Assembly (NCBI GenBank): GCA_016285885.1
Contig: JAEERP010000003.1
Location: 253,510-317,509 of the forward strand
Origin: Paludibacteraceae bacterium
GTDB lineage: Bacteria > Bacteroidota > Bacteroidia > Bacteroidales > Paludibacteraceae
Direction: 5' to 3'
DNA length: 64,000 nt
Shown: piece by piece, positions 1 through 64,000 of the stretch
Numbering within the stretch: the first letter of the stretch is position 1
Layout of the letters: every line of letters starts with the position of its first letter
The notes under the pieces: generated by a model
Told to the model about the DNA's origin: nothing
Seen by the model: only the letters and a program-made list of their open reading frames with translations
Databases searched by the model: none
Translations under genes and position numbers: made by a program

Positions 1-1291
1 AGTAATCATTCGGGATCGTCTTGCTTCGTCCCGTACCATCGATCAGGCTCATCACACTTCCACTCGCCTTGAGGTATGATGAGTAACCATTGCTCATGAA
101 GAAGTGCGTGTAGCTGTCGAGGCTCTTGGAAAATCCATTCGGGTTGTTACCCTTCAACATCGCATAATCCCCTACCTTCCTCAAAAAGACCGTGTCACCG
201 GCGTTGAGAAGAGTCCACGTCGCTCCACTGTCCAAGGAGTACTGTACGTCCGGTGCATTCCCCCCCTCGTTGACAATGCCAAAAAAGTTTTTTTCGCCAT
301 ATCTCGCGGTGAAGGTGAGGTAGTTGTCCTCCTCTTCCTCTACCGGGTCTTCCAACGTTCCGTAATATTCTACTGTCCAACCATCTGGTATGGCATCCGC
401 ACCATAGATCTCTTCCAAGCCTCTCGGGCAGATGAATGTACCAGTAGGGGCAACGTTAACCATCCAGTTGTCAGGCCTCCACCACTCGGAGAAGTGCACC
501 TTGATGCTGGAGAGGTTGACACAGCCGTTAAACATTCCATGGAATGACGAACGCACGCTCGTCGCCCATATTTCCGGCGCCTGCGTCAAGCTGGTGCAAC
601 CAGAGAACATATCCCTGTAGCAATTATCAGCCAAACTATATGCGTGCAAATCAAACGCCTTCGTCAAACTGGTACATCCGGAAAACATCCCATTGTAACA
701 ATTATCAGCCAAACTATATGAGTGCAAATCCGGCGTCTGCGTCAAACTGGTACAACCAGAGAACATATCCTTATAACAATTATTAGACATAGTGTATGCG
801 GGCAAATCCGGCGCCTTCGTCAAACTGGTACATCCATGGAACATCCCACTGTAACAATCATCAGCCAAACTGTAGGCGGGCAATTCAGGCGCTTGCGTCA
901 AACTGGAACAACCCGCAAATAACTCGATGAACGGACCTGAATAGCTATGCTCGCCCGTGCCATCCATCAGACTCGAAATGTTACCACTCGCGGCGATGGA
1001 TCCGGTCATGAAAAACCGAGAGCGTGCGTATTTGAAGGAAAAACCATTTGGATTATCCCCCTTCAGAAATGCCTTGTCACCCACATTCTCCAAGATGACC
1101 GTGTCTCCAACAACAAGTGCATGCCATGTCTGCCCTTCATCCAAAGAGTATTGGGCATCGATATTGTTGGTTTTCTCTGCAAATCCAAATGAGGACCTCT
1201 CCTCCTCCGCCGTAAAAGTGAGGTAATTCGCCGCAAAAAGAGAACAATACGAACCCAGCAGCATAAGAAGTAATACGATTTTTTTCTTCAT
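1..1291 (-). CDS. DUF285/BspA-type repeat surface protein, partial (3' end beyond left edge)
   Basis: The reading frame opens with ATG at 1291-1289 and stays open to position 1, so the C-terminus is outside the window. It begins with a signal peptide (MKKKIVLLLMLLGSYCSLFA). A beta-rich unit follows (NYLTFTAEEE ... QYSLDEGQTWHALVVGDTV ... GDKAFLKGDNPNGFS). Next come about six 26-residue repeats of the form CYxxMFxGCTSLTxAPxLxA, then a closing block (VNVAPTGTFICPRGLEEIYG), and a second copy of the LTFTA unit starts before the edge. The MF-GCTSL repeats match the DUF285/BspA-like leucine-rich family of secreted surface proteins. The gene is a paralogue of the one at 1689-4010. Ligand unknown. 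Confidence 0.85.
   Translation of the reverse strand, partial: MKKKIVLLLMLLGSYCSLFAANYLTFTAEEERSSFGFAEKTNNIDAQYSLDEGQTWHALVVGDTVILENVGDKAFLKGDNPNGFSFKYARSRFFMTGSIAASGNISSLMDGTGEHSYSGPFIELFAGCSSLTQAPELPAYSLADDCYSGMFHGCTSLTKAPDLPAYTMSNNCYKDMFSGCTSLTQTPDLHSYSLADNCYNGMFSGCTSLTKAFDLHAYSLADNCYRDMFSGCTSLTQAPEIWATSVRSSFHGMFNGCVNLSSIKVHFSEWWRPDNWMVNVAPTGTFICPRGLEEIYGADAIPDGWTVEYYGTLEDPVEEEEDNYLTFTARYGEKNFFGIVNEGGNAPDVQYSLDSGATWTLLNAGDTVFLRKVGDYAMLKGNNPNGFSKSLDSYTHFFMSNGYSSYLKASGSVMSLIDGTGRSKTIPNDY
584..973 (-). repeat. 78-nt coding tandem repeats
   Basis: The segment CGTCAA(A/G)CTGGT recurs at 584, 662, 740, 818 and (as CGTCAAACTGGA) 896, exactly 78 nt apart, matching the 26-residue protein repeat. 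Adjacent units are very similar at DNA level, which suggests recent unit duplication or gene conversion and possible copy-number variation. Confidence 0.8.
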
Positions 1292-1448
1292 ATACCTGTT
1301 TATGTTTAATTTATAGCAAAATAATTCACATCTGTAGTGTAATAATCTATACGACAGAACCATACATCCTTGCCGAAAGAAAACATTTCCCGGCTCAGAC
1401 CACATAAGATTTGACTTATATTAGATTTGACGTTACACAAAAATCACG

Positions 1449-1477
1449 CAAAAGTATAAAAATTATTGATTTGCAAA
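1449..1477 (-). promoter_or_regulatory. Putative Bacteroidetes promoter for the partial repeat-protein gene
   Basis: On the minus strand TTTG (1477-1474) is followed after 17 nt by TACTTTTG (1456-1449), fitting the Bacteroidetes pattern TTTG-N(about 19)-TAnnTTTG. The predicted start lies near 1442, giving a leader of about 150 nt before the ATG at 1291. I see no other gene in the stretch 1292-1688, which is AT-rich. Confidence 0.45.
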
Positions 1478-1688
1478 GGGATTTGTCGAAAAAAATTACT
1501 AATATGCGTAATAATGTCAGATTTCAGAGATGTACGTATTAATCGATTGATTATTAGATAAATAAAAATTAACCAAGGAAAAGCGAAGGGGCAATTCCTG
1601 CCCTCCTCGCCTCTTTTAGCTTTGTCGTCCCTTATTGTGTCCAGTCTACAAAACGTGAATTCAAAATTGACTACGTCGAACTAACGTT

Positions 1689-4010
1689 TCAAAATTCATA
1701 ATTCATAATTCTCACGCTCTTCTCTCCCATCCTAACAACATACGTTCCCTTGCCAGGCAATACGAAACGGACCGTCTCGTCGGCCGAGCCCTGTGCGCTA
1801 CGCAACAGTCTGCCGTTAAGGTCATAGACCTCGATGCGGCCCTCGGCGCCACGCACGAAGAGGGAGAGGTCTTCCGCCCAGATATCGCAATGCGCCGCAT
1901 CGACACTCTGCGTGGAGGTCCACTCATCAAGATCCACCATCTTCCAACCCTCCGGAATCCTGTTCTCACCATACTCCTCCGCCAATGATTTTGGGCAAAC
2001 AAAGGTGCCCGTAGGAGCGACGCCCGAGACCCAGGCTCTCGTCCATCGTGTCCATTCCGTGAAGTTCACCTTGATCAGCGAAAGGTTGCTGCAACCATCG
2101 AACATCCTGTTGCAACAGGAGTCGGCCCGCACGTCCGTATTGTGCAGTTCAGGCGCCTGCGTCAGGCTGGTGCAACCATTGAACATCCCGTAGTAGCAAC
2201 CCGCCGACAACTCCGTGGCGGGCAGTTCAGGGGCTTGGGTCAGGCTGGTGCAGCCGGTGAACATCAGCACGTAGCAATAGATGGGCAGTTCCGTAGCGGG
2301 CAATGCGGGCGCCTGCGTCAGAGCGGTGCAACCATCGAACATTCCTCCATAGCAGCCGTCAGAGAGTTCCATGGCAGGCAGCTCAGGCGCTTGCGTCAGA
2401 GCGGTGCAACCCATAAATATGCCATCGTAACATGACGTAACCATCTTGGTGGCAGGAAGCGCCGGCGCCTTCGTCAGACGGGTGCAGTTCAGGAACATGG
2501 ACATGTAACATTTCCCCGACAACTCTGTGGCAGGAAGTTCAGGAGCCTGCGTCAGGCTGGCGCAATCGTAGAAGAGTTGGTAGAAACAATACCCGCTCGG
2601 AATCTTTTCGCACTCCCCTTCGTCCGTGATCAGGCTCATCACACTTCCACTCGCGGCGATGGAACCCGTCATGGTGAAGTTGGTGTAGCGATCTGGACCA
2701 TGGGAGAAGCCATCCGGATGGTTTCCCCTCAGCAACGCTTTGTCGCCCACCTGCTTCAGGGGGACGGTGTCGCCAACGCTAAGTTGTACCCACGTCTGCC
2801 CGTCATCTAACGAGTATTGGATGTCCGGCGTCACATCTCCCACGGTCTCGATGCCGAACGAGGAGTTCTCCTCCTCCGCGGTGAAGGTGAGATAGTCGAC
2901 GGCGGCGGGATGGACCATGTTCCAACCCTCAGGGATACGGCTCGCACCATACTCCTCCGCAAGATCCTTCGGACAGATGAACCTGCCGGTAGGGGCCACA
3001 TCCGCAACCCAGTTCGCGGTGCCTATCCACTTCGTGAAGTGCACCTCGATCTTAGAAAGCTGAGTACACCCGAAGAACATCATCGTGGTGCAATCCTCCA
3101 CCAACGACGTGGCAAGGAAAGCTGGGGCCTGCGTCAGACTGGTGCAACCCATGAACATCCTATCGTAGCAACCCGTGACCATCTGGGTGGCGGGGAGCGC
3201 CGGGGCTTGCGTCAGGCTGGTGCAATATTGGAACATCTTATCGTAACAGTTGTCAGCCAACGTGGTGGCGGGCAATTCGGGCGCCTGCGTCAGACTGCTA
3301 CAGTCGCTGAACATGCCTTCATAGCATAGAGGGCTCAACTCCATGGCGGGAAGCGCCGGGGCTTCCTTCAGGGCGGAGCACCTGCTGAACATATTCACGT
3401 AACTGCCGGAAGGGACCTTCAGGGCTGGAAGAACCGGGGCTTGCGTCAGACCGGTGCAACGGAAGAACATGCCGCTGTAACATCCTTCGACCAACTCCGT
3501 GGCGGATAGCTCGGGCGCCTGCGTCAGATGGATGCAGTTGGCGAACATATATGCGTAACAACCCCTGCTCAACGTCGTGGCGGGCAGTTCAGGCGCCTGC
3601 GTCAGGCAGTAGCACCCGGAAAAGAGAGAGGTGAAACACTCGGAGCTCGGTATCGTCTTGCTCTCCCCCACACCGTCCAACAGGCTCATCACGCTTCCGC
3701 TGGCGGCGATGGAATCGGTCATGATGAAGCGGATATAGTTATCCCCGTCCACGGATAATCCCCGCGGATTGTCGCCCCTCAAGATGGCCTTATCGCCTCT
3801 CTTCGGAATAAAGACCGTGTCCTTAGGAACCAGTTCGTTCCAAGTGTTTCCACCGTCCAATGAATACTCTATGTAGCTGTCGACCGTTCCCCAGACACCG
3901 ATTCCGAACCCAGCGTTATCCTCCCCGGCCGTGAAAGTGAGGTAATTGACTGCGGATGCATAGGCATGCACGCATAGCAACGCCACCAGCAATGTTAGTT
4001 TCCTGATCAT
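1689..4010 (-). CDS. DUF285/BspA-type repeat protein with internal duplication and a C-terminal sorting-like domain
   Basis: 773 residues with a signal peptide (MIRKLTLLVALLCVHAYASA). The protein is an internal duplication. Each half has an LTFTA unit (about residues 22-110 and 372-460), then a series of 26-residue repeats with the core CYxxMFxGCTSLTQAPELPA (about eight in the first half, seven in the second), then a closing block (VAPTGRFICPKDLAEEYG / VAPTGTFVCPKSLAEEYG). The last ~75 residues (IEVYDLNGRLLRSA ... LPGKGTYVVRMG) resemble a type IX secretion C-terminal sorting domain. Likely a secreted or surface-attached protein that binds host or microbial ligands; the ligand cannot be read from sequence. 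Confidence 0.85.
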   Translation of the reverse strand: MIRKLTLLVALLCVHAYASAVNYLTFTAGEDNAGFGIGVWGTVDSYIEYSLDGGNTWNELVPKDTVFIPKRGDKAILRGDNPRGLSVDGDNYIRFIMTDSIAASGSVMSLLDGVGESKTIPSSECFTSLFSGCYCLTQAPELPATTLSRGCYAYMFANCIHLTQAPELSATELVEGCYSGMFFRCTGLTQAPVLPALKVPSGSYVNMFSRCSALKEAPALPAMELSPLCYEGMFSDCSSLTQAPELPATTLADNCYDKMFQYCTSLTQAPALPATQMVTGCYDRMFMGCTSLTQAPAFLATSLVEDCTTMMFFGCTQLSKIEVHFTKWIGTANWVADVAPTGRFICPKDLAEEYGASRIPEGWNMVHPAAVDYLTFTAEEENSSFGIETVGDVTPDIQYSLDDGQTWVQLSVGDTVPLKQVGDKALLRGNHPDGFSHGPDRYTNFTMTGSIAASGSVMSLITDEGECEKIPSGYCFYQLFYDCASLTQAPELPATELSGKCYMSMFLNCTRLTKAPALPATKMVTSCYDGIFMGCTALTQAPELPAMELSDGCYGGMFDGCTALTQAPALPATELPIYCYVLMFTGCTSLTQAPELPATELSAGCYYGMFNGCTSLTQAPELHNTDVRADSCCNRMFDGCSNLSLIKVNFTEWTRWTRAWVSGVAPTGTFVCPKSLAEEYGENRIPEGWKMVDLDEWTSTQSVDAAHCDIWAEDLSLFVRGAEGRIEVYDLNGRLLRSAQGSADETVRFVLPGKGTYVVRMGEKSVRIMNYEF

Positions 4011-4246
4011 AAGCCCTTTATTGTATTATTATCATTATTCCAGAATATCCACGCCACGATCTATCCGATAAGAAAAACAAGACCTGTTTTTTATCTGCGC
4101 TATAGAATGTCTCAAAGATAATATATTTTTGAATTTTTAGCACGTAAGAAAATTTATATGCTATATTTGCCTAAGACGATGAGGGAGAAGTCCAATGGTC
4201 ACCTCTCCTTTCATCTAAAAAGTAGTAACACCCTAAAAAACACACC

Positions 4247-4717
4247 ATGAGAAAAATATTTCTATTAGGACTAGGCGCACTACTCTCTTCCCTCGCCATG
4301 GCGCAGGAGAAGGCAGAGAAAGTGGTTAACACAGATAGCATCCAGAGAGTCTTGTTAGACAGCCTTCGGTCTACACAAACCGAAGAAGATTACGGAGAAG
4401 TGCCAGTTATGAAAGTCATGAAGAAAGCCGAATTCCCCGGCGGGATGAAGGAATTGCAAGCATTCCTCAGTAACAATCTAGTATACCCGAAAGAAGCCAT
4501 ATCGGCAGGCATCGAGGGAAGAGTTATAGTCTTTTTTGTCGTGGGAAGAGATGGCTCCATAAGGGATATCGAAGTGAAGAGAGCCGCCCATCCATTATTG
4601 GATGCGGAAGCCGTTCGAGTGGTGAAGAGCATGCCTAGATGGAAACCTGCGGAGAATAATGGGAAACCTGTGGCGTCCTACTATACCCTACCAATATCGT
4701 TCTACTTCAGTAGGTAG
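4247..4717 (+). CDS. Periplasmic TonB C-terminal domain protein (first of a pair)
   Basis: 156 residues: signal peptide (MRKIFLLGLGALLSSLAMA), a short linker, then a TonB_C fold over about residues 60-155 (AEFPGGMKELQAFLSNNLVYPKEA, GRVIVFFVVGRDGSI, PLLDAEAVRVVKSMP). TonB proteins normally carry an N-terminal membrane anchor and a Pro-rich spacer to link ExbBD to outer-membrane receptors. Here the N-terminus looks like a cleavable signal and no spacer is present, so direct energy transduction is doubtful. A TATATTTG element at 4162-4169 may be its promoter -7 box. The next gene is a homologue 54 nt downstream. Confidence 0.8.
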   Translation: MRKIFLLGLGALLSSLAMAQEKAEKVVNTDSIQRVLLDSLRSTQTEEDYGEVPVMKVMKKAEFPGGMKELQAFLSNNLVYPKEAISAGIEGRVIVFFVVGRDGSIRDIEVKRAAHPLLDAEAVRVVKSMPRWKPAENNGKPVASYYTLPISFYFSR

Positions 4718-4771
4718 CGGGAAGGATTAATCTTCTAAAATATATTTTGAAAAATATAATTCGATTACATC

Positions 4772-5260
4772 ATGAAAAAGAAACTATTGCTTTTATCACT
4801 TATAACAGGGCCACTTTTAGCCTACTCGGCCGACATGGAAATAGTAACTGAATCACCAGTCCAGGAGGAGATCAAGGTGGCGGAACCCCGACATGTTACG
4901 GATGAGGATGAAGATATAGACTATGTTTATAAAATAGTCGAAAAGAAGGCTGAGTTTCCCGGAGGGCAGAGAAAGCTAATGGAATATCTAAAGAAAAACG
5001 TGAAATACCCAAAGCAAGCCTTGGATAAATCAATCGAAGGAAGGGTCCTTGTGAAGTTCACAATAAAGAAGGATGGCACCATCGACGACATTAGGGTAAT
5101 AAAAGGTGTTGATTCCATACTAGACGAGGAAGCCATCAGGGTGGTGAAGAATATGCCTAAATGGATCCCGGGACAATCGCGAGGGAAAGACGTGAACTCA
5201 CAATTTACGCTACCTATACGGTTCAGCATAGGTTCAAAGGAGGGAAGCGACAAGAAATAA
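4772..5260 (+). CDS. Periplasmic TonB C-terminal domain protein (second of a pair)
   Basis: 162 residues, same plan as the preceding gene: signal peptide (MKKKLLLLSLITGPLLAYSA), an acidic linker (about residues 25-50, rich in Asp and Glu), then TonB_C (AEFPGGQRKLMEYLKKNVKYP, GRVLVKFTIKKDGTI, SILDEEAIRVVKNMPKW). The two proteins are probably a tandem duplication that diverged in the linker. No transmembrane anchor beyond the signal sequence. A role in envelope binding or signalling is inference. Confidence 0.8.
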   Translation: MKKKLLLLSLITGPLLAYSADMEIVTESPVQEEIKVAEPRHVTDEDEDIDYVYKIVEKKAEFPGGQRKLMEYLKKNVKYPKQALDKSIEGRVLVKFTIKKDGTIDDIRVIKGVDSILDEEAIRVVKNMPKWIPGQSRGKDVNSQFTLPIRFSIGSKEGSDKK

Positions 5261-5310
5261 CGGATGAGACCATATGATCGGTTAAATGACGGATCGCACC
5301 ATGTGACAAT

Positions 5311-5349
5311 AAAAAGGGCGGCGCCATCACGGATGTGAGAGCGCCGCCC
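5311..5349 (-). terminator. Intrinsic terminator of rng
   Basis: GCGCCGCCC at 5341-5349 pairs perfectly with GGGCGGCGC at 5316-5324. Read on the minus strand the hairpin is followed by TTTTT (5315-5311). It lies 38 nt past the rng stop codon, in the convergent gap with the TonB-like genes. Confidence 0.85.
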
Positions 5350-5386
5350 GATGTTCTTTCAGAGCTGCGACTACGGGATGACGAAT

Positions 5387-6982
5387 CTACTCTTCGCTCT
5401 CGTGAATCGTTTCAGACTCCTCTGTCAAGTCCACCTCGTTGCCTTTCTCGTCGTAGAACTGATACTGGAGGAACGCGAAGTTTTGTGACGGAATCAACTT
5501 GAAGGAACAATGGTACTTCCTGCTCCATTTGGACTTCAGCGTGAAGAATGGAAGACCCTTGTTGATGTAGGCCGCCACGTAAGGGTGGACATAAAGTTTG
5601 AAACTCTTGACATGCAAGATGTTTACAAGATAATCTATCTTACTCTCCAATGAATCCACAAATAAGATAGAAGGTTGGGAAACTCCTTTTCCCATACACG
5701 TCGGACAAACCTCCTCCGTGTTGATGTGCATCTCAGGACGCACACGTTGACGTGTGATCTGCATCAGACCGAACTTGCTGAGTTGCAAGATGTTATGTCT
5801 CGCACGATCATTCTGCATGTTCGCCTTCATCCTGTCATACAGGGCTTGACGGTTCTCCGCTTTGGTCATGTCGATGAAATCGACCACGATGATACCTCCC
5901 AGGTCGCGCAGCCTCAACTGCCTAGCCAGCTCATCAGCCGCCGCGAGATTCACCTCGATGGCATTTGCCTCCTGGTCGTTGCCGGCTTTAGACTTGTTGC
6001 CGCTGTTGACATCCACGACATGCATCGCCTCGGTCTTCTCGATGATGAGATATGCCCCATTCTTGAAGGAGACGATTCTACCGAAAAGCGACTTCAGCTG
6101 CTTGGTGACGGAGAAATGATCGAAGATAGGAGTGTCACCCGTATACAACTTGACGATATTCCTCTTCTCGGGTGCGATCTCGCTCACATACTCCAACACC
6201 TCGTTATAGACAACCTTGTCGTTTACGTAGATGTTCTCGAACGAAGGATTGAAGATGTCGCGGAGGATGGACACGGTACGGCCAAACTCCTCGTAGATCA
6301 ACTTCGGCATCTTGCCTTCACTGCTCATCTTCACCACACTGGCCTCCCAACGCTGCACGAGCGTCTGCATCTCCGCATTCACGTCTTCGACCGTCTTACC
6401 TTCCGCCACCGTACGCACAATGACACCGAAGTTCTTCGGCTTCACGCTCCTGACAAGCTGCTTGATACGATTACGCTCCTCGTTCGATTTGATTTTCTGG
6501 GAAACAAACACTCTGTCCGATCCTGGAATGAGCACCAAGAACCTTCCCGCAATGGATATCTCCGCCGTCAGTCTCGGACCTTTGGTGGAAATCGGTTCCT
6601 TGGCGATCTGCACGAGCACCTCCTGCCCCTGGGTGAGCAGGTCCGTGATTTGCCCGCCTTTCTGAATCTCCTTCTGGATCTGATAACGAGAGAGGGTCAG
6701 TCCCTTCTTCTTCCCGCTCAGGGCATCCTTCATAAATGAATTCAATGTCAAGAAATGGGGTCCCAAGTCTTGATAGTGAAGGAAGGCGCCCTTCTCGTAG
6801 CCCACGTCAACGAATGCCGCATTGAGTCCTGGCATCAGCTTCTTCACCTTGGCGAGGTATATGTCGCCGACGGAGAATTTGCTGTCCCGTCTATCCTTGT
6901 TCACCTCAACCAACTTCTTGTCGTCTAGCTGGGCGATGGATATTTCCGACGCTTGAACGTCAATAACTAATTCGCTACTCAT
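5387..6982 (-). CDS. rng: Ribonuclease G (RNase E/G family endoribonuclease)
   Basis: 531 residues. An S1-type RNA-binding domain lies at about residues 35-130 (VGDIYLAKVKKLMPGLNAAFVDVGYEKGAFLH). The catalytic RNase E/G core follows, with HVVDVNSG and GGIIVVDFIDM supplying the metal-binding Asp residues. The Zn-link motif CPTCMGKG sits near residue 430. Length and architecture fit RNase G; the long C-terminal scaffold of RNase E is absent. It processes rRNA precursors and initiates mRNA decay in the cytoplasm. It sits downstream of a ribosomal-protein-like gene and an HU-like gene on the same strand, separated from them by a hairpin. Confidence 0.95.
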   Translation of the reverse strand: MSSELVIDVQASEISIAQLDDKKLVEVNKDRRDSKFSVGDIYLAKVKKLMPGLNAAFVDVGYEKGAFLHYQDLGPHFLTLNSFMKDALSGKKKGLTLSRYQIQKEIQKGGQITDLLTQGQEVLVQIAKEPISTKGPRLTAEISIAGRFLVLIPGSDRVFVSQKIKSNEERNRIKQLVRSVKPKNFGVIVRTVAEGKTVEDVNAEMQTLVQRWEASVVKMSSEGKMPKLIYEEFGRTVSILRDIFNPSFENIYVNDKVVYNEVLEYVSEIAPEKRNIVKLYTGDTPIFDHFSVTKQLKSLFGRIVSFKNGAYLIIEKTEAMHVVDVNSGNKSKAGNDQEANAIEVNLAAADELARQLRLRDLGGIIVVDFIDMTKAENRQALYDRMKANMQNDRARHNILQLSKFGLMQITRQRVRPEMHINTEEVCPTCMGKGVSQPSILFVDSLESKIDYLVNILHVKSFKLYVHPYVAAYINKGLPFFTLKSKWSRKYHCSFKLIPSQNFAFLQYQFYDEKGNEVDLTEESETIHESEE

Positions 6983-7003
6983 AACTTAAATTTTTTAAAA
7001 CAT

Positions 7004-7046
7004 AAAAAAGAACAAACTCAAGTTACTTGCCTTAAGTTTGTTCTTT
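7004..7046 (-). terminator. Hairpin terminator between the 29-residue gene and rng
   Basis: On the minus strand AAAGAACAAACTTAAG (7046-7031) pairs with CTTGAGTTTGTTCTTT (7022-7007), 16 bp with one G-U pair, followed by a T-rich tail (to 7004). Because rng starts only 22 nt beyond, it may act as an attenuator or processing site rather than a full stop. Confidence 0.65.
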
Positions 7047-7070
7047 CGTCTCTTTTCGCAACTAAGACCG

Positions 7071-7160
7071 TTATTTCTTCTTATGACGATTCTTCTTCAG
7101 TCTCTTTTTGCGCTTGTGAGTGGACATTTTATGTCTCTTTCTCTTCTTTCCGCTTGGCAT
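7071..7160 (-). CDS. 29-residue highly basic protein of the AURKAIP1/COX24 type (likely small-subunit ribosomal protein)
   Basis: ATG at 7160-7158 and TAA at 7073-7071 give a 29-residue peptide (MPSGKKRKRHKMSTHKRKKR..., ending KNRHKKK) made almost entirely of Lys, Arg and His. This pattern is typical of the small AURKAIP1/COX24-domain proteins of Bacteroidetes, related to mitoribosomal mS38 and to the bacterial small-subunit protein bS22. It lies between an HU-like gene (36 nt away) and rng, a context consistent with a ribosome-associated role. The family assignment is from recall of the sequence pattern and is not tested here. Confidence 0.75.
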   Translation of the reverse strand: MPSGKKRKRHKMSTHKRKKRLKKNRHKKK

Positions 7161-7196
7161 GATTGTTAAATTTAAAAATTACTAATATTTATCTGA

Positions 7197-7499
7197 TTAC
7201 TTCTTCTTCGAACCTTTAACCTCTGTCTTCTTCACATCGTTCATGAAAGTCTTCGCTGGCTTGAATGCCGGAATGTTGTGCGCAGGTATAATTATCGAAG
7301 TCTTCTTTGAAATGTTTCTAGCCGTTTTCTCTGCCCTAGCCTTTACGATGAAAGACCCGAAACCCCTCAAATAAACATCTTCACTCTTAGATAAAGACCT
7401 CTTCACCTCACGCATGAAAGATTCTACCACTTTCAAAACATCTTCTCTTTCAATTCCTGTTGTCCTTGAAATCTCGTTAACGATATCTGCTTTAGTCAT
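7197..7499 (-). CDS. HU/IHF-family DNA-binding protein
   Basis: 100 residues from ATG at 7499 (MTKADIVNEISRTTGI). An upstream in-frame Met at 7550 is possible but would add 17 residues not found in the family. HU signatures: VLKVVESFMREVKRSL, the DNA-arm region GFGSFIVKARAEKTARN, and the end AFKPAKTFMNDV. Nucleoid-associated, bends DNA. A TATATTTG box on the minus strand at 7555-7548 could drive it with a leader of about 40 nt; the matching -33 box is poor. Confidence 0.92.
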   Translation of the reverse strand: MTKADIVNEISRTTGIEREDVLKVVESFMREVKRSLSKSEDVYLRGFGSFIVKARAEKTARNISKKTSIIIPAHNIPAFKPAKTFMNDVKKTEVKGSKKK

Positions 7500-7842
7500 C
7501 TTAAATACTTTGTTTATAATAACGTACTTATTCTTGTTTTCAGGTTGCAAATATACTCATTCTCACTGATTAAAAAAAACATAACGTCATTTTTTTCTAA
7601 GTAATATTTATCTCTCTTCCATTTCATCAACGGACATTGGCCGGTATGATTCCTTATTAATAAATAAGCACTCCTATTTTTGCCGCTCCGACGGTTTTCC
7701 TTCTCCCCCTCCTCCCCTCGTCCTTCCCCCTGTTCCACCCCTTCCTCATCTGCTCTCCGTCTCTTTTTCCTCGCTTTATAACCTATTAAGTATATAAAAA
7801 ATAAAAAAAAGAGTAAATTCGCGAGTCTGAATAGGTCAACGT
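7500..7842. other. Divergent intergenic region with a pyrimidine-rich tract
   Basis: No convincing gene. The plus strand from about 7680 to 7776 is almost entirely C and T, then becomes A-rich. It separates the HU-like gene from the divergent acetyltransferase. TAAATTCG near 7814, a near match to TAnnTTTG, could serve the rightward gene. Confidence 0.5.
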
Positions 7843-8970
7843 ATGTCAATAATTGAAATTAGGAAAGTCTCAAGCAAAAAGGATTTGAAGGCCTTTATCC
7901 GCTTCCCCGAGGAGCTATACAAGGGTAATGCTTATTGGGTTCCACCTTTGGAATTCGACGAGATGAATGTACTACGAAAAGACGTGAACCCGGCATTCGA
8001 CCACTGCGAGGCTGAATATTGGCTGGCGTACAAGGATGGCGTGTTGTCCGGCAGAGTGGCAGGCATCATCAACAAGGTCGCCAACGAGAAGTGGGGCGAT
8101 AAGGTCCGCTTCGGATGGCTGGACTTCATCGAGGACATCGACGTGCTCCGCGCACTGATCGACACCGTCATCGAATGGGGCGCCTCCAAAGGCATGAAAG
8201 TGATCCAAGGCCCGCTCGGCTTTAACGACATGGACAAGGAGGGCCTGCTGGTCGACGGATTCGACAAGCTCCCCACCATCGCCAACCTATACAACTATCC
8301 TTACTACCCGACCATGCTGGAGCAACTGGGCTTCAACAAGGACGAGGACTGGGTGCAGTACCGTATCAAGGTGGCGGAGATACCCGAGAAGGTGAAGGCC
8401 GTCAGCGAAGGCATCGCCCAACGGTACAACGTGAGGGCGGTCTTCTTCGACAAGAAGAAGGACCTGAAAAAATACGGAAAGTCCATGTTCCACGTGCTGA
8501 ACGAGGCGTTCAAGGACCTCTACGGCTACGCAACGCTTTCGGACAAGGAGATTGATTCGCTGATCAAGACCTATTTCAACTTCGTCGACCCTAAATATGT
8601 GTGCTTCGTGCTGGACGAACACGACGACGTGGTGGCCTTCGGTGTGAGCATGCCGACACTCTCCAAGGCGTTCCAAAAAGCCAAAGGGAAGGTTTTGCCA
8701 TTCGGTTTCTATCACATCCTCAAGGCGTTACACGAGAATGAAACCATCGACTTGTACCTGAACGGAGTACATCCCGATTGGCAGAAACGGGGCATCCATG
8801 CGTTGTACTACACGAAGATGACACAGGCCTACATCGACAACGGGTTCAAATATGCAATCACAAACCCTCAGTTGGAGAGCAACACCAATGCGGTGCGCAT
8901 CTGGCGCAACTACGACCAAGAGCCGTACATCCGCCGCCGTTGCTATTCGAAGGAGATGCCACAACGATAA
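7843..8970 (+). CDS. GNAT-like N-acetyltransferase family protein
   Basis: 375 residues. The N-terminal half (RFPEELYKGNAYWVPPLEFDEMNVL, AEYWLAYKDGVLSGRVAGIIN) and C-terminal half (DVVAFGVSMPTLS, LYLNGVHPDWQKRGIHALYY, YAITNPQLESNTNAVRIW) are both GNAT-like. The QKRGIH segment fits the acetyl-CoA pyrophosphate-binding loop, and SNTNAVRIWRNY matches the end of this family. Members are common in Bacteroidetes as 370-390-residue proteins of unknown substrate. It forms a run with the thioesterase gene 10 nt downstream. Confidence 0.8.
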   Translation: MSIIEIRKVSSKKDLKAFIRFPEELYKGNAYWVPPLEFDEMNVLRKDVNPAFDHCEAEYWLAYKDGVLSGRVAGIINKVANEKWGDKVRFGWLDFIEDIDVLRALIDTVIEWGASKGMKVIQGPLGFNDMDKEGLLVDGFDKLPTIANLYNYPYYPTMLEQLGFNKDEDWVQYRIKVAEIPEKVKAVSEGIAQRYNVRAVFFDKKKDLKKYGKSMFHVLNEAFKDLYGYATLSDKEIDSLIKTYFNFVDPKYVCFVLDEHDDVVAFGVSMPTLSKAFQKAKGKVLPFGFYHILKALHENETIDLYLNGVHPDWQKRGIHALYYTKMTQAYIDNGFKYAITNPQLESNTNAVRIWRNYDQEPYIRRRCYSKEMPQR

Positions 8971-8980
8971 AATATTATTT

Positions 8981-9373
8981 ATGGACTATACGAAAGGAGC
9001 GTTGGCCGCTCTTCAGAACGATAAATTCGTGCAATACATCGGCGTGGAGTTGTTGAGCGCGGAGGAGGGACACGCAACCGGACGAATGGTGATCAAAGAA
9101 CACCATCTGAACGGCGTGGGCTCGGTGCAGGGCGGTGCCCTCTATACTTTGGCGGACTTCGTGGTGGCGGCCGCCGCAAACTCAAGGGGGAAGACGGCGG
9201 TCTCGCTGGACGGACACATCGACTACATTAAGGCGGTCTCATCTGGCGTCCTCACCGTGGAGGCGAAGGAGATCTCCCTCAAACGCACCATCGCCATCTA
9301 TATGGCGGAAATCAGGAACGAGGAGGGCGCACTGATAGCCTCCTACCAAGCTAAAATGTTCAGGAAAGAATAA
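8981..9373 (+). CDS. Hotdog-fold thioesterase, PaaI/YdiI type
   Basis: 130 residues starting at ATG 8981 (MDYTKGALAALQNDKF). An upstream extension in the same frame would overlap the preceding gene and adds no family sequence. The motif HHLNGVGSVQGGALYTLADF matches the PaaI-type H-N-x(5)-GG-x(3)-A-D active-site segment, and VSLDGHIDYIKAV follows as the second hotdog strand. It probably hydrolyses acyl-CoA thioesters in the cytoplasm; the substrate is unknown. It is followed after 1 nt by the lipoprotein gene, so the two are likely co-translated. Confidence 0.85.
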   Translation: MDYTKGALAALQNDKFVQYIGVELLSAEEGHATGRMVIKEHHLNGVGSVQGGALYTLADFVVAAAANSRGKTAVSLDGHIDYIKAVSSGVLTVEAKEISLKRTIAIYMAEIRNEEGALIASYQAKMFRKE

Positions 9374-9374
9374 G

Positions 9375-10106
9375 ATGATTAAGTTTCGTCACATACTAAT
9401 GCTGTCGCTTTGCGTCCTCCTTTTGGGGGGATGCGACTTCTTCGGTGATAACGTCTCCGAAGACACCGACCTTATTGTGGAGAAACCTTTAGACGAGCCA
9501 GGTAAGGTCAACCGCCCCAAGAGGCGGTGGAGCCAACTCTATTCACTGAAAAAGAGCCGATTCCTGCGCGACCCAAATAAGATGCATATCGCCGCGGGAA
9601 AGGAGATGGGCCTCAACCCCGCCTATAGGAAAAACGCTGACTTCCTCGCCGAGAGGGATTCCTTAGTGGAATGTGGGGCTTTGATCTATGTGCCGGACTC
9701 CACCTACTATGTGAAGAAATCCGCCCATTACTCCTACCCTTACCTGACCCCTGAAGCGTTCAAGGTGCTCAATGAGCTAAGCGACCGCTTCCAACAGAAG
9801 CTGAAGGAACGGAAACAACCCGCCTACTCGCTCTACTTGACCTCCGCCTTGCGCACGGAAGAGAGCCAGAGACGCCTGCGCAAAGGCAACAAGAATGCCA
9901 CAAGAGACACCACCAGCCACCTCTACGGCGCATCGTTCGACATCTCCTACTGGGAGTTCCTACGCAACTCGAACAGACGGGCATATAGTTACCGACATAT
10001 CCAAAACATACTCACCAAGACCGTGAGCGAGATGAGGAACGAGAACAAAATCCTTGTCATCAAGGAGAACGGCCAGTTCTGCTTCCATATCACAGCCATT
10101 CAATAG
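9375..10106 (+). CDS. DUF5715-type lipoprotein with M15/VanY-like peptidase motifs
   Basis: 243 residues. Signal with lipobox (LLLGGCDFF, Cys20). The C-terminal half carries SALRTEESQRRL and SHLYGASFDI, which resemble the zinc-binding SxHxxGxxxD segment of M15 D,D-peptidases, and FCFHIT near the end could supply the last histidine. That points to a LAS-fold peptidoglycan D-Ala-D-Ala carboxypeptidase or an inactive relative anchored in the envelope. Placement before recO has no obvious functional meaning. Confidence 0.75.
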   Translation: MIKFRHILMLSLCVLLLGGCDFFGDNVSEDTDLIVEKPLDEPGKVNRPKRRWSQLYSLKKSRFLRDPNKMHIAAGKEMGLNPAYRKNADFLAERDSLVECGALIYVPDSTYYVKKSAHYSYPYLTPEAFKVLNELSDRFQQKLKERKQPAYSLYLTSALRTEESQRRLRKGNKNATRDTTSHLYGASFDISYWEFLRNSNRRAYSYRHIQNILTKTVSEMRNENKILVIKENGQFCFHITAIQ

Positions 10107-10109
10107 GAT

Positions 10110-10121
10110 AGGAGGACGGTC
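10110..10121 (+). promoter_or_regulatory. Unusually perfect Shine-Dalgarno sequence before recO
   Basis: AGGAGG at 10110-10115 sits 6 nt before the recO ATG. Bacteroidota genes rarely show such sites because the anti-Shine-Dalgarno is generally sequestered on their ribosomes, so this match stands out. Confidence 0.55.
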
Positions 10122-10847
10122 ATGTATGTCAAAACAAACGCTATTGTTTTAAGCCACAAGAAGATACGAGACAATGCAGTCCTGCTGACCCTCTACACGG
10201 AGGAGTTGGGCAGGGAATCTTTTCTGCTCTATGGGGCGGGAAGCAAACGGGGCGGGAAGGGCTACTCCCTGCTTCATCCCCTCTCCTTACTCTCCGTAGA
10301 GGCTACCCTCAAGAACGGGAAAGAACTCAACGTCATCAAGGAGATAAAGTGCCTGCACCCCTTGCTCGACTCGATATCCAACCCCTACAAAAGCAGCATC
10401 CTTTTCTTCCTGGCGGAGATGCTGACGAACGTGTTGCGCACCAACGAGTCGGACAAACTGCTCTTCCAATTCCTCCAAGAGTCGGTGCTGTGCCTCAACG
10501 ACATGGAGCGTGGCGTATGCAATTTCCACATCGCCTTCCTCGTCCGCCTCGCCTCCCTCATGGGCTTCAGCCCCAACGTGTGTGACCTCCCGGACGCACA
10601 CTATTTCGACCTCAGACAAGGCGAATACACCGACCAACGCCCGGAGCACAAGGAGTTCGTCGGCGACAGGGAGGCGCAGTTCCTGCGTGTGCTCTGCAGG
10701 ATGAACTATAGGAACCTCTCCTGCTACCGCTTCACTCAAAGGGAGAGAAATGACCTGCTGGAACGCATCATCAACTACTACCGAATCCACCTGCAAGATT
10801 TTAGGGACCTGAAGACGTTGGATGTCCTGCGGGAGGTCTTCGACTGA
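10122..10847 (+). CDS. recO: DNA repair protein RecO
   Basis: 241 residues. The N-terminal OB fold has typical RecO features (KTNAIVLSHKKIRDNAVLLTLYTEELG, LLYGAGSKRGGKGYSLLHPLS). A helical C-terminal domain follows (FLAEMLTNVLRTNESDKLLFQFL ... FLVRLASLMGFSPN). The zinc-finger Cys set seen in some RecO proteins is not evident. RecO loads RecA on SSB-coated single-stranded DNA with RecR during gap repair. Confidence 0.92.
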   Translation: MYVKTNAIVLSHKKIRDNAVLLTLYTEELGRESFLLYGAGSKRGGKGYSLLHPLSLLSVEATLKNGKELNVIKEIKCLHPLLDSISNPYKSSILFFLAEMLTNVLRTNESDKLLFQFLQESVLCLNDMERGVCNFHIAFLVRLASLMGFSPNVCDLPDAHYFDLRQGEYTDQRPEHKEFVGDREAQFLRVLCRMNYRNLSCYRFTQRERNDLLERIINYYRIHLQDFRDLKTLDVLREVFD

Positions 10848-10880
10848 AGCGTGCGGTACGATCCCTCACGTCTCTTAGGA

Positions 10881-10902
10881 GGGAAATGAGTAATCATTCC
10901 CC
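10881..10902 (+). terminator. Weak hairpin after recO
   Basis: GGGAAATGA (10881-10889) can pair with TCATTCCC (10894-10901) with one bulged A, followed by a pyrimidine run that is only partly T. It may end the upstream operon. Confidence 0.35.
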
Positions 10903-10952
10903 TTTCCCCATGTCACAAAATCATCGTTGTTAATAATTCAAGTATGAAAAGT

Positions 10953-10983
10953 TTTGCATATCCCCATCATTTATCTATTTTCG
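10953..10983 (+). promoter_or_regulatory. Bacteroidetes-type promoter for the DksA-like gene
   Basis: TTTG (10953-10956), a 19-nt spacer, then TATTTTCG (10976-10983), which matches TAnnTTTG in seven of eight positions. Start of transcription would be near 10990, about 28 nt before the ATG at 11018. Confidence 0.6.
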
Positions 10984-11017
10984 CAAAAAGAAACAATAAG
11001 TTTTACTTTTAAATCTG

Positions 11018-11404
11018 ATGGATATGGCTGAGAAAACACGATATTCGGATGCGGAACTTGCTGAATTCAAAGAACTTATACTTGAGAAATTAGCCGCAGC
11101 CCAAAGAGATTACGAACTATTGAAGGCCAGTCTGGCCAATATGGACGGAAATGATGTGTGCGATACGTCTCCGACATTCAAAGTGTTGGAGGAGGGTGCC
11201 GAGACAATGACCAAAGAAGAGGCTGGTCGTCTGGCCCAAAGGCAGATGAAGTTCATACAACACCTGCAGGCCGCATTGGTGCGCATCGAGAACAAAACAT
11301 ACGGCATCTGCCGCGAAACGGGCAAATTGATCCCTAAGGAACGATTACGCGCCGTGCCTCATGCCACGCTGTGCATCGACGCTAAAAACAGTGGCGTGAA
11401 ATAA
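11018..11404 (+). CDS. TraR/DksA-family protein with reduced zinc finger
   Basis: 128 residues. An N-terminal coiled-coil hairpin (ELAEFKELILEKLAAAQRDYELLKASL ... MTKEEAGRLAQRQMKFIQHLQAALVRI) is followed by the C-terminal finger (TYGICRETGKLIPKERLRAVPHATLCIDAK). Classical DksA has four zinc-binding cysteines; here only two cysteines remain in the finger, as in many Bacteroidetes homologues. Family members bind the RNA polymerase secondary channel and modulate initiation with ppGpp. Own promoter and terminator are visible. Confidence 0.88.
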   Translation: MDMAEKTRYSDAELAEFKELILEKLAAAQRDYELLKASLANMDGNDVCDTSPTFKVLEEGAETMTKEEAGRLAQRQMKFIQHLQAALVRIENKTYGICRETGKLIPKERLRAVPHATLCIDAKNSGVK

Positions 11405-11417
11405 AAAGATGTGAAAT

Positions 11418-11460
11418 TGCGGTTCGATGTCTTCCTTCCGAAAGCTTCGAATCGCATTTT
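11418..11460 (+). terminator. Intrinsic terminator after the DksA-like gene
   Basis: TGCGGTTCGA (11418-11427) pairs with TCGAATCGCA (11447-11456), one G-U pair, followed by TTTTATTTT. It lies only 12 nt before the lspA start codon, so lspA needs read-through or a promoter inside this hairpin region. Confidence 0.7.
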
Positions 11461-11472
11461 ATTTTAATAATT

Positions 11473-12126
11473 GTGCAATCAGAACAGAAAAAGAAAGCCC
11501 TATATGCTTCCGCTTTGATCCTCGGCATCCTGCTGATCGATCAAATCGTGAAGATCTACGTGAAGACGCACTTCTACCTGCATGAAAGCGTTGAGGTGAC
11601 GAACTGGTTTTTCATCCGCTTCGAGGAGAACAACGGAATCGCCTTTGGCCTGGAATTTTTCAGCGGAAACAAGAAGGCAATCCTTACCGTATTGAGAATC
11701 ATCGCGGTAGGCGCACTGAGCTATTACCTCCACTACGTGATAAAGAAAGGGCTCAGATTGGGCTATGTGCTCAGCATCGCCGCCATCATCGCCGGTGCGG
11801 CCGGCAACATCATCGACTGTGTCTTTTATGGCTACTGCTTCAACTCAAGCGTGGATCAGGTGGCTGAGTTCATGCCTGAAAGCGGAGGTTACGCCCCGCT
11901 CTTCTGCGGCAGGGTGGTGGATATGCTGAAGTTCCCGCTCTTCTCCTTCACATGGCCGGATTGGATCCCTTGGTTGGGAGGCGAATCCGCCACTTTCTTT
12001 TCCCCGATCTTCAATCTGGCGGACTCCGCCATCACTATAAGTGTTTTTGTTATCTTGCTATTCTACAGACAATATTTGTCGGAGGATGCGAAGAACAAGA
12101 GTGGTGAACCAACAACCGAAAAGTAA
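11473..12126 (+). CDS. lspA: Lipoprotein signal peptidase (signal peptidase II)
   Basis: 217 residues with a GTG start (11473). Four membrane segments. Conserved LspA segments: LIDQIVKIYV near the N-terminus, NNGIAFG, AAGNIIDCVFYG, VVDMLKFP and FNLADSAI; the Asp residues in VVDML and NLADS form the aspartic protease dyad. The Bacteroidetes form is longer than the E. coli enzyme through an insert around residues 125-145. It cleaves the signal peptide of lipidated prolipoproteins, consistent with the many lipoproteins here. It overlaps the next gene by one base. Confidence 0.93.
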   Translation: MQSEQKKKALYASALILGILLIDQIVKIYVKTHFYLHESVEVTNWFFIRFEENNGIAFGLEFFSGNKKAILTVLRIIAVGALSYYLHYVIKKGLRLGYVLSIAAIIAGAAGNIIDCVFYGYCFNSSVDQVAEFMPESGGYAPLFCGRVVDMLKFPLFSFTWPDWIPWLGGESATFFSPIFNLADSAITISVFVILLFYRQYLSEDAKNKSGEPTTEK

Positions 12127-12479
12127 TGAAAAGCTTATACATCATCCTATTGGGCCTGTCGATGGCGCTTGTCTCCTGCTCGCCTGACTCGTCTCGTCCG
12201 ATCATCCCGGAAGATAAAATGGCGGACATCTTGGTGGACCAATACCTGATACAATCCGCCAACACGCAACGTCCCGTCAAGGAGAATGAGAAGATTAATT
12301 TTTACTATGCGCACATCTTGGAGAAGTACCAATACACGGAAGCGGAGTTCGACTCCTCCGTCGCCTGGTACACGTCACACATGGATGTGTATGACAAAGT
12401 CTATGAAGAGGTGATGAGACGGTTGCAGGCCATGGAGGACTCCAGCCTGAATGTGGTCTCTGAAGCCGCCAAACAATAA
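12126..12479 (+). CDS. DUF4296 lipoprotein
   Basis: 117 residues, signal with lipobox (ALVSCSPD, Cys18). The body PEDKMADILVDQYLIQSAN ... INFYYAHILEKYQYTEAEFDSSVAWYTSHMDVYDKVYEEVMRRL is the DUF4296 pattern, an all-helical domain of unknown function regularly found next to lspA in Bacteroidetes. Its start overlaps the lspA stop, so it should be translationally coupled and a substrate of LspA. Confidence 0.85.
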   Translation: MKSLYIILLGLSMALVSCSPDSSRPIIPEDKMADILVDQYLIQSANTQRPVKENEKINFYYAHILEKYQYTEAEFDSSVAWYTSHMDVYDKVYEEVMRRLQAMEDSSLNVVSEAAKQ

Positions 12480-12500
12480 CACCCAACAGGTTCCTTCACC

Positions 12501-12833
12501 ATGGCAAAAGGTTTTTTGGCCCGCCGGATATACCACTCACCCTCTGAGTGGCTGCGCAATGCGCTCCTGACCGTGGATGCCACAGAAGGATCCATCTCCA
12601 TCACACCGTTCGATGGCATCGAAGCCCCCGCCACTACCTTCGTCGAGGGCATCATTCTGCCTTTCGAACCTAGGTTTGTGGCATCCGTCTCCTTGCCTGA
12701 TTATCTGTCGATGAATTTCCCTGCACAGAAGAGTGCGCCTAACCACTATTGGGCGCTCGACTACCCAGGACTCTTCGCGGGACATGACACCCCCGCCAAT
12801 GAAAGCACTTGGCATGTCACCAAGCTCTGCTAG
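12501..12833 (+). CDS. Small conserved-looking protein, function unknown
   Basis: 110 residues, no signal peptide or membrane segment. Sequence MAKGFLARRIYHSPSEWLRN ... suggests a small beta-rich fold. It follows the DUF4296 gene by 21 nt on the same strand and ends 4 nt from the convergent folA stop. The start looks like the N-terminal beta strands of amidohydrolase-like proteins but catalytic residues are missing; I do not assign a function. Confidence 0.6.
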   Translation: MAKGFLARRIYHSPSEWLRNALLTVDATEGSISITPFDGIEAPATTFVEGIILPFEPRFVASVSLPDYLSMNFPAQKSAPNHYWALDYPGLFAGHDTPANESTWHVTKLC

Positions 12834-12837
12834 CGTT

Positions 12838-13344
12838 TCAATCCTCGCTTTCCCTCTTCCTGATATAGTTCACAAACTCATAGTCATAATCATTCTTCTC
12901 GTCAGCGGAAAAACACTCACGGGAATACTCTTGCCAGGTCGTATCCGAAATGGCAGGGAAAAAAGTGTCCGCCTCGGGAGTGGCATGCACACGGGTGAGG
13001 CAAAGCTTGCTCGCCAAAGGCATCATCAACTCATATATCTGACCACCGCCCATGACAAAGATCTCTTCCTTCTTCAAGGAAGGATCCTCCTCCAACTCGG
13101 AAAGGTTACGGATGATCTCACAACCAGGCGCATCCTCCGCGTTCATCGTACGGGAAAGGATGATGTTGCGACGATTCGGCAAAGGACGCCCAATGGAGAG
13201 GTGGGTGTTGCGCCCCATCAAGACCACATGTCCCGTCGTGAGAAACTTAAAGTGCTTCATGTCCCCGGAGAGATGCCAAAGCAACTGATTATCCTTACCG
13301 ATCGCTAGATTGTCCGCCACAGCGGCGATGAGAGTGAATTCCAT
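12838..13344 (-). CDS. folA: Dihydrofolate reductase
   Basis: 168 residues. Family landmarks: AAVADNLAIGKDNQLLWHLSGDMKHFK (Met20-loop region), GHVVLMGRNTHLSIGRPLPNRRNIILSR, FVMGGGQIYELMMPLASKLCLTRVHA and the final EADTFFP. NADPH binding and the H-L-S-G-D-M catalytic region are present; Asp27 of the E. coli numbering corresponds to the D in SGDMKHF. Provides tetrahydrofolate for one-carbon metabolism. Often next to thyA, which is not in this window. Confidence 0.95.
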   Translation of the reverse strand: MEFTLIAAVADNLAIGKDNQLLWHLSGDMKHFKFLTTGHVVLMGRNTHLSIGRPLPNRRNIILSRTMNAEDAPGCEIIRNLSELEEDPSLKKEEIFVMGGGQIYELMMPLASKLCLTRVHATPEADTFFPAISDTTWQEYSRECFSADEKNDYDYEFVNYIRKRESED

Positions 13345-13506
13345 ATCTTCGCATTTAAAATCCTTGCGCGAAGATAGTCAATTTAAAAGGAAAACGGCTC
13401 CCGTTTCCGCAAAAACAGGATCTCTCACCGACATGGCGCCCCATATTGCCCACAAGCAAAGAAATGCTTACATTTGCGATTATAACAAGAAACATATAGC
13501 TATATC

Positions 13507-14649
13507 ATGGGAACAGCAAAAACAAGAGCCTCCAATTTTGAAGTACTAAGGATCTTTTCCATGGCGTTGATCATACTGAACCACATATGCCAACACGGCA
13601 TTTGGTTTGAGCCAAACGCCGCCATCTCCGCAAACCTTTGCATTTCCCACTCCTTGTTGGGATGGACCGGTATAGTCGGGAACTGGTTGTTCATAATGGT
13701 TTCCGGGTATTTCGTCTCCAAATCGGAATTCAGTTGGAAGAGGGTCTTCAAGATATGGTTCGAAGTGTTCTTCTACTCCGTAGTGATAGGCCTTTCCTTG
13801 TATCTTACCAAGACTGCGGTTGTCGGTTTTAACGGAGATGAGCTCTATTATGAGGTGGGATTCTTCGAGGCCGCGAAACCCATGGGGACGATGGATCTAA
13901 TCCGATCATTCATGCCTGTCCTCTTCGGGAACAACTGGTTCGCATCCACCTATATCCTCTTCTACTGTTTCACCCCTTTCCTGAACGAAAGCCTTAAAGC
14001 GCTTGATGAGAAGAAACATAGGAATCTAATTATTCTCATGGCCGTCTCCGGCACGATCATATACATGATCTACGGCCAAGGATTCTTCAAAGAGGGCAAC
14101 TTATTCTACTTCATTCTAGGCTATTACGTGGCAAGCTACATCCGCCTATACAACCCGAAATTCCTGCAAAACAAGAAAACCGACTTGCTGTGGGCCTCCG
14201 CCCTCATCATTTTCTTTATCGCATGGGTTCTTCTGATTATGTTCAGCAAGGATCAAGTCCCATTCATCAGCAACAATTTCGCACAGGTATCCGTCTATCC
14301 GTTCGCCTCCATGGCACGATTCCCATCCCTATTAGCCGCCATCTTCCTGTTCGGCATATTCAGGAATCTGAAGATGGAGAACCGACAATGGGTCAACACG
14401 TTGGCAAGCACTGCCTTTGGAGTATACCTCATACACGAGAACCTGCTACTGAATAAAGTCATTTGGCACAGGCTCTTCTGGTTCGACTCATTCGTGGACA
14501 GTCCGTTCCTCATCGTCTATGTGGCTTTTGTGATTATCGTCACATTCCTGATATGCGCAGGCATCGATCTGCTAAGGCAACGATTCATCGAGAAACCTGT
14601 GATGAACATGCTTTTCTCCAAACGGCAGGCTGAAAATAGAGCACAATAA
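13507..14649 (+). CDS. Membrane acyltransferase, acyltransferase-3 family
   Basis: 380 residues with about ten membrane segments. It opens with the family's SNFEVLRIFSMALIILNHICQHG, where the arginine and histidine of the R-x(10)-H pattern are expected to be catalytic. Later segments (GWTGIVGNWLFIMVSGYF, FASTYILFYCFTPFLN, FGVYLIHENLLL) are typical of OafA/WecH-like O-acyltransferases that modify surface polysaccharide or peptidoglycan. Stand-alone gene; the acceptor is unknown. Confidence 0.85.
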   Translation: MGTAKTRASNFEVLRIFSMALIILNHICQHGIWFEPNAAISANLCISHSLLGWTGIVGNWLFIMVSGYFVSKSEFSWKRVFKIWFEVFFYSVVIGLSLYLTKTAVVGFNGDELYYEVGFFEAAKPMGTMDLIRSFMPVLFGNNWFASTYILFYCFTPFLNESLKALDEKKHRNLIILMAVSGTIIYMIYGQGFFKEGNLFYFILGYYVASYIRLYNPKFLQNKKTDLLWASALIIFFIAWVLLIMFSKDQVPFISNNFAQVSVYPFASMARFPSLLAAIFLFGIFRNLKMENRQWVNTLASTAFGVYLIHENLLLNKVIWHRLFWFDSFVDSPFLIVYVAFVIIVTFLICAGIDLLRQRFIEKPVMNMLFSKRQAENRAQ

Positions 14650-14672
14650 CCCAAACATAAACAGACGAGCTC

Positions 14673-15014
14673 ATGGCAACAATCAACGTGTACGAACGAT
14701 ATTATGAGGCTGACCTGATGGCCAACGGTGTGCAACGCAACGGTGCGCTGGTGTTTTTGATTTCCGACTCCGAGGGGGGCATGATCCGCTACGAGGCCGC
14801 GGTCACTTTTTTCCCGCACAAGAGCGCGGACGACTATGCCATATCGTATGACGCCTACTACAACGAAGTCCTTTACGAATCGAAAGGCAGACGTTCCCCT
14901 AAAAGGGAAAAGATGTTACTCTCCACATTAGAGCAGCACATCAACGCATTGGCGGAAAAGGCTGGTGGACGCATCTTCTGGGATCGTCCACTAAGGGAAG
15001 AAAAATTAGGCTAA
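14673..15014 (+). CDS. Conserved-type hypothetical protein
   Basis: 113 residues, soluble, no signal peptide. N-terminal beta-rich stretch (NVYERYYEADLMANGVQRNGALVFLISDSEGGMIRYEAAVTFFPH) and a charged helical tail. It lies 23 nt after the acyltransferase gene and may be co-transcribed with it. I do not recognise a defined family; codon use matches the neighbours, so it is likely real. Confidence 0.65.
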   Translation: MATINVYERYYEADLMANGVQRNGALVFLISDSEGGMIRYEAAVTFFPHKSADDYAISYDAYYNEVLYESKGRRSPKREKMLLSTLEQHINALAEKAGGRIFWDRPLREEKLG

Positions 15015-15066
15015 CGCCTAGGAAGATAGTCAAGGGAGGCCACATCCCCACCCCGACTATTTCTTG

Positions 15067-15909
15067 TTATACATGTTTTTTGGTGATCACATCAATCTTA
15101 CCACCCCTCATACGCTCCTTCACCGCTTTCCTGAAGTAGAAGCTATATCCCTTTATCTGCCTTATTGTCTGCAAAGAGAAGAACTTCTGGGCAATAGGAC
15201 GTTGGTAGGCATGTTGGATGGAGACATAAGGGAGATAAACCGTCTTGTATCCCACGGTCGACAGACGACGGCAGAAGTCCGCGTCCTCCGGGCCATAGAA
15301 GATTCGGTCGTCAAGGAAACCCACCTTCACCTGCGCCTTCCGACGAATCAATTGGCAAGCACCGATGACGAAATCGACCTCGATCGGTTCGCTTCCCTCC
15401 GTCTGTTCAACAGGATAAAGCGTCTTTGAATACGAATCCGCGAAGATATTATAACCATAGCGCGCCATGATGTTATGCATGCCACTCTTCGTGATGCCTA
15501 TACGTGTAGGGAAGTGTTTGCAACTTGCCTGAGGAAGGCCATCCTGTCCGATCAGCTTACAACCACACACACCGACATCCTCATGGTTGTCCATATAATC
15601 GACCATCGCACGGAAAGCCTCTTCGTTCATCTCCGTGTCACTGTCCAAGAAGAGCAAATACTCGCTCAAGGAGTTCACGATACCCATGTTCCGGGCCGCG
15701 GCCACGCCCTGATTATTGGCGCAAGTAATGATCTTCACCGACGGATACGAATAAGAAATCGCGGCACGACTCTCGTCGACCGACGCATTGTCAACATAAA
15801 TAATCTCCACACTTGGATCATTCATCAGGAACTCCAACGAGGCGAAGTTCTTCTGCAAATAATGCCAGGAGTTATGTCCAATTACAATTATAGCTACTTT
15901 TACTCTCAT
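15067..15909 (-). CDS. Glycosyltransferase family 2
   Basis: 280 residues from ATG at 15909 (MRVKVAIIVIGHNSWHYL); an upstream ATG at 15939 is less typical of GT2. GT-A features: EIIYVDNASVDESRAAI, NNQGVAAARNMGI, LLFLDSDTEM (DxD-like metal site) and later GPEDADFCRRL. Enzymes of this type add a sugar from a nucleotide-sugar to cell-surface polysaccharides such as O-antigen or exopolysaccharide. It is isolated, with no adjacent glycan cluster. A minus-strand TATATTTG box at 16093-16086 could be its promoter. Confidence 0.88.
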   Translation of the reverse strand: MRVKVAIIVIGHNSWHYLQKNFASLEFLMNDPSVEIIYVDNASVDESRAAISYSYPSVKIITCANNQGVAAARNMGIVNSLSEYLLFLDSDTEMNEEAFRAMVDYMDNHEDVGVCGCKLIGQDGLPQASCKHFPTRIGITKSGMHNIMARYGYNIFADSYSKTLYPVEQTEGSEPIEVDFVIGACQLIRRKAQVKVGFLDDRIFYGPEDADFCRRLSTVGYKTVYLPYVSIQHAYQRPIAQKFFSLQTIRQIKGYSFYFRKAVKERMRGGKIDVITKKHV

Positions 15910-16266
15910 AATCCCATAAAAAAGTGTAATATCATCCATGATGCCATTTCAACATAATCTTACGATTCGAAACGGCTACACCAGCAATTACATTTCCAAA
16001 ATTCAATAGTTTCTAAATCAATAATCTTGTTGTTTTCGTCTTCCGATAAATAGCACTAGCGCCTAGCCCACACTAGACGGCCTCGCAAATATACAAATAA
16101 TTCAACTCCACATTGTCCATGCCACGAAAATCACACTATTTCTTAGCCAAAGTAGCCAAAAAACCACACTCGCGAAACTATATCAAGAAAATACCAACGC
16201 TTTCAAGGTCCTCCCCACCGTTCAGGGACTCTTCCCGCAATCAGAGCCCCGTTCCGTACGAGACTG
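15910..16266. other. Gene-free stretch
   Basis: No gene found. It contains the possible promoter box for the glycosyltransferase (16086-16093, minus strand), a short palindrome CTAGCGCCTAG near 16057, and the 3' flank of the M48 gene. Confidence 0.4.
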
Positions 16267-17556
16267 TCATTTCAATATGGGCCGATAGACAAACGGTTTT
16301 ACGTTCGACTCCTGAACCTTTTCCTTAAATACCCTCCACTCATCCTTGTCCATAAGCTCGATGTACTCCTTGGCGGGCAAATTAGCCACCTGCGCCCTGC
16401 ATTTGTCGATGCGTTCCTGGGTGGCAGGATGGTCAGAGAAAAAACCATAATTATCTGCGATAGAACCATTCAACAACTTACCCATGAAAGAGGCGAAGCT
16501 TATTGGGTTAATATTCGCATTGTATAGATATCTGACAGAGAGCGTGTCGGCCTCACGCTCGTCACTACGACTCAGATGGTTGGTGGTCAGATCCGTCATG
16601 ATGCCGGAGGTGTTGCCTAAGAAGATGGAGAAGAGCAGACTGATTCCCACATTCTGCTTCACAGACTGCCTGACGTGGTCACGCTCGATATGCCCCAATT
16701 CATGTCCTACGACAGCGAGCAACTCGCCCACCGAATCACACTTCTCGATCAGACTCGTGAAGACGACCATATTCCTTCCGCTATAGGCGAACGCATTGAC
16801 CTGATTGCTCTTCACCAAATAAACGTTCACGCTATCGATTCCATTCGCCTCGCGAAGATGATCGACACATTTCCGCAGACTTTCAGTGGCCTTCTCATCT
16901 TCCAACTCATGCCCATTCACATAACTATCATAGATATGATCCTCGATCAACGAAAAGAGCGAGAGGTCAGGGTAACTATCATTCGATTTAGGCATAGGGG
17001 CCAAAATCAAAAAGTAAAGGACGACCACAGAAAAGACGGAGACAGCCACATCACGCAGCAACCTAGGCTTGGATTCCTCCGCCAACTTCTCGTAGATAGG
17101 ATCCGCAGACACCCACGACCTTTGCCATTCATCCCATGACTTCTTGGCGCAGAAGATGTGACAGAAAGGCGAAACCATTATCCAATTCACCTCCTTGTTG
17201 TGTTTGATCTTGATGCAACACACAATGGACAAGACGATTTCCGCAATGTTCAGGATAGCCGCCACCACATAGTATGCGACAAAATAGCCGTTGAGATGCC
17301 AATCATCCCATATGATCTGCCATGCGGAATACCAGGTAAATGAATTGATGAAAAAGAGCGGCAGCTGGGAAACAAAAGCATTCATGCTGTGCCAGCGGGT
17401 GATGTAGACAGACTTCCTCCGCCGAATATAATAGATGATGTTCGCTATCAAATTGATGACAGGGAAGGGCATGGTGGTGGCAAAGACCGCCAAAGACATC
17501 AAATATCCATTTACCGCAGACTCCTTTTCAGTATCACTTAACCTATTAACGTACAT
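16267..17556 (-). CDS. Tic20-like (DUF4870-type) membrane domain fused to an M48 metallopeptidase
   Basis: 429 residues. Residues 15-120 carry four hydrophobic segments with a charged Trp-rich loop (ITRWHSMNAFVSQ), the layout of DUF4870/Tic20-like proteins. A further hydrophobic segment lies at about 170-187. The C-terminal half is an M48 peptidase: VVGHELGHIERDH with H285-E286-x2-H289, and SDEREAD supplying the third zinc ligand (E333). The catalytic part shows VNAFAYSGRNMVVFTSLI, typical of BepA/Oma1-like peptidases. It overlaps the upstream DUF2752 gene by 11 nt. Likely an envelope quality-control protease. Confidence 0.85.
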   Translation of the reverse strand: MYVNRLSDTEKESAVNGYLMSLAVFATTMPFPVINLIANIIYYIRRRKSVYITRWHSMNAFVSQLPLFFINSFTWYSAWQIIWDDWHLNGYFVAYYVVAAILNIAEIVLSIVCCIKIKHNKEVNWIMVSPFCHIFCAKKSWDEWQRSWVSADPIYEKLAEESKPRLLRDVAVSVFSVVVLYFLILAPMPKSNDSYPDLSLFSLIEDHIYDSYVNGHELEDEKATESLRKCVDHLREANGIDSVNVYLVKSNQVNAFAYSGRNMVVFTSLIEKCDSVGELLAVVGHELGHIERDHVRQSVKQNVGISLLFSIFLGNTSGIMTDLTTNHLSRSDEREADTLSVRYLYNANINPISFASFMGKLLNGSIADNYGFFSDHPATQERIDKCRAQVANLPAKEYIELMDKDEWRVFKEKVQESNVKPFVYRPILK

Positions 17557-17959
17557 ATAATGAATGAATTATCAAATACAACCAAACTAATGCGATCACC
17601 ACAACAAGGATCAGTGCCACCCTCCCCTTCGAAGCGCTCACCTCAGCGCTGTTCCAAAGGTTGTAACACCTGTCCGACCGGAACAGCAGAAAGAGAGGGG
17701 CAAACACCAATACCGGTAACGCTATGATCCCCAGCGGATTCATAGACAACGCCTGGAGGAACTCCCCCTTCAGCAAAAGAAGGATGGAGGTCGTCAATCC
17801 GCAACCAGGGCACGGCAATGTGGTAATCCGACGAAAGGGACAAATAATAAAACCTTCGCCCTCTTCGCACGACCAATTGAACGCCAGCCACGCATAGGCG
17901 GCTAGCAGTATGAGCGTCGCGAAAAGGAGAAACGATCTTTTTGACTTAAAGGATCCCAA
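17546..17959 (-). CDS. DUF2752 membrane protein
   Basis: 137 residues with three hydrophobic segments. The signature CPFRRITTLPCPGCGLTTS (PCPGCG motif) defines DUF2752. The only plausible start in frame is TTG at 17959, since a stop lies five codons upstream and no early ATG exists. It sits between a TM2-domain gene (28 nt upstream) and the M48 fusion, a grouping repeatedly seen in Bacteroidetes. Biochemical role unknown; the paired cysteines could bind a metal. Confidence 0.85.
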   Translation of the reverse strand: MGSFKSKRSFLLFATLILLAAYAWLAFNWSCEEGEGFIICPFRRITTLPCPGCGLTTSILLLLKGEFLQALSMNPLGIIALPVLVFAPLFLLFRSDRCYNLWNSAEVSASKGRVALILVVVIALVWLYLIIHSLYVR

Positions 17960-17987
17960 CGAAGACGAGACTTACCGTTGCGGAAGA

Positions 17988-18581
17988 TTATTCTTCCTTC
18001 GTATAGTCGGAATATCCCTTAGGCGCATAGGCTGAATAATCCGATTTAGGCGCATAATCGCTAGGGTTCTCCTCTCCTGGCGCATGGTAGGAAGAGTCTG
18101 GCTCTAACACAGACAAAGAACCATTTCCGGAATCCTCGCGGCTCTCCCTCGCAGACGTCTGAGAAGAGTACTCTACGACCTCATTAGATCCAGTGTTCCT
18201 TGGACGAATATCTTGGGCAGGCCTTTCCGTCTTCGTCGAATACAGGTTAATCAACTCGATGATTTTCTGTGCGTTGTAGGACCTCGTTTCAGACATGATA
18301 AGGAAGAAATCGACAATTGTCCAAATGCTAAATCCACCACAAGTCAGCATCTTAGCTATACCAAGGCCTACTTGTCCCAAGACAATGCGGTCAATTCCAA
18401 AATGTCCACCAATCAGGGAGGTGAGCAACATGGTTGAAGGTTTCTTGAATTCCGCGCCCAATATATATGGAGCCTTATCATCCGGGATCATCTCCAATCC
18501 CTCCGCGATTCTCGGCAAATGAAAATCATCGAAACATCCTGAATTAGTGGCAAGGAAAATGTTTATGCAATCTTTATTCAT
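17988..18581 (-). CDS. TM2-domain membrane protein
   Basis: 197 residues from ATG at 18581. The TM2 domain lies at about 45-105: KPSTMLLTSLIGGHFGIDRIVLGQVGLGIAKMLTCGGFSIWTIVDFFLIM, two transmembrane helices joined by a G-x-D-R-x2-L-G loop. A low-complexity tail follows (about 125-197) with repeated SDYSAYAPK-like units rich in Ser, Tyr and Asp. First gene of the TM2 / DUF2752 / M48 cluster. A TATATTTG box on the minus strand (18645-18638) may be its promoter. Confidence 0.85.
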   Translation of the reverse strand: MNKDCINIFLATNSGCFDDFHLPRIAEGLEMIPDDKAPYILGAEFKKPSTMLLTSLIGGHFGIDRIVLGQVGLGIAKMLTCGGFSIWTIVDFFLIMSETRSYNAQKIIELINLYSTKTERPAQDIRPRNTGSNEVVEYSSQTSARESREDSGNGSLSVLEPDSSYHAPGEENPSDYAPKSDYSAYAPKGYSDYTKEE

Positions 18582-18710
18582 ACTAAAAAACAATAAATGA
18601 TATTACAAAAGAGGCACATAACCCCCGAAAAATTACACAAATATAATATTTATCCGCCATCCATACCCTATTTCCTCCAAAAGATCAGGAATTTTTCATG
18701 ACGACGGAAA

Positions 18711-18745
18711 AAGGAACGGGGAACCACCACGAAAAGCGGTTCCCC
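18711..18745 (-). terminator. Terminator of the alpha-2-macroglobulin gene
   Basis: GGGGAACC (18718-18725) pairs perfectly with GGTTCCCC (18738-18745); on the minus strand it is followed by a T-rich run (18710-18705 region). It lies 8 nt past the stop codon at 18753. Confidence 0.6.
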
Positions 18746-18752
18746 CTCCTAA

Positions 18753-21700
18753 TCATTCAGACACAACGGTCCAGAACCCAAGGTTACGCGCGATGATCTC
18801 GCTGTCGTACATTGAGCCACACACAAAGCCAGGGGCGAAGTAGCGGCCGACAAACGAAGCGTGCAGCGTGACAACAAAGGTCTTCGTCTCACGAGGATTT
18901 AGAGAGAAGTATGTCAACACACGGTCATCACGAATATCCTTATAGTTATAGTTCACAGACTCTTCCGAGTTTTCGTCGGAGAGGCGCTCGTTCTGGATCT
19001 CCCAACCTGAAGGGAATACCTGCGTCAGGAAGACCTCCTTGTAAGTGTCGTATGAGGAAGCGTTGCTTACCTTCACCTTTACCTTGAAGTCAGTTCCCTG
19101 CTTAATATCTTTTAGATCCATCGACGAACCATTCAAATCATAATACTCCACCTTCATATGGAGTCCGTTCTCGAAGGCACCGCCCTGATTCTCCAACGGA
19201 ATACCAGAAGTGACCACAGAAGCGAACAACGTATTGTTTCCGTTATTCTTCAGCTTCAAAGTCTTCTGTCCAGTGCCAGACACCTCGAGCGCCTTCTTCG
19301 CGACAGTACCATCGGAATTGAAGGCAACTGACTTGCCGTCCCAGATACAAGCCGCACGGACACTACCAGACTTGTACTGATTAGCATAGTGGGAGAACGC
19401 CACCAATACTTGCGCCAACTCCTGCGTGCTATATTGCTTGCCTGAGCCCAGCTGCTCCGACATCTTCCTCAGCAAAGAGAAGGTGGCCGTATTATTAGCT
19501 CCGGTCAAGGCCATGGCATCCAAAACCAACGCCCTGTCTCGCAAAGAAGAACCAAAGGTGACATTGCTATGAGAATAGTCACGCACATCCGTGCTCAGAG
19601 CGTTGCACAGGTTCTTCGCGACATCCTTCTTTCCGCACAAAGCGTATGCGGCAGCCAAGCGCCACTTAGAGACATTGTCCAACTTCTTATCCTTCAAACG
19701 GTTCATCGCACTCATATCTGGCTTGCCGGCGAGCGCCAAGGTGTAGAGGCGGTACGTCTGCTCCAAAACGTTGTCACTATCATCCCAGTATGACCAAGAA
19801 GAAGCCATTCGCTTCTGATAAGAGAGGAAGCTATTGATCACCGTGTTAGAGACATCATATCCATGGTTCTTCGCCTCCAAGAGGAAGTGTCCCGCATAGG
19901 TGGTCACCCAAGGATAACCATAGTTGCCTCCCATCCAGTAGGAGAATGCGCCGCTACCCATCTGCATTTGGCTCAACTTATGGATAGCCTCCTTCACATG
20001 TTTGTCGCACTCCTTCTTCTCATCAGGAGTCATCTCGATGATTCCTGGCAAGAGCAATTGAGGGAAGGCCTTGGAAGAGGTCTGCTCAGCACATCCGTGA
20101 GGATAGCCAATCAGGTACTGCAAGCTACGTTCCAGATCCAAGGAAGGCAAGGCGCTCACCTCGACCGTCAACTGATTGGAACCACTCACACCGAACAGGT
20201 CATAAGGACATTCCACCTCTTTATTCGCAGGGAGCTCAACAATCTTGCTTCTCTGTATACGATCATTCGGATTGCGGACATCCAAGTTGATTTCAGACTT
20301 CACGTTATTGGTACCATCGGTAGCAGAGATGACGATCTTGCCCTTTCCGATGACCGGTTTAGCCTTCAGCTTGAAGGTAAGGATCTTATCCTCGTTCGCA
20401 TCGAATGACTCCACGATCGACGAACGACCTACCACATCCATCTTATCGCCTGAAGAGATCGAGAGCGTCACATTCTTCTTCTTGCCATCCATAGCGAAGA
20501 CGCTCACAGGAACCGTGAACTCCTCATTAGGACCGACAACACGAGGTGCGGTTGGCAATAACATCAAAGGTTTCGTCACCTTCACCGTCTTATCCGCACT
20601 TCCATAGGCCGCCTTATTACCGGCGACTACCATGACACGGACAGAACCGAAGTAGGTAGGCAATACCACCTTATGCGTCTTCGACTCACCCTTCTTCAGC
20701 GTGACAGGGCCAATGAACCGAACCACCGGTTCGAAACGTTTGTTCATGCCATCACGGTTCAAGGCCTCGTCACCACCGATAGCCAACATCTGCTCTATCT
20801 TTCCGCCGTAAGCGCCGATGACCAGATCGTACATATCCCATGAGTTGACGCCCAGCGCCTCACGCTTAAAGAATTCGTCATGGGCATTTGGTGTCTTAAA
20901 GTTCGTGAGGTCCAACAGACCCTCGTCCACGATGGCCAACGTGTAGCACATCTCCTTGCCGTTCTTCTCGCTGATGGTGACATCGAACGCCTTGTCCGAC
21001 TCCACCTTATCAGCCATCTTGATGACAGGTGTCAGACGGCTCTCTGCGCTCTCCACCATGAAGTTTTTCACACCATACATTCTGATCGGAAGGTCATTCT
21101 CCGTCTTGTTATAAGGCTGCAACAGATTCACGTAGAGGTAAGCATTCGGCAACATCTCATCCGTCACATCCACATCGACGACAGTAGTACCCGCATGGGC
21201 ATCCACCCACTTCGAGGAGATCACCTTAGAGCGGTTCTCCACCGTGATCAAGAGGCGGCCCTGTTCAGGCGTAGGAATCGTCACCTTCACCTTATCTCCC
21301 ACATTATAGGTCTCCTTGTCCAAGTTGAAGGAGAGCAATGTGGCGGCGGTGGAACCATCGTTCTGCGCACGTGAATACCAATTCTCCCAATCGAAGTAGA
21401 TCTCACTACCCGCTTCATGACCATTCTTGCCATCCTTAACGACGAGCAGATAACGACCCCAATCCGAGTCAGGGACATTAATGGTGACCACAGCCTTTCC
21501 GTCTCTCACAGAGATATTATTCTTCTCCAGATATGGTGTATTGGAAACGCTCTCGGAGTAATAACCTTCCTCCTCTTCCTCATCAGAGTCCCACCACCAA
21601 TGCCATTGCATTCTGTACAATTTGAGGGTAAGTCCGTCACCATTGACAGGCTTTCCGTTCTCATCCAACAAGACGATAGGGAATGACTGGTCGCGGTTCG

Positions 21701-24326
21701 TGAAGACATACTTAAACCCAGGCTTAATCGGGTATTTGACACCCACGTAGCGTGAATATGTAGACAAAGGAACGTTCGTATAGTTCACACTGTTATCGCC
21801 AGTGCCCTCATCCACTCTTGTGGTGAAGGTAGCCTGCAACATACCAGGCGCACCCGACAGATCAGGGATGCGGACAAACTCACTGACATTACCCTCAGCG
21901 TCTGTCTCAGACTCGATCACGGTAGACTCTTGGCTCGTGAATTCCTTTACGGAAGGAGATTCGAAGATATAATCAGAGTACTTAGGGAACGGCGTAGGGT
22001 TACGACGATACCTCATCTTGACGTTCACATTCTTACCTGCGGCCCGTCCGCCATGTAACCACTCGGAGTGGATGGAGACATGTTCGGACCTGCCTGCGGA
22101 GAGGACAGGGTTCTTGGTAGAGAGCTGCACCTTCATACGGTTTGGCTTCACCGTCTCCACAGACAAGCTCTTATGGAAAGCGGAACCACCAATAGTGAAG
22201 GAGACATGCCAGTTACCCGTCTGGTCATCCACCGACGTAGGGATTCTAAAGCTATAGATGCAATTCGACGGGTCATATTTTTGAACCCTTTGCGCATAAC
22301 GCTGTCCGCGAGGAGTTTTCAGATACATCGTGATCGGGTGACCAGCAGGAAGCGTTCCGTCCGCATCCTGTAACATCAAGGAGATGTTCAACGTGTCACC
22401 TGGTCGCCAGACACCACGCTCGCCATAGATATAGCCCTTCACGCCCTTCGAGGACCTAGCACCGCCCACATCGAAGGAAGAGAGCGACAGCGCAGAGTTG
22501 TCACGCACACGGAGGTAGCCCATATGGTTATCCTTCTCCACCACCAAGAAGGAAGGGGACCTTGAAAGCTTCGTCTTCACGAAACCATCCTTATCCGTCT
22601 CATCTTCCTCGATAAGCTGCATTTGGTAGTCATAGAACTTCACGTTCACGCCACTCTCAGGAAGAGCCGTAAGGATGTTCGTCACAATGACATCATAGAA
22701 GTTGCTCTTTCCACCCTTCGCCGTGATACCGAAGTTAGAGACGAAGATGTTCGAAGCCACCCTTCTGGAAGTCTCCAAATAATATGTGATCTTGGACGGA
22801 TCATCCCGATCCTCCCATTTATAGGCATAATCGTTCGGCAAAGCGTTCTCACCATCATCATCATAAGAGTAGTAACTCCAATAGTAACTATCGTCACCGC
22901 TATCCCCAAATCCAGCGACACCACTGTAGTCATGTTCGATATCGTTGATGGAATCCGTTATCTCGCAAGGATATGTGGAGTATGCCCTCTTGAAGGAGAA
23001 GATGACACGGTACATCGCACCCGGATCCTCTTTAGAGAGTTGGGAGAGATCCAAAGAGTAGGTCCTCCACTGAGAGTAGGCATTGGCATTATCAGGTTCC
23101 AGATCCACTCTCTTTTGGAACACCAGGCGAGCAGTACGTCTCAAGTCGGAGGTATTGCACTCGTTCATCTTGTTCGCCTGCAGATATTGCAACATATTAT
23201 TCTCGAAAATCTTTATCACGCTGACATCCACCGCCTTCAAGTTGACAGCTTGGAAAGGCAACGCAGCCTTATCCGTAGATGGGAGGATAACACCTCTCTT
23301 CAACAATCGGACGGCCGGTTTCAGGCTAGAGAAGCAGTAGTTCAGCACCGTATCGCGGTCAAGTTTCTCGCCATCATCGCTCATCAGACCTGAGTAGACA
23401 CGCAATTGAGAAGGTTGGAAATTTATCTTTTCCGGATAAATCTTCAACACGTTACCCTCCCTCACGTACGAGGCATTACCATTTCCCGCGTTGACGTAAG
23501 TGCGCCACTCTTGGTTCGGGCGGATCGATTTGCTGAAATAGAGCTTCAAGTAGGATTGTTCACCATTCACCACGTTCAGGTTGGTCACCTTCATGCCAGA
23601 AATGAAAGGAATCTTCACGTCGATCTTATCCTTTGTCTCGCAACCAATGTTCTTACCATCCCACTCCAGCGTCAAGGCGATGTCTCTCTTCGCACTCTTG
23701 CCGATTCCATTGATCGTGAACAAATAACAGTTGTTATATTCGGAAGAAGCATCTTCCCATTCCACGTCCAACTTTCTCTCCTCCGGCTCTGTCAACTGAG
23801 CGGAGAAACAGCTCTGCAGGTCTGCCAGATCCTCCCTGTCATTCAGGTTGACCGATCCAGTCACCCGATATTCACCCGCATCGTTCATCTGAGGCTCATC
23901 GCACGACACATGTATGTTCTGCTTGATCACCTCAACCGGGAAGACAAACTGATTCAAATCTGTCCGTTCATTCACATCGACCACCTTACCCAACTCGAAG
24001 GTCACTTGGTACTCTTTTCCTCTCTCCAACAGATCTTTAGGTTGGAACTCGATGGTCCGATTATCCACCCAGAACGTGGAACCCTCCACCTTAGGATTCA
24101 TAGAGAAAAGGTTCTCCTCCTCCCGCTGACCCGGTTTGGCCTTTTCAGATGGCTGAGAAAGCACAATACGTATGGCCGCATGTCGGGAAATCTTACTCTG
24201 CGGATAACTGTTGATGTACTCTATGAACTGGGTATCATCAGATACTTCGGCCTTTTTTTTACCACATCCTACAAATATGGTAGCCACGAAAAGGACCAAA
24301 AAGAACTTAATAAACCGACTACTCAT
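18753..24326 (-). CDS. Bacterial alpha-2-macroglobulin lipoprotein
   Basis: 1857 residues. Lipoprotein signal (FVGCGKK, Cys21). Beta-rich macroglobulin domains follow, including an MG2-like part (GVKGYIYGERGVWRPGDTLN, about residue 630) and the linker before the A2M domain (LAIVDEGLLDLTNFKTP). The thioester-type site is HGCAEQT with C1412-A-E-Q1415, followed by an alpha-alpha toroid TED domain. Such proteins sit in the periplasm and are thought to trap invading proteases via the Cys-Gln thioester, often with PBP1C. No PBP1C gene is in this window. It follows a DUF3256 gene by 28 nt. Confidence 0.92.
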   Translation of the reverse strand: MSSRFIKFFLVLFVATIFVGCGKKKAEVSDDTQFIEYINSYPQSKISRHAAIRIVLSQPSEKAKPGQREEENLFSMNPKVEGSTFWVDNRTIEFQPKDLLERGKEYQVTFELGKVVDVNERTDLNQFVFPVEVIKQNIHVSCDEPQMNDAGEYRVTGSVNLNDREDLADLQSCFSAQLTEPEERKLDVEWEDASSEYNNCYLFTINGIGKSAKRDIALTLEWDGKNIGCETKDKIDVKIPFISGMKVTNLNVVNGEQSYLKLYFSKSIRPNQEWRTYVNAGNGNASYVREGNVLKIYPEKINFQPSQLRVYSGLMSDDGEKLDRDTVLNYCFSSLKPAVRLLKRGVILPSTDKAALPFQAVNLKAVDVSVIKIFENNMLQYLQANKMNECNTSDLRRTARLVFQKRVDLEPDNANAYSQWRTYSLDLSQLSKEDPGAMYRVIFSFKRAYSTYPCEITDSINDIEHDYSGVAGFGDSGDDSYYWSYYSYDDDGENALPNDYAYKWEDRDDPSKITYYLETSRRVASNIFVSNFGITAKGGKSNFYDVIVTNILTALPESGVNVKFYDYQMQLIEEDETDKDGFVKTKLSRSPSFLVVEKDNHMGYLRVRDNSALSLSSFDVGGARSSKGVKGYIYGERGVWRPGDTLNISLMLQDADGTLPAGHPITMYLKTPRGQRYAQRVQKYDPSNCIYSFRIPTSVDDQTGNWHVSFTIGGSAFHKSLSVETVKPNRMKVQLSTKNPVLSAGRSEHVSIHSEWLHGGRAAGKNVNVKMRYRRNPTPFPKYSDYIFESPSVKEFTSQESTVIESETDAEGNVSEFVRIPDLSGAPGMLQATFTTRVDEGTGDNSVNYTNVPLSTYSRYVGVKYPIKPGFKYVFTNRDQSFPIVLLDENGKPVNGDGLTLKLYRMQWHWWWDSDEEEEEGYYSESVSNTPYLEKNNISVRDGKAVVTINVPDSDWGRYLLVVKDGKNGHEAGSEIYFDWENWYSRAQNDGSTAATLLSFNLDKETYNVGDKVKVTIPTPEQGRLLITVENRSKVISSKWVDAHAGTTVVDVDVTDEMLPNAYLYVNLLQPYNKTENDLPIRMYGVKNFMVESAESRLTPVIKMADKVESDKAFDVTISEKNGKEMCYTLAIVDEGLLDLTNFKTPNAHDEFFKREALGVNSWDMYDLVIGAYGGKIEQMLAIGGDEALNRDGMNKRFEPVVRFIGPVTLKKGESKTHKVVLPTYFGSVRVMVVAGNKAAYGSADKTVKVTKPLMLLPTAPRVVGPNEEFTVPVSVFAMDGKKKNVTLSISSGDKMDVVGRSSIVESFDANEDKILTFKLKAKPVIGKGKIVISATDGTNNVKSEINLDVRNPNDRIQRSKIVELPANKEVECPYDLFGVSGSNQLTVEVSALPSLDLERSLQYLIGYPHGCAEQTSSKAFPQLLLPGIIEMTPDEKKECDKHVKEAIHKLSQMQMGSGAFSYWMGGNYGYPWVTTYAGHFLLEAKNHGYDVSNTVINSFLSYQKRMASSWSYWDDSDNVLEQTYRLYTLALAGKPDMSAMNRLKDKKLDNVSKWRLAAAYALCGKKDVAKNLCNALSTDVRDYSHSNVTFGSSLRDRALVLDAMALTGANNTATFSLLRKMSEQLGSGKQYSTQELAQVLVAFSHYANQYKSGSVRAACIWDGKSVAFNSDGTVAKKALEVSGTGQKTLKLKNNGNNTLFASVVTSGIPLENQGGAFENGLHMKVEYYDLNGSSMDLKDIKQGTDFKVKVKVSNASSYDTYKEVFLTQVFPSGWEIQNERLSDENSEESVNYNYKDIRDDRVLTYFSLNPRETKTFVVTLHASFVGRYFAPGFVCGSMYDSEIIARNLGFWTVVSE

Positions 24327-24354
24327 AAGCCTCTATTTTGATTATTTATTTCTT

Positions 24355-25029
24355 TCAATGCGCAGTGTTGAACCTATCGTCCCGTTTGATCGCCACGATC
24401 TTAAACTCTCCGTCGATAGGCAACAAAGAGAGCCTATTCCCCTTGAAGAACTTGGAATATAGCTTTTTACGATCCTTCTCCAGGTAGCGTTCCGTATCGC
24501 AGTATACATGCACGCTATCGCCCCTGCTGAATTCGCAGTGCAGGAAGTTCATCTCGAACCGACTCGAAAGGGAGTCCGCATCCATACCCGCCGCGGCAAG
24601 GGAATCTTTATCGTAGAAATCAGAGATGTCTATTTTAGGGAAAAGAACGGCCTTCTTCCCGGAGGTCTGCACGCGCCACCATCCGTCACACATCATGCCA
24701 CAAACCCATGAGCTAAAGCCATAAACCTGCGTGCTATCGTTGATTTGCCAAAGCTTAGCGGAGACATAGCCCTGCTGGGATGTCTGGAAGAGCGCATAAT
24801 TGTTCTCCGCATAATCAATGATCCTGCACGTGTCACGGTATAACCCCAGCACCTTGCTGTCGTTCCCCTTCTCCCTGTAGGAATTCAGCAAAAGATTGAT
24901 CATATCCACCTTCAATTGGGAGGATGATGGAATCATTCGAGACATGTAGGACTCCAATGTCTGAGCCTCACACAAACAAATAGAGAGACTCAACGCAATA
25001 TATAATGCTATTAATCTTTTCATTAACAC
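24355..25029 (-). CDS. DUF3256 family secreted protein
   Basis: 224 residues with a signal peptide (LIALYIALSLSICLCEA). The pattern SYMSRMIPSSSQLKVDMINLLL, then SAKLWQINDSTQVYGFSSWVCGMMCDGWWRVQ, matches DUF3256, a Bacteroidetes-specific periplasmic protein of unknown role. It lies immediately upstream of the alpha-2-macroglobulin gene on the same strand, so co-transcription is likely. A TATATTTG box at 25092-25085 (minus strand) may be the operon promoter. Start could be the second Met (24 nt is too short to decide). Confidence 0.8.
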   Translation of the reverse strand: MLMKRLIALYIALSLSICLCEAQTLESYMSRMIPSSSQLKVDMINLLLNSYREKGNDSKVLGLYRDTCRIIDYAENNYALFQTSQQGYVSAKLWQINDSTQVYGFSSWVCGMMCDGWWRVQTSGKKAVLFPKIDISDFYDKDSLAAAGMDADSLSSRFEMNFLHCEFSRGDSVHVYCDTERYLEKDRKKLYSKFFKGNRLSLLPIDGEFKIVAIKRDDRFNTAH

Positions 25030-25190
25030 TATGTTTATCTTTTCTAAAATCTCCTCTAACTACTAATCAGCCAACATATTAGTACAAATATAAATAATTT
25101 GTTTTGATTCATCAAGATAAAAAAAGGAAAGTCTCACACTTTTTTTAGGATCAATAACCGACACAAAACAAAACACACGAAAAGAAAGGT

Positions 25191-26150
25191 TCAATGCCTC
25201 TCTTTCAACCATTTATAAAACCTGCAGATTAGGGAATCGACCCTTTCCACCCGATGGTAGATCCGCTTCTCGGTGGCGAATTGTTTGTACGAATTCGCAA
25301 TCTGAGGGTCCATGCTTCCCTCGAAGTCGAACGCCTTCGTCTTGCCCTGCAGGAAGTGCAATGCGCGCCAGACCATCAGCGTGGAGGCGCCGGAGGCCTT
25401 GAATGTGGGATGGATGGCGGGTATCAGGTAGTAGGCGAACCGCTCGTCCCATACGAAGAAAAGGGCGCTATGGAGATTCCCCTCCGCATCATGGACAGAG
25501 ATGATTCTCCCCTGCCCCCGGTCGATCGCCTTGCGGCAAACCGTCTCCTCCAGCAGGCGGGAGTTGATGTTGGTGCGTCCTCGGAGCCTCAACGTCTCGG
25601 TATGGAACTCGTGGAAGGCGGAGACATCCATGTCCCAACCCACCTGCAGTCCGTTGCGCTCCGCCTTGCGGATGTGACGCTGCTTGGCGGAGGTGAACCG
25701 CTTGAAGAGGCTCTCCAGGTCCGAGATGTCGGGGATGATGTACGTAACCCTTTCGGAGACGTGGTAGCCTGCCTCCTCGAAAAGCGCATGATGCCTGAAC
25801 GTCGGGTCGAAATCCTGCATGAACCAATCCACCTTCAATGCCTTCAATTGGGCGAGTATATCCTCACAAACCCTGCGTTCGAAAGCCTCCCTGCCAGCCT
25901 CGTCCACCCCCTCAGGATAGAAGAAGTGGACACCATTGTTCTGGGAAAAGACCGGTTGCAGTATCATCTTGAGGAACCCTTTACGTACCCATAGGTATGG
26001 CAGGGCGCCCAACACCTCCCCGTTCTCCTCAACAAGAAGGACATCCCACGTCTTGCCCACACAGATGGCATCCATCCACCAATACTGGGCAAAGAGCGGC
26101 ACCTCAGGATGCCGCTCACACGCAAGACGATATTTCTCTTTATTATTCAC
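25191..26150 (-). CDS. FemAB/GNAT-like acyltransferase
   Basis: 319 residues. Two GNAT-like lobes of the FemAB/BioF2 type: DVLLVEENGEVLGALPYLWVRKGF and later RQRHIRKAERNGLQVGWD ... HSALFFVWDERFAYYLIPAIHPTFKASGASTLMVWRAL, ending with FDFEGSMDPQIANSYKQF. The GSMDPQIA segment is characteristic of the family, which includes aminoacyl- or acyl-transferases that modify peptidoglycan or lipids. It overlaps the cstA stop by 8 nt, so it is translationally coupled to it. Substrate unknown. Confidence 0.82.
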   Translation of the reverse strand: MNNKEKYRLACERHPEVPLFAQYWWMDAICVGKTWDVLLVEENGEVLGALPYLWVRKGFLKMILQPVFSQNNGVHFFYPEGVDEAGREAFERRVCEDILAQLKALKVDWFMQDFDPTFRHHALFEEAGYHVSERVTYIIPDISDLESLFKRFTSAKQRHIRKAERNGLQVGWDMDVSAFHEFHTETLRLRGRTNINSRLLEETVCRKAIDRGQGRIISVHDAEGNLHSALFFVWDERFAYYLIPAIHPTFKASGASTLMVWRALHFLQGKTKAFDFEGSMDPQIANSYKQFATEKRIYHRVERVDSLICRFYKWLKERH

Positions 26151-27603
26151 TTACGACTACCTGCTTGCTACCCTTCTTGTTGTACCACAAGAAGAAAATG
26201 ACACAAGAAGCCACAGCGGCGATAGCGCCCAACGTATAGCCAATCACCGGCTCCAATCCTATGCAATCCTTCGATACGCAAAGGAAGGTGACGCTCACCG
26301 TCGTCATGAAGACAGCAGGGAGGAAAGTGATCCAAAAGCATTTCTTATGCAACACCAGATAGACCGTGATGGTCCACAACGTGAAGACGGACAAGGTCTG
26401 GTTGCTCCACCCGAAGTAGTTCCATATCACATTGAATCCCTCCTTGTCCGATATATTGAAGGCGAGCAAACCCATCGTGACTGCGAACATCGGCACGCAG
26501 ATATAGAGACGCTTGCGGATGCTCCTCTGCTCCATGTGGAGGAACTCAGCCACGATCAGACGGGCGGAACGCAAAGCGGTATCTCCACTCGTGATAGGGG
26601 CGGCGACGACACCCATAAGCGCCAAGACACCTCCGACGAGACCCAGCCAACCCTCGCTGACCGCCGTGACCACCTGCGGAGCCTGAAGCGACGTTTCAAC
26701 GCCCAACTCCTCCGCTCCTCCTCCGTAGAAGAAGTACATGGAGATGGTGGCCCAAATCAGGGCGACGATACCCTCCGTGATCATGCTACCATAGAAGACC
26801 GGACGGCCATACTTTTCGTTCTTGAGGCAACGCGCCATCAACGGACTCTGCGTCGCATGGAAACCACTAATCGCACCGCAGGCGATCGTGATGAACAAGG
26901 CAGGGAAGATATCCTTCCCGTTGAATGAAAGGGTGGATACGCCCGTCTCGTACAACTCCGGCAACGTAGGCCATTTGAGGAAGAGGTTGGCGCCCAACGC
27001 GACCGCCATGAAGATGATGGCGAAGGCGAAAATAGGGTAAATCTTACCGATGATCTTATCGATAGGCATCAAGGTGGCTATCAAGTAGTAGAGGAAGATG
27101 ATGCCGCACCATACATAGACTGAATTGCCGATATAGTCTTTCGTCATGTTTCCTAAGATGAGTGCTGGGCTGTAAACGAAGACCGCACCGACCATCAACA
27201 TCAGGAAGACCGTGAAGATCAACATCACCTTCTTGGTGTTTTGCCCAAGGTACTTACCGATCAGTTCCGGCAAGCCCGCCCCACCGTTGCGGATGGACAA
27301 CATACCGCTGAAATAGTCATGGACAGCACCCGCGAAGATGCATCCGAGGACAATCCACAAATAAGCGGAAGGACCGAACTTCGCACCCATGATGGCGCCG
27401 AAGATAGGTCCCGTCCCGGCAATGTTCAGGAACTGAATCATGAAAATCTTCCACGTGGGCAACGGAATATAGTCCACGCCGTCCTGCATGGAAACCGCAG
27501 GCGTAACCCTACTCGCATCCGGGGAGAAAATCCTCTCCATCAATTTCCCATAAAGGAAATAGCCAGCCACCAAGGCCAGCATAGAAACAATAAACGTTAT
27601 CAT
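26143..27603 (-). CDS. cstA: CstA-type carbon starvation transporter
   Basis: 486 residues with about 13 membrane helices. CstA signatures: DGVDYIPLPTWKIFMIQFLNIAGTGPIFGAIMGAKFGPSAYLWIVLGCIF, AVHDYFSGMLSIRNGG and FHATQSPLMARCL. This is the short form lacking the extended C-terminus of E. coli CstA and BtsT, proteins that take up pyruvate and peptides under nutrient limitation. It diverges from the mechanosensitive channel gene. A TAATTTTG box on the minus strand (27638-27631) may be its promoter. Confidence 0.9.
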   Translation of the reverse strand: MITFIVSMLALVAGYFLYGKLMERIFSPDASRVTPAVSMQDGVDYIPLPTWKIFMIQFLNIAGTGPIFGAIMGAKFGPSAYLWIVLGCIFAGAVHDYFSGMLSIRNGGAGLPELIGKYLGQNTKKVMLIFTVFLMLMVGAVFVYSPALILGNMTKDYIGNSVYVWCGIIFLYYLIATLMPIDKIIGKIYPIFAFAIIFMAVALGANLFLKWPTLPELYETGVSTLSFNGKDIFPALFITIACGAISGFHATQSPLMARCLKNEKYGRPVFYGSMITEGIVALIWATISMYFFYGGGAEELGVETSLQAPQVVTAVSEGWLGLVGGVLALMGVVAAPITSGDTALRSARLIVAEFLHMEQRSIRKRLYICVPMFAVTMGLLAFNISDKEGFNVIWNYFGWSNQTLSVFTLWTITVYLVLHKKCFWITFLPAVFMTTVSVTFLCVSKDCIGLEPVIGYTLGAIAAVASCVIFFLWYNKKGSKQVVVSE

Positions 27604-27745
27604 TTGAACTATATTTTAATCTAATTTCCACAAAATTACATAATTTTACATTCGTGTGACTCGGCGGGTCGATTTATTATTGTATTTTTGTGCAAATAAC
27701 CTACTATTTTGCCCCGATGTGTAAGATATTAAGATAAACGATGAT

Positions 27746-30382
27746 ATGAAGAAAATAATCGCTACGATACTATTGGCCCTTTGGGCGATCCCCTCCTCTT
27801 TCGCAGTCCTGAAAGAAAAGAACCTCGAGCAAACCCTACGGGTACTCCTGATGGAGTTGGAGACCTACAACAAGGAGCAGGAGGAGATGATGAAACGGTA
27901 CGATATGATCAGCAAAATGCAGCATCAGAACCTCATCAACACCATGCAGAAAAGCGAGCAAACCGCCCTTATGCTCTACTCCCAGAAACAGGATTACACC
28001 TTCGACCTCGCCTACGCCTGCCATGAGGCGACCCAGCAATACAACAACTTCTCGAAGAACATGATCCCTTTCCAGAAGATACAGGACATGTACAAGGTGG
28101 AGGTGAACCGATACAATAACATCATCGACATCCTGGAGATGCTACCTCCCCGCGTCAGGAGAACTCATGCCCTCCAAGACTCCTCCCTGCGCCATCCCAT
28201 CACCCATGAGCGAATGAACGCCGAAGGGAAAATCGTGGACTCCGTTCGCATACTCCCCGCCCCGATTAAGACGGACATGAAGGCACTTGCGGACAGCGCG
28301 AAGGCGAAAAGCATATTCTTGCTGAGCGAACAGGGACAAGCGAACAGGGACTCCTGCCTCGCCTTGGCGAAAGAGATCCGGGACAATCTCGTCTACCTCT
28401 ACAACGAAGTCTCCAAGGACAGCGAGCATTACGAGTTCGTCTCCCAACGGCTGAAGAAGGTGAACGACTACGCCATGGACCGCTACACCGACATCAAGAA
28501 ACTCATCTTCATCAACGGAGACGTGAACTACTTCACGATCATCAAGCGTTGGAGTTTTTACTATAACAACGCCAAACAAGACATCATGGAGAAGTACATG
28601 CAGCCGAAAGACAAATCTGTCCGCTCGGAATGGAGGGGCCCGATTGTCATCGGTCTGGCCATCTTCATCATCTTCTACCTGATCGTGGCGTTCCTGCTCA
28701 GCAACATCATCATACGCTTCGCAGTGCCGTCCCGCTTCAAGACGAACGTGTTCATCGCGAAGAAGCCATACTACATATTGGCCTTCTCTTTCGTGTTATT
28801 CGTTGCGGTGCTCCTCGTCATCAGGATTTTCACGATGCACAATTTCTTCATGATGGCAAGCAGGCTGCTGATCGAATATGCCTGCCTCGTCTCGGCGGTG
28901 CTCTTCTCGCTGCTGATCCGCTCCAGCGTCAAGCAGATTAAGAGTTGCTTCGTCATATACACGCCGATTCTCCTGATGGGTTTCGTCATCATTGTGTTCC
29001 GCATCATCTTCGTGACGAACAGCGTGGTGAGCATCCTCTTCCCTCCCCTCCTTCTGTTCTTCACCATCTGGCAGGCCATCTGCTTGAAGCGGCACAGGAG
29101 AAGGATTCACACCAGCGACGGGCTCTACACGGTCATATCCCTGGTCATCATCATGTCGAGCTGCATCGCCAGCTGGTGCGGCTATTCGTTGCTCGCCGTG
29201 CAGATCTTTATCTGGTGGCTGTTCCAACTGATGGCGATACAAACCATCACCTGCATCTACTACCTCATCAAGAAGTATGAGTTCCGATACCTCACCGCAC
29301 GGGCCATCAAAAAGGACGACAACCTAACCCTCACGTCCCTCCGACAAGCTAGGCAGTTGGCCTACGAGATGGTGCACCCGAACAAGCACACGTTGGGCGA
29401 CCATATACGCATCACCTGGCCATACGACCTCTTCATCAAGACTCTGGTGCCTATCTTCATCATCAGTTCCTTCCTGATCTGCATCGTTCTGGCGGCGGGT
29501 ATCTTCGACCTCTCGGAGTCCTTCAAGATCATGTTCTACACCAACTTCATCAACGTGGAGGGTGTCTGCCAACTCTCCCTCTTCAAAATGTTGGTCATCT
29601 CCGTCACCTTCTTCGTCTGCCGCTTCATCTGTTACGGCATGAAGGCCATATACAAGCAGTACCGCGTCAAGCATTTCACCCTCAACGGTGAAGCGAACAT
29701 CACCTTGGCGAACAATATCATCTCCATCCTCGTGTGGGGCGGTTTCTTCATCTATGTCCTCGTCTTCCTGAAGGTGCCTAAGTCCGGCATCTCCATCGTG
29801 ACGGCAGGTCTGGCCACCGGTATCGGTTTCGCCATGAAGGATGTCATCGAGAACTTCATCTACGGCTTGTCACTCATGACGGGACGTGTCAGGGTGAACG
29901 ATTACATCGAGTGCGACGGTGTCAGAGGAAGGGTGGACACCATCACCTACCAGAGCACGCAGATCGTCACCTTGGACGGTTGCGTCATCGCCTTCCTCAA
30001 CTCGACATTGTTCAACAAGACCTTCAAGAACCTCACCCGCAACCATGGGTACGAGTTCATCAAACTTTCCGTCGGCGTCAGCTACGGGTCGGACATCGAA
30101 CAGGTTCGGAAAATGCTAGTGAAGGCGCTCTCCGTGCTGACCAAACCGGACGAGACCGGCATATCACCCATCGAGCCTAACCGAGGCATCAACGTGATAT
30201 TGGATGGATTCGGAGATAGTAGCGTAGACCTCTTCGTCACCTTCTGGGGACTGGTGGAACGGAAACTCACCCTCAGCGGCAAGGCGAAGGAAATCATCTA
30301 TAACACGCTCAACGCAAACAATGTGGAGATTCCATTCCCGCAACGAACCGTATACATCAAGGAATTGCCGGCAGACAAATAA
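27746..30382 (+). CDS. Large MscS-family mechanosensitive channel
   Basis: 878 residues. Signal peptide, a periplasmic helical domain to about residue 290, then about ten membrane segments, and the MscS pore and vestibule at the end: GISIVTAGLATGIGFAMKDVIENFIYGLSL (TM3 pore helix with Ala/Gly repeats), followed by VNDYIECDGVRGRVDTITYQSTQIVTLDG. The layout resembles MscK/MscM-type large channels that open on osmotic downshock. A TATTTTTG element (27683-27690) lies upstream and could be the promoter, divergent from cstA. Confidence 0.9.
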   Translation: MKKIIATILLALWAIPSSFAVLKEKNLEQTLRVLLMELETYNKEQEEMMKRYDMISKMQHQNLINTMQKSEQTALMLYSQKQDYTFDLAYACHEATQQYNNFSKNMIPFQKIQDMYKVEVNRYNNIIDILEMLPPRVRRTHALQDSSLRHPITHERMNAEGKIVDSVRILPAPIKTDMKALADSAKAKSIFLLSEQGQANRDSCLALAKEIRDNLVYLYNEVSKDSEHYEFVSQRLKKVNDYAMDRYTDIKKLIFINGDVNYFTIIKRWSFYYNNAKQDIMEKYMQPKDKSVRSEWRGPIVIGLAIFIIFYLIVAFLLSNIIIRFAVPSRFKTNVFIAKKPYYILAFSFVLFVAVLLVIRIFTMHNFFMMASRLLIEYACLVSAVLFSLLIRSSVKQIKSCFVIYTPILLMGFVIIVFRIIFVTNSVVSILFPPLLLFFTIWQAICLKRHRRRIHTSDGLYTVISLVIIMSSCIASWCGYSLLAVQIFIWWLFQLMAIQTITCIYYLIKKYEFRYLTARAIKKDDNLTLTSLRQARQLAYEMVHPNKHTLGDHIRITWPYDLFIKTLVPIFIISSFLICIVLAAGIFDLSESFKIMFYTNFINVEGVCQLSLFKMLVISVTFFVCRFICYGMKAIYKQYRVKHFTLNGEANITLANNIISILVWGGFFIYVLVFLKVPKSGISIVTAGLATGIGFAMKDVIENFIYGLSLMTGRVRVNDYIECDGVRGRVDTITYQSTQIVTLDGCVIAFLNSTLFNKTFKNLTRNHGYEFIKLSVGVSYGSDIEQVRKMLVKALSVLTKPDETGISPIEPNRGINVILDGFGDSSVDLFVTFWGLVERKLTLSGKAKEIIYNTLNANNVEIPFPQRTVYIKELPADK

Positions 30383-30521
30383 TGCGGACAGTTGTCCAAA
30401 AATTCCACAAGCGGTACAGACTCTCTTGCATATATCCGAATTATTTACGAATATTGCATGAGATAAGGGATAGGCGGAACGGCCTTTACATAACTAAGAT
30501 TAATTCAATAGACTGAACAAA

Positions 30522-31076
30522 ATGAAGATAACATATAATTCGCCCATCATACTGACATTCGCCATCATTTCGGCCATCGCCCTCATATTGGGTGTGTTGA
30601 CCAATGATTGGACCAACAAAGTGTTCTTCTCCACCTATAGCTCCTCCCTGCTCAACCCATTGACCTACGTGAGGTGCTTCACCCATGTGCTAGGCCACGC
30701 CTCCTTCTCCCACTACATCAATAACATGCTCTTTTTCCTACTTTTGGGACCTATATTAGAGGAGAAATATGGTAGCGAGCGCATCATGATCGTCATCGGG
30801 GCAACCGCCCTCGTCACGGCCATCATCAACAGCATGTTCACATCCAATGCCCTATTGGGCGCTTCAGGCGTCGTGTTCGCCTTCATCATCCTGGCCTCCA
30901 TGACCTCCTTCCGCGAGAAGGAGATACCGCTGACCTTCATCCTGATCATCTTGCTATACCTCGGCAGGGAGGTCTTCAACGGAATATTCGCTTCGGACAA
31001 TATCTCACAATCCGCCCACCTCATCGGAGGAGCGTGTGGCGCCATCGCCGGATTCATCTTCGCGCCGAAAAATTAG
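30522..31076 (+). CDS. Rhomboid-family intramembrane serine protease
   Basis: 184 residues, six membrane segments. The rhomboid catalytic set is complete: H-x-x-x-N-like element SFSHYINN in helix 2, GASG with the nucleophile S115 in helix 4, and H166 in SQSAHLIGG of helix 6. Cleaves membrane-embedded helices. It lies 139 nt after the channel gene and 7 nt before the MmcQ/YjbR gene. Confidence 0.9.
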   Translation: MKITYNSPIILTFAIISAIALILGVLTNDWTNKVFFSTYSSSLLNPLTYVRCFTHVLGHASFSHYINNMLFFLLLGPILEEKYGSERIMIVIGATALVTAIINSMFTSNALLGASGVVFAFIILASMTSFREKEIPLTFILIILLYLGREVFNGIFASDNISQSAHLIGGACGAIAGFIFAPKN

Positions 31077-31083
31077 AATAATC

Positions 31084-31440
31084 ATGCACATCGAACAGTT
31101 TCGCGAATATTGTCTTTCGTTGCCGTGCGTTACCGAGGATTTCCCTTTCAACGAGGATGTGCTGACGTTTCGCGTATGCAACAAGATATTTGCTTGTATA
31201 GCAATGAGTAGACCAAATTCAGCTGTTATGAAATGCGACCCCGAACGCGCCATCAATCTCCGCGAACAATACACCGCCATTGAGGGTGCTTTCCATTGGA
31301 ACAAAAAATTTTGGAACCAAATTCATTTCAATAGCGGCGTGGACGACAAATTGATTCTTGAACTCATTCATCACGCTTACGACGAGGTGGTGAAAAAACT
31401 ACCAAAAAAAGAGAGGGAATCCCTTCTGAAAACCTCTTAG
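31084..31440 (+). CDS. MmcQ/YjbR-family DNA-binding-like protein
   Basis: 118 residues from ATG 31084 (MHIEQFREYCLSL). An upstream in-frame Met at 31036 would lie within the rhomboid gene. The MmcQ/YjbR fold is indicated by PCVTEDFPFNEDVLTFRVCNKIFACI, VMKCDPERAINLREQYTAIEGAFHWNKKFWNQI and DDKLILELIHHAYDEVVKKL. Function of the family is unclear; a CyaY-like DNA-binding fold is described. Base composition is more AT-rich than its neighbours, which hints at separate acquisition. Confidence 0.88.
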   Translation: MHIEQFREYCLSLPCVTEDFPFNEDVLTFRVCNKIFACIAMSRPNSAVMKCDPERAINLREQYTAIEGAFHWNKKFWNQIHFNSGVDDKLILELIHHAYDEVVKKLPKKERESLLKTS

Positions 31441-31689
31441 AGAACAATTCCAAGCACCTGTACATCAACGGTTTGTTCGTTATCGCCCTTTCATTCCCAA
31501 AATGTGCGTACCATTTGCTGGCGTTGTTCGTCCATAGCTAGGCGGCGGTTTGAAAGCCCGTTTTGTAACCCATACAATCATCTCACTATGTTACCATGAT
31601 ACAAAAATCCTATCGTTTGAACTGAATGTCACAACCGTTCTATGGAGAAAATCATACCTTGCGCTCCGAAACCATAAATTTTTCGCACA

Positions 31690-33744
31690 ATGAACGACAC
31701 ACTTACTCGTATGAAGAAATGGAGCGTACTACTTCTGATCCTCATCTCCTCCCACAATGCGTTGGCTGACAACCCGATTGTCCGCTACACCTACACACCC
31801 GACCCCGCACCGGTGGTCTTCGGTGACACCTGCTACGTCTACACCGGCCACGACGAGGATGGGGCGGAATACTTCGAGATGAACGAATGGCAATGCTTCT
31901 GGACGACCGACATGGCCAACTGGACCCCTAGGGGCATCATTATGCGCTACACCGACTTCAAGTGGAGCACGGGCGAGGCGTGGGCTTCGCAATGCATCAG
32001 GAGAAACGGTAAGTACTACTTCTATGTCACCGCCGTGAACAATGCGCGGTGCATCGGCGTGGGCGTTGCAGATAACCCCGGCGGTCCCTTCAAGGACCCT
32101 CTCGGCAAACCGCTCTGCGGACCGATCAACTGGGAACACATCGACCCGACCGTCTTCATCGACGAGGATGGCCAGGCGTACCTCTACTTCGGCAACCCGA
32201 GCGCCTACTACGTGAAACTGAACGAGGACATGATCTCCTACTCGGGCTCCATCCAAAAGACTAATATGAGCTCCGGCTTCGGACCGAACGGCTCCATCTA
32301 CACGGAGGGCCCTTGGTTCTACCGCCGCAACGGACTCTACTACCTCCTCTACGCGGCATCCGGCATACCGGAGGATATCGCCTACTCCACCAGCGACGGC
32401 CCGACAGGCCCTTGGACCTACCGCGGGAAGATCATGTCGAACGGAGAAAGCAACCTCGCCTTCACGAACCACTGTGGTGTGGTGGACTTCAAGGGTCACT
32501 CCTACTTCTTCTACCACAACCAATCCATCAGCCACAACGGATTCGACCGATCCACCTGCGTCGAGGAGTTCACCTACAACGCGGACGGCACCTTCCCTAC
32601 CATCCACGCCTCTAGCCAGGGCCCGAAGCCTATCGCCTACCTCAACCCCTACAAGCGGGTGGAGGGTGAAACCATGGCCTACGAGGAGGGCTTGAAGATT
32701 CAGGAGAACAGCGTATGCTCCAACAAGATATGCCTCGGCTATATCTCCAAAAACAGCTTCACCAAGGTGGCCAACGTCAACTTCGGAGAGGGTGGCGCCA
32801 CTTCCGTGACCGTCAAAGCCAGCAGTAACAGCAGCGGCGGCGGAAAGGTGGAGTTCCACCTCGACAGCAAAAACGGCGACCTCATCGCCTCCGTGGAGAT
32901 CTCTTCAACGGGCGGATGGGACACGTTCAAGGACTTCGAGGCGGAGGTGACAGGCGCCACGGGCGTGCATGACCTCTATATCGTCTTCAAGGCAGATTCG
33001 GACTACCCTTGCAACGTGGACTACTGGCAATTCTTCGGCGACGGCTCTGAAGAGGAACTGGAGGAGATCGCAGAGGAGAAGCAAACGCCTTTCCATGGAA
33101 CACCAGCCCCTATCCCTGGCAAGATCGAGGCGGAGGACTATGACCTCGGCGGCGAAGGGAAAGCTTACCACGACGAAAGCTCAGCGAACGAAGGCGGCGC
33201 CTACCGCAAGGATAATGTGGACATCGAAGAGACCTCCGCTTCCAACTATGTCGTGGGCTATAACATCAAGGGAGAATGGCTCGAATATACGGTCGACGTG
33301 AAGGAGAGCGCCGAATATGAGTGGACCGCCCGCGTCTCCTCCACCTTCGAGGAGTCCGGCTTCCGCCTCTACCTCGACGACAAGGATATCACAGGCCGCA
33401 TCACCGTGCCACAAGGCGAGGAATGGTCCGACTATACCCTCATCAAGGGCAAGACGAAGGAACTCGCAGCTGGCGAACATATCCTGAAACTGGCGGTGGA
33501 GAGCTCCTACTTCAACATCGACTACATCGAGTTCAAGGGCGGAGACGCGACGGGCATTGCAACCATCAGCCTGACACCGAACCTACAACCGGGCGATTAC
33601 ATGCTCTACAACGCCACAGGCGAATTCATCGGAAGCATCCGATTGCCGGAGGAACAATCCTCCCTCGAAAGCAACGGACCTGACCATGGCATGTATATCC
33701 TGGTATCCAAAGAGACGGGTACCCATTACAAGGTCACAAAGTAA
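31690..33744 (+). CDS. Glycoside hydrolase family 43 enzyme with two CBM6-like modules
   Basis: 684 residues, signal peptide (MKKWSVLLLILISSHNALA from the second Met). The GH43 propeller spans about 30-320: DPAPVVFGD (base D38), HIDPTVFIDEDG (D152) and YTEGPWFYRRNG (acid E206), all three catalytic carboxylates present. Two carbohydrate-binding modules follow (about 325-450 and 470-620), each opening in CBM6 style (RVEGETMAYEEGLK; KIEAEDYDLGG). The last 60 residues resemble a weak C-terminal sorting domain. Likely an arabinofuranosidase or xylosidase acting on plant xylan. No SusC/SusD pair is nearby. Confidence 0.9.
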   Translation: MNDTLTRMKKWSVLLLILISSHNALADNPIVRYTYTPDPAPVVFGDTCYVYTGHDEDGAEYFEMNEWQCFWTTDMANWTPRGIIMRYTDFKWSTGEAWASQCIRRNGKYYFYVTAVNNARCIGVGVADNPGGPFKDPLGKPLCGPINWEHIDPTVFIDEDGQAYLYFGNPSAYYVKLNEDMISYSGSIQKTNMSSGFGPNGSIYTEGPWFYRRNGLYYLLYAASGIPEDIAYSTSDGPTGPWTYRGKIMSNGESNLAFTNHCGVVDFKGHSYFFYHNQSISHNGFDRSTCVEEFTYNADGTFPTIHASSQGPKPIAYLNPYKRVEGETMAYEEGLKIQENSVCSNKICLGYISKNSFTKVANVNFGEGGATSVTVKASSNSSGGGKVEFHLDSKNGDLIASVEISSTGGWDTFKDFEAEVTGATGVHDLYIVFKADSDYPCNVDYWQFFGDGSEEELEEIAEEKQTPFHGTPAPIPGKIEAEDYDLGGEGKAYHDESSANEGGAYRKDNVDIEETSASNYVVGYNIKGEWLEYTVDVKESAEYEWTARVSSTFEESGFRLYLDDKDITGRITVPQGEEWSDYTLIKGKTKELAAGEHILKLAVESSYFNIDYIEFKGGDATGIATISLTPNLQPGDYMLYNATGEFIGSIRLPEEQSSLESNGPDHGMYILVSKETGTHYKVTK

Positions 33745-33766
33745 ACATAAAATAAGATGATGATGA

Positions 33767-33807
33767 GAGCGGGTTGGGTTCTAGAAAGATCCAACCCGCT
33801 CGTTTTT
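33767..33807 (+). terminator. Terminator of the GH43 gene
   Basis: GAGCGGGTTGG (33767-33777) pairs perfectly with CCAACCCGCTC (33791-33801), followed by GTTTTT. It lies 22 nt past the stop codon. Confidence 0.88.
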
Positions 33808-33853
33808 CCATAGCCAATAGCAGAAAACGATAAAAACCACCACCTAATAGCAA

Positions 33854-33882
33854 GCGGGGCCGCCACATCGTGACAGCCCCGC
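33854..33882 (-). terminator. Hairpin downstream of argC
   Basis: GCGGGGC (33854-33860) pairs with GCCCCGC (33876-33882). It lies 23 nt past the argC stop on the minus strand. The T-run is weak, so termination efficiency is uncertain. Confidence 0.5.
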
Positions 33883-33905
33883 GTTCTTTTATATGTTCCG
33901 TGCGA

Positions 33906-34874
33906 TTAGAAACCGCTCGGCTTCAGCTTCAATCCGCAAGTCTCCTCCAGCCCGAACATCAGGTTGAAGTTCTGGACAGCCTGACCGGAAGCGCCCTTCA
34001 GCAAGTTATCGATCATGGAGATGATCAACAACTTATTGCCGTGCTTCTCGACGTGGACGATGCCCTTGTTCGTGTTCACCACCTGCTTCAAGTCTGGGTT
34101 AGCGTCCATCACGAAGGTGAAGGCCGCATCCTTGTAGAAATCCTTGTAGAGCTTCTGGATCTCCTCGATCTCCAAGTCGCACTCCGTATAGGAAGAGACG
34201 AAGATGCCCCTCGCAAAATCACCGCGCACAGGCAAGAAGTTGATATCGTGATTGAAGCTAGGCTGCAACTGACGCATGGTGCGGTTGATCTCCAGCAAGT
34301 GTTGGTGCGTGAAAGCCTTGTAGATGGAGATGTTGTTGTTTCTCCAACTGAAGTGGGACGTTGCGCCCGGCTTCACACCCGCACCCGTGGAACCCGTGAT
34401 GCCAGTGGTGTGCACCTCGCCCTTCAGCAATCCCTTAGCCGCCAGCGGAAGAAGACCGATTTGGATGGCCGTAGCGAAACAACCAGGGTTCGCCAGCTTA
34501 GTGGCCTTCTTGATGCGCTCACGGTTCACCTCCGGCAAGCCATAGACGAATCCGTCGCTCTCGTCGCGGTAATCCTGCGAGAGGTCGATGATCTTCACAC
34601 GGGAAGGCACCTCGTGCGACTCCAGGAACTTCCTGCTATCCCCATGTCCCGAGCAGATGAACAAAGCATCCACCTTATCCAAAGGGAGCTCGTCGGTGAA
34701 GGTCATATCCGTCTCGCCGAAAAGACCCTCATGGACGTCATAGAGTTTATTACCCGCATTACTACTACTGTTAACGAAGACCACCTCCACCTGAGGATGG
34801 TTCAAAACGATGCGAAGCAACTCGCCTGCCGTATAGCCGGCACCGCCTATAATTCCTATTTTTACCATAATCAA
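33906..34874 (-). CDS. argC: N-acetyl-gamma-glutamyl-phosphate reductase
   Basis: 322 residues. Rossmann start VKIGIIGGAGYTAGELLRIVLNHP. The catalytic cysteine lies in KLANPGCFATAIQIGLLPL, and GITGSTGAGVKPGATSHF and the HQHLLEI motif match ArgC. Catalyses the NADPH-dependent third step of arginine synthesis (N-acetylglutamyl phosphate to the semialdehyde). argD is present at 50.8 kb, but argB, argG and argH are not in the window. The start codon is clear: ATG at 34874. Confidence 0.95.
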   Translation of the reverse strand: MIMVKIGIIGGAGYTAGELLRIVLNHPQVEVVFVNSSSNAGNKLYDVHEGLFGETDMTFTDELPLDKVDALFICSGHGDSRKFLESHEVPSRVKIIDLSQDYRDESDGFVYGLPEVNRERIKKATKLANPGCFATAIQIGLLPLAAKGLLKGEVHTTGITGSTGAGVKPGATSHFSWRNNNISIYKAFTHQHLLEINRTMRQLQPSFNHDINFLPVRGDFARGIFVSSYTECDLEIEEIQKLYKDFYKDAAFTFVMDANPDLKQVVNTNKGIVHVEKHGNKLLIISMIDNLLKGASGQAVQNFNLMFGLEETCGLKLKPSGF

Positions 34875-35026
34875 TCACAAAAAACGCTACGCGAAGTTAG
34901 GGATATTTTTTAAGTTATCAGACCAATGGATTCATTGTTTAACTAAAATAGTGGATTTTAGTGCAACCCTACCATGGCTTGTGAGCGCTCAACTTTGCGG
35001 TAATCTGCATAAACCGACTAAAACTT

Positions 35027-35170
35027 TTTCGGTTATAATAGAAAATTATGTCTGTTTCGGTAAAAGTTTCGGTTATAGTAGAAAATTTATTGTTTTTTAC
35101 GGAAAAGTTTCGGTTATGATAGAAACTTTTGTATATTTGTGGAAAAGTTTCGGTTATGATAGAACAAATG
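35027..35170 (+). repeat. Four 40-41-nt direct repeats ending on the DUF4143 ATPase start codon
   Basis: TTTCGGTTAT begins at 35027, 35067, 35108 and 35148 (steps 40, 41, 40). The consensus continues with nATAGAAA and an AT-rich segment, and ends with CGGTAAAAG, ACGGAAAAG or GTGGAAAAG. The last copy contains the ATG (35156) of the ATPase. The repeats are not inverted and have no spacers of fixed unique sequence. They could act as operators, iterons or recombination sites. Confidence 0.85.
35108..35139 (+). promoter_or_regulatory. Promoter-like pair inside the repeat array
   Basis: TTTC (35108-35111, one mismatch to TTTG) and TATATTTG (35132-35139) are spaced by 20 nt. The start of transcription would be near 35146, about 10 nt before the ATG. 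Only the third repeat has an exact TAnnTTTG, so the array may hold one working promoter flanked by degenerate copies. Confidence 0.5.
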
Positions 35171-36451
35171 GAAAATATTAGAGCCTACAACCCGTGGGGA
35201 GGAAGCGATATCGCTTTAGGCTATAGGCGTGACTTCTATATGACAAAGATTACCCCTTACATCGGCAATTCTTTGGTGAAGGTGCTTACGGGGCAGCGAA
35301 GGACAGGCAAGAGCTACATTCTTCGTCAAATAGCCATGGAGCTTATACACAAGGGGATAGCACCTGAAAACATATTGTTCATCAACGCCGAGTTCTCCGC
35401 CTTCAACTTCTTGCAGACGCACGAAGATCTCGAGAAACTCATTCAGGAGTACCGCAAAGAATTGTCCCCTCAAGGCAAATTCTTCCTTTTCATCGACGAA
35501 GTGCAAAACATAACCGGTTGGGAAAGGAGTGTCAACTCGTTATCTCAGGACTTCACCACCCCCTGCGAAATATTCATCAGCGGATCCAACTCGACCATGC
35601 TCTCGGGAGAACTGGCGACGCACCTATCGGGGCGATATGTTCAGTTCGAAATACTCCCTTTCTCCTATAGGGAGTGGTGCGATGTCCACCAAAAGGAGCA
35701 AGGCTTCGATAGTTACGAGGAATATCTTCATGACGGGGGACTACCCGAGCTAATACACCTAAACGACGACGAAGTGAGACGTCATTACATGTCCAGCCTC
35801 AAAGACACCATCCTGCTTCGCGACATTATCTCACGGTACTCCATCAGAGATCCCAAACTGTTGGAAGACCTTTTCGTCTACACCGTGAACAATGCGACAA
35901 AGCTCACAACGCCCAACAACATTGTGAAGTTCTACAAAGGGAAGGGGAAGAAGGTGAACTACGAAACCGTAGCGTCGTACCTTGCCTATATGACAGAGAC
36001 CTACATTATCCATAAAACCGAGCGATACAACATCCAAGGCAAGGAAACCATCGCGGGGAACTGTAAATACTACATCAACGACCTCTCATTCTACAATTAT
36101 CTCTACAGAGGCTTTTCTTTCGGGGCAGGCTATGAACTGGAGAATTTAGTCTATTTGGAGCTACGCAGAGCCGGTTACAAAGTCTATGTGGGGACCATAC
36201 AGGGCGCCCACACTGATGAGCAAAGCGAGGTCGATTTCGTGGCCATAAACGGAGACAAAAAGATCTACGTGCAGGCTTCCTACGAGACAAGCGACCCCAA
36301 AACGCTGGAGCGGGAATACTCCTCTTTGGAACTCATCCAAGACCACTACCCCAAATTTGTTGTAACCCTAGATAAGTTCCAACGTCCCAACAGAAACGGT
36401 ATCGTGCATGTACTGGCGCCGGAGTTTCACAAGGTGTTGGAGAGGATTTGA
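35156..36451 (+). CDS. AAA_14/DUF4143 ATPase with PD-(D/E)XK-like C-terminus
   Basis: 431 residues from ATG 35156; a second ATG at 35168 is equally possible. P-loop GQRRTGKS (about 46-53) and Walker B FLFIDEVQ (about 111-118) lie in an AAA_14 domain. The SGSNSTML and FEILPFSYREW segments follow. The DUF4143 half contains QSEVDFVAINGDKKIYVQASYE, the pattern of the restriction-endonuclease fold (E...D...E/Q-x-K-like). Such genes are expanded as paralogues in Bacteroidales with unknown role. The gene is directly bracketed by two unrelated tandem-repeat arrays, and its local base composition is lower in GC than argC and rprXY. Confidence 0.88.
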   Translation: MIEQMENIRAYNPWGGSDIALGYRRDFYMTKITPYIGNSLVKVLTGQRRTGKSYILRQIAMELIHKGIAPENILFINAEFSAFNFLQTHEDLEKLIQEYRKELSPQGKFFLFIDEVQNITGWERSVNSLSQDFTTPCEIFISGSNSTMLSGELATHLSGRYVQFEILPFSYREWCDVHQKEQGFDSYEEYLHDGGLPELIHLNDDEVRRHYMSSLKDTILLRDIISRYSIRDPKLLEDLFVYTVNNATKLTTPNNIVKFYKGKGKKVNYETVASYLAYMTETYIIHKTERYNIQGKETIAGNCKYYINDLSFYNYLYRGFSFGAGYELENLVYLELRRAGYKVYVGTIQGAHTDEQSEVDFVAINGDKKIYVQASYETSDPKTLEREYSSLELIQDHYPKFVVTLDKFQRPNRNGIVHVLAPEFHKVLERI

Positions 36452-36452
36452 C

Positions 36453-36535
36453 GGTTAGGAAAATGTGACAGATTCCGCACTTCATGGTTAGGAAAATGTG
36501 ACAGGTTTAGCAATTCATGGTTAGGAAAATGTGAA
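36453..36535 (+). repeat. Three 33-nt direct repeats immediately after the ATPase stop codon
   Basis: GGTTAGGAAAATGTGA occurs exactly at 36453, 36486 and 36519, a strict 33-nt period. The first copy begins one base after the stop codon (36449-36451). Units 1 and 2 also share the tail (CAG.TT..GCA.TTCAT). Sequence differs from the 5' array, although both share GGTTA followed by a purine-rich stretch. Confidence 0.88.
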
Positions 36536-36602
36536 AGCGTATTATTTATATGATTGATATATAACGTATTAGCATAAAAAATTACCCGCAGCGATTATTA
36601 CC

Positions 36603-36634
36603 AAAAAAGCCGACAACGCAAAACATTGTCGGCT
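36603..36634 (-). terminator. Terminator of rprXY
   Basis: AGCCGACAA (36608-36616) pairs perfectly with TTGTCGGCT (36626-36634). On the minus strand it is followed by TTTTTT (36608-36603). It lies 25 nt past the rprY stop. Confidence 0.85.
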
Positions 36635-36658
36635 CCCATCATCATTAACTTAAAACAT

Positions 36659-37366
36659 TTACTCCTCTTTAGGATCTTCCGGTATCACAATCTTGTACCC
36701 CTTGCCATGCACATTGATGATCTCCACCTGCGGGTCAGCCTTCAACAGCTTACGCAGTTTAGTGATGTAGACATCCATGCTACGGGCATTGAAGTAATTA
36801 TCATCCACCCAAATCGTCTTCAAGGCGCGGTTACGCTCCAGGATATCGTTCTTATGTTCGCAAAGCAGACCGAGCAATTCAGACTCCTTAGTGGTCAGTT
36901 TCGTGGACTCGCCATCGATGGTAAGGAGCTGCTTCTGGGAATCGAACGTGAACTTGCCCAATTTATGGATCGGGTCAGCCGCCCCCTTCTTGCCATTCAC
37001 ACGACGAAGGATCGCCTCGATACGAAGCAAGAGCTCCTCCATGCTGAAAGGCTTAGTGATATAGTCGTCGGCGCCGATGCGGAAGCCCTCGACGATATCC
37101 TCCTTGAGTGTCTTGGCGGTCAGGAAGAGAATAGGCACCTTCTCGTTCACCTGCCTGATCTCCTGCGCCAACGTGAAGCCATCCTTCTTAGGCATCATCA
37201 CGTCCAGGACACACACGTCATACTTACCCGCGAAGAATGCGTTGCCACCCTCTTCGCCATCCAGCTTCAGGTCCACGTCGTAGCCCTTAGCGTGCAAATA
37301 CTCCCTCAGCAACATGCCAAGGTTCTCGTCGTCTTCGCACAACAGAATTTTTATCTTCTCGTCCAT
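36659..37366 (-). CDS. rprY: OmpR-family response regulator RprY
   Basis: 235 residues. Receiver domain to about residue 120 with the acidic pocket (CEDDENL), phospho-acceptor Asp in YDVCVLDVMMPKKDG and K in FITKPF-like DDYITKPFSM. C-terminal winged helix (about 130-228): TTKESELLGLLCEH, VYITKLRKLL. Sequence matches Bacteroides RprY closely in pattern. It regulates transcription downstream of the sensor RprX, encoded 20 nt upstream. Regulated genes in this window are not evident. Confidence 0.9.
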   Translation of the reverse strand: MDEKIKILLCEDDENLGMLLREYLHAKGYDVDLKLDGEEGGNAFFAGKYDVCVLDVMMPKKDGFTLAQEIRQVNEKVPILFLTAKTLKEDIVEGFRIGADDYITKPFSMEELLLRIEAILRRVNGKKGAADPIHKLGKFTFDSQKQLLTIDGESTKLTTKESELLGLLCEHKNDILERNRALKTIWVDDNYFNARSMDVYITKLRKLLKADPQVEIINVHGKGYKIVIPEDPKEE

Positions 37367-37386
37367 ATCTTATCTCGTCTTTTAAA

Positions 37387-38922
37387 TTAAATATTTTTCT
37401 TAATAGGAATCTCAATGATAAACTTCGTACCCTTCTCGTACTCGCTTTCGACCCGTATCGTGCCTTTATGGTCGGTGACCACCTTCTTCACGTAGGCCAG
37501 ACCTAGGCCGAAGCCCTTCACGTTATGCACGCTGCCCGTCGGCACGCGGTAGAACTTATCGAAGATACGTTTCAAATTAGATTTCTTGATACCGATACCG
37601 TTGTCCTCCACCGATATGCAGAGCTTGCCATGCTCGTTCCACGTCCTGATCCTCAGCACCAGCGGTCCCTTGCTGTACTTCACCGCATTATCCATCAGGT
37701 TGTAGATGATGTTGGTGAAATGGATCTCGTCCACCATCGTCTCGGAATCCTCCGCATCCAGTTCCGTTTGGATATCGCCACCCGTATTCTGCACCTTCAA
37801 GGCGAAGTTGCCGGCGATGGTGAGGATGAGGTCGTCGATGTCCATCAACTCCAGTTTCAGGGCAGAGCTCTCTTTCTCGAAGATGGACATCTGCAGCACC
37901 TTATCGATCTGGCGAGTCAGACGTTTCGTCTCGTCGCTGATCGTCTTCGAGAGCTGGTCCACCATGCCTTTCGTCTTCGAGATGGAATCGTCGTTCAGCA
38001 TCTGGGCAGCCAACGAAATGGTGGAGACCGGCGTCTTCAGCTCGTGCGTCATGTTGTTCATGAAGTCCGTACGCATCTCGGAGAGTTGCTTCTGCCGGGA
38101 GATGATCACCAAGGAGAAGACGAAGGTGAACAACAAAATAAGCGTGAAGATGATCGAGACGTAAAAGATCTGGTTCGAGCCCCAGAACCAAGCCTTGGAA
38201 GGCGTATAGACCTTCAGCACATTGGAGGTCGGCGCAGGATCGTTCGGGAAGAGCAGCTGGGTGTAGCAAACCATATCTTTCGGACTCAAACCATCCTCCT
38301 CGAAACTGCCGCTACTATAGATTTCACGGCCATCCTTGTTCACGACGCAGCAATAATATTTCAGTTCGCCCAACCCGTTGTTGTCCAATTCACGGTCGAC
38401 CAACTCATTCAGTTTTTGGAAGTCGATACGCTCCTCGATCGGTTTGACGTAGGTCTCGCTCAGCAAGCGGACCAATATATCATCCAACAAAGCCCTACTT
38501 TGCAGGAAGCGTTCCTTGAGTTTGTTTTGGATAATACGGGATGACTCCTCGATGGAGTTCATTCCATGCTTCATGGAGATGAAGACCGTGGGACGAACAC
38601 GCACACATGAGTTGAAGGTGGAGTCGACTTGACGGTCGATATGCCCCATCCGACCATTCCCCATCGTCATAGGCGTAGGGACCATCTTGGTGGTGATGCG
38701 GGTCTTGGAAGAAGGGACCGCCAGATTCTTGTTCAGGTATTGGAGCGTTTCCTCCTCCTCCAACAATCGGGCCACCTCATAAAGACTACGCTTCACAGCC
38801 TCGCCGAACTGCTCCTCACGCACCTCGGCGGTAGAGCGGATATAGTACGACTGAAGGAATATCAATCCCAAGAATGAAATCGACATCACAATGCCCAATA
38901 ATATGATCGTTGTCTTCTTCAT
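37387..38922 (-). CDS. rprX: Sensor histidine kinase RprX
   Basis: 511 residues from ATG 38922 (MKKTTIILLGIVMSIS). The longer ATG at 38940 would overlap a TATATTTG promoter box at 38935-38928, so the inner start is preferred; the message would then be nearly leaderless. Two membrane helices (about 7-28 and 260-285) bracket a periplasmic sensor region. The H-box reads FMNNMTHELKTPVSTISLAAQML (His is the phosphorylation site), N-box IIYNLMDNAVKYS, then G1/G2 boxes VEDNGIGIK and GFGLGLAYVKKVV. Partner of rprY. Confidence 0.9.
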   Translation of the reverse strand: MKKTTIILLGIVMSISFLGLIFLQSYYIRSTAEVREEQFGEAVKRSLYEVARLLEEEETLQYLNKNLAVPSSKTRITTKMVPTPMTMGNGRMGHIDRQVDSTFNSCVRVRPTVFISMKHGMNSIEESSRIIQNKLKERFLQSRALLDDILVRLLSETYVKPIEERIDFQKLNELVDRELDNNGLGELKYYCCVVNKDGREIYSSGSFEEDGLSPKDMVCYTQLLFPNDPAPTSNVLKVYTPSKAWFWGSNQIFYVSIIFTLILLFTFVFSLVIISRQKQLSEMRTDFMNNMTHELKTPVSTISLAAQMLNDDSISKTKGMVDQLSKTISDETKRLTRQIDKVLQMSIFEKESSALKLELMDIDDLILTIAGNFALKVQNTGGDIQTELDAEDSETMVDEIHFTNIIYNLMDNAVKYSKGPLVLRIRTWNEHGKLCISVEDNGIGIKKSNLKRIFDKFYRVPTGSVHNVKGFGLGLAYVKKVVTDHKGTIRVESEYEKGTKFIIEIPIKKNI

Positions 38923-39126
38923 CAGCGCAAATATAAACAAACGATTTTAACATTTCGCATGGCTTAACTTTATTTAATAAATAGGGGAGTAAATGGGCGG
39001 TTAAATGTGAAAAAATGAGTAAATTTGCATGAGGTGAATTATAAAATTCGCTAATTTTACATAGCAGACAGAACCATAGGGTTTAGAAAACATACATAAA
39101 CCCCACCATAAGAGGAAGATAGCATA

Positions 39127-41442
39127 ATGGAGAATATACCATCGATACTGGCGGACTTGGCACTGATACTCATATCAGGAGGTGTCATGACCATTCTATT
39201 CAAATGGTTGAAGCAGCCAGTCGTATTAGGATATATCGTGGCTGGCTTTCTTGTCAGTTCGCAGATCTCCTTGACCCCTACCATCTCGGGCACCTCCGAT
39301 ATAGGCACATGGGCGGACATCGGTGTCATCTTCCTGCTCTTCTGCCTCGGTTTGGACTTCAGTTTCAAGAAATTGATCAAGGTGGGTCAGACCGCAGCCA
39401 TCGCGGCCATCACCATCATCACCTTCATGATCCTGCTAGGGTTCCTTGTGGGTGTTTCCCTGGGCTGGGGCATCTTCAACAGTCTGCTCCTAGGCGGTAT
39501 GATCTCCATGTCATCCACCGCCATCATCATCAAAGCATTCGACGACATGGGGCTGCGCAACCAGTCCTACACCCGCTACGTCTTCGGCATCCTCATCGTG
39601 GAAGACCTCATCGCCATCCTCCTGATGGTGCTCATCTCCACGCTGGCCGTCAGCAAGTCATTCGAAGGGGAAAGCCTCATCATGGCCATCCTGAAGCTGA
39701 TCTTCTTCCTGGTCGTTTGGCTGATAGGCGGCATCTATTTCATCCCGATCATCCTACGGAAGGCGAAGAAGGTACTGAACGACGAGACTTTGCTGGTCTT
39801 CTCGTTAGGCTTATGCTTCGGCATGGTGCTCTTCGCGAAGACAGTAGGTTTCTCCTCCGCATTAGGCGCTTTCGTCATGGGTTCCATCCTAGCGGAGACA
39901 TTGGATGCGGAAAGGATCGAGCGTTTGGTGCGTCCTCTGAAGGACACCTTCGGCGCCATCTTCTTCGTGTCGGTCGGTATGATGGTGGACTTCGCCGTCA
40001 TCACGCAGTACATCGTGCCGATCATCATCATCACCCTGGCGATCATCTTCGGACAGATCATCTTCGGCACGTGCGGTCTGCTCTTGGCGAACCAGCCCCT
40101 GAAGACCGCCATCCAGTCCGGCTTCTGCCTCACGCAGATCGGCGAGTTCGCCTTCATCATCGCCATGCTGGGTATCAACCTCAAGGTCATCGACCCGTTC
40201 ATCTATCCCGTGATTGTGGCGGTGTCGGTCATCACAATTTTCCTCACGCCTTACATCATGCGGTTCTCGGAGCCGGCCTACAACTTCATATCGTCCCACC
40301 TGCCTGAGTCATGGGCGAACGCCATCGAGCGTCGCTCCACCTCCGGGAAGTCCGCACATGTGCAGAACGTATGGTACAGCCTGCTGTCGCAGATCATCCG
40401 CATCATATTCGTCTACTCGATGCTGACCATCGCCATCGAACTGCTCTCCATCAAATACTTCATACCATTCGTCACCAGCAAGATTGAAGGGTATTGGGGC
40501 GCCATCGTGGGCGCGGGCATCACCATCCTGATCATCTCCCCTCTGCTGCGCGCGATGGTGGCGAAGAAAAACCATTCGCTGGAATTCAAATATCTCTGGA
40601 AGACAAGCAAATACAACCATGCGCCGTTGCTGGCCACCATCCTGCTGCGTTTCTTCCTCGCCGCCACATTCGTCTACTTCATACTGCTGAAGACGGCGGA
40701 GCTACTGCACATCAACATTGGGTTCCTCTTCATCGCGGCATTCGTCATTTGCGCCGCCATCATCATCGTCTTGATGTTACGGTCCAGACGCATCAAATTG
40801 TATTCCATCACATTGGAGCGCAAATTCATGCACAACCTCAACTCGAGGGAATACGAGGAGATAAAGAAATCGAGGGCGAAGGAGGTCTTCGGCAAAAAGG
40901 AGCTGGCCAAGAGCCTCTCCGCGCATGACCTGCATTTGGTCGACTTCGAAGTGCCTCAGTTCTCGAAGGTGATAGGATATACCCTAAGGAGGATGAATTT
41001 CCACCAGAAGCACGGTGTCTACGTGGTCTCCATCATGCGAGGCAAGCAACGCATCAACATCCCTTCGGCGGAGGAGGTCATCTTCCCGTTCGATAAACTG
41101 CTGGTGCTCGGTAGCGATGAGCAGCTGAAATCATTCAGCGACGCCCTCAACACCAACAACGAGGAGTGGGTAAGGGATACGAAGAACACCGGCGTCGTCA
41201 TCGAGCAGTTCCAGATATCCGAGAAATCTACCCTGGCCGGCAAGCCGATCAGCCAATCCGGCATCAAGGAACACTCCAAATGCATGGTGGTGGGAATAGA
41301 GCACGAGGGCACTACCCTCATGAACCCATCCCCGAACACTGTCATCCAAACAGGCGACTTCATCTGGATCGTGGGCGAGGCCCAGAAGATACAGGAACTG
41401 ATGAAGAACTGCGAATCCATTTACGTGTTAGACCAACAATAA
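39127..41442 (+). CDS. CPA2-family cation:proton antiporter with TrkA_C regulatory domain
   Basis: 771 residues. About twelve membrane helices to residue ~390, with the Na+/H+ exchanger core (GLDFSFKKLIKVGQ, GMISMSSTAIIIKAFDDMGL, GILIVEDLIAILLMVL, SALGAFVMGSILAET). A second membrane region and a cytosolic TrkA_C-like domain (IEQFQISEKSTLAGKPISQSG ... MNPSPNTVIQTGDFIWIVG) follow. Similar to KefB/KefC and other potassium or sodium antiporters; the glutathione-binding RCK-N domain of KefC is not obvious. Ion is uncertain. A TAAATTTG box at 39020-39027 may be the promoter. Confidence 0.88.
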   Translation: MENIPSILADLALILISGGVMTILFKWLKQPVVLGYIVAGFLVSSQISLTPTISGTSDIGTWADIGVIFLLFCLGLDFSFKKLIKVGQTAAIAAITIITFMILLGFLVGVSLGWGIFNSLLLGGMISMSSTAIIIKAFDDMGLRNQSYTRYVFGILIVEDLIAILLMVLISTLAVSKSFEGESLIMAILKLIFFLVVWLIGGIYFIPIILRKAKKVLNDETLLVFSLGLCFGMVLFAKTVGFSSALGAFVMGSILAETLDAERIERLVRPLKDTFGAIFFVSVGMMVDFAVITQYIVPIIIITLAIIFGQIIFGTCGLLLANQPLKTAIQSGFCLTQIGEFAFIIAMLGINLKVIDPFIYPVIVAVSVITIFLTPYIMRFSEPAYNFISSHLPESWANAIERRSTSGKSAHVQNVWYSLLSQIIRIIFVYSMLTIAIELLSIKYFIPFVTSKIEGYWGAIVGAGITILIISPLLRAMVAKKNHSLEFKYLWKTSKYNHAPLLATILLRFFLAATFVYFILLKTAELLHINIGFLFIAAFVICAAIIIVLMLRSRRIKLYSITLERKFMHNLNSREYEEIKKSRAKEVFGKKELAKSLSAHDLHLVDFEVPQFSKVIGYTLRRMNFHQKHGVYVVSIMRGKQRINIPSAEEVIFPFDKLLVLGSDEQLKSFSDALNTNNEEWVRDTKNTGVVIEQFQISEKSTLAGKPISQSGIKEHSKCMVVGIEHEGTTLMNPSPNTVIQTGDFIWIVGEAQKIQELMKNCESIYVLDQQ

Positions 41443-41597
41443 GGAGTATCCACGCCCCCCGAAATACATTACCTTTAACCCTTATTTCTTTACTGGAAAA
41501 AGGGGTTGCAACCCTATATATCAATTCTATAGACATTAGGTTGGCAATCTCGTTTTTTATATCTAATTTTGCAGATATTTTCACGTAAGGTAATTGT

Positions 41598-44500
41598 ATG
41601 TTCAAAATAGGACTTGACATTGGCTCTACTACAGCAAAAATTGTAGTGCTAAACGAAGCAGGGGAAGTAGTATACTCTTCATATAAACGCCACTTGGCTA
41701 ACGTCAAGGGTGCCATAACTGCCTTTTTGGAGGAGCTGAAAAACACACTGACCACAGAGAAATTCACACTTTCCATCACCGGTTCGGTGGGTTTAGGCGT
41801 ATCCGAGAGATACGATATCCCTTTTGTCCAAGAGGTCATCGCCGCTACGGAATTCACAAAAAAAATACATCCGGAAGTCTCCACCATCATCGACATCGGT
41901 GGTGAGGACGCCAAGATCGTCTACCTGAAGAACGGGCAGGTGTCTGATCTTCGTATGAACGGCAACTGTGCCGGCGGTACGGGTGCGTTCATCGACCAAA
42001 TGGCGCTTTGCCTAGGCGTGGAGGTCTCCGAACTGGACGGCCTCGCCAAGAATGCGCAGCACGTCTACCCGATTGCCTCCCGTTGCGGTGTATTCTCCAA
42101 GACGGACATACAAAACCTCGTGGCGCGCAACGCTTCCAAGGAAGACATCGCCGCCTCCATCTTCCGCGCCGTGGCCGTACAGACCGCCAGCGCATTGTCA
42201 CACGGCTGCGAGGTGCGCCCTAAGGTGCTCTTCTGCGGCGGTCCGCTCACCTTCATCGGTTCCCTCCGAAAGGCCATCGCGGACTATTTCAGACTCGACA
42301 TCAACGACGACTGCGTCATCCTTGAAAACGCAAACATCATCCCTGCCTGGGGTACCGCTCTCTTCAAGAACGAGATGACCCCAGTCAACATCGAGGAACT
42401 GACAGAGATATTGAACCGTGAACCGATTAAGAAGAACACGGACAACCCTAATAAGAACAAGACGAACGTCATCCTGCCTCCTATCTTCCACGACGAGGAG
42501 GAATACATGGCTTGGAAGGCTGAAAAGGAGAAGTCGCACATCCCTGTGGTCAACCTCAACGAGTGCAAGGGCAAAACCTACTTGGGTATCGACTCCGGCT
42601 CCACCACGACGAAGATCGTCCTCATCAACGAGACGGGCGACATCCTCTACAAATACTACACCCACAACGGGGGTAACCCGATCGGTGCGGTGCGCCGCGG
42701 GTTGGAGAAGCTAAAGGCCCGTTGCATCGAAGAGAAACTGGATTTGGAGATTACGGCAGGTTGCTCCACCGGCTATGGTGAGGACCTCATCAAGGCGGCC
42801 TTCTCGCTCGACTTCGGCATGATCGAGACGATGGCACACTATGTGGCCGCCAAGAACATGTGCCCGGATGTCTCCTTCATCCTTGACATCGGTGGACAGG
42901 ACATGAAGGCCATCTACGTGGAGAATGGTGCGCTGACCCGCATGGAGATCAACGAGGCCTGCTCGTCAGGCTGCGGATCCTTCATCGAGACATTCGCCCA
43001 GACCCTCAACTGCGAGATCACAGACTTCGTCTACCAGGCTTGCCAGAGCCAAAACCCGTGCGACCTCGGTACCCGTTGCACCGTCTTCATGAACTCCAAG
43101 GTGAAACAAGTGCTGCGCGAGGGCTACTCGGTAAGCGACATCGCCGCAGGTCTCGCCTACTCGGTTGTCAAGAACTGCCTATTTAAGGTATTGAAGATCA
43201 AAAACTACGATGAATTGGGCAAAAACATCGTCCTCCAAGGTGGTACGATGAAGAACGACTCCGTCGTCAAGGCGTTCGAGAACCTGACCGGCAAAAACGT
43301 ATACTGCAACAACGTGCCTGAGCTGATGGGCGCCTATGGATGCGCCCTCTACGCCAAGAAGATGCACGACCAGAACAAGAAGGCGACGCCGCTCGACAAC
43401 TATCTTGTCTCGGCCGACTTCGATTCAAAGGTTCTGTCCTGCAAGGGATGCGACAACAACTGCCAAATCACGAAATACTCCTTCAAGAGCGGTGGCACCT
43501 ATTACTCCGGTAATAAGTGCGAGAAGATATTCAACAACGGTGGTTACAAGGTGAAACCGGGCATCGACATGAGCGCAAGGAAGTACCACGAGCTCTTCGA
43601 CCGCGCCGAGCAACCATCCAAACTGCTCACACCGCTCTTCCGCATGGGTATCCCACGCGCACTGAACATGTACGAGGAGTTCCCGTTCTGGCACACCTTC
43701 TTCACGGAATGTAACATACAAGTGGAGATCTCCTCCACATCCACCTATAGGAACTACGAAAGGGGCGTGCACACCGTCATGTCCGACAACATCTGCTTCC
43801 CCGCGAAGCTGGTGCACAGCCACATCTACGAACTGCAGGAGAAGGGCGTGGACCGTATCTTCTTCCCGCGCGTCGTCTACGAGTGCGTGGAGGACAACGC
43901 CGCCCACAACAGCTTCAACTGCCCGATCATCATCGGTTACCCGGACGTGGTGCAGAGCGCCATCGACTCGGAGATACCGATCGATTCGCCGGTCATCTCC
44001 TTCAAGGACGAGAAGCTCTTGCTCAAACAATTGATCCGCTACATGAAGGGTCTGGGCGTCTCCGAGAAGGTGGTGAAAGCCGCCCACGCCAAGGCGGTGC
44101 AGGTATACAGCGAGTTCGGACTGAACCTCCGCCGCCTCAACGAGGAAGCTTACGAAAAGGCAAAGAAAGAGAACCGGTTGGTCATCGTCCTCGCCGGACG
44201 ACCTTACCACACCGACCCGCTCGTGCAACATAAGATATCAGAGATGATTTCGCAGATGGGCGTGGACGTCATCACGGAGGAGGTCTCAAGAAAGAATAAC
44301 TGCGACGAGAAGGAGGCCTTCATCATCAAGCAATGGTCCTTCGTCAACCGTATCCTCAACTCCGCCCAATGGGCGGCAAGACAGGGAAGGAACGTCCACT
44401 ACGTGGAGACCACCTCCTTCGGTTGCGGACCGGACGCTTTCTTCACGGACGAGGTGCGCAGCTTGCTCAACCGATATGGTAAGTCATTGACTTTATTGAA

Positions 44501-45833
44501 AATAGACGATATCAACAACGTGGGTTCCATGAAGCTCCGCGTGCGCTCCCTCATCGAGAGCCTCAAGTTCGAGGCCAAGGAAGCCACCGAGGTGAAGCCG
44601 TTCATCAAGCCAAGACGCTTCGAGGTGGGCGACAACGAGCGCAGGAAGATCCTCGCGCCATTCTTCACGGAATACCTCTCCCCACTCTTCCCGGCCGCCT
44701 TCAAATGGGCTGGCTACGACATGGAATCCCTGCCGTTGAGTAATGCGGATTCGAATGATGTGGGACTGAAATACTCCAACAACGAGGTCTGCTACCCAGC
44801 CACCCTGATCGTGGGTGACCTGATCAAGGCGTTGCAGTCGGGCAAGTATGACCTGGACAAGGTGGCCGTGGCCGTCACCCAATTGGGACAATGCCGCGCC
44901 GCCAACTACCCTCCGTTGATCCGCAAGGCGATCGTGGACGCCGGCTTCGAGCAGGTGCCAGTCATCGGTATCGGCGGAACGGACAACATCGAAGACCAAC
45001 CGGGCTTCAAGCTGAACCTCATCAAGGCGGCTCCACTCGTCATATACGCCACCATGTACGGAGACTGGCTCTCCATCTTCTACCACGCCATCGCAGTGCG
45101 TGAGAGGAACAAGGGCGAGGCGCGCAAGCTGCGTGACCTCTACTTGGAGAAGGCTAAGCCATTGGTCGAGAAGGGTGACACGAAGGGTCTGCTGAAGCTG
45201 ACCGGCGAGGCCGCCCGGGCCTTTAACGAGGTGCCTATCTACGAAGACCGTGTCTATCCAAAGGCAGGTATCACAGGCGAGATATTCCTGAAATTCAACC
45301 CATACGCGCACCGCTACGTGCCAGATTGGCTGATGGAGCATGGTGTCGAGGTCGTGCCGTCCGCTGTGCACAACTTCTTCTTCCGCGCCTTCGTCAACTA
45401 CAAGTTCAACAAAGAGAACTTCGTGAAGCGCTTCAAGGTGCCGCCATTGGTCATCGACATGGCCTACAACCTCATCCGCAAGGTGATGAAGAAGATCGAG
45501 GCGGAGGCCTCCCAGTTCAGGTACTACAAGCCAGAGCAGGACATCAAGACCATCAGCGAATACGCGAAGGATGTGATCAGCCTCTCCGCCCAGTTCGGCG
45601 AGGGATGGTTGTTGCCGGCGGAGGTCATCGCCTTCATGAAGGACGGATGCAACAACGTCGTCAGCATGCAGCCATTCGGTTGTATCGCCAACCACATCGT
45701 GGCGCGCGGTATCGAGAAGAAGCTGAAGAAGGAGTATCCGCAGCTGAACATGCTCTCCCTCGACTTCGACGGAGGCGTCAGCGAAGCGAACATTGCCAAC
45801 CGATTGCTGTTGTTCACCAGCAACATGAAGTAA
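41598..45833 (+). CDS. Giant acyl-CoA dehydratase activase fusion (two BadF/BcrA ATPase domains, DUF2229, dehydratase-like C-terminus)
   Basis: 1411 residues. Two ASKHA ATPase domains of the 2-hydroxyacyl-CoA dehydratase activase type: KIGLDIGSTTAKIVVLN ... GNCAGGTGAFIDQMA (about 1-270) and YLGIDSGSTTTKIVLINE ... EACSSGCGSFIETFAQ (about 325-590). A DUF2229 region contains clustered cysteines (LSCKGCDNNCQITKYSF). The C-terminal half resembles the dehydratase alpha/beta subunits (GRPYHTDPLVQHKISEMISQMGVDV). Activases inject an electron into the [4Fe-4S] dehydratase using ATP, used in amino-acid fermentation. Substrate unknown. A TAATTTTG box lies at 41564-41571. Confidence 0.88.
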   Translation: MFKIGLDIGSTTAKIVVLNEAGEVVYSSYKRHLANVKGAITAFLEELKNTLTTEKFTLSITGSVGLGVSERYDIPFVQEVIAATEFTKKIHPEVSTIIDIGGEDAKIVYLKNGQVSDLRMNGNCAGGTGAFIDQMALCLGVEVSELDGLAKNAQHVYPIASRCGVFSKTDIQNLVARNASKEDIAASIFRAVAVQTASALSHGCEVRPKVLFCGGPLTFIGSLRKAIADYFRLDINDDCVILENANIIPAWGTALFKNEMTPVNIEELTEILNREPIKKNTDNPNKNKTNVILPPIFHDEEEYMAWKAEKEKSHIPVVNLNECKGKTYLGIDSGSTTTKIVLINETGDILYKYYTHNGGNPIGAVRRGLEKLKARCIEEKLDLEITAGCSTGYGEDLIKAAFSLDFGMIETMAHYVAAKNMCPDVSFILDIGGQDMKAIYVENGALTRMEINEACSSGCGSFIETFAQTLNCEITDFVYQACQSQNPCDLGTRCTVFMNSKVKQVLREGYSVSDIAAGLAYSVVKNCLFKVLKIKNYDELGKNIVLQGGTMKNDSVVKAFENLTGKNVYCNNVPELMGAYGCALYAKKMHDQNKKATPLDNYLVSADFDSKVLSCKGCDNNCQITKYSFKSGGTYYSGNKCEKIFNNGGYKVKPGIDMSARKYHELFDRAEQPSKLLTPLFRMGIPRALNMYEEFPFWHTFFTECNIQVEISSTSTYRNYERGVHTVMSDNICFPAKLVHSHIYELQEKGVDRIFFPRVVYECVEDNAAHNSFNCPIIIGYPDVVQSAIDSEIPIDSPVISFKDEKLLLKQLIRYMKGLGVSEKVVKAAHAKAVQVYSEFGLNLRRLNEEAYEKAKKENRLVIVLAGRPYHTDPLVQHKISEMISQMGVDVITEEVSRKNNCDEKEAFIIKQWSFVNRILNSAQWAARQGRNVHYVETTSFGCGPDAFFTDEVRSLLNRYGKSLTLLKIDDINNVGSMKLRVRSLIESLKFEAKEATEVKPFIKPRRFEVGDNERRKILAPFFTEYLSPLFPAAFKWAGYDMESLPLSNADSNDVGLKYSNNEVCYPATLIVGDLIKALQSGKYDLDKVAVAVTQLGQCRAANYPPLIRKAIVDAGFEQVPVIGIGGTDNIEDQPGFKLNLIKAAPLVIYATMYGDWLSIFYHAIAVRERNKGEARKLRDLYLEKAKPLVEKGDTKGLLKLTGEAARAFNEVPIYEDRVYPKAGITGEIFLKFNPYAHRYVPDWLMEHGVEVVPSAVHNFFFRAFVNYKFNKENFVKRFKVPPLVIDMAYNLIRKVMKKIEAEASQFRYYKPEQDIKTISEYAKDVISLSAQFGEGWLLPAEVIAFMKDGCNNVVSMQPFGCIANHIVARGIEKKLKKEYPQLNMLSLDFDGGVSEANIANRLLLFTSNMK

Positions 45834-45849
45834 TTGTCATAAAAGAGCA

Positions 45850-45921
45850 GTCGAGGACGGAGAAAGAAGCCTTGAAACGGGATGCCCGTTGAGAACTATT
45901 CTCCCCCGACAGAGATGTTTT
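45850..45921 (+). promoter_or_regulatory. Extended hairpin upstream of prfB
   Basis: Nested pairings: GTCG (45850-45853) with CGAC (45907-45910), GGAGAA (45859-45864) with TTCTCC (45899-45904), and AACGGG (45876-45881) with CCCGTT (45885-45890). A T-run (45917-45921) follows. It could be a terminator for the activase gene or a leader structure controlling prfB. Confidence 0.4.
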
Positions 45922-45943
45922 TAAGTATATATATTTTACAAAA

Positions 45944-47057
45944 ATGATTACAATAGACCAACTAAAGAATGTGTTGGAACGCGAGGACGCGTTGAGGAGG
46001 TATCTTTGACATCGATGCGAAGATAGTTCAAATCGAGGAAGAGGAGCTTCGTACACAAGCGCCTGGTTTCTGGGACGATCAGAAAGCTGCGGAGGCGCAG
46101 ATGAAAAAGATCAAAGACATCAAAAAATGGGTGGATGGCTACAACGAAGTGAAAGCGGCCGTAGAGGAGCTGAAGCTATCGTTCGACTTCTACAAGGAGG
46201 AGGCCGTCACGGAAGAGGAGGTGGATGCCGCCTATGCCCATGCCATCGATGTGACAGAAAAGCTTGAGTTACAAAATATGCTCCGCAAAGAGGAGGATAA
46301 GATGGGCGCCGTGCTGAAGATCGTGGCGGGTGCCGGTGGCACGGAGGCGCAAGACTGGGGCGACATGCTCATGAGAATGTACCTACGCTGGTGTGAATCA
46401 AAAGGATATAAGACGGAGATCGCCAACCTGCTCGAAGGAGACGAGGCGGGCATCAAATCCGTCACCATCAAGGTGGAGGGAGACTTCGCCTACGGTTACC
46501 TGAAGAGTGAGAACGGTGTGCACCGCTTGGTGCGCGTCTCTCCGTTCAATGCGCAGGGAAAGCGTATGACCTCGTTCACCTCCGTATTCGTCGTTCCGTT
46601 GGTGGACGACTCCATCGAGATCTACGTCAATCCGGCGAACCTCTCGTGGGACACCTTCCGCTCCAGCGGTGCGGGTGGTCAGAACGTGAACAAGGTCGAG
46701 TCGGGTGTGCGTCTGCACTATAAGTTCCACAACGTGTTGACCGACCAAGACGATGAGATCGTGATCGAGAACACCGAGACCCGCGACCAGCCGAAAAACA
46801 AGGAAAACGCATTGCGTCTGTTGCGTTCCCAATTGTATGAAATAGAGCTTGAGAAGCGTCGGGCGGAGTCTGCGAAAATCGAGGCCGGCAAGAAGAAGAT
46901 CGAATGGGGCTCGCAAATCAGGAGCTACGTGTTCGACGACAGAAGGGTGAAGGACCACAGAACCGACTACCAGACATCCAACGTGCAGGCAGTGATGGAT
47001 GGCGACTTGGACGGTTTCATCAAAGCCTATTTAATGGAATTCGGAGGAGGAGAGTAA
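45944..47057 (+). CDS. prfB: Peptide chain release factor 2, programmed +1 frameshift
   Basis: The gene starts at ATG 45944, reads 21 codons to an in-frame TGA (46007-46009), then shifts +1 at CTT TGA C and continues from GAC at 46008 to the stop at 47057; the product has 370 residues. AGGAGG (45995-46000) lies 3 nt before the shift codon, as in the E. coli site. RF2 motifs: codon-recognition SPF (RVSPFNAQGK) and peptidyl-hydrolysis GGQ (SSGAGGQNVNKVESG). RF2 recognises UGA and UAA; low RF2 raises frameshifting and restores its level. Confidence 0.96.
45995..46010 (+). promoter_or_regulatory. prfB programmed frameshift element
   Basis: AGGAGG, TAT, CTT, TGA, C in order. The internal Shine-Dalgarno, slippery CTT and poor-context TGA are all canonical. 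The shift depends on pairing with the 16S anti-Shine-Dalgarno. Confidence 0.93.
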
Positions 47058-47089
47058 ATTTCCTCCTCTTAACATAAAACCACAAACCA

Positions 47090-47695
47090 ATGAAAAAGAA
47101 TGTTTTCTATTATGTCATCGCGCTCCTATTGACCGCCATGACAACATCATGCGAAAAACCTTCCATGCCAGGTCTCTCCAACAAAGAGGTTATGCAAGAA
47201 GAGATTCTCGGAGGGTGGGGAAACCCGGAAATCCTTTGTTACATCGCACATAAAGAATCACCGATCGCAGGCATTTTAAAGGATAAGATGCAAGAGAACC
47301 TCGAGAAACGGGCAGATGGATCTGCCTTGTATTTCACCAAGGACACCGCCTACTTCATCGAGCGCCACCAAGAGGGCTATTACTACGTGAAGGCGATCAG
47401 CGCCTATACGCTTCAATCAAACCCTATGCGCATTGAGTTCCAGAACGACCATCTGATGTTCAACGCATACGCCCCTAAGCTATACATCAAGATGGCGAAC
47501 GACAAACTCGGTCTCTACCTTCTCAAGGAAGAGTCCCTGCAGATGATCGCGGACGATGAATCCGTCTCCTCATACATGGGGTTAATCCGCAGCAACATAG
47601 AAAATGCGCAATTTGAGTTCTATTACCAACGGAACAAATTGGACATCTATCAAGCCATCGAGGGAGGTGATTACCTCCACTCCGACTGGGATTAA
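47090..47695 (+). CDS. Lipoprotein of unknown function
   Basis: 201 residues, lipobox (TTSCEKPSM, Cys21). No recognised domain. The rest is probably a beta-rich fold (ALYFTKDTAYFIERHQEGYYYVKAISAYTLQ ...). It lies 32 nt after prfB and 42 nt before ddl on the same strand. Codon use matches the neighbours. Confidence 0.7.
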   Translation: MKKNVFYYVIALLLTAMTTSCEKPSMPGLSNKEVMQEEILGGWGNPEILCYIAHKESPIAGILKDKMQENLEKRADGSALYFTKDTAYFIERHQEGYYYVKAISAYTLQSNPMRIEFQNDHLMFNAYAPKLYIKMANDKLGLYLLKEESLQMIADDESVSSYMGLIRSNIENAQFEFYYQRNKLDIYQAIEGGDYLHSDWD

Positions 47696-47737
47696 CGACG
47701 AAAGGATATAATTAACCATTCACAATAGGTTTTACCA

Positions 47738-48718
47738 ATGAAGAAGAAAATAGCAATCGTGGCTGGAGGTGACCAGTCTGAATTGGAGGTCTCCCTCAGA
47801 AGCGCGGCAGGCCTTTACTCATTCATCGATAAGGAGAGATATGACTTGTTCATCGTCACCATCGTAGGGACAACCTGGGAGGTGGAATGTGATGGAGAGA
47901 AATATGCCATCGACAAGAATGACTTTTCGTTTACAGACAATAAAGGGAATAAGACCCGTTTCGACTTCGCCTACATCACCATCCATGGTGTGCCTGGAGA
48001 GGACGGCAAGTTACAAGGATACTTCGATTTGCTCCGTATCCCCTACTCCTGCTGCGGCGTGTTGGCGGCTTCCCTCACATTCAATAAGTTCTTCTGTAAT
48101 AAATTCCTGAACGAGTTCAACGTGCCTAGCGCCAAGTCCATCCTCCTCAACAAGGGTGACAAGGTGATTCCTCAGGAGATCGAGGACCAACTGGGCATGC
48201 CTATCTTCGTGAAGCCTAACGGAGGCGGCAGCAGCTACGGAACCTCCAAGGTGAAGAGCCAAGAGGGAATCCAAGCGGCCGTTCAGGCTGCCCTCGTCGA
48301 GAGCGACCAGGTCATCATAGAATCCTTCATGCAGGGAACGGAGATCACCTGTGGCGTCTACAAGACGAAGGATAAGACCGTTGTCTTCCCTATCACCGAG
48401 GTGGTCAGCAAGAACGAGTTCTTCGACACGGACGCCAAGTACAACGGCGCAGTGGAGGAGATCACGCCAGCCAGACTCTCCCAAGTGGTGACGGACCGTG
48501 TGCAACGCCTCACCTCCATGATCTATGACTACATCGGGGCGAAAGGAATCATCCGCGTCGACTACATCATCACCGAAGGGGATAAGATCAACCTCTTGGA
48601 GGTCAACACCACTCCAGGCATGACCGCCACCAGCTTCATTCCGCAGCAGGTACGCGCCGCCGGATTGGACATCAAGGATGTGATGACGGATATCATCGAA
48701 AACGAACTGACAAAATAG
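47738..48718 (+). CDS. ddl: D-alanine--D-alanine ligase
   Basis: 326 residues, ATP-grasp fold. N-terminal KKIAIVAGGDQSELEVSLRSA. Ligase motifs GMPIFVKPNGGGSSYGTSKV (triphosphate-binding loop), ESFMQGTEITCGVY and IRVDYIITEGDKINLLEVNTTPGMTATSFIPQQ (Mg2+-binding region near the C-terminus). Makes the D-Ala-D-Ala dipeptide for peptidoglycan. Bacteroidetes form. Confidence 0.94.
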   Translation: MKKKIAIVAGGDQSELEVSLRSAAGLYSFIDKERYDLFIVTIVGTTWEVECDGEKYAIDKNDFSFTDNKGNKTRFDFAYITIHGVPGEDGKLQGYFDLLRIPYSCCGVLAASLTFNKFFCNKFLNEFNVPSAKSILLNKGDKVIPQEIEDQLGMPIFVKPNGGGSSYGTSKVKSQEGIQAAVQAALVESDQVIIESFMQGTEITCGVYKTKDKTVVFPITEVVSKNEFFDTDAKYNGAVEEITPARLSQVVTDRVQRLTSMIYDYIGAKGIIRVDYIITEGDKINLLEVNTTPGMTATSFIPQQVRAAGLDIKDVMTDIIENELTK

Positions 48719-48728
48719 ATTGAGCGAT

Positions 48729-49838
48729 ATGGCCCTTTATCCGCAACTGATTTTAGACGCGTTGAAGCATGTGCGATACCCCGGGAACGGAGTGGATATC
48801 GTCACGGCCGGCATGGTGGACGATAACATTCGCATCGAGGGGAACAAGGTATCCTTCTCCCTTCTGCTGGACAAACCCAACGACCCCTTCGCCAAGTCAC
48901 TGGTGAAGGCTTCCGAACAGGCCATACTCACCTACGTGGGCAAGGAGGTGGATATCGTGGGGAACATCGGCATAAACTATAAGACGCAGTTGCCACCACA
49001 ACCCGAGAAGTTGCTCCCTCAGGTGAAGAACATCATCGCGGTATCGTCCGGCAAGGGAGGCGTGGGCAAATCCACCGTCTCGTCCAACCTCGCCGTGGCT
49101 TTGGCGAACGAAGGATACAAGGTCGGATTGTTGGATGCGGACATCTTCGGTCCGTCCGTTCCGAAAATGTTCGGGTTGGAGGATGCGAGACCCTATCTGG
49201 AACCCGTGGAGGGAAGGGAGCTTATCCGTCCGGAGGAGAAATACGGTGTGAAGATGCTCTCCATCGGCTTCTTCGTCGACCCGAACAATGCGGTGCTCTG
49301 GCGTGGCGGCATGGCCAGCAATGCGCTGAAACAACTAATATCGGACGCCAACTGGGGCGAACTGGACTTCTTCATCGTGGACCTTCCCCCAGGCACCAGC
49401 GACATACACCTCACCATGGTGCAGACCGTCGCGATCACAGGCGCGATCGTAGTCAGCACGCCTCAGGAGGTGGCTTTGGCGGATGCCCGCAAGGGAATCA
49501 GCATGTTCATGGGAGAGAAGGTGAATGTGCCTATCTTAGGACTTGTGGAGAACATGGCATGGTTCACACCAGCGGAGTTGCCGAACAACAAATACTATCT
49601 CTTCGGGAAGGAAGGCTGCAAACGCTTGGCGGAAGAACTGAACATCCCGCTGTTGGGACAGATTCCTATCGTGCAGAGCATCTGCGAGGGAGGCGACAAC
49701 GGAGAACCCGTCGCTTGCAACCCGGACTCCATCACCGGACAAGCCTTCGCCGAGTTGGCGAGAAAGGTCGCGCGGCAAGTGGAAATCAGGAACGAGACAT
49801 TGCCTGAGACAAAGAAAGTGGACGTGAAGCGTGGATAA
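48729..49838 (+). CDS. mrp: Mrp/NBP35-family Fe-S carrier ATPase
   Basis: 369 residues from ATG 48729 (MALYPQLILDALKHVRYPG); the longer frame from TTG at 48720 adds three residues and is unlikely. N-terminal MIP18/DUF59 segment (KHVRYPGNGVDIVTAG). P-loop ATPase with deviant Walker A (SSGKGGVGKSTVSSNLAVALA), switch I and VDLPPGTSDIHLT. C-terminal Cys residues are few. Binds and transfers [4Fe-4S] clusters. It starts 10 nt after the ddl stop. Confidence 0.92.
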   Translation: MALYPQLILDALKHVRYPGNGVDIVTAGMVDDNIRIEGNKVSFSLLLDKPNDPFAKSLVKASEQAILTYVGKEVDIVGNIGINYKTQLPPQPEKLLPQVKNIIAVSSGKGGVGKSTVSSNLAVALANEGYKVGLLDADIFGPSVPKMFGLEDARPYLEPVEGRELIRPEEKYGVKMLSIGFFVDPNNAVLWRGGMASNALKQLISDANWGELDFFIVDLPPGTSDIHLTMVQTVAITGAIVVSTPQEVALADARKGISMFMGEKVNVPILGLVENMAWFTPAELPNNKYYLFGKEGCKRLAEELNIPLLGQIPIVQSICEGGDNGEPVACNPDSITGQAFAELARKVARQVEIRNETLPETKKVDVKRG

Positions 49839-49868
49839 CGTCCAAAGAGATCTAAACATATAGGAAGA

Positions 49869-49903
49869 GGGCGCACATACAATCGTATATGCGCCCGCTT
49901 TTT
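49869..49903 (+). terminator. Terminator of mrp
   Basis: GGGCGCACATAC (49869-49880) pairs with GTATATGCGCCC (49885-49896), one mismatch, followed by a T-rich tail (to 49903). Confidence 0.85.
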
Positions 49904-50294
49904 AGCCTCAACCCTAGCCTTTCATGATACCCATTCTATACAAAAACACCCCACTCCGCCATGCATCGAAACATCCACCTCAATCCCAAAACATAGTATA
50001 TCAAACCTTTACAAAAAGATGATAGTTCGCAAAAAAAATTGCACACAACGTGTGTTTTTGACATTTGTTAATAAGAATGTGGCGTTAATAATTCATAATG
50101 GAACATAATTTTATTAAATTTGTGAAAAGGGCTTAGGGAAAGGACGATAAGATCCCCCCACTTAAGTAAGTCGCAAAAACGTGTTGATGTGCAAATAAGG
50201 GTATAATAGCAGAAGAAACTACTATTTCTGTGAGATGAGTTTGCGACTTGATAGGCTCCGTTTGTTTGGATGTGTAACGCTTAATATAACGCTT

Positions 50295-50372
50295 ATGAGA
50301 ATCCAACTACTATTTATCTATGCGGCGGTTTTCCTCCTGTCGTGGGCATGGCTAACATTGTTAGTGCCTTGA
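50295..50372 (+). CDS. Possible 25-residue hydrophobic peptide in the structured region
   Basis: ATG 50295 to TGA 50370-50372. The peptide begins MRIQLLFIYAAVFLLSW and would form one membrane segment. Size and hydrophobicity resemble toxin or leader peptides, but no ribosome-binding site is obvious and the frame is short. It may be chance. Confidence 0.25.
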   Translation: MRIQLLFIYAAVFLLSWAWLTLLVP

Positions 50373-50473
50373 TTTGATGTGGATTGGTACCGCAGCAAAA
50401 AGGAAGGAATATGTATTTGTACGGGCATTCACAATGTCCATGATGTGTATGATGATTAGCACATGAGTGCGCT

Positions 50474-50514
50474 GTTTTCATAGGGACGGACAAACGTCCG
50501 TCCATTATGAAAAC
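50474..50514. repeat. Long two-part perfect hairpin
   Basis: GTTTTCATA (50474-50482) pairs with TATGAAAAC (50506-50514), and inside GGACGGAC (50484-50491) pairs with GTCCGTCC (50496-50503) around an AAAC loop. There is no T-run on either side, so it is not an ordinary terminator. RNA structure or a small palindromic element. Confidence 0.75.
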
Positions 50515-50645
50515 GGTAAAAACAAAGAAACAAAGTAAAAAACATAAAAAAAACGAAACTTGGAGGAATTCCTCCTCCCACAAAATACGAAGCATATACT
50601 ACAAGATACGATTAAAATCTTCTAAACTCAATTACAAGTACGATT

Positions 50646-50678
50646 GGGGTGTTTTGTGAAAAGCGCCCCTTTTCTTTT
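50646..50678 (+). terminator. Terminator in the gene-free region
   Basis: GGGGTG (50646-50651) pairs with CGCCCC (50664-50669), one G-U pair, followed by TTTTCTTTT. It implies that a transcript enters from the left, although no gene lies there. Confidence 0.6.
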
Positions 50679-50736
50679 GCCTTCCAGTGAACTAAGCATG
50701 AAGAGTTAAGGGTTGAGAATTGCGGGGATATCACAT

Positions 50737-50744
50737 TAATTTTG
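50737..50744 (+). promoter_or_regulatory. Probable -7 element for argD
   Basis: TAATTTTG matches TAnnTTTG; start would lie near 50751, about 60 nt before the argD ATG at 50812. The -33 region contains only a TTGA near 50712. Confidence 0.45.
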
Positions 50745-50811
50745 TAATTTCGCGACGTCGGCCGGATAGTCCGCCGGTTTGGTTAAAAAGAAGTGTAATA
50801 ATATTTTCTAT

Positions 50812-51948
50812 ATGAAACTTTTCGATGTATATCCTCTCTTCGACGTGAATATCGTGAAGGGGAAAGGTTGTAAGGTATGGGACGACAAGGGTCAGGAGTA
50901 CCTTGATTTGTACGGTGGTCACGCTGTCATCAGCATCGGGCATTGCCACCCTCACTACGTGGAGATGATGACGAAGCAGTTGAATGCGCTTGGCTTCTAT
51001 TCCAACTCCGTGATCAACAAACTGCAGGTTCAGTTGGCTGAACGCTTGGGCAAGGCCAGCGGTTACGAGGACTACCAGTTCTTCATGATCAACTCCGGCG
51101 CGGAGGCGAACGAGAACGCCCTCAAGCTGGCTTCCTTCTACAACGGACGTACCCGCGTGCTCTCTTCCGACAAGGCGTTCCACGGACGTACTTCGTTGGC
51201 GGTCGAGGTGACCAACAACCCGAAGATCATCGCCCCTATCAACGACAACGGCCATGTCACTTACCTCCCGTTGAATGACCTGGACGCTTGGGTGAAGGAG
51301 ATCAAGAAGGGGGACGTATGCGCCGTCATCGTGGAGTGTATCCAAGGCGTGGGCGGCATACGCATGGTGACGAAGGAGTTCCTCCAAGGCCTCCGCAAGG
51401 CTTGCGACGAATATAACACTGTGTTGATCTGCGACGAGATCCAATGTGGATATGGCCGTTCGGGCAAATTCTTCGCCCACCAACACTTGGACGTTAAGCC
51501 GGACCTCATCACGGTGGCGAAGGGCATCGGTAACGGTTTCCCTGTCGCTGGCTTGCTCATCGCTCCTAAATTCACCCCTGTATACGGACAGTTGGGTACG
51601 ACGTTCGGCGGTAACCACATGGCTTGCACGGCTGGCTTGGCGGTGCTCGACGTGATGGAGCAGGAGAACCTCGTGGCGAACGCTGCCGAGGTGGGAGACT
51701 ACATCATGCAACAACTGAAGGCGGCTAAACTGCCTCATATCACGGATATCCGCGGACGTGGCTTGATGATCGGTATCGAGCTGGATTGCCCTCATAAGGA
51801 GATCCGTAGCAAACTGGTCTTCGAACAACATGTCTTCACGGGCTGCAGCGGAACGAACGTGCTTCGCCTCTTGCCGCCTCTCTGCTTGACGAAGGCGGAG
51901 GCCGACGACTTCATCGCACGTCTCAAGACCGTGCTGACCAATGCCTAA
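50812..51948 (+). CDS. argD: Acetylornithine aminotransferase
   Basis: 378 residues from ATG 50812 (MKLFDVYPLFDVN). PLP-dependent class-III fold: INSGAEANENALKLA, CDEIQCGYGRSGKFFAH, TVAKGIGNGFP (Lys forms the Schiff base) and GTTFGGNHMACTAGLAVLD. Converts N-acetylornithine to the semialdehyde in reverse (fourth step of arginine synthesis); other transaminase uses are possible. Its partner argC lies 16 kb away. Confidence 0.9.
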   Translation: MKLFDVYPLFDVNIVKGKGCKVWDDKGQEYLDLYGGHAVISIGHCHPHYVEMMTKQLNALGFYSNSVINKLQVQLAERLGKASGYEDYQFFMINSGAEANENALKLASFYNGRTRVLSSDKAFHGRTSLAVEVTNNPKIIAPINDNGHVTYLPLNDLDAWVKEIKKGDVCAVIVECIQGVGGIRMVTKEFLQGLRKACDEYNTVLICDEIQCGYGRSGKFFAHQHLDVKPDLITVAKGIGNGFPVAGLLIAPKFTPVYGQLGTTFGGNHMACTAGLAVLDVMEQENLVANAAEVGDYIMQQLKAAKLPHITDIRGRGLMIGIELDCPHKEIRSKLVFEQHVFTGCSGTNVLRLLPPLCLTKAEADDFIARLKTVLTNA

Positions 51949-51978
51949 GGGCTTTCGTAAAACGTAAAAAATATAACT

Positions 51979-52548
51979 ATGCATACAATTCAAGCGGTTG
52001 TGCAGGATGTGCGCACCAAACAGATCCTTCGCGTGGGCTTCGTCAACGACGAGGCGATCGCGAAGATGGAGGCGGAGAAGGTGGTTTACTTGCTGAACGG
52101 TGACCAATCCGCCTTGGAAGCCATCACGGGCGGAGAGTACTTCAAGCCGGTGGCGGTGGACTCCCTGGTCTACAACGTGGAGAAGACCGCGGTGATCATC
52201 AAGGCTTTGCCGGAGGGTTCCACCACGGGCGCGGATACGTTCCGTGGCGACAAGAACATCGAAGACCTCGCTTTCCTCTCCTACCTCCAGGACTTCATCG
52301 AGAAGCGTAAACGTGAGATGCCGGAGGGTTCCTATACGACCAAACTCTTCACGAAAGGCGTGAACAAGATCTCCCAAAAGGTGGGCGAGGAGGCTGTCGA
52401 GACCATCATCGAGGCCACCAACGGAACGGGCGAGCAGTTCCTCTACGAATCGTCCGACCTGATCTACCACCTGATCGTCCTGCTCACGGAGAAGGGCTAT
52501 AGAATTGAGGACCTGGCGAGGGAATTGAAGGCTCGTCACAAGGAATAA
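51979..52548 (+). CDS. HisE (phosphoribosyl-ATP pyrophosphatase) with a degenerate HisI domain
   Basis: 189 residues. Residues 5-93 align in pattern with HisI (VVQDVRTKQILRVGFVNDEAI ... TGADTFRGDKN) but have lost all its metal-binding and catalytic positions: the DCDxD site reads YNVEK, CHTG reads STTG, and the protein has no cysteine at all. Residues 95-189 are a full HisE with KVGEEAVETIIEA and YESSDLIYHLIVLL. The step catalysed would be PR-ATP to PR-AMP, without the cyclohydrolase step. No other his gene is in the window. It starts 30 nt after argD. Confidence 0.85.
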   Translation: MHTIQAVVQDVRTKQILRVGFVNDEAIAKMEAEKVVYLLNGDQSALEAITGGEYFKPVAVDSLVYNVEKTAVIIKALPEGSTTGADTFRGDKNIEDLAFLSYLQDFIEKRKREMPEGSYTTKLFTKGVNKISQKVGEEAVETIIEATNGTGEQFLYESSDLIYHLIVLLTEKGYRIEDLARELKARHKE

Positions 52549-52554
52549 TTCCTC

Positions 52555-53415
52555 ATGGTGGAAAATTTGATAATAGTCTTCTCACTATCTCTCCTTCTTC
52601 TATTCATCGCCATCTGGGTTATTTCACCGTTTTGGTTTCAGTGGAAGCAGGATAGAAACGAAGCGACATTGTCCCAAATGAAGACCTTCACCCGTGAGAG
52701 TGATGATGATTTATTCCCGAAAGGGTTGTTTGCTAAAGAGACGAGGCGGGCGATACGCGCGATTGCCATATTGTTCGCCATCATCATACGGAGGGACGAT
52801 AAAATCTTGGCCTCCGAAGCCTTGGTGGCGCATGAATACTTCGACAAAAGGTTCAAGGCTTCCCATTACCTGAAAAGGTTCAAAGAGGACAAGAAGGTGT
52901 TGCGCACCTTGCTGAAGGATTATCTGAAAGGCAAATTGCCCACGTTCAGGGATTGTGCTTTGACTGTCCTGAAAGCGGGGGTTCCATACGAGGCACGGTT
53001 GGAGCTTTTGGAATATCTCTTCAAGACCGCCTATGCCTCCGAGGGCATCTGCGACGCCGAGATGGTGAAGTTGCGTGAGATCGCGGAGTTCCTTCTCATC
53101 AAGGAGTGGGACCTCCTCTCCCTGGAGTACAAGTATGAGTTCAGGAGGAGGGAATCCAGCGACAGGCAAAAGGAGAACCAACGCCTCAACCAACTATCCG
53201 AAAGCATCATGCAACAGGCGTACCTTACCTTGGGCGTGGCGTCGGATGCTACGGATGACGAAGTGAGGGCGGCGTACCGTGAGATCGTGAAGGTTTGCCA
53301 CCCGGACAAACTGACCGAGAAGGCGGGCTCCAAAGAGTGGGAGGAGAAGGTTGTGCGCTTCCGCCATACCGTTGAGGCCTATCACATGGTCTGTGACGCC
53401 ATAAATATCTCATAA
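52555..53415 (+). CDS. Membrane-anchored TerB and DnaJ domain protein
   Basis: 286 residues. An N-terminal membrane helix (about 5-25) and a TerB-like helical domain (about 60-195: AIAILFAIIIRRDDKILASEALVAHEYFD). A C-terminal J domain at about 218-286 keeps the HPD motif (VKVCHPDKLTE). The architecture is DjlA-like. Likely recruits DnaK to the membrane; the cargo is unknown. It begins 6 nt after the HisE gene. Confidence 0.88.
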   Translation: MVENLIIVFSLSLLLLFIAIWVISPFWFQWKQDRNEATLSQMKTFTRESDDDLFPKGLFAKETRRAIRAIAILFAIIIRRDDKILASEALVAHEYFDKRFKASHYLKRFKEDKKVLRTLLKDYLKGKLPTFRDCALTVLKAGVPYEARLELLEYLFKTAYASEGICDAEMVKLREIAEFLLIKEWDLLSLEYKYEFRRRESSDRQKENQRLNQLSESIMQQAYLTLGVASDATDDEVRAAYREIVKVCHPDKLTEKAGSKEWEEKVVRFRHTVEAYHMVCDAINIS

Positions 53416-53450
53416 TCATTATTTTATAAAAATATCCGTCTGAAATCCTC

Positions 53451-54263
53451 ATGAGGTTTTGCGCATGTGTCATCGCATATTATCCTGACGAGCAGCTGTT
53501 GCGGAAGAACGTGGCATGCTACCGTGAATTCGCCGAGAAGGTCTTCATCTGGCAAAACACGCCTATGCAAGACCGTCACGAACTGGGCGGATTGGGCGAT
53601 AATGTGGAATGGCTGGGCGAGGCGGACAACGTGGGCATCTCCCGCGCCCTGAACGCAGTGTTGAAGCGTTGCCAAGAGGAGGGGATCGATTACCTGCTCA
53701 CCATGGACCAGGACAGCCAATTCGTGGATTTCAGCTATTACCTCCGCCAAATCGAGAGCCAACTGCCTGCCGAACGGACCGTCTCGTTCGCTCCTGTGAC
53801 GCCTGGCGAATCCGCCGCTCCGGGATGCTTCGAACCTAAGAACTACGTCATCACCTCCGGCTCCATGGTCAACGTGCCGTTAGCTCTGTCGATCGGTGGT
53901 TACCGTGAGGAGTTCTTGGTGGATGGTATCGACATGGATTTCTGCTTCAAGGCGCAAAAGGCTGGGCTACAGGTAGTGATGGTGGGCGGTGCGACGCTCC
54001 GTCAGCGCTTCGGCGAGACCATCAAGGTGGGCGACAAGGAGATCGTTTCCTACCCGCCTAAACGTCTGTACGCTATCGTGAAGTCTCAGTGGATGCTATG
54101 GGCGGATTACCCGCAATACTTTAGAAAACTACACTTCCTGAAAATCTTCTACTTAGGTGAACCCTATCATATACTATTTTTCCAAAAGGATAAGTGCCGC
54201 AAGCTATGGGCCATTCTCAGGGCCACCGTCTCAGGCCTGCGCTACCGAATCGCTCATTTATGA
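53451..54263 (+). CDS. Glycosyltransferase family 2, rhamnosyltransferase-like
   Basis: 270 residues. GT-A features ACVIAYYPDEQLLRKNV, GISRALNAVLKRC, LLTMDQDSQF (DxD) and VDGIDMDFCFKAQKAG. Resembles rhamnosyl- or similar hexosyltransferases of O-antigen synthesis. It converges with the MFS gene and the two stop regions overlap by 10 nt. Confidence 0.88.
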   Translation: MRFCACVIAYYPDEQLLRKNVACYREFAEKVFIWQNTPMQDRHELGGLGDNVEWLGEADNVGISRALNAVLKRCQEEGIDYLLTMDQDSQFVDFSYYLRQIESQLPAERTVSFAPVTPGESAAPGCFEPKNYVITSGSMVNVPLALSIGGYREEFLVDGIDMDFCFKAQKAGLQVVMVGGATLRQRFGETIKVGDKEIVSYPPKRLYAIVKSQWMLWADYPQYFRKLHFLKIFYLGEPYHILFFQKDKCRKLWAILRATVSGLRYRIAHL

Positions 54264-55453
54264 TTCATCAGCCGGTAGGTGAGGAAGGTCATGATGAGTG
54301 TCAGACCGAAGACGTATCCGTAGGCGACCCTCATGCTGGTTGCGTCGGCGATGGCTCCGATGAGGAACGGACCGAAGAGGAAGGCCGTGCTGCTGACCGT
54401 ATTGACCATGGCGATACCCATGCCCGGGTTGACGCCCTTCTGCTTCCCCGCCAAGCTATAGATGATCGGCACAAGGCAAGAGATGCCCAGACCGGCGATG
54501 AAGAAACCGACGGCGGCGCAGATGAAGTGCGGGTTGGAGATGATGGTAAGGATGCCGAAGGCGGTGAGCAAGCAACTCCAGAAGAGGATGGTCGGGTCAC
54601 TGTAGTGCTGGCGCAGTCGGTCGCCGAACGAACGTCCAATGGACATGAAGGCGGCGTAGATGGTAAGTCCCAACGGGGCGAGGTTCTCGGGAAGCGAAAC
54701 GATGGTCTTCATGTAGACGGTGCTCCAGTTGGTAAAGCTACCCTCCGTGACCCTCGAGCAGAGGGCGATGAAGGCGATCAGGAGCAGTATGCCCTTAGGC
54801 AATATGAGGAAGGGACGTTTCTCCACCCGCTCCGTTCGGGTGATGGTCTCCTGCAGGAAGAAACGACGGATGTAGAAGATGATGGCCACGCTGAAGAGCG
54901 CTACGCTGAGGTGGTGCACATAGACAGGGAACCCGTAGGTGATGAAGAGGATGCTGAGCAACGCGCCGCAGCACACCCCCACGTAGTAGAGCGCATGGAA
55001 CATCGAGACTACAGGCCGCTTGTAGGCGTTCTCCACCAGGATAGAGTTACCGTTGATGGCGACGTCCGTGATGGTCACGAGCATGCCGTAGAGGGCGCAG
55101 AAAGGGAAGACGAGCAACTTATGGGGCATAAGCGTCATCAGGGGAAGCAGCAGCATGTAGGCGTAGCTCAGCGCCGTGAGCTTCTTGCTGCCGAACCGTG
55201 CGGAGAGGTGGCAACACATTGGGGTGATGATGAGCGAGCCGATCGCCATGCTGAGCGGAATGTAGCTCAGCTCGCGGATGGACATCCCATAATGTGCGTT
55301 GATGGCCGGGTAGCGGGAGACGAGCGAGGCGTAGACGAAGCCCATCATGAAATATTGCGTCAGCAAGGCATACCTGGCATGATGCTTGGTTGATGTAATT
55401 CTGTTGTGATGTGTGAGCGACGCTTCGCCCCATGGTGCATCCATCTTGCTCAT
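54254..55453 (-). CDS. MFS transporter, fucose permease-like
   Basis: About 399 residues if translated from ATG 55453; starts at 55477 and 55444 are alternatives. Twelve membrane helices, MFS motif region SARFGSKKLTALSYAYML. The layout resembles FucP/GlcP-type sugar:proton symporters. No sugar kinase or isomerase is adjacent, so the substrate is open. Confidence 0.82.
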   Translation of the reverse strand: MSKMDAPWGEASLTHHNRITSTKHHARYALLTQYFMMGFVYASLVSRYPAINAHYGMSIRELSYIPLSMAIGSLIITPMCCHLSARFGSKKLTALSYAYMLLLPLMTLMPHKLLVFPFCALYGMLVTITDVAINGNSILVENAYKRPVVSMFHALYYVGVCCGALLSILFITYGFPVYVHHLSVALFSVAIIFYIRRFFLQETITRTERVEKRPFLILPKGILLLIAFIALCSRVTEGSFTNWSTVYMKTIVSLPENLAPLGLTIYAAFMSIGRSFGDRLRQHYSDPTILFWSCLLTAFGILTIISNPHFICAAVGFFIAGLGISCLVPIIYSLAGKQKGVNPGMGIAMVNTVSSTAFLFGPFLIGAIADATSMRVAYGYVFGLTLIMTFLTYRLMNHK

Positions 55454-55477
55454 TTTTCTTAATCGTTTAATATTCAA

Positions 55478-55748
55478 TACAATATATATTTCGTTGTCAG
55501 ATCATAAATCGTCTGCAAAGGTACGTATACAAGGGCGAAAAACAAAACCATTCATCCGTCTATTATAGCACTTTTCCTCCCTTGAAAAGTATATTTCCCC
55601 ACCGCTTGTTTCTCCCCTATGAGACTATTTTTGTTTTTATAAAAAGTTGAATATTAAATCATTATAATTTTATAAGTAATTTTTTTCAAAAATTGAGAAC
55701 ATTCTATTTGAATTATGCTATAACTTTGTACCCGTAATATTTCGAAGA
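55478..55748 (+). other. Intergenic region before the leucine leader
   Basis: AT-rich, no gene seen. Contains TAACTTTG (55721-55728), an exact TAnnTTTG element, likely the promoter for the leader and leuA operon, with a start near 55735 about 14 nt before the leader ATG. The usual -33 TTTG is missing at the expected distance. Confidence 0.5.
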
Positions 55749-55817
55749 ATGACAAATTACATACTCAATATTATTAACATTTCCATTATTATCCTTTTGC
55801 GTAGCTTAAGGAAGTGA
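55749..55817 (+). CDS. leuL: Leucine/isoleucine leader peptide (attenuation)
   Basis: Twenty-two codons plus TGA (55815-55817). Seven Ile codons (residues 5, 8, 9, 11, 13, 14, 15) and four Leu codons (6, 16, 17, 20) among 22, so half of the peptide is Ile or Leu. The block ATT ATT ATC CTT TTG (55785-55799) is the densest. Its 3' end overlaps the first arm of the antiterminator. This is the textbook layout of an amino-acid attenuator; the frame is far too short for automatic gene calling. Confidence 0.85.
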   Translation: MTNYILNIINISIIILLRSLRK

Positions 55818-55884
55818 GGAATGTGTATATTGACGAACCCTATAGAACCTTTCTCACTTCCTTGTGGGAAAGGTTCTTTTTTTT
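55808..55884 (+). promoter_or_regulatory. Attenuator with mutually exclusive hairpins
   Basis: Antiterminator: AAGGAAGTGAG (55808-55818) is the exact complement of CTCACTTCCTT (55853-55863). Terminator: 55845-55857 pairs with 55864-55876 over 13 bp (one G-U) around the loop TTCCTT, then eight T residues (55877-55884). The antiterminator uses the 3' part of the terminator's left arm and the loop, so only one can form. Ribosomes stalled at Ile/Leu codons leave the left element free; ribosomes reaching TGA cover it. Confidence 0.85.
55845..55884 (+). terminator. Terminator arm of the leu attenuator
   Basis: GAACCTTTC (55845-55853) and GAAAGGTTC (55868-55876) pair perfectly; the stem extends inward by four more pairs. 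TTTTTTTT follows. It lies 26 nt before leuA. Confidence 0.93.
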
Positions 55885-55910
55885 ATTATATTTATCTAAC
55901 AAAAGAACTT

Positions 55911-57401
55911 ATGTCTGAGAGATTATTCATTTTTGACACGACACTGAGAGACGGGGAGCAGGTCCCCGGTTGTCAGTTGACCACCATCGAGAAGCTTGAG
56001 GTGGCCAAAAGTCTCGAGGCTTTGGGCGTGGATGTGATTGAGGCGGGTTTCCCTATCTCCAGCCCGGGGGATTTCAAATCGGTCGAGGAGATTTCCAAAG
56101 TGGTGACTTCACCTATCGTTTGCGCTTTGACCCGTGGTATCGAGAAGGATATTGATGTGGCCTACGAGGCGCTCCACTTCGCAAAGAGGAAACGAATCCA
56201 CACGGGTATTGGTACGTCCGACTTGCACATCCGCTATAAATTCAACTCCAACAGGGAGGAGATCCTTGAACGCGCCATCGCCGCCACGAAGTATGCGAAG
56301 AAGTACGTGGAAGACGTGGAGTTCTATTGTGAGGATGCGGGCCGGACCGACAACGAATACCTCGCCCGCGTGGTGGAGGCGGTCATCAAGGCGGGTGCGA
56401 CCGTCGTCAACATACCGGACACGACGGGCTATTGCCTCCCGGACGAGTTCGGCGCGAAGATCAAATACCTGTTCGACCACGTCGACGGTATCCACAAGGC
56501 GGTCATCTCCACCCACTGCCACAACGACCTCGGCATGGCAACCGCCAACACGCTCGCCGGCGTGATGAATGGTGCCAGACAAGTGGAGGTGACCATCAAC
56601 GGTGTGGGCGAACGTGCGGGTAACACGGCGCTCGAAGAGGTGGTGATGGCCCTGCGCTGCCGCAAGGAGCTGAACATCGACACCGCGATCGACACGAAAC
56701 ATATTTACCATACAAGCCGCATCGTCTCTAACCTGATGAACATGCCGATCCAAATGAACAAGGCGGTGGTCGGCAGGAACGCCTTCGCCCACTCCTCCGG
56801 CATCCATCAGGACGGTGTGCTGAAGAACCTCCGCACCTACGAGATCATGGACCCTAAGGACATCGGCATCGACGATAACATGATCGTGCTGACGGCCCGC
56901 AGCGGTCGGGCGGCCCTTCGCCACCGCCTCGGCACATTGGGGTACGAGGTGACGAACGAACAGCTGGACGATCTCTACAATAAGTTCCTCGTCTTGGCGG
57001 ACCAGAAGAAGGAGGTGTTGGATGATGATATCCGCATGCTGATGGGAAAGGGCGGCGGAGAGAAGGCGGTCGAAGTGATCTCTCTCCAAGTCGTCTCAGG
57101 CAAGAACATCAACCACGAGGCCGATCTGGTGCTCTCCGTCCATGGCGTGACCAAGGAGGCGAAGGCCTTCGGAAACGGTCCGGTGGACGCCGCCATCAAT
57201 GCGCTGAAGGCTATCCTCCAAGAGAAGATGACCCTCTGCGAGTTCACCATCCAATCCATCAGCAAGGGTAGCAACGACGTCGGAAAGGTACACATGCAGG
57301 TGGAACATAACGGCAAGGTATATTTCGGCTTCGGTGCCAATACGGATATCGTCGAGGCTTCCCTCGAGGCCTATGTGGACGCCGTCAATAAATTTATGTG
57401 A
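55911..57401 (+). CDS. leuA: 2-isopropylmalate synthase
   Basis: 496 residues from ATG 55911 ([20 protein letters not shown]). The frame extends upstream through the attenuator to 55821, but that segment is untranslated leader. Catalytic TIM barrel with DTTLRDGEQ and [16 protein letters not shown], a linker, and a C-terminal LeuA regulatory domain ([20 protein letters not shown]) that binds leucine for feedback inhibition. Condenses 2-ketoisovalerate with acetyl-CoA, first step of leucine synthesis. Confidence 0.95.
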
Positions 57402-57422
57402 TAACTGATAACGATAGCAATT

Positions 57423-58817
57423 ATGAATACATTATTTGACAAGATATGGGATGCCCACGTGGTGTCACAACTGGAGGATGGACCTTCCCAACTCTACATC
57501 GATCGCCTCTACTGCCATGAGGTGACCACCGCACAGGCCTTCACGGGCCTCCGTGAGCGCGGACTGAAATGCTTCCGCCCTGAACAGATCTATTGCATGC
57601 CCGACCATAACATCCCTACCCACGACCAGGACAAACCGATCGAGGACGAGGTGGGCAGGAAACAGGTGGCCACGCTCGAACAAAACGCAAAGGACTTCGG
57701 ACTGAGCTACTTCGGCATGAATGACAAAAGGAATGGTATCATCCACGTCGTCGGACCGGAGCGGGGACTCTCCCTGCCGGGCATGACAATCGTCTGCGGC
57801 GACTCGCACACCTCCACGCATGGCGCGATGGGTGCCGTGGCTTTCGGCATCGGAACCTCCGAGGTGGAGATGGTGCTGGCGAGCCAATGTGTGTTGCAGG
57901 CGAAGCCTAAATCCATGAGAATCAATATCGAAGGGGAACTCGGCAAGGGTGTGACCCCGAAGGATGTGGCGCTCTACATCATGAGCCAGATGAGCACATC
58001 CGGCGCCACGGGTTACTTCGTGGAATATGCCGGGTCGACTGTCCGCAACATGACCATGGAGGGCCGTCTCACCCTCAGCAACCTTACCATCGAGATGGGT
58101 GCGCGCGGCGGATTCATCGCACCGGACGAGGTGACCTTCGCCTACCTGAAGGGGCGTGAGCATGCTCCTAAGGGAGAGGCATGGGAGAAGGCGGTGGCCT
58201 ACTGGAAGACCCTCCGAAGCGGTGAGGATGCGGTGTTCGACCGTGAAGTCACCTTCTACGCCAAGGATATCGAACCGATGGTCACCTACGGTACCAACCC
58301 GGGCATGGGCATGGGTATCTCGCAACATATTCCTTCCCTCGAGAGCGTTGAGGCTTCGAGCCGCGCCTCCTTCCAAAAGAGCTTGGGCTACATGGGCTTC
58401 CAAGCGGGCGAGAGCCTCTTGGGCAAGAAGGTGGACTACGTCTTCTGCGGCTCCTGCACCAATGGTAGAATCGAGGATTTCCGCGCGTTCGCTTCGCTCG
58501 TCAAGGGAAAGAAGAAAGCACCAAACGTGACCTGCTGGTTAGTGCCGGGCTCATGGATGGTGGACCAACAGATCCGTGAAGAGGGGTTGGACAAGGTGCT
58601 CGAGGAGGCTGGCTTCGTCCTCCGTCAACCGGGCTGCTCCGCCTGCCTCGCCATGAACGACGACAAGATACCGGCCGGCAAACTGAGCGTCTCCACCTCC
58701 AACCGTAACTTCGAGGGCAGGCAAGGCCCTGGCGCCCGCACCATACTGGCCAGCCCGCTCGTGGCAGCCGCAGCCGCCGTCACAGGCGTCATCACAGACC
58801 CTCGCACAATGTTATAA
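57423..58817 (+). CDS. leuC: 3-isopropylmalate dehydratase, large subunit
   Basis: 464 residues. Aconitase family: DQDKPI and [25 protein letters not shown], the cluster cysteine regions [17 protein letters not shown] and [13 protein letters not shown] supply the [4Fe-4S] ligands. With LeuD it isomerises 2- to 3-isopropylmalate. It begins 21 nt after leuA. Confidence 0.97.
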
Positions 58818-58838
58818 ACCTAAAAAAGACAAGATACG

Positions 58839-59441
58839 ATGAAACAGAAATTCGATATAATAGTTAGCAGATGTGTTCCCCTCCCGTTGGAGAATGTGGA
58901 CACGGATCAGATCATACCCGCCCGTTTCCTGAAGGCGACGGACAAAGAGGGGTTCGGTGAGAACCTATTCAGGGATTGGCGCTACGACAAGGAGGGTAAC
59001 CCTGTCAAGGAGTTCGTGCTGAACGACCCCACCTACAGCGGCTGCGTCCTCGTGGCTGGCAAGAACTTCGGTAGCGGTAGCAGCCGTGAGCATGCGGCCT
59101 GGGCCATCGCCGGATATGGGTTCAGGGTGGTTGTCTCCAGCTTCTTCGCGGACATCCACAAGAACAATGAGCTGAATAACTTCGTCCTGCCTGTCGTCGT
59201 GAGCGAACCTTTCCTGGCCCGCCTCTTCGCCAGCATAGACGAGAACCCAAAGATGGAGGTGAAGGTGGATCTGCCGAACCAGACCATCACCAACCTGGCG
59301 ACAGGGGAGAGCGAACGGTTCGAGATCAATGCCTACAAGAAAGAGTGCCTCATGAGCGGCTACGATGATATCGATTACCTATTGAGCAAAAAGAACCTCA
59401 TAGAGGATTATGAGTCTAAAAGAGATATGACATGGAAATAA
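58839..59441 (+). CDS. leuD: 3-isopropylmalate dehydratase, small subunit
   Basis: 200 residues. Swivel domain with [15 protein letters not shown] and [22 protein letters not shown] (substrate-binding loop). Partner of LeuC. It starts 21 nt after leuC and its stop overlaps the next gene by 10 nt. Confidence 0.97.
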
Positions 59442-60943
59442 TGGACACTACCCTACGTGATGGGGAACAGACATCGGGGGTATCATTCGCCCCCCACGAG
59501 AAACTGGGTATCACCCGCATGATGATCGATACCTTAGGGGTGAACCGTGTGGAGGTGGCCTCCGCCAGGGTCTCCGACGGTGAATCGGACGCGGTGAAGC
59601 GTATCGTGGAATGGGCGAAGAAGGCCGGACACCTGCAACGCATAGAGGTGCTCGGTTTCGTGGATGGCGGCACCTCCCTCCGCTGGATCGAGGAGATGGG
59701 CGCCAAGGTGATGAACCTGCTCACCAAGGGTTCGAAGCGTCATGTGGAGAACCAATTGGGGAAGAGCACCCAAGAGCATCTCGCGGATATCCGCGCCATC
59801 GTCCTCGACGCACAGGCAAGGGGTATCGAGGTGAACCTCTATCTGGAGGATTGGAGCAACGGCATGATCCACTCACGCGAATACGTCTACGAGTATCTGG
59901 ACGCTATCGCCGACCTACCCATCAAGCGGGTTATGCTGCCGGATACCTTAGGCATCCTCAACCCGCAGCAGACCTTAACGTTCTGCAAGGATATGTTGGA
60001 CCGTTACCCGAAGTACCACTTCGACTTCCATGCCCACAACGACTATGACCTCGCCTTGGCGAATGTATTCGCCGCCGCGTCGGCCGGTATCCAAGGTCTG
60101 CATACCACCTTCAACGGCTTGGGCGAAAGGGCGGGCAACGCTCCGCTGACCAGCGTCGTGGCGGTGCTCCATGACCAACTGAAGATCAAGACCTCCATCC
60201 GTGAGGATAAGATCTACCAGATGAGCAAGCTGGTGGAGACCTACTCGGGCATCCGCATCCCGAACAACAAACCGATCATCGGTGACAATGTCTTCACCCA
60301 ATGCGCGGGCATCCACGCGGACGGGGACTCGAAGAACCACCTCTACTACAACGACCTGCTGCCGGAACGCTTCGGACGTGAGCGTGAATATGCCTTGGGC
60401 AAGATGTCGGGCAAAGCCAGCATCCGCAAGAACATCGAGGCGTTAGGCATCAGCCTGGACGATGACTCGATGACCAAGGTCACGCAACGTATCATCGAGC
60501 TGGGCGACAAGAAGCAAATCGTCACGCAGGAGGATCTCCCCTATATCATATCGGACGTGCTCAAACACCCTGTGGAGAAGCAGAAGATCCGCATGGTCAA
60601 CTACTCCCTATCGCTCACCCATGGCATACGCCCCGTGGCGACCGTGAAGATAGAGATCAACGGGGAGTGCTACCAAGAGACGGCTCCCGGCGACGGTCAG
60701 TACAACGCCTTCACGAAAGCGTTATGGAAGATTTACACCTCGCTCAAGAAGCCTATCCCTGAGTTGCTGGACTATTCGGTCATCATTCCTCCTGGCGGTA
60801 AGACGGACGCCTTGGTACACACCACCATCACGTGGAAGTTCCGTGACCACGTGTTCAAAACCCACGGACTGGACGCCGACCAGACGGAGGCCGCCATCCA
60901 AGCGACAGAAAAAATGTTAAACTTAATCGAAGAAAAACAATGA
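59432..60943 (+). CDS. Second isopropylmalate/citramalate synthase-family enzyme
   Basis: 503 residues. TIM barrel with [33 protein letters not shown] and the [12 protein letters not shown] motif, and a C-terminal LeuA_dimer domain ([24 protein letters not shown]). It resembles the second DRE-TIM enzyme seen in Bacteroidetes leu operons; it could be citramalate synthase (pyruvate plus acetyl-CoA, for isoleucine) or a second LeuA. Substrate cannot be fixed from sequence here. It overlaps leuD by 10 nt and leuB by 4 nt. Confidence 0.85.
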
Positions 60944-62007
60944 AACTGAATTTAGCTATTTTACCTGGAGACGGTATCGGACCCGAAGTGGTCTCCGTTG
61001 CCCTGAATGTAGTGAAGAAAGTGTGCGAGCGCTTCGGACACTCGTTGACATACGACTCCGCTTTGGTCGGTGCTTGCGCCATCGACGCTTGCGGTGACCC
61101 TTATCCTGAGGATACCCACGCACTCTGCATGAAGGCGGATGCGGTGCTCTTCGGCGCGGTGGGCGACCCTCGCTTCGACAACAACCCGACCTCCAAGGTA
61201 CGCCCCGAGCAGGGCTTGCTCGCCATGCGCAAGAAGTTGGGACTCTACGCTAACCTGCGCCCGGTGGAGACCTACCCGTCGCTCGTTGGCCAGTCTCCTC
61301 TCAAGGAGGAGGTGGTGAGCGGGGCGGACTTCCTCTGCATCCGTGAGTTGACCGGCGGCATGTACTTCGGCGAAAAGGGTAGGAAGGAGAATGGCACGGT
61401 GGCCTACGACACCTGCATCTACAGCACGGAGGAGATCCGCCGCATCCTCAAACTCGCCTTCGAGTACGCCATGCGCAGGCAGAAACATCTGACGGTCGTG
61501 GACAAGGCGAACGTCCTGGAGTCTTCCCGCCTATGGAGGGAGGTGGCCCAATCCATGGAGAAGGATTACCCTGAAGTGAAGACCGACTATATGTTCGTGG
61601 ACAATGCCGCCATGCAGTTGGTGCGCTGCCCGAAGTTCTTCGATGTCATGGTGACGGAGAACACTTTCGGCGACATCCTCACCGACGAGGCGAGCGTCAT
61701 CGCAGGCTCCATGGGACTTCTCGCCTCCGCCAGCATCGGCACGCACACCAGCCTCTTCGAACCGATCCACGGCAGCTACCCTCAGGCGGCTGGCAAGGAC
61801 ATCGCCAACCCGTTGGCGGCTGTGCTCTCTGCTGCCATGATGTTCGAGTACGCCTTCAACGCCAAGGAGGAGGGCGCCCTCATCCGTCGCGCGGTGGCAG
61901 CCTCCCTCGAAGCGGGCATCGTCACGGAAGACCTCGCCGGGAAGGGTGCGAAGGCCTACAAGACCAGCGAAGTAGGCAAATGGTTATGTGATTATATGGG
62001 GCGATAA
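60940..62007 (+). CDS. leuB: 3-isopropylmalate dehydrogenase
   Basis: 355 residues. [15 protein letters not shown], the IPMDH/IDH-type [18 protein letters not shown]-like region ([15 protein letters not shown]), [28 protein letters not shown] and [25 protein letters not shown]. Oxidatively decarboxylates 3-isopropylmalate to 2-ketoisocaproate, last operon step before transamination. Overlaps the preceding gene at ATGA. Confidence 0.97.
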
Positions 62008-62032
62008 GACAAACGTAGTTATAAGATTGGAA

Positions 62033-62335
62033 ATGGATTATAAGATTGACATACAGGCGCTTGCAAGTTATATCCGCCACCACGACGTGGCCTATCAGGA
62101 CAATAAGGGATACTATAACATCTCTTACGGGGAGGATGACGGATGCGCCATCTTCTTCGCCAGTAAGATCTCCTCGATGAAAGAGGTGATGGTCGTCGAC
62201 CGGAACGATATGCTCTCCACCCCTTACCGTCGGTTGGCGGAGAGCGCGGCGCCTAATGACCTGTTGATCTTAGCGGAACCCTTCCTCTTCCGGTTTTCGG
62301 AGGAGGAAGCCCGCCACTTCCTCATTAATGGATGA
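62033..62335 (+). CDS. Small hypothetical protein after leuB
   Basis: 100 residues from ATG 62033 (MDYKIDIQALASYIRHHD); the frame also opens at 61988 within leuB. Soluble, no signal peptide, no recognised domain. It follows leuB by 25 nt and may be the last gene of the operon. Confidence 0.6.
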   Translation: MDYKIDIQALASYIRHHDVAYQDNKGYYNISYGEDDGCAIFFASKISSMKEVMVVDRNDMLSTPYRRLAESAAPNDLLILAEPFLFRFSEEEARHFLING

Positions 62336-62339
62336 AAGA

Positions 62340-62364
62340 GCGCATGGCATGTCGTGCCATGCGC
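62340..62364. terminator. Hairpin between convergent genes
   Basis: GCGCATGGCA (62340-62349) pairs perfectly with TGCCATGCGC (62355-62364) around TGTCG. T-runs are weak on both sides. It lies 5 nt past the small gene and 15 nt past the stop of the minus-strand gene, so it may serve both. Confidence 0.55.
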
Positions 62365-62378
62365 CTCATCAGTATACA

Positions 62379-62810
62379 TCATTCAATCCATGTATATTCC
62401 AAGTTTGTGGCATCGATCACCAAGGAAAAATGCTTGTCGCCTATTTGTTTCCCTTCAGAGACCTTGCCCGTTATCATGAACGAACCGTATCCGACCCATA
62501 TATCTAAAACGATTAATGAAAGATTATTCTTTCCCCAAAATGAATCAAACTCATCGGCATAGAATCTTTTTCCTCCTGATATCTTCAGGCGTTTCATATC
62601 GTATACATCCAAGTAAGCGGAATACGGTACATTCCCCTCTTCCATTCCATGAAATTCCAGGATCGCTTTGCTACCATGAATGAAATCAGAACGAATATTA
62701 TCAAAACATAGTTGTATGCTATTCTTCGTAAGGACAATCCTATTGATTTCCTGATCATGCATCTGAAATGGAATATTCTCCAAATTTATGTTATATCTCT
62801 CTTTCTTCAT
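62379..62810 (-). CDS. Hypothetical AT-rich protein
   Basis: 143 residues from ATG 62810 (MKKERYNINLEN); ATG at 62834 is an alternative. Soluble, beta-rich look (SKAILEFHGMEEGNVPYSAYLDVYDMKRLKI, LIVLDIWVGYGSFMITGKV). No family recognised; immunity proteins of contact-dependent systems share this size and style, but nothing else supports that. Its base composition is clearly more AT-rich than the leu operon, suggesting separate acquisition. Confidence 0.6.
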   Translation of the reverse strand: MKKERYNINLENIPFQMHDQEINRIVLTKNSIQLCFDNIRSDFIHGSKAILEFHGMEEGNVPYSAYLDVYDMKRLKISGGKRFYADEFDSFWGKNNLSLIVLDIWVGYGSFMITGKVSEGKQIGDKHFSLVIDATNLEYTWIE

Positions 62811-63004
62811 AAAATAGAATGAATTACTTAGCAACTGGCAAGATAGACAATATCATTCGTATTCGTATATCATCTGTTCCTCATATCCGCAAAAATAAGC
62901 GTCATTTCTTAATCTGCCAATTCGTATCCCCGCAATAATATAGCATCAGGAAAATTCTCAACTCTTACCTCTTAATTCTTAACTATATATTACCTTTGCG
63001 GATA

Positions 63005-64000
63005 ATGAGAGAGACGATCGAATATATTATCCGCTTCCTGCTGCATGGCAACGACGACTTGCTGTGCCGTGTGGGTTATACCCGTGACGCTGCGCTCTTC
63101 CCGCAATATGACGTGGTCATCCTTCCTTCGCCTTTCTTCGACGAAGGGGTATATGGGACCCCCCAATCGGAGCCCTCTCTTCCCCTGCCTACGATAGGGG
63201 ATACCCCCATCCTGTTCGGGTCGCCAGAGGTTGAGCAGGTCGGCTCCACGAAGGTCGTCCATGCGGACCTCGTCGCAAGCGCCTACTTCCTCATCTCACG
63301 ATACGAGGAGTACCTTCACCCTGACCGGCACCGCGACGCCCACGGAAGGTTCTCGGGCAGAGAGTCCTTGCCTTACCGGGCGGGCTTCCTCCTCCGCCCC
63401 ATCTTGGATGAATATAGCCTTCTGCTGTTGGGCTGGCTCTCCGAATCCGCCTCCGTCTCCTTCCCTTCCCCAGGGTATGAGCAGATATATCTCACACACG
63501 ATATCGACAGAATCGCCTACTACCGTAACCCAAGGGGTTTTTTGGGCGGAATAAAAAGGAACCTGACCTCCTTCCCCGGACTGAAAAATGTCCTCATGGC
63601 TCCTCTCCGCTTGGCGAACGACCCCGCCTATACCTTCCCTTGGATCATCGAGATGGACAAAAAGGTAAAGGGTGCGCAATCGATCTATTTCGTGAAATCG
63701 GCCATCCGCCAACATGCCAATGACCTGCCTAGCTACTCCCTCGCAGGAAAGGATTTCAAGAGATTGTATACCCTCCTAAAGGAGAACAATGCGCTCTTCG
63801 GACTGCACACGAGCTACCACTCGGGCGAGCACACGGAGACCATCCCCCAAGAGAAAAAACAGTTGGAGGAGGCTATCGACTGCCCAATATCGCTGAACCG
63901 CTGGCACTTCCTCCGTACGTTGCAACCGTCTGATTTCAATGCACTTATAGAAGCAGGCATCCACGATGATTTCACGATGGGCTACGCCGACACCGTGGGG
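63005..64000 (+). CDS. Polysaccharide-deacetylase-like protein, partial (right edge)
   Basis: Open from ATG 63005 to the window end, 332 codons, no stop. An N-terminal region (about 1-150, MRETIEYIIRFLLHGNDDLLCRVGYTRD) precedes the deacetylase core with the motif YLTHDIDRIAYYRN (metal-binding Asp pair) and LFGLHTSYHSGEHT (histidine motif). It probably removes acetyl groups from a surface glycan or peptidoglycan. The end of the domain is outside the window. Confidence 0.8.
   Translation, partial: MRETIEYIIRFLLHGNDDLLCRVGYTRDAALFPQYDVVILPSPFFDEGVYGTPQSEPSLPLPTIGDTPILFGSPEVEQVGSTKVVHADLVASAYFLISRYEEYLHPDRHRDAHGRFSGRESLPYRAGFLLRPILDEYSLLLLGWLSESASVSFPSPGYEQIYLTHDIDRIAYYRNPRGFLGGIKRNLTSFPGLKNVLMAPLRLANDPAYTFPWIIEMDKKVKGAQSIYFVKSAIRQHANDLPSYSLAGKDFKRLYTLLKENNALFGLHTSYHSGEHTETIPQEKKQLEEAIDCPISLNRWHFLRTLQPSDFNALIEAGIHDDFTMGYADTVG

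Follow-up and report, generated by a model that had tools for sequence, protein, structure and literature searches.

A 431-aa gene in a 64,000-nt stretch of a Paludibacteraceae genome (hereafter, the window; genome G000 among the 16 genomes of the genus that were compared) lies between two different tandem repeat arrays, one containing its start codon and the other beginning a single base after its stop codon. The locus raises the question of whether arrays and gene form one unit, and what the arrays are for. The gene (35156 to 36451, forward strand; further in-frame starts are a TTG at 35129 and an ATG at 35168) stands between neighbours presumed to be argC and rprXY, names which were given in an earlier note from translations read by eye. 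The AAA ATPase and restriction-endonuclease-like domains which that note had recognized in the product were both found by Pfam search, i.e., AAA_14 at residues 40–174 (35273 to 35677, forward strand; E-value 4.7e-32; P-loop GQRRTGKS at residues 46–53) and DUF4143 at residues 222–373 (35819 to 36274, forward strand; E-value 3.7e-12). The gene was assigned to PDC-S01 based on these domains, an AlphaFold model, and the PADLOC PDC-S01 profile PDLC04787, which matched residues 22–424 of the protein at an E-value of 1.2e-136; in alignment A2, the window protein and 34 relatives were all matched by PDC-S01 models. In the nuclease-like motif (EVDF...YVQASY), the acidic pair plus ExK of a catalytic PD-(D/E)XK domain is not complete, as EVDF is kept and QAS replaces the usual ExK; the Q of this variant was invariant in 12 and in 35 aligned members of the subfamily. 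The AlphaFold model was calculated from a 35-sequence alignment (mean pLDDT 89.9), and its best Foldseek matches among solved structures were archaeal Orc1/Cdc6 on origin DNA, human OCCM, clamp loaders, and DnaA; the TM-scores were low (0.2–0.4). A profile search of solved structures with the window protein returned a single weak match (2qen_A, E-value 0.037).

PDC-S01 is a very common, unexplained family of suspected anti-virus genes. According to PMC12988326, it ranks fourth in frequency among prokaryotic defences (39,480 systems detected, 9,986 of them archaeal and 29,494 bacterial), and validation is described as pending for most such defence candidates; PMC13356809 also names it. As described in PMC12988326, PDC-S01 combines an ATPase with a member of the PD-(D/E)XK superfamily, as does the window protein. 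The nuclease motif of the latter is a Q variant, unlike PDC-S01 as known.

Array 1 (35026 to 35164, forward strand) is composed of four TTTCGGTTAT(N)(N)TAGAA copies at steps of 40, 41, and 40 nt. The TTTCGGTTAT copies start at 35027, 35067, 35108, and 35148, and the ATG (35156 to 35158) is located inside copy 4 (35148 to 35164), in agreement with the earlier description of four repeats at 40–41-nt steps, the last of which holds the start codon. The 18-nt form GTTTCGGTTATGATAGAA, searched with up to three mismatches, had four matches in the window, all within 35026 to 35164, while shuffled sequence gave a mean of 0.06 matches and reached four in none of 100 shuffles. Genome-wide (3.75 Mb, up to one mismatch), TTTCGGTTATNNTAGAA likewise matched four times, exclusively at array 1, with no match for the reversed-pattern control, and viral contigs held no exact match to the 18-nt form. 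The Bacteroidetes −7 box has the consensus TAnnTTTG. A match to it, TATATTTG, is located between copies 3 and 4 (35132 to 35139, forward strand), and array 1 thus overlaps the core promoter as well as the start codon of the window gene. In 250-nt bins, G+C was 0.33 for array 1 and 0.39 for array 2, compared to 0.47–0.51 for the ORF and 0.50–0.57 for argC; the difference in base composition from the flanks, pointed out in the earlier note, is thus clear for the arrays only. Both arrays were also detected by Tandem Repeats Finder (scores of 165 and 136, respectively). Elsewhere in the window, tandem 78-nt (and 156-nt) arrays were detected at 573 to 913 and 2144 to 2411 with scores of 403–479 and 206, which we take to resemble leucine-rich-repeat coding arrays.

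Repeats of this kind accompany homologous genes throughout the genus. DUF4143 matches were present in all 16 genomes (3 to 19 each), with 12 in G000, one of which is a broken gene. From the matches listed of a total of 182, 142 open-frame hits corresponding to 123 distinct proteins were obtained, and the 117 genes of at least 340 aa with enough upstream sequence were used. Start-region repeats scoring at least 14 were direct in 92 of these 117 PDC-S01 genes and direct or inverted in 103, compared to 6 of 88 control genes drawn from the PDC-S01 loci, and one shuffle per gene reached a score of 14 in none of the 117 cases; 14 PDC-S01 genes had no repeat above the threshold. In an initial control, 18 of 113 genes had reached a score of 14, and because several of the top-scoring ones shared their promoter region with a PDC-S01 gene, the control was rebuilt with the 88 genes given above. 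All six of its positives were counted, including L086 and L137, whose arrays match PDC-S01 motifs, and L136, which reads as such an array in reverse. The periods of the 92 direct arrays peaked at 33 nt (46 genes), 40 nt (15 genes), and 32 nt (14 genes). TAnnTTTG was found within 90 nt upstream of 101/117 PDC-S01 genes vs. 38/88 others, and in 74 of the 82 genes having both box and array, the box was at most 30 nt away from the array span.

Outside the genus, direct arrays above the threshold were less frequent (22 of 49 genes of the order, 4 of 30 of the phylum, in a sample biased toward the best Pfam-model matches), and several of these loci have palindromes instead. For the nearest relatives of the window gene across phyla (the best 80 of 586 named loci, 74 of which gave a usable gene), the start region had its best self-shift at 38–42 nt in 53/74 cases compared to 22/266 other genes; five rounds of shuffling gave 13, 5, 2, 4, and 6 of 74. 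Grouped by record title, this self-shift occurred in 23 of 30 relatives with no Bacteroidota group in the title and in 30 of the 44 others. Four plasmid copies were examined, i.e., one from Parabacteroides with a period of 40 nt (score 13), one from Bacteroides with a period of 33 nt (score 15), and two from Moraxellaceae (Acinetobacter and Moraxella) in which no array was seen. From the sequences sampled, promoter repeats look like a rule of the PDC-S01 family. In a search of the open literature, neither repeat arrays nor flanking repeats were found to have been reported for PDC-S01 genes.

The sequence of the repeat follows the protein that it accompanies. Among 118 genes with direct arrays, the motif was shared by all 71 pairs with a protein identity of at least 95%, by 97% of 29 pairs at 80–95%, and by 91% of 34 pairs at 70–80%, falling to 0 of 15 pairs at 60–70% and to 1–5% of pairs in the bins below 60%; as pairs share members and are not independent, the motif statistics are descriptive. 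The relative at L228, which belongs to a different taxonomic family, kept the same motif at 74% protein identity. Period length was linked to protein class as well, with 15 genes of the Q-variant nuclease class, one unclassified gene, and none of 110 ExK genes having a period of 40–42 nt (of the remaining Q-class genes, 10 had periods of 31–34 or 63–67 nt and 18 had none). For 53 pairs at 55–85% identity, 36 of which had kept the motif, retention was predicted best by the N-terminal 45% of the protein (AUC 0.96), followed by the middle part (0.92) and the C-terminal nuclease part (0.72). That the arrays are dispersed genomic repeats was ruled out, since the three motifs searched each sit at one place per genome. 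By these comparisons, the repeat sequence is private to each PDC-S01 protein clade, and the combined motif, period, and retention data suggest that the protein itself reads its array, presumably through its ATPase/winged-helix part.

Among the functions considered in the earlier note (operators for autoregulation, binding sites for the ATPase, ends of a selfish element), an autoregulatory operator fits the data best. At a probability of roughly 0.7, array 1 is an operator array of the window gene, bound and repressed by the gene’s own product. It would provide regularly spaced sites for this product straddling the promoter, to which the AAA+/winged-helix part would bind cooperatively and thereby repress its own transcription; both the binding of the array and repression through binding are steps that we infer. 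Because site sequences differ from one PDC-S01 clade to the next, paralogues within one genome are proposed not to cross-regulate each other. This reading draws on the excess of promoter repeats (103/117 vs. 6/88), their proximity to the −7 box, the 38–42-nt self-shift in the nearest relatives, the tie of the 40–42-nt period to the Q-variant class, the tracking of motif with clade (including L228) and with the N-terminal and middle parts, the Foldseek matches to Orc1/Cdc6 and DnaA, and the function of array 2 as a promoter array in another genome (see below). Set against it are the 14 genus genes below the threshold, the lower proportions in order and phylum, the two Moraxellaceae copies with no array, the one shuffle out of five that gave 13/74, and the TM-scores of 0.2–0.4.

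The arrays might instead be bound by a host protein (a transcription factor or a nucleoid protein), with the ATPase not reading them. Their overlap with promoters agrees with this, as such sites are commonly bound by host factors, but motifs that are private to protein clades, the single place per genome of the three motifs searched, and a 40-nt spacing that goes with one protein subfamily make it improbable. An iteron-like origin, i.e., use of the array by the Orc1/DnaA-like protein for replication or priming, would match both the Foldseek results and the Rep-iteron-like anatomy, yet the location here is chromosomal and the TM-scores are low, which leaves it more doubtful still. Simple slippage producing repeats with no function is the least credible of these explanations: copy numbers do differ among relatives, but the arrays are promoter-centred, clade-specific, and common in the family. 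In iteron-Rep plasmids and at Orc1/Cdc6-ORB origins, the gene of an AAA+/winged-helix initiator adjoins repeated sites over its own promoter. The arrangement at PDC-S01 genes is alike, but these are chromosomal single genes with a nuclease-like domain. A second parallel to the preferred operator reading is RptR, which according to PMC12255303 represses a defence-island promoter by binding three direct repeats within it, and the arrays here likewise lie in the promoter; RptR is a small separate regulator, whereas the presumed reader here is the large ATPase itself, with a motif for each clade. If PDC-S01 members carry their own DNA target, their specificity, regulation, insulation from paralogues, and possibly mobility would become directly testable, and the arrays could be used for finding lost PDC-S01 copies.

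Array 2 (36453 to 36534, forward strand) was found as described previously, with three exact GGTTAGGAAAATGTGA copies at 33-nt steps (starting at 36453, 36486, and 36519) and one base separating it from the TGA of the window gene (36449 to 36451). In the window, a fourth match with three mismatches occurred at 30103 (shuffle mean 0.33, no shuffle reaching four), and genome-wide at up to one mismatch, the only three matches were those of array 2, with none for the reversed-pattern control. At the same stringency, GGTTAGGAAAATGTGA was confined to G000, G001, G004, and G013 among the 16 genus genomes, over which the reversed-pattern control gave single matches in six. The G013 array comprises four GGTTAGGAAAATGTGA copies, the third and fourth of which are separated by a TATATTTG box. 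Directly behind this array comes a second PDC-S01 gene, which encodes 435 aa and terminates ahead of rprY. The second gene is missing behind the GGTTAGGAAAATGTGA arrays of G000 (three copies), G001 (two copies), and G004 (three copies), and in the window its place up to the end of rprY is taken by a stretch (36535 to 36658, no strand assigned) that includes a GCCGACAA...TTGTCGGC hairpin. Since array 2 heads a different PDC-S01 gene in G013, arrays 1 and 2 are not the two ends of one unit; the repeat-ORF-repeat unit put forward in the earlier note was therefore abandoned, and a single element bounded by both arrays was ruled out. Array 2 would be the same kind of operator array, belonging to the second gene that stands downstream in G013, and was presumably left here by loss of that gene, with a gain in G013 as the alternative. 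Such orphan arrays are a warning that a repeat-ORF-repeat pattern may represent two neighbouring switches instead of one element.

The locus itself is variable across the genus. The window gene was found in 4/16 genomes including its own, with a 98% identical orthologue in G001, G004, and G013, which contradicts conservation at this locus in all relatives. An empty site between argC and rprXY, the observation that had been proposed as a check, was seen in G012, where about 130 bp separate argC from rprY and both the gene and the arrays are missing. While rprY was found in 13 of the 16 genomes, eight of the 12 neighbourhoods compared besides the window (G008, G009, and six more remote ones) had no blastn match to argC within the stretch, so that G012 is the only clean empty site. 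In G001, G004, and G013 (L065, L067, and L069), about 830 bp of extra sequence, absent from G000, lies between argC and array 1, and in G013 it contains a reverse-strand ORF of 262 aa.

Arrays that stand without a DUF4143 gene, the occurrence of which had likewise been raised as a check, are not restricted to array 2. At the L012 site, 7/16 genomes have a CGTCCCGAAAAGTGT array, at one place each. The accompanying gene is intact in G001 and G009, broken in G000, and missing from G004, G005, G008, and G013. In the four gene-less arrays (L145, L146, L147, and L149; up to three mismatches allowed), 17 of 17 copies were exact, while the left flanks differ by 6–11% and the downstream gene by 4–6%; the spacers are identical in G005 and G008 except for one duplicated unit, and the same applies to G004 and G013. 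In the G000 array with the broken gene, two of three copies carry a change. Exact copies amid diverged flanks imply that strains exchanged the gene-less arrays or that selection maintained them, and they are not well explained by decay after gene loss, which counts against the operator reading. At L149 (G004), the orphan array and a presumably hemW-like gene are separated by an unrelated gene of 395 aa whose product, judged by eye, resembles a lipoprotein. Further orphan arrays were located downstream of L008, L002, and L003, others precede unrelated genes at L086 and L137, and in G001 and G013 (L159 and L160), one cassette is located inside the array of another. Genes appear to come and go, and recombination between flanking repeats would leave a single array.

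Direct repeats that flank entire PDC-S01 genes were sought between the 400 nt preceding and the 400 nt following each gene (score of at least 18), for 266 PDC-S01 and 257 control genes with enough flank. They were found at 55/266 PDC-S01 genes vs. 7/257 other genes (Fisher p 3e-11), and inverted flanking repeats of the same score at 17/266 vs. 2/257. For 31 of the 55 genes, a distance of 60 nt or more separates the left copy from the ATG (p 5e-5 against the same seven controls); the left copies of the remaining 24 extend into the promoter region, so that these cases partly repeat the operator signal. Merging by similarity yielded 46 distinct cases with repeats of 26–154 nt, in 27 of which the right copy starts at most 40 nt from the stop codon (12.6% expected). 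Several flanking repeats are host sequence, namely the start of the downstream gene at L004, L104, and L204 and the end of the upstream gene at L139, L084, L212, and L256; at L172, the copies are portions of two small genes that are related to each other. On one side, the reading frame of the neighbouring gene stays open at L004, L204, L256, and L084, and likewise at L139 and L212, but there the frame runs off the end of the stretch examined. The window gene is not bounded by a direct repeat above chance length, and its orthologues are also absent from the 55 flanked genes.

At five sites, alleles that lack the gene and have a single repeat copy were found; two of these are clean, i.e., both flanks match around the copy (L111 vs. 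L325 in G004, and L049 vs. L323 in G007). At L139 (G008), the two 50-nt copies are identical and lie within the end of another PDC-S01 gene, and the one-copy alleles of G000, G001, G004, and G009 match on the right side over only about 24 nt. The comparison of L003 with L156 in G005 showed one array instead of two, with a right flank that agrees over less than 200 nt, and for L033, the one-copy allele L324 in G007 is about 280 nt longer than the filled one and contains what we take to be the C-terminus of a tyrosine recombinase, running into the repeat. At L009 and L011, empty alleles were seen that have neither repeat, array, nor footprint.

PDC-S01 cassettes could also be considered single-gene mobile elements, in which array and gene insert together and duplicate tens to about 150 nt of the target, the array or the duplicated stretch serves as footprint or attachment site, and loss by recombination leaves an orphan array. 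The excess of flanking repeats with their 31 promoter-distant left copies, the position of right copies near the stop codon, the two clean and three partial one-copy alleles, and the cassettes nested at L159 and L160 agree with this. It is nevertheless an unlikely reading overall, as the cassettes read consist of a single gene, with neither a transposase nor an integrase, and their repeats differ in length. Of the five gene-less comparisons, three (L139, L003, and L033) are not simple insertions, and the empty alleles of L009 and L011 as well as the window gene lack repeats; 24 of the 55 cases partly repeat the operator signal, the repeat of L172 belongs to two related small genes, and plain RecA recombination, or tandem duplication followed by gene loss, could produce many of the cases. 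Integrative elements duplicate a gene end (att sites), and direct repeats bound some PDC-S01 cassettes, too; unlike such elements, the PDC-S01 cassettes read have no integrase, and their repeats vary in length and sequence. A bolder version, in which PDC-S01 are minimal single-gene mobile elements whose private array combines the roles of operator, identity tag, and footprint, has slightly poorer prospects again. Here, an Orc1/DnaA-like AAA+ ATPase with a PD-(D/E)XK-type domain would read its private array, and cassettes would enter gene ends, intergenic arrays, and each other, creating long direct repeats, with loss leaving an orphan array. If mobility were real, the abundance of PDC-S01 would reflect it as much as defence.

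Flank queries from L093 (504 to 598) and L063 (2066 to 2160) turned out to be dispersed repeats, many copies of which occur in G002/G007 and in G003/G006/G014/G015. The PDC-S01 gene at L329, on a plasmid of Acinetobacter radioresistens, adjoins WYL and BREX genes, and 188 Acinetobacter plasmid records match this region at least in part. At L106 (G004), repeats ending in AATTTCTACTATTGTAGAT, which presumably resemble Cas12a CRISPR repeats, were located upstream of a PDC-S01 gene, at a distance of more than 130 nt.
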